Below, one piece after another: positions 1 through 7,414 of a stretch of 7,414 nt of DNA (its first letter is position 1; each line of letters starts with the position of its first letter). The translations under genes and the position numbers were made by a program. Source of the DNA: an uncultured Eubacteriales bacterium (lineage in GTDB: Bacteria > Bacillota_A > Clostridia > Christensenellales > Aristaeellaceae). The notes under the pieces were generated by a model. It saw only the letters and a list, made by a program, of their open reading frames with translations. It was not told the origin of the DNA and searched no databases. The stretch lies in contig USEE01000063.1 in NCBI GenBank assembly GCA_900553645.1, positions 1 to 7,414 of the forward strand. Reading direction: 5' to 3'.

Positions 1-274
1 CACATTAACGGTACTCATCTCGGCCTGACTGTCCCAGCCCTTCAGCGCGCCGGTCAGCTTGTCGATTTCGTATTGCAGCCTTGAGGCCTCGGCCTCCAGC
101 TCCAGCACCTCGTTTAAGTCGCTGGCCGAGCTGGTCAGTTCCTTCACGCGGTTCAGCTGCGTGCGGTACGTATCCAGCCGGAGTGCCGTATCGCTGTACT
201 GGGACGAAACGTCCTGCGCGCTTACCTCGCTGCGGGTAACACTGCCTATGCCGCGCATCTGCTCGACAAATCGC
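1..274 (-). CDS. DUF4349 domain, C-terminal part of the anti-sigma protein (partial, cut by adapter and by window edge)
   Basis: Reading the minus strand from 273 gives 91 open codons running off the left edge. It starts RFVEQMRGIGSVTRSEVSAQ and continues through QDVSSQYSDTALRL. The pattern G-x-V-x-S-x-x-x-x-x-Q-D-V-[ST]-x-Q-Y-x-D, then a long charged helical stretch (about residues 35-80 of the fragment, likely coiled coil) ending in MSTVNV, is the DUF4349 signature (family knowledge). It matches the second half of the domain whose first half is at 308-1004 on the same strand, so I infer that both are one gene. The two parts are in different frames and separated by an adapter. In this frame the adapter translates as LLYTSDAADE, a familiar contaminant peptide. 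The usual C-terminal membrane segment of DUF4349 proteins would lie left of the window. A gene caller may start this piece at the internal ATG at 258; that is not a real start. Confidence 0.72.
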
Positions 275-307
275 TCGTCGGCAGCGTCAGATGTGTATAA
301 GAGACAG
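275..307 (+). other. Illumina Nextera Read 1 adapter with Tn5 mosaic end (sequencing artefact)
   Basis: The 33 bases match the whole Nextera transposase Read 1 adapter: a 14-base primer tail TCGTCGGCAGCGTC at 275-288, then the 19-base Tn5 mosaic end AGATGTGTATAAGAGACAG at 289-307. A perfect 33-base match to a synthetic oligonucleotide is not natural sequence. Its orientation says that the genomic insert began at 308 and continued rightward, so the join at 274/275 is chimeric. It sits inside a coding region and shifts the frame. Confidence 0.97.
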
Positions 308-1004
308 CGCCATACTTGGTCAGCAGGCTCTTTATCTCGCTAAGGTCATTGTCGAAATCGCCGGTATCGATATTCAGCGTCGCACTGCGCAGCCGCTTGG
401 CCATGCTCGTACTGCCTGAATCGCCGTCCACGTCGAGTATGCCGCCCGAGGACGTTGCGCCCAAAGCGTCACTGCCAGAATAGCTATACTTGGGCTGTAC
501 CGCGTCAGCGGCCTCGTCATCACTTTCGGCCGTCGCCATCAGCGCATATTCGGTCGGCAGCGCGTCCGATTCGCCATCCAAGCTTACGGCCATGGCGCGC
601 GGTGTGGAGGAATAAACTTCGTATTCGTTCTCAATCACCGCCGTAGGCTGTGCGGTCATATTTGCCATATTGCCGCTCATGCGGTTTATCACCGTCGCAC
701 CCGCCAGCAGTACAAAGCCCGCCGCCACGCCCGAAAGCGCCCTTACCCAGCCGCGCGTGCGGCGCGTACTGTGCTCCTCGCGCACGGCTTTGCGCCAGCC
801 GCGCTCGAATTCGACGGGCGTTTCCAGATCGTCGTCCATATGCGCAAGCATATCGCGCACGGACGCAAGCTGTTCGTATTCCTCCCGGCAGTCCGCGCAC
901 GCCGCCATATGTGTGCGCATCGCGTCGGCCATTTCGTCTGACAGTTCGCCGTCGAGAAGCGGATGGACGTTTTTCTGGAATTCCTCGCAGTTCACAGGCA
1001 CCAT
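308..1004 (-). CDS. Anti-sigma factor: zinc-finger (zf-HC2), one transmembrane helix, DUF4349 ectodomain (N-terminal part, broken by adapter)
   Basis: This is probably the membrane-bound inhibitor of the ECF sigma factor encoded just upstream. The ATG at 1004 has a strong AAGGAGGGG site 7 bases before it. Visible domains are a zinc-binding anti-sigma motif with Cys6 and His32-x3-Cys36-x2-Cys39 (HMAACADC), a cytoplasmic linker to about residue 85, one membrane helix at about 86-106 (around GVAAGFVLLAGATVI), a low-complexity acidic extracytoplasmic linker to about 200, and the start of DUF4349 from about 203 (LRSATLNIDTGDFDNDL, then LLTKYG). Genuine sequence stops at 308. The open frame continues through the adapter to 246 and adds a false tail containing SYTHLTLPT. 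Zf-HC2 anti-sigmas bind sigma regions 2 and 4 in the cytoplasm (family knowledge). The DUF4349 part would face outward and may sense an envelope signal (inference). The sigma-anti-sigma gap is 68 bases, consistent with one operon. Confidence 0.85.
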
Positions 1005-1072
1005 ATCCGCCCCTCCTTACTAAGATTTATGTTTAAGCGATTTTACGGCGCGCGCCCTCAAATCGTTTACAT

Positions 1073-1660
1073 CTATTTGACGGCCGTGCGTCCAAAAAGT
1101 TCCGACTGTTTTGACAGTATTTCCCGCAATTTTTCGCGTCCGCGACTTATGCGCGATTTTATTGTGCCCACGTTTGCGTCCAGTATCGACGCGATTTCGT
1201 CGTATGAATAGCCCTTGACATCGCGCAGTATTATCGCGGCGCGCATATCGTCGGGCAGGGACTGTATCGCCTGATTGAGCGCGTTCTGCTTTTCTACGCG
1301 CAGGCCGTGTTCCTCGGGCGTATCGCCGGTGTCGGTTGGCGACCAGCCGTTATCCACCAGCGAATCCAGAGACGTTACCTTGCGCGCCTTGCGCCGCCTG
1401 AGTTCGTCCAGGCAGGTATTCATCGTAATGCGGTATATCCATGTGGCCAGCGCGGACTGACCCTTGAACGAGCCCATCGCGCGATATATGCGCACCATTG
1501 CCTCCTGCGCGCAGTCCTGCGCATCTTCGCGATTGCCCATCATGCGCAGGGCAATGGCATAGATGCGGCTTTCATGCGACTGCATCAGTTCCTCAAAAGC
1601 CTGCACGTCGCCCTTACAGGCGCGCCTTAAAAGCAGCTCGTCGCCTTGCACACGTATCAC
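1073..1660 (-). CDS. ECF-type RNA polymerase sigma-70 factor (SigW/RpoE-like)
   Basis: The 195-residue protein has the size and two-domain build of extracytoplasmic-function sigma factors. Region 2 spans about 21-90: AFEELMQSHESRIYAIALRM, then the core-binding and -10 reading stretch with DAQDCAQEAMVRIYRAMGSF and ATWIYRITMNTCLDELRRR. A variable acidic linker at 97-125 follows. Region 4 spans about 127-180: LPDDMRAAIILRDVKGYSYDEIA, then the -35-binding helix-turn-helix GTIKSRISRGREKLR. ECF factors of this type redirect RNA polymerase to envelope-stress promoters and are held inactive by a cognate membrane anti-sigma, here the next gene. The start is GTG at 1660 with only a weak GCGGGG site. 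A second GTG at 1653, three codons in, is equally possible. The stop is TAG at 1073. The specific regulon cannot be read from the window. Confidence 0.93.
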   Translation of the reverse strand: MIRVQGDELLLRRACKGDVQAFEELMQSHESRIYAIALRMMGNREDAQDCAQEAMVRIYRAMGSFKGQSALATWIYRITMNTCLDELRRRKARKVTSLDSLVDNGWSPTDTGDTPEEHGLRVEKQNALNQAIQSLPDDMRAAIILRDVKGYSYDEIASILDANVGTIKSRISRGREKLREILSKQSELFGRTAVK

Positions 1661-1690
1661 CCCGCTTAAAATTAATCATCATTCAAATTT

Positions 1691-1719
1691 ATTATACACT
1701 CTTTTAGTTTAGTTTGGAA
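1691..1719 (-). promoter_or_regulatory. Candidate proximal promoter of the sigma/anti-sigma operon
   Basis: On the minus strand a perfect TATAAT (1691-1696) lies 17 bases after a poor -35, TTCCAA (1714-1719, 3 of 6). This places a transcript start about 24 bases before the GTG at 1660. The surroundings are strongly AT-rich compared with the genes. No ECF-type (GAAC/CGTA-like) autoregulatory promoter is clear on this strand. Confidence 0.45.
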
Positions 1720-1802
1720 GTGGTATTTTATCCTTGAAACCGACCATTTGTCGCACGTATGGGCTTTGAGCCAGATTCGGGCTTTTGACTTAACATAATG
1801 TA

Positions 1803-1831
1803 TTTATTGATGGGAGCAAAATATTCGTCAA
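1803..1831 (-). promoter_or_regulatory. Candidate distal sigma-A-type promoter of the sigma/anti-sigma operon
   Basis: The minus strand reads TTGACG (1826-1831, 5 of 6 to consensus), a 17-base spacer, then AATAAA (1803-1808, 4 of 6). It begins right after the fucosidase terminator hairpin, so a transcript from here would be independent of the fucosidase and have a leader of about 135 bases. It is an alternative to, or works together with, the TATAAT at 1691. Confidence 0.35.
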
Positions 1832-1839
1832 AGAGAATT

Positions 1840-1866
1840 GCCTCCTGCGCGCGCGGCGCAGGAGGC
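1840..1866 (-). terminator. Terminator hairpin after the fucosidase gene
   Basis: This is a perfect 11-bp GC-rich inverted repeat (GCCTCCTGCGC at 1840-1850 and its complement at 1856-1866) with a 5-base loop. It starts 13 bases beyond the fucosidase stop codon. On the minus strand the hairpin is followed by AATTCTCTTTG, a mediocre U-tract, so termination may be partial. The opposite side (GATTGTATATGG) is no better, and there is no + strand gene to end here. Confidence 0.6.
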
Positions 1867-1879
1867 GATTGTATATGGC

Positions 1880-3250
1880 TTAGTAAATGGCTATTCCGAT
1901 GTCCTCGACGCGATCGCGCGCGCCGGTTATAAGCACCTTTACTGCGTCGGTCTTTATGCTGGAATGACCCGGCACTGCCAACGGATTTATCTGCTTATGG
2001 CCTATGGTCGCGCCGCCGGTCAGGTCGCGCCATATGCCGAAGCTGTCGCGGAGCATTATGCGGTAGCCGGTAACGCGCTGGCCCCTGGCGATCTGCTCGC
2101 GCAGTTCGACGTAGCTTATCTCCCGCTCCTCGCCCAGTTCCACGACGAACTCGCACTGGTTGCCCGCAGGGCGGTCGGTGCGCTCGACCTTTTTGCCCTC
2201 GGCCAGGTTCCTGCCGAACGCAGCCTTGAGTGCCTGACCAAATTCGGCAAGGCGCTTTACGTCGCGCGGGTCGAACTTGCCGTTGGGCATGGGCGGTATG
2301 TTCAGGTTGAAGCACGCGTTATGGCCAACCGAGTTCATATAGGTCTTCATCAGGCGCTCGACCGAATACGGCTCCTCATTTTCATGATAGAACCAGCCGG
2401 GACGGATGGACATATCAACCTCCGCGCCGCAGAAGTTCAGTCCGCGTGAGCGCGCGATAAGCTCGTCGCTGCCTATGTCCTCCTGAGGGTTGTACAGGTA
2501 GTCCAGCTGATCCACGCCCTCGACATACCACGGGCCGGGGCCGCTCTGCGGGCCGCTGGTCAGCTTGCACAGCTCGTTGGGCACGACCGCCCACTCGCTT
2601 ACGCGGCTGGTACCGGCCTCGTTGCCTATCCAGCGGGTGTCGGGGCCGCCGTCCTGGAATATGACGGCGCCCGGCTGATACTTGCGCACCAACTCGATTA
2701 TGCCGGGGAAGTCGTACACCTGCTTGCGGCCGTTGGGGCCTTCGCCGCACGCGCCGTCCAGCCATACGCAGAATATATCGCCGTAGCCAGTCAGCAGCTC
2801 GGTAAGCTGCTTCTTATAATAATCGTTATACTCGTCGGTGCCGTAGAGCTTGGAATTCCTGTCCCACGGAGAGAGGTAGAAGCCGAATTCGATACCGCCG
2901 CGGCGGCACGCCTCGGACGCTTCCTTAACCACGTCGATGTCCAGTGGGCAGTTCTTAACCGAATGCTCGGTGTATTTGCTGGGCCACAGGCAGAAGCCGT
3001 CGTGGTGCTTGGCGGTCAGTATCATGCCCTTCATACCGGCGGACTTGATTGCCTCGACCCACTGGTCGCAGTCCAGCTCGGTGGGGTTGAATATGCGCTC
3101 ATCCTCGTCGCCCAGGCCCCACTCAAGGCCGGTATAGGTGTTGGGCGAAAAGTGCACAAACGCATAGAATTCGCGGTCGTACCATTTCATCTGCCTGTCG
3201 GAGGGCGTTACATGCGCGGCCTCGACCAGGAACTTTCTCATCTCGTCCAT
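1880..3250 (-). CDS. Alpha-L-fucosidase, glycoside hydrolase family 29 (GH29-B-like)
   Basis: A retaining exo-fucosidase that would release L-fucose from oligosaccharides. The ATG at 3250 is chosen because AAAAGGAGAT sits just before it; the frame stays open to 3304 but has no ribosome site there. The protein is 456 residues, starting MDEMRKFLVEAAHVTPSDRQ. Family marks are FYAFVHFSPNTYTG near 28-41, TAKHHDGFCLWPS at 79-91 (substrate-contacting His-His at 82-83), GFYLSPWDRN, the nucleophile motif VWLDGACGEG (Asp165), and GPDTRWIGNEAG with Glu211 as likely acid/base. The 46-residue spacing of this Asp/Glu pair resembles the alpha-1,3/1,4-fucosidase subgroup (GH29-B). Residues from about 360 form a small C-terminal beta-sandwich-like part. 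No signal peptide or membrane segment is visible, so it probably acts in the cytoplasm on imported oligosaccharides. The linkage preference is inferred. It has its own promoter and terminator and is transcribed away from the repressor gene. Confidence 0.92.
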   Translation of the reverse strand: MDEMRKFLVEAAHVTPSDRQMKWYDREFYAFVHFSPNTYTGLEWGLGDEDERIFNPTELDCDQWVEAIKSAGMKGMILTAKHHDGFCLWPSKYTEHSVKNCPLDIDVVKEASEACRRGGIEFGFYLSPWDRNSKLYGTDEYNDYYKKQLTELLTGYGDIFCVWLDGACGEGPNGRKQVYDFPGIIELVRKYQPGAVIFQDGGPDTRWIGNEAGTSRVSEWAVVPNELCKLTSGPQSGPGPWYVEGVDQLDYLYNPQEDIGSDELIARSRGLNFCGAEVDMSIRPGWFYHENEEPYSVERLMKTYMNSVGHNACFNLNIPPMPNGKFDPRDVKRLAEFGQALKAAFGRNLAEGKKVERTDRPAGNQCEFVVELGEEREISYVELREQIARGQRVTGYRIMLRDSFGIWRDLTGGATIGHKQINPLAVPGHSSIKTDAVKVLITGARDRVEDIGIAIY

Positions 3251-3255
3251 TGCAG

Positions 3256-3264
3256 ATCTCCTTT
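3256..3264 (-). promoter_or_regulatory. Ribosome binding site fixing the fucosidase start
   Basis: The minus strand reads AAAGGAGAT ending 5 bases before the ATG at 3250. It decides for this start over the ATG at 3304. Just upstream on the transcript is CCGC-GCAA-GCGG (within about 3268-3280), a small 4-bp stem with a GNRA-type loop, possibly fortuitous. Confidence 0.75.
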
Positions 3265-3315
3265 TAACCGCTTGCGCGGCGTGATTAAGCGTATGCCCTT
3301 GCAATTTCCTTCCTC

Positions 3316-3345
3316 ATTATATCATGCCGCGCCGCCATTTGCCAG
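3316..3345 (-). promoter_or_regulatory. Extended -10 promoter of the fucosidase gene
   Basis: On the minus strand TGATATAAT is a perfect extended -10 (TATAAT at 3316-3321, TG at 3323-3324). A weak -35, CTGGCA, lies 18 bases upstream (3340-3345, 4 of 6). The predicted start near 3309 gives a leader of about 60 bases. The promoter does not overlap the BlaI-type operators, the nearer of which begins 46 bases upstream of this -35. Confidence 0.6.
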
Positions 3346-3391
3346 ACATATTTATTTTGTGCGATGATTTTATCGCGTTTATGTGCCGCGT

Positions 3392-3405
3392 TATACAATT
3401 GTATA
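3392..3405. promoter_or_regulatory. BlaI/MecI-type operator 1
   Basis: A perfect 14-bp palindrome, TATACAATTGTATA, containing TACA-NN-TGTA, the conserved core of BlaI/MecI operators. It ends exactly at the base before the -35 box of the repressor promoter. A bound repressor dimer would sit against RNA polymerase. Confidence 0.82.
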
Positions 3406-3434
3406 TTGACAGGTAAGTTATACAGTTGTATAAT
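3406..3434 (+). promoter_or_regulatory. Consensus sigma-A promoter of the repressor/peptidase operon
   Basis: TTGACA (3406-3411), a 17-base spacer and TATAAT (3429-3434) match the vegetative consensus at every hexamer position. The transcript should start near 3441, about 60 bases before the ATG at 3501. Such a strong promoter is expected to be held down by the two flanking operators and to fire when the repressor is removed. Confidence 0.88.
3419..3432. promoter_or_regulatory. BlaI/MecI-type operator 2
   Basis: TATACAGTTGTATA is a palindrome except at its central pair, again with TACA-NN-TGTA. The dyad extends by one more pair to 3418-3433. It covers the end of the spacer and most of the -10 box, so repressor and polymerase cannot bind together. 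Its centre is 27 bp from that of operator 1, so the two dimers would sit on roughly opposite-to-oblique faces of the helix. Confidence 0.82.
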
Positions 3435-3500
3435 TTATTCATAGGCAAAATATGTTTTGAACAGCCAATATCAATTTCATTTGAGAAGGAGGGATTGCTT

Positions 3501-3893
3501 ATGAAGCGACTGCCCGATGCAGAGTTCGACGTGATGGCGTGCATATGGCAATGCGACGCGCCCGTGACCAGCGGCGAAATAATGCGGCGCATGGGCAGCG
3601 AGCGCGGCTGGAAAACACCCGCGCTGATAACGCTCTTAAACCGGCTGATAGAGCGCGGCTTTCTGCGCAGTGAAAAGCCGGGCAGGGAGCGGCTGTACTA
3701 CCCGCTGGTTGCGCGCGACGAATACCTGCAATACGAAACCGAACACTTTTTAAGCCGCGTGCACGGCGGATCCCTGCGCAGTCTGATGAGCGCGCTCGGC
3801 GGCGGGAATGAACTGACACGCGCCGACTGCGAGGAGCTGATAAGCTGGGCGCGCGCCAAGGAAGCCGAATGTCCGGACGAGCGACAACATTGA
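3501..3893 (+). CDS. BlaI/MecI-family transcriptional repressor
   Basis: This winged-helix repressor (130 residues, normal for the family at about 120-130) starts at the ATG with AAGGAGGG 7 bases upstream; the frame is open further up but without a ribosome site. The N-terminal KRLPDAEFDVMACIWQC is the typical family opening. The DNA-binding domain covers about 5-75, with VTSGEIMRRM and recognition helix KTPALITLLNRLIERGFL, then a wing ending ERLYYPLV. The C-terminal dimerisation part (about 76-118) has HGGSLRSLMSAL and ELTRADCEELISWA. In BlaI and MecI the protease-sensitive bond is Asn-Phe in this region; here the aligned pair is Ala98-Leu99. It should bind the two TACA-NN-TGTA operators upstream and repress its own operon. 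The M56 peptidase gene follows after 7 bases, and a signal through it is expected to inactivate this repressor. Confidence 0.93.
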   Translation: MKRLPDAEFDVMACIWQCDAPVTSGEIMRRMGSERGWKTPALITLLNRLIERGFLRSEKPGRERLYYPLVARDEYLQYETEHFLSRVHGGSLRSLMSALGGGNELTRADCEELISWARAKEAECPDERQH

Positions 3894-3900
3894 AAGGCAG

Positions 3901-5889
3901 GTGCGGACTTTGCCTAGATTCATAAGTTCACTTTTTACCTGCTCACTGGCCATGAGCATTGCCGCGCTTGCGATAATGCTGTGCGGGATGCTTGTCAGGC
4001 GCTTTGCACGCACGCGCAGTATATCGGCGCGGGTAGTGCGGCGGGTGTGGATAATCGTCGCGCTGGGCTTTGCGTGCCCGGTTCGGCCGCAGTTTTCGCA
4101 CATTATCAGTCTGCCTCCGCGCGCACAGTCGGCGGTCGGCGCAATTTCGACAGGCATACGCGCCGCACTGCCGCGCATTGCCCTGAACGTAAATACAAAC
4201 GTAAATGCGCAGGCTGTGCCAATCAGCGCTGCTCCATCGCCCGCCGTTCAGTTCAGCATGCACGACGCGCTGTTTGCCGTGTGGCTGTGCGGTGCGATTG
4301 CGGTGCTGGCCGTTGGCATAGTGCGGCACGTGCGGTTCAGGCATATCGTACTGCGCTGGTCAGAGCCAGCGCCCAACGCTGTGCGCGCGCTTGTATCCAT
4401 GCGGGTTCGTGTGCTGGTTTCGCCCGCCGCGCGCACGCCGATGCTTATCGGACTTTTCAGGCTAATTATCGTACTGCCGCGCGCCGATTACCCGCCTGAT
4501 GAGCTGCGGCTGATACTTGCTCACGAACAGGCGCATATGGAAGGCGGCGACATCGCGTTAAAGTACCTTATGCTTGTCGTACGCGCGATGCACTGGTTCA
4601 ACCCGATCATGCCCGCGATTACGCGTGAGATTGAGCTTGCATGTGAACAGTCATGCGACGAGCGCACGCTGGCTTCGCAGTCTGGCCAGCGCATGACATA
4701 CGTATCGGCGATACTTACCTCAGCCTTTAACCAGCACACATCACCGCTGACAACCGATTTTTCAGGAGGAAAGCACGTCATGAAACGCAGGATAAGCGCT
4801 ATGTTCAAGCAAAAGACCCGGCGCATGGGCGCGCTGATTACCTTAACCGCCCTGGCGATCACCGCAATCTTTCCCTCATTTGCGGCGCTAGCGCTTGAGG
4901 ACTCGGCCACGGCACAGCCGTATTCCGACGAATACACGTTGCGCGGCGGCGATTCGGCCGACGACATTCTGCACGACATATTCGCGCTGGCGCTCACGCG
5001 CGTCGGCGACGGGCAGGGCGATCTGCCCTATGCCCAGTTGATAATCGCCAGCGACAACGTGGACGACTTCATCCGTTACGCACTGGACGCGTGCGCGCGT
5101 CTGGAAGCAAGCGCCGATTTCGACACAGCCGCCGCGCAGATGGTCGAAGATCACGAGCTGGGGCAATGGGCCGTGGATACATTGCGCGCCGCGCCCGAGG
5201 GCTTTTCGGTAAACAGACTGCTTACGGCCGAATCGGATGGGCTTTATGCGGCGATGCTCAGTCTGCTGGAACGCGGTTCACTTGACCAGCAAAGCATACT
5301 GTGCGCTGGCTGGCTGTACGAACTGGCCGAAGCCGACGACGTCCGAGTCGATAAGGCCGGGGCGCTGGACGCTGTTACTGCGTGGTCGCGTGCAACCGGC
5401 ACGAATATGTTCGGCATACTTGACGGCAGCACGTCCGCGCCTATCGCTGATGCGGATTCCGCGAATGAGGAAAGTGTTGCCGCACTAGACCGCATACTCG
5501 CTCTGGCGCTAAACAGCGCTGCCGGGGACGACGACCTCCAGCGCGCGCGCACGATAATCGCCACCGGCGATGTGGAAGGCACGATCTGCGCGGCGTTGCC
5601 GATCAGCGGCAAAAACGTTTCGGAGCAGACCAGCGAGGACATACGCCTCATGCTGAGACTGGCCTCGGGCGAAATCACGCCCGCAATGACGCAAATGCTT
5701 ATTTCTGGCCAATCCGATGCAAAAGGCTTGCTGTGCGCGGCATGGTACAGCGAGATAATCGATTCTAGCCTTAACAACATGCAAACCTTACCCGATGGCG
5801 CGGAGCGTACCGCACTAAGCGAAACCATAGTTCAAATGCAATCTGCACTTGAGACGTGGCGCGACATAAGCAAGCTTGACATACCTTAA
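3901..5889 (+). CDS. BlaR1/MecR1-type M56 membrane metallopeptidase with a duplicated, non-PBP extracytoplasmic sensor
   Basis: Signal-transducing zinc protease, 662 residues from GTG 3901. A TTG at 3910 with better-spaced AGGTG is an alternative start. Predicted membrane helices lie at about 8-30, 41-60, 123-142 and 310-330. The cytoplasmic M56 domain between the third and fourth has PMLIGLFRLIIVLP, the zinc motif HEQAH (His208, Glu209, His212), MHWFNPI and CEQSCDE, in which Glu249-x3-Asp253 fits the third ligand. The family motif FSGGKHVMKRRI (to about 298) precedes the last helix, in the area where BlaR1 self-cleaves. Residues about 331-662 lie outside and replace the penicillin-binding sensor of BlaR1. 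There is no SxxK/SxN/KTG set, but two related units at about 351-510 and 524-655. Translation is probably coupled to the repressor gene (7-base gap). By family analogy ligand binding outside activates the protease, which relieves repression. The ligand is unknown. Confidence 0.9.
   Translation: MRTLPRFISSLFTCSLAMSIAALAIMLCGMLVRRFARTRSISARVVRRVWIIVALGFACPVRPQFSHIISLPPRAQSAVGAISTGIRAALPRIALNVNTNVNAQAVPISAAPSPAVQFSMHDALFAVWLCGAIAVLAVGIVRHVRFRHIVLRWSEPAPNAVRALVSMRVRVLVSPAARTPMLIGLFRLIIVLPRADYPPDELRLILAHEQAHMEGGDIALKYLMLVVRAMHWFNPIMPAITREIELACEQSCDERTLASQSGQRMTYVSAILTSAFNQHTSPLTTDFSGGKHVMKRRISAMFKQKTRRMGALITLTALAITAIFPSFAALALEDSATAQPYSDEYTLRGGDSADDILHDIFALALTRVGDGQGDLPYAQLIIASDNVDDFIRYALDACARLEASADFDTAAAQMVEDHELGQWAVDTLRAAPEGFSVNRLLTAESDGLYAAMLSLLERGSLDQQSILCAGWLYELAEADDVRVDKAGALDAVTAWSRATGTNMFGILDGSTSAPIADADSANEESVAALDRILALALNSAAGDDDLQRARTIIATGDVEGTICAALPISGKNVSEQTSEDIRLMLRLASGEITPAMTQMLISGQSDAKGLLCAAWYSEIIDSSLNNMQTLPDGAERTALSETIVQMQSALETWRDISKLDIP
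4951..5868 (+). repeat. Tandem duplication within the sensor domain (protein-level repeat)
   Basis: Residues 360-395 (IFALALTRV...DLPYAQLIIASDNVDDFI...AL) align with 532-566 (ILALALNSA...DLQRARTIIATGDVEGTI...AL) at about 15 identities in 36 with one gap. Further on, ILCAGWLYEL (466-475) matches LLCAAWYSEI (610-619), and the ends ALDAVTAWSRATG and MQSALETWRDIS look alike. The second copy is shorter, with about 27 residues missing between the two matched blocks. All four cysteines of the sensor fall two per copy: 398 and 468, then 563 and 612. No DNA-level repeat is obvious, so the duplication is old. Confidence 0.72.
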
Positions 5890-5903
5890 AGCACAAACAT
5901 AGT

Positions 5904-5947
5904 GCGCGGCAGACTTCGTTCAAACGAATCTGCCGCGCTTCTTATTT
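5904..5947 (+). terminator. Rho-independent terminator of the repressor/peptidase operon
   Basis: GCGCGGCAGA (5904-5913) pairs with TCTGCCGCGC (5929-5938). With a one-base bulge the inner TTCG/CGAA continues the stem around a short loop. TTCTTATTT follows at 5939-5947. It begins 14 bases after the TAA at 5889. The convergent gene ends at 5955, and the reverse side lacks a good U-tract, so bidirectional use is possible but weaker. Confidence 0.85.
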
Positions 5948-5954
5948 ATATGCT

Positions 5955-7414
5955 CTAGTTCAGCCTGAACGCGCGCACCTGCATCGCGTCGAGATCGGCA
6001 TGAAGCTGCTGTCCGTCCGGCATGATTACATCGGTGGACTGCGGACTGCTGAACAAATTGAGTATGAACAGCATCTTGCCGCCGCCCGGCAACTGCCACA
6101 GCGTGTGGAAAAGGTTGCGGTTAGTAAGCCGCTCGGTGGGCTGTGCGCCCATCGCGCGCACTATTTCTGCGAGCATGTCAGCCTGATTGAAGGTGGACAT
6201 ATGCCACTTTGCGCCAAACACAATGCAATTGCCCGCCTTAAAGCCCAATACCTTGCCGTCTGCCGCGTCGGTAAGCACAGCTTGTGCGCCCGCGGGCAGA
6301 TCGGTATACACATGCCCGGCGTTAAGCCCGTACACCCTGCGCCCGTTTACAATCAGCGTCTGCGATACGCCTTCGCGCAATGCCGACGGGTTGCGGTTGG
6401 GATAGCAGGCGCACTTGCGCGCGGTATAACCTCCTATGTAATCCTTTAGCACGGTGCAGGTGTTGCCCTGCTCGTCGATCTCAGGCACGGCGGGCGCTAT
6501 GATTACCCTGCCGCCCGCGCGCATGAATTCGACCAGGCGCGTCTGCGCCGCCCGGCTCATACGATCGGACGCGGCCACTATCAGCGGGCGCGATACGTCG
6601 AATGCCTCATCATTCAGATTGACATATTCGCCGCTATAATTGCCGCACATAAGCGTGTACATTATGCCCCGGCGCAGAAAATCCAGCGTCTCGCCGGACG
6701 CGCCGTGCCCCGCGTCGTTAAGTCCCACGGCCTGCGCGTCCTCCCACGTATAGCCTACCTGAACAGACGCGATCTGTTTAGCATGGCTCAGGTCGCGGTT
6801 GTCGATGAGGAACTTGTGGAATTCGCGCATCGCCTCAAACGTATCGTTCAGCGTGCCGTCGGCGTGTATCAGCGCGTTGTAGTCGTAAATATCGCACGTA
6901 TCGCCGCTGCCCGGGAAGTTAGGGCCGCCGGTGTACACGTAATAGTTAACGCCGCGCATACCCACCGCGAGATTGGTCATATAGCACGCCAGCAGGTCAT
7001 TTTTAAGTATCGGCGGCGTGTCGGAGGGTGAACCGCCCGGCATCTCCAGCACGGACGGCGGCATACCCATCGCGCGCAGCATCGCCATGGAATGCTGGAC
7101 ATACAGCGCGTACTGCGGCGTGGGGTTATTCTGCGCCCAGTCCTGATTAAGCGTGTAATAGTGATCCGAGCCGAGCAGGAAGGGTTCATTCATGCGCTTG
7201 GTCAGATCGACAAACAGCGCGTTCATGCCCGGATTGCCGCTGTTGTGGCATATGGGCGCGTTTACGCCCTCGGCGCGCAGCCACGCGGTTATTGTCTCGA
7301 TATAGTCAAAGCAGTTTTCAAGGTAGCACTTCTGCTGATCGCGCACATGGCGCAGCTCGGCCTCGCCGTGGCAGCTTTCCGCAATCGGGCGCACGCTGGC
7401 GAAGTCGGGATAGT
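5955..7414 (-). CDS. Glycoside hydrolase, clan GH-A, GH35 beta-galactosidase-like (5' end outside window)
   Basis: The frame is open from the TAG at 5955 to the right edge; the first visible residues are YPDFASV, and the GTG at 7394 is internal, not a start. About 486 residues are visible. A TIM-barrel end is suggested by the helix LENCFDYIETITAWLRAEGV, GSDHYYTLNQDW, and VLEMPGGSPSDTPPI. The Glu in LEMPGG (codon 7044-7046) is the likely nucleophile, as in the E-x-Q-G-G motif of GH35-type galactosidases. NYYVYTGGPNF and DYNALIHADG follow, as in that family. Downstream, about 255-325 after the GTG codon, a Rossmann-like stretch (LIVAASDRMSRAAQTRLVEF, then GGRVIIAPAVPEID) resembles the amidotransferase-like domain of GH42-type enzymes, and the end looks like a beta-sandwich. 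The acid/base (usually in an NEYG-type motif) would lie upstream, outside the window. Substrate is uncertain; exo-beta-galactosidase is the first guess. It converges on the M56 gene with a 65-base gap. Confidence 0.65.
   Translation of the reverse strand, partial: YPDFASVRPIAESCHGEAELRHVRDQQKCYLENCFDYIETITAWLRAEGVNAPICHNSGNPGMNALFVDLTKRMNEPFLLGSDHYYTLNQDWAQNNPTPQYALYVQHSMAMLRAMGMPPSVLEMPGGSPSDTPPILKNDLLACYMTNLAVGMRGVNYYVYTGGPNFPGSGDTCDIYDYNALIHADGTLNDTFEAMREFHKFLIDNRDLSHAKQIASVQVGYTWEDAQAVGLNDAGHGASGETLDFLRRGIMYTLMCGNYSGEYVNLNDEAFDVSRPLIVAASDRMSRAAQTRLVEFMRAGGRVIIAPAVPEIDEQGNTCTVLKDYIGGYTARKCACYPNRNPSALREGVSQTLIVNGRRVYGLNAGHVYTDLPAGAQAVLTDAADGKVLGFKAGNCIVFGAKWHMSTFNQADMLAEIVRAMGAQPTERLTNRNLFHTLWQLPGGGKMLFILNLFSSPQSTDVIMPDGQQLHADLDAMQVRAFRLN

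Follow-up and report, generated by a model that had tools for sequence, protein, structure and literature searches.

The window analysed here, a stretch of 7,414 nucleotides from an uncultured Eubacteriales bacterium, carries on its forward strand a two-gene unit in which a gene for a BlaI-type repressor is followed, after a gap of 7 or 16 nt, by a gene for an M56 protease. It is likely that this unit works as a self-repressed, BlaR1-like relay in which a lineage-specific, helical and internally duplicated tail of the protease serves as the sensor. Most of what is known about relays of the BlaR1 type comes from beta-lactam resistance, and since the outer part of this protease is an unfamiliar doubled domain, the relay probably answers a signal other than penicillin.

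A repressor gene and a protease gene in one operon

3501..3893, + strand: BlaI/MecI-type repressor, 130 aa, from ATG 3501 (Pfam PF03965, E 9e-23; MecI 1sd6, E 5e-10)
3901..5889, + strand: M56 sensor protease, 662 aa from a GTG start, or 659 aa from TTG 3910
5904..5938, + strand: hairpin with a T-rich tail that probably terminates transcription of the two genes (-25.9 kcal/mol, z -5.9)

The original prediction, an M56 protease with a BlaI repressor resembling BlaR1/BlaI, is borne out by the family models, as the repressor scores 81.2 bits against PF03965 (cut-off 22.6) and the protease 129.3 bits against PF05569 (cut-off 31), which places each within its family. In the homologues P0001 and P0004-P0006 the start codon equals TTG 3910 of the window; residues of the M56 protein are counted here from the start at 3901, as in that prediction. 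The hairpin at 5904..5938 is absent from the list of a simple terminator pattern scan. The M56-BlaI gene pair as such is common among kin, with a BlaI relative at E <= 1e-8 in 33 of the 34 fetched M56 loci (L001 and L002 being one place). No beta-lactamase or penicillin-binding protein occurs among the window proteins scanned with Pfam.

The protease core and its candidate cleavage sites

3946..4800, + strand: Peptidase_M56 domain, residues 16-300 (PF05569, E 2e-37)
4522..4536, + strand: HEQAH zinc motif, residues 208-212
4645..4659, + strand: E249xxxD253, equivalent of BlaR1 E242XXXD246
4747..4761, + strand: putative autocleavage site L283-T-T-D/F287 (cut at the slash), at the BlaR1 spacing
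4834..4890, + strand: last membrane span, residues 312-330 (hydropathy)

PMC9834060 gives the BlaR1 residues as H201EXXH, D210, E242XXXD246, Y261 and R294, together with the pair D246-R294'. Their counterparts in the window are H208, E209 and H212 of the zinc motif, D217, both residues of E249xxxD253, Y267 and R297. All of them are invariant over the 30 rows of alignment A3, which holds the window and 29 kin picked from 51, and judged by these residues the protease is complete. Four hydrophobic stretches found by hydropathy (14-32, 41-59, which is weak, 123-141 and 312-330) fit the BlaR1 topology. According to PMC9834060, BlaR1 cleaves itself between Ser283 and Phe284 while Leu280 occupies the S4 pocket, and F287 lies 10 residues before R297 just as F284 of BlaR1 lies 10 before R294. 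The LxxxF of residues 283-287 is not universal: of the 30 rows of A3, 16 have Leu at 283 and 13 have Phe at 287. PMC9834060 also places the cleavage site of BlaI at Asn101-Phe102; unlike MecI, the window's repressor has Ala98-Leu99 where the alignment with MecI puts Asn-Phe, and the staphylococcal BlaI/MecI cleavage site is absent.

A promoter flanked by operator-like sites

3406..3434, + strand: sigma-70-type promoter TTGACA-17-TATAAT, 12/12, upstream of the repressor gene
3394..3403, + strand: operator-like palindrome TACAATTGTA, a little upstream of the -35 element
3421..3430, + strand: operator-like palindrome TACAGTTGTA, sharing two bases with the start of the -10 element

PMC7253601 names TACA/TGTA as the operator core for BlaI, MecI and CopY, and warns that the 10-base core alone is a poor predictor of binding. 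Two exact TACANNTGTA cores (3394-3403 and 3421-3430) flank the repressor's own promoter, so that by its motif this promoter carries the operator core of the BlaI/MecI family. At one mismatch or fewer the window holds 3 operator matches against 1.10 expected, and 17 of 200 shuffles contain as many; the count alone is not rare, and the telling point is that both exact cores flank this promoter. For BlaI proteins of another Clostridium, PMC8457756 describes self-regulation and paired sites with a different motif. Among kin, only 3 of 21 upstream regions (-700 to -300, a stretch picked after a first look at the data) contain the strict core, 3 occurrences in all against a simulated mean of 0.085, with 0 of 1000 simulations reaching 3; it is found nowhere else in these 21 loci (93,230 bases). 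A separate observation is that palindromes of the form [TG]ACANNTGT[AC] lie 300-700 bases upstream of the M56 reading frame in L021, L023, L024, L026 and L032, at 6 sites in 5 of the 21 loci (simulated mean 0.3; 0 of 1000 reach 6) and nowhere else in these loci.

The repressor family and the 10-base operator core are also shared with the CopY/TcrY copper repressors. Unlike these, the window's repressor has no CxC in its 130 aa and scores 62.1 bits against TIGR02698 (cut-off 121.95), and the bases flanking its operators do not fit RNYKACANNTGTMRNY (PMC7253601). A copper sensor was rejected for the missing C-terminal CxC and the score below the TIGR02698 cut-off.

The tail of the protease, predicted to lie outside the membrane

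4891..5886, + strand: outer tail, residues 331-662, acidic (56 D+E, 20 K+R), all-helical in low-confidence models

The region first proposed as the sensor, 4888-5889, corresponds to residues 330-662 of the M56 reading frame. By analogy with BlaR1, in which both the N- and the C-terminus lie outside, residues 331-662 would sit outside the membrane and may act as the sensor. The tail is intact in the homologues P0001-P0005. It has no significant sequence match in Pfam, NCBIfam or the PDB, and the original description of the sensor domain as unrecognised holds for these three collections; in titles and the beginnings of abstracts, no report on an M56 protein with such a tail is recognisable.

The sensors of penicillin-binding receptors carry the motifs SxxK, SxN and KTG. 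The protease and the repressor belong to the family of the true receptors BlaR1 and MecR1, and the tail could in principle be a diverged beta-lactam receptor, a reading that we regard as extremely improbable. Against the BlaR1 equivalog model NF000326 the protein scores 84.8 bits where the cut-off is 400, and the match stops at residue 335; the tail shows no PF00905 match and contains no [KH][TS]G, and its single SxxK, at 605, is AxxK in P0002-P0005. The original observation that beta-lactam-binding motifs are absent is in essence correct, and a penicillin sensor was rejected on these grounds.

In another reading the tail would sense no small ligand; it would be a docking module built of helical repeats that responds to a partner protein or to the status of the cell wall, and the signal would arrive via that partner. 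This is possible, although we consider it rather unlikely: the models have pLDDT values of 35.6 and 49.0, a Foldseek search with these low-confidence models gave no match at E <= 0.001, and such structural matches as exist may merely reflect a common arrangement of helices.

Internal duplication of the tail

4951..5076, + strand: copy 1, first repeated block, residues 351-392
5209..5340, + strand: copy 1, second repeated block, residues 437-480 (ILCAGW)
5455..5589, + strand: copy 2, first repeated block, residues 519-563
5638..5772, + strand: copy 2, second repeated block, residues 580-624 (LLCAAW)

The tail had been described as two diverged copies of one unit, and at the level of sequence it does hold a diverged duplication that stands above chance. 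Copy 1 and copy 2 align with a Smith-Waterman score of 80 (shuffles: mean 33.7, sd 5.9, 0 of 2000 reaching it), a value for one chosen split in a range of 59-89 over other split points. BLASTP between the copies finds 35 of 119 residues identical at E 4e-6, and hhalign gives 81.8% at E 1.1e-5 with Neff 1. In P0003, which carries another allele type (see below), the copies score 71 (0 of 1000 shuffles), and copy 1 of the window scores 66 against copy 2 of P0003 (1 of 1000). The similarity is concentrated in two blocks, 351-392/519-563 with a score of 47 (1 of 1000 shuffles) and 437-480/580-624 with a score of 60 (0 of 1000), shuffle counts that are flattering because the blocks were picked from the alignment itself. 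The middle (393-436/564-585) and the end (481-510/625-662) are at chance, with 704 and 331 of 1000 shuffles, respectively, reaching their scores. Three of the seven listed pairs of direct DNA repeats are in register (18 nt, 89%, spacing 516; 24 nt, 83%, spacing 513; 23 nt, 74%, spacing 432) and the other four are out of register; copy 2 is about 27 residues shorter than copy 1, in agreement with the change in repeat spacing from 516/513 to 432.

Some of the motifs originally named for the two copies have to be respelled. LALAL is present in copy 2 (533), while copy 1 reads FALAL (361); the motif of DL, A and IIA[ST] is found at 374 and 545, with the spacing DL-x2-A-x2-IIA[ST] rather than x3; and [IL]LCAxW occurs as ILCAGW at 466 and LLCAAW at 610.

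That only two blocks align would also be expected if the halves were not homologous and both were alanine-rich helical sequence of similar look. In line with this, natural segments (n=405) reach best scores of 79 against copy 1 and 75 against copy 2, where the pair itself scores 80. These maxima come from loci L006 and L008, and this null is biased, because L004-L015 were selected for similarity out of 396 genomes; outside L004-L015 the best segments score only 49 and 43. With the shuffles, the same order of blocks in both halves and the DNA repeats at 513-516 nt also speaking against it, independent origin of the halves is very unlikely, and we retain the duplication. With models of such low confidence, the two-lobed ligand binder originally proposed is no more than a candidate arrangement.

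Each copy had further been proposed to hold one disulfide. All four cysteines named for this, at 398, 468, 563 and 612, are present. C468 and C612, both within LCAxW, form the only corresponding Cys pair between the copies, while C398 belongs to neither repeated block of copy 1, and the alignment brings it opposite C563 only by way of a 6-residue gap. The suggested check on co-conservation of the pairs goes against the proposal: of the five homologues with intact sequence across position 563, P0001 has Cys there and the other four, P0002-P0005, have Tyr; Cys is found again in P0037, a sequence that is out of frame elsewhere. The tail has 4, 5, 3, 3, 3 and 3 cysteines in the window and P0001-P0005, in that order. 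One disulfide per copy was rejected because C563 is lost, the number of cysteines ranges from 3 to 5, and C398 and C563 are not equivalent positions. A bond between 398 and 468 in copy 1 is possible.

Distribution of the tail and the tails of related proteases

Three protein searches with the tail yielded, among the matches listed, only P0001-P0006 and P0037 and no distant relatives that would support a conserved binding site in the tail; two of the searches scored the best 7997 and 7996 candidates by shared words, and distant kin may have been missed. P0001, which represents 292 member sequences, and P0002-P0005 are 91-98% identical to the window over the tail. P0006 (481 aa; 97% over 37%) and P0037 (221 aa; 82% over 58%) leave the frame, by sequencing error or decay. 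The next M56 proteins are 24-35% identical, and 29 of these 30 matches (P0007-P0036) end at residue 302-357. A genome search with the tail returned only weak matches, in 12 of 396 genomes at E <= 0.1 where chance alone gives about 40; an alignment of the two copies searched against 250 genomes gave 1 match at E <= 0.01 (chance alone about 2.5), and no relative of the tail was found in viral contigs. M56 proteins themselves were found at E <= 1e-20 in 16 of the 396 genomes around Candidatus Onthenecus (L001), and at E <= 1e-35 in 13 of the 250, a set that overlaps the 396.

The M56 proteins of related Clostridia share the protease core and have a repressor gene in the locus, as noted above, but their tails are not detectably related to that of the window. 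None of 51 kin tails (50 distinct) is alike (best E 0.86), nor is any of 12 further ones (best E 0.20). Pfam scans of 29 kin recognised a penicillin-binding domain in none, RCC1 in 2, and DUF4825, LCP, PG_binding_1, DUF4901 and SH3_3 in 1 each. By eye, the closest kin have SH3- and PepSY-like tails (PepSY being our own reading) unlike that of the window; L028 and L034 have tails with repeated GDGxLWxWG-like motifs, and by eye these two loci were taken to be the two RCC1 (beta-propeller) matches.

Since many of the kin examined have M56 proteins whose tails are of other kinds or unrecognised, to speak of an undescribed signalling system, as had been done, is too strong; what is new here is one more sensor tail, lineage-specific, duplicated and probably helical, on a known kind of relay. 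Seen next to its kin, whose tails differ, the window suggests that Clostridia use the relay as a general socket into which outer sensors are fitted.

A variable block in copy 2

5581..5715, + strand: variable block in copy 2, residues 561-605, with two allele types

Counted over six sequences, with P0006 excluded, residues 560-605 show variation in 21 of 46 columns, compared with 13 of 229 in 331-559 and 9 of 57 in 606-662; with 29 of 327 varying columns in 1-330, which fewer sequences reach, the rest of the tail up to 559 varies less than the protease part. The window, P0001 and P0037 have one allele type, and P0002-P0005 the other. Position 438 (N/S) occurs in all four combinations with the two allele types, a pattern that fits recombination or repeated mutation. 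The variable block overlaps the part of copy 2 that cannot be aligned with copy 1, and for this reason it may form the portion of a binding face that gives specificity. The two allele types offer a natural comparison for locating the region of ligand contact.

A bolder reading, which we think unlikely, would be that the tail represents a new sensor fold which arose by duplication within a single lineage and came by a swap to sit on a common relay of the BlaR1 type, and that the block 561-605 with its two allele types recombines within the species group, as expected of a receptor tracking a ligand that keeps changing, for instance a peptide or antibiotic from a competitor.

A probable relay of the BlaR1 type and its relation to known systems

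In the favoured reading, that of a self-repressed relay with the duplicated tail as its sensor, the repressor would bind the two operators around its own promoter, and the protease would be anchored in the membrane, its active site facing inwards and its helical, duplicated tail facing out. The tail would bind some ligand of the envelope or the environment, and the resulting change in the tail would reach the protease by way of the last membrane span. The protease would then cut the repressor and open the operon, and on cleavage of the repressor unlinked genes would probably be opened too.

With the BlaR1-BlaI and MecR1-MecI systems of staphylococci (8exp, 1sd6) the window shares the gene pair, the M56 catalytic residues, the four spans, the repressor family, the TACA/TGTA core and a loop with LxxxF equally far from the conserved Arg; it differs in its tail, which is duplicated, probably helical, and free of a penicillin-binding sensor. 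The BlaR1 homologue of Mycobacterium tuberculosis is, according to PMC9834060, an M56 protease that lacks an equivalent sensor domain. The system of this homologue and BlaI (Rv1846c) shares with the window an M56 protease without a penicillin-binding sensor, and the window differs by its 332-residue tail.

Neighbouring genes

249-1004, - strand: zf-HC2 anti-sigma protein (Pfam), after the sigma gene, running into an adapter
1076-1660, - strand: ECF-type sigma factor (Pfam)
1883-3253, - strand: GH29-type alpha-L-fucosidase, divergent from the repressor gene
5958-7394, - strand: part of a GLMA/GH35-like glycosidase (Pfam), reaching nearly to the window edge

With the fucosidase gene diverging from the operon and the GLMA/GH35-like gene converging on it, the unit might control these glycosidases and sense a product of glycan breakdown. 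This appears quite improbable, as the operator cores flank the repressor's promoter, with the best candidate for a fucosidase promoter (3345-3316) about 50 bp away, and none of the nine GH29 loci fetched from other genomes, each about 4.3 kb long, shows a BlaI or M56 gene at E <= 1e-8.

At 289-307 the window contains an exact copy of AGATGTGTATAAGAGACAG (0 expected), which we take to be the Nextera mosaic-end adapter, and the anti-sigma reading frame ends in the adapter-like residues VSYTHLTLPTSDL; on account of both, the first bases of the window, up to about 307, may have been joined in error to what follows. In other Clostridia the fucosidase has matches of up to 60% identity, and 9 out of 391 genomes reach E <= 1e-120.
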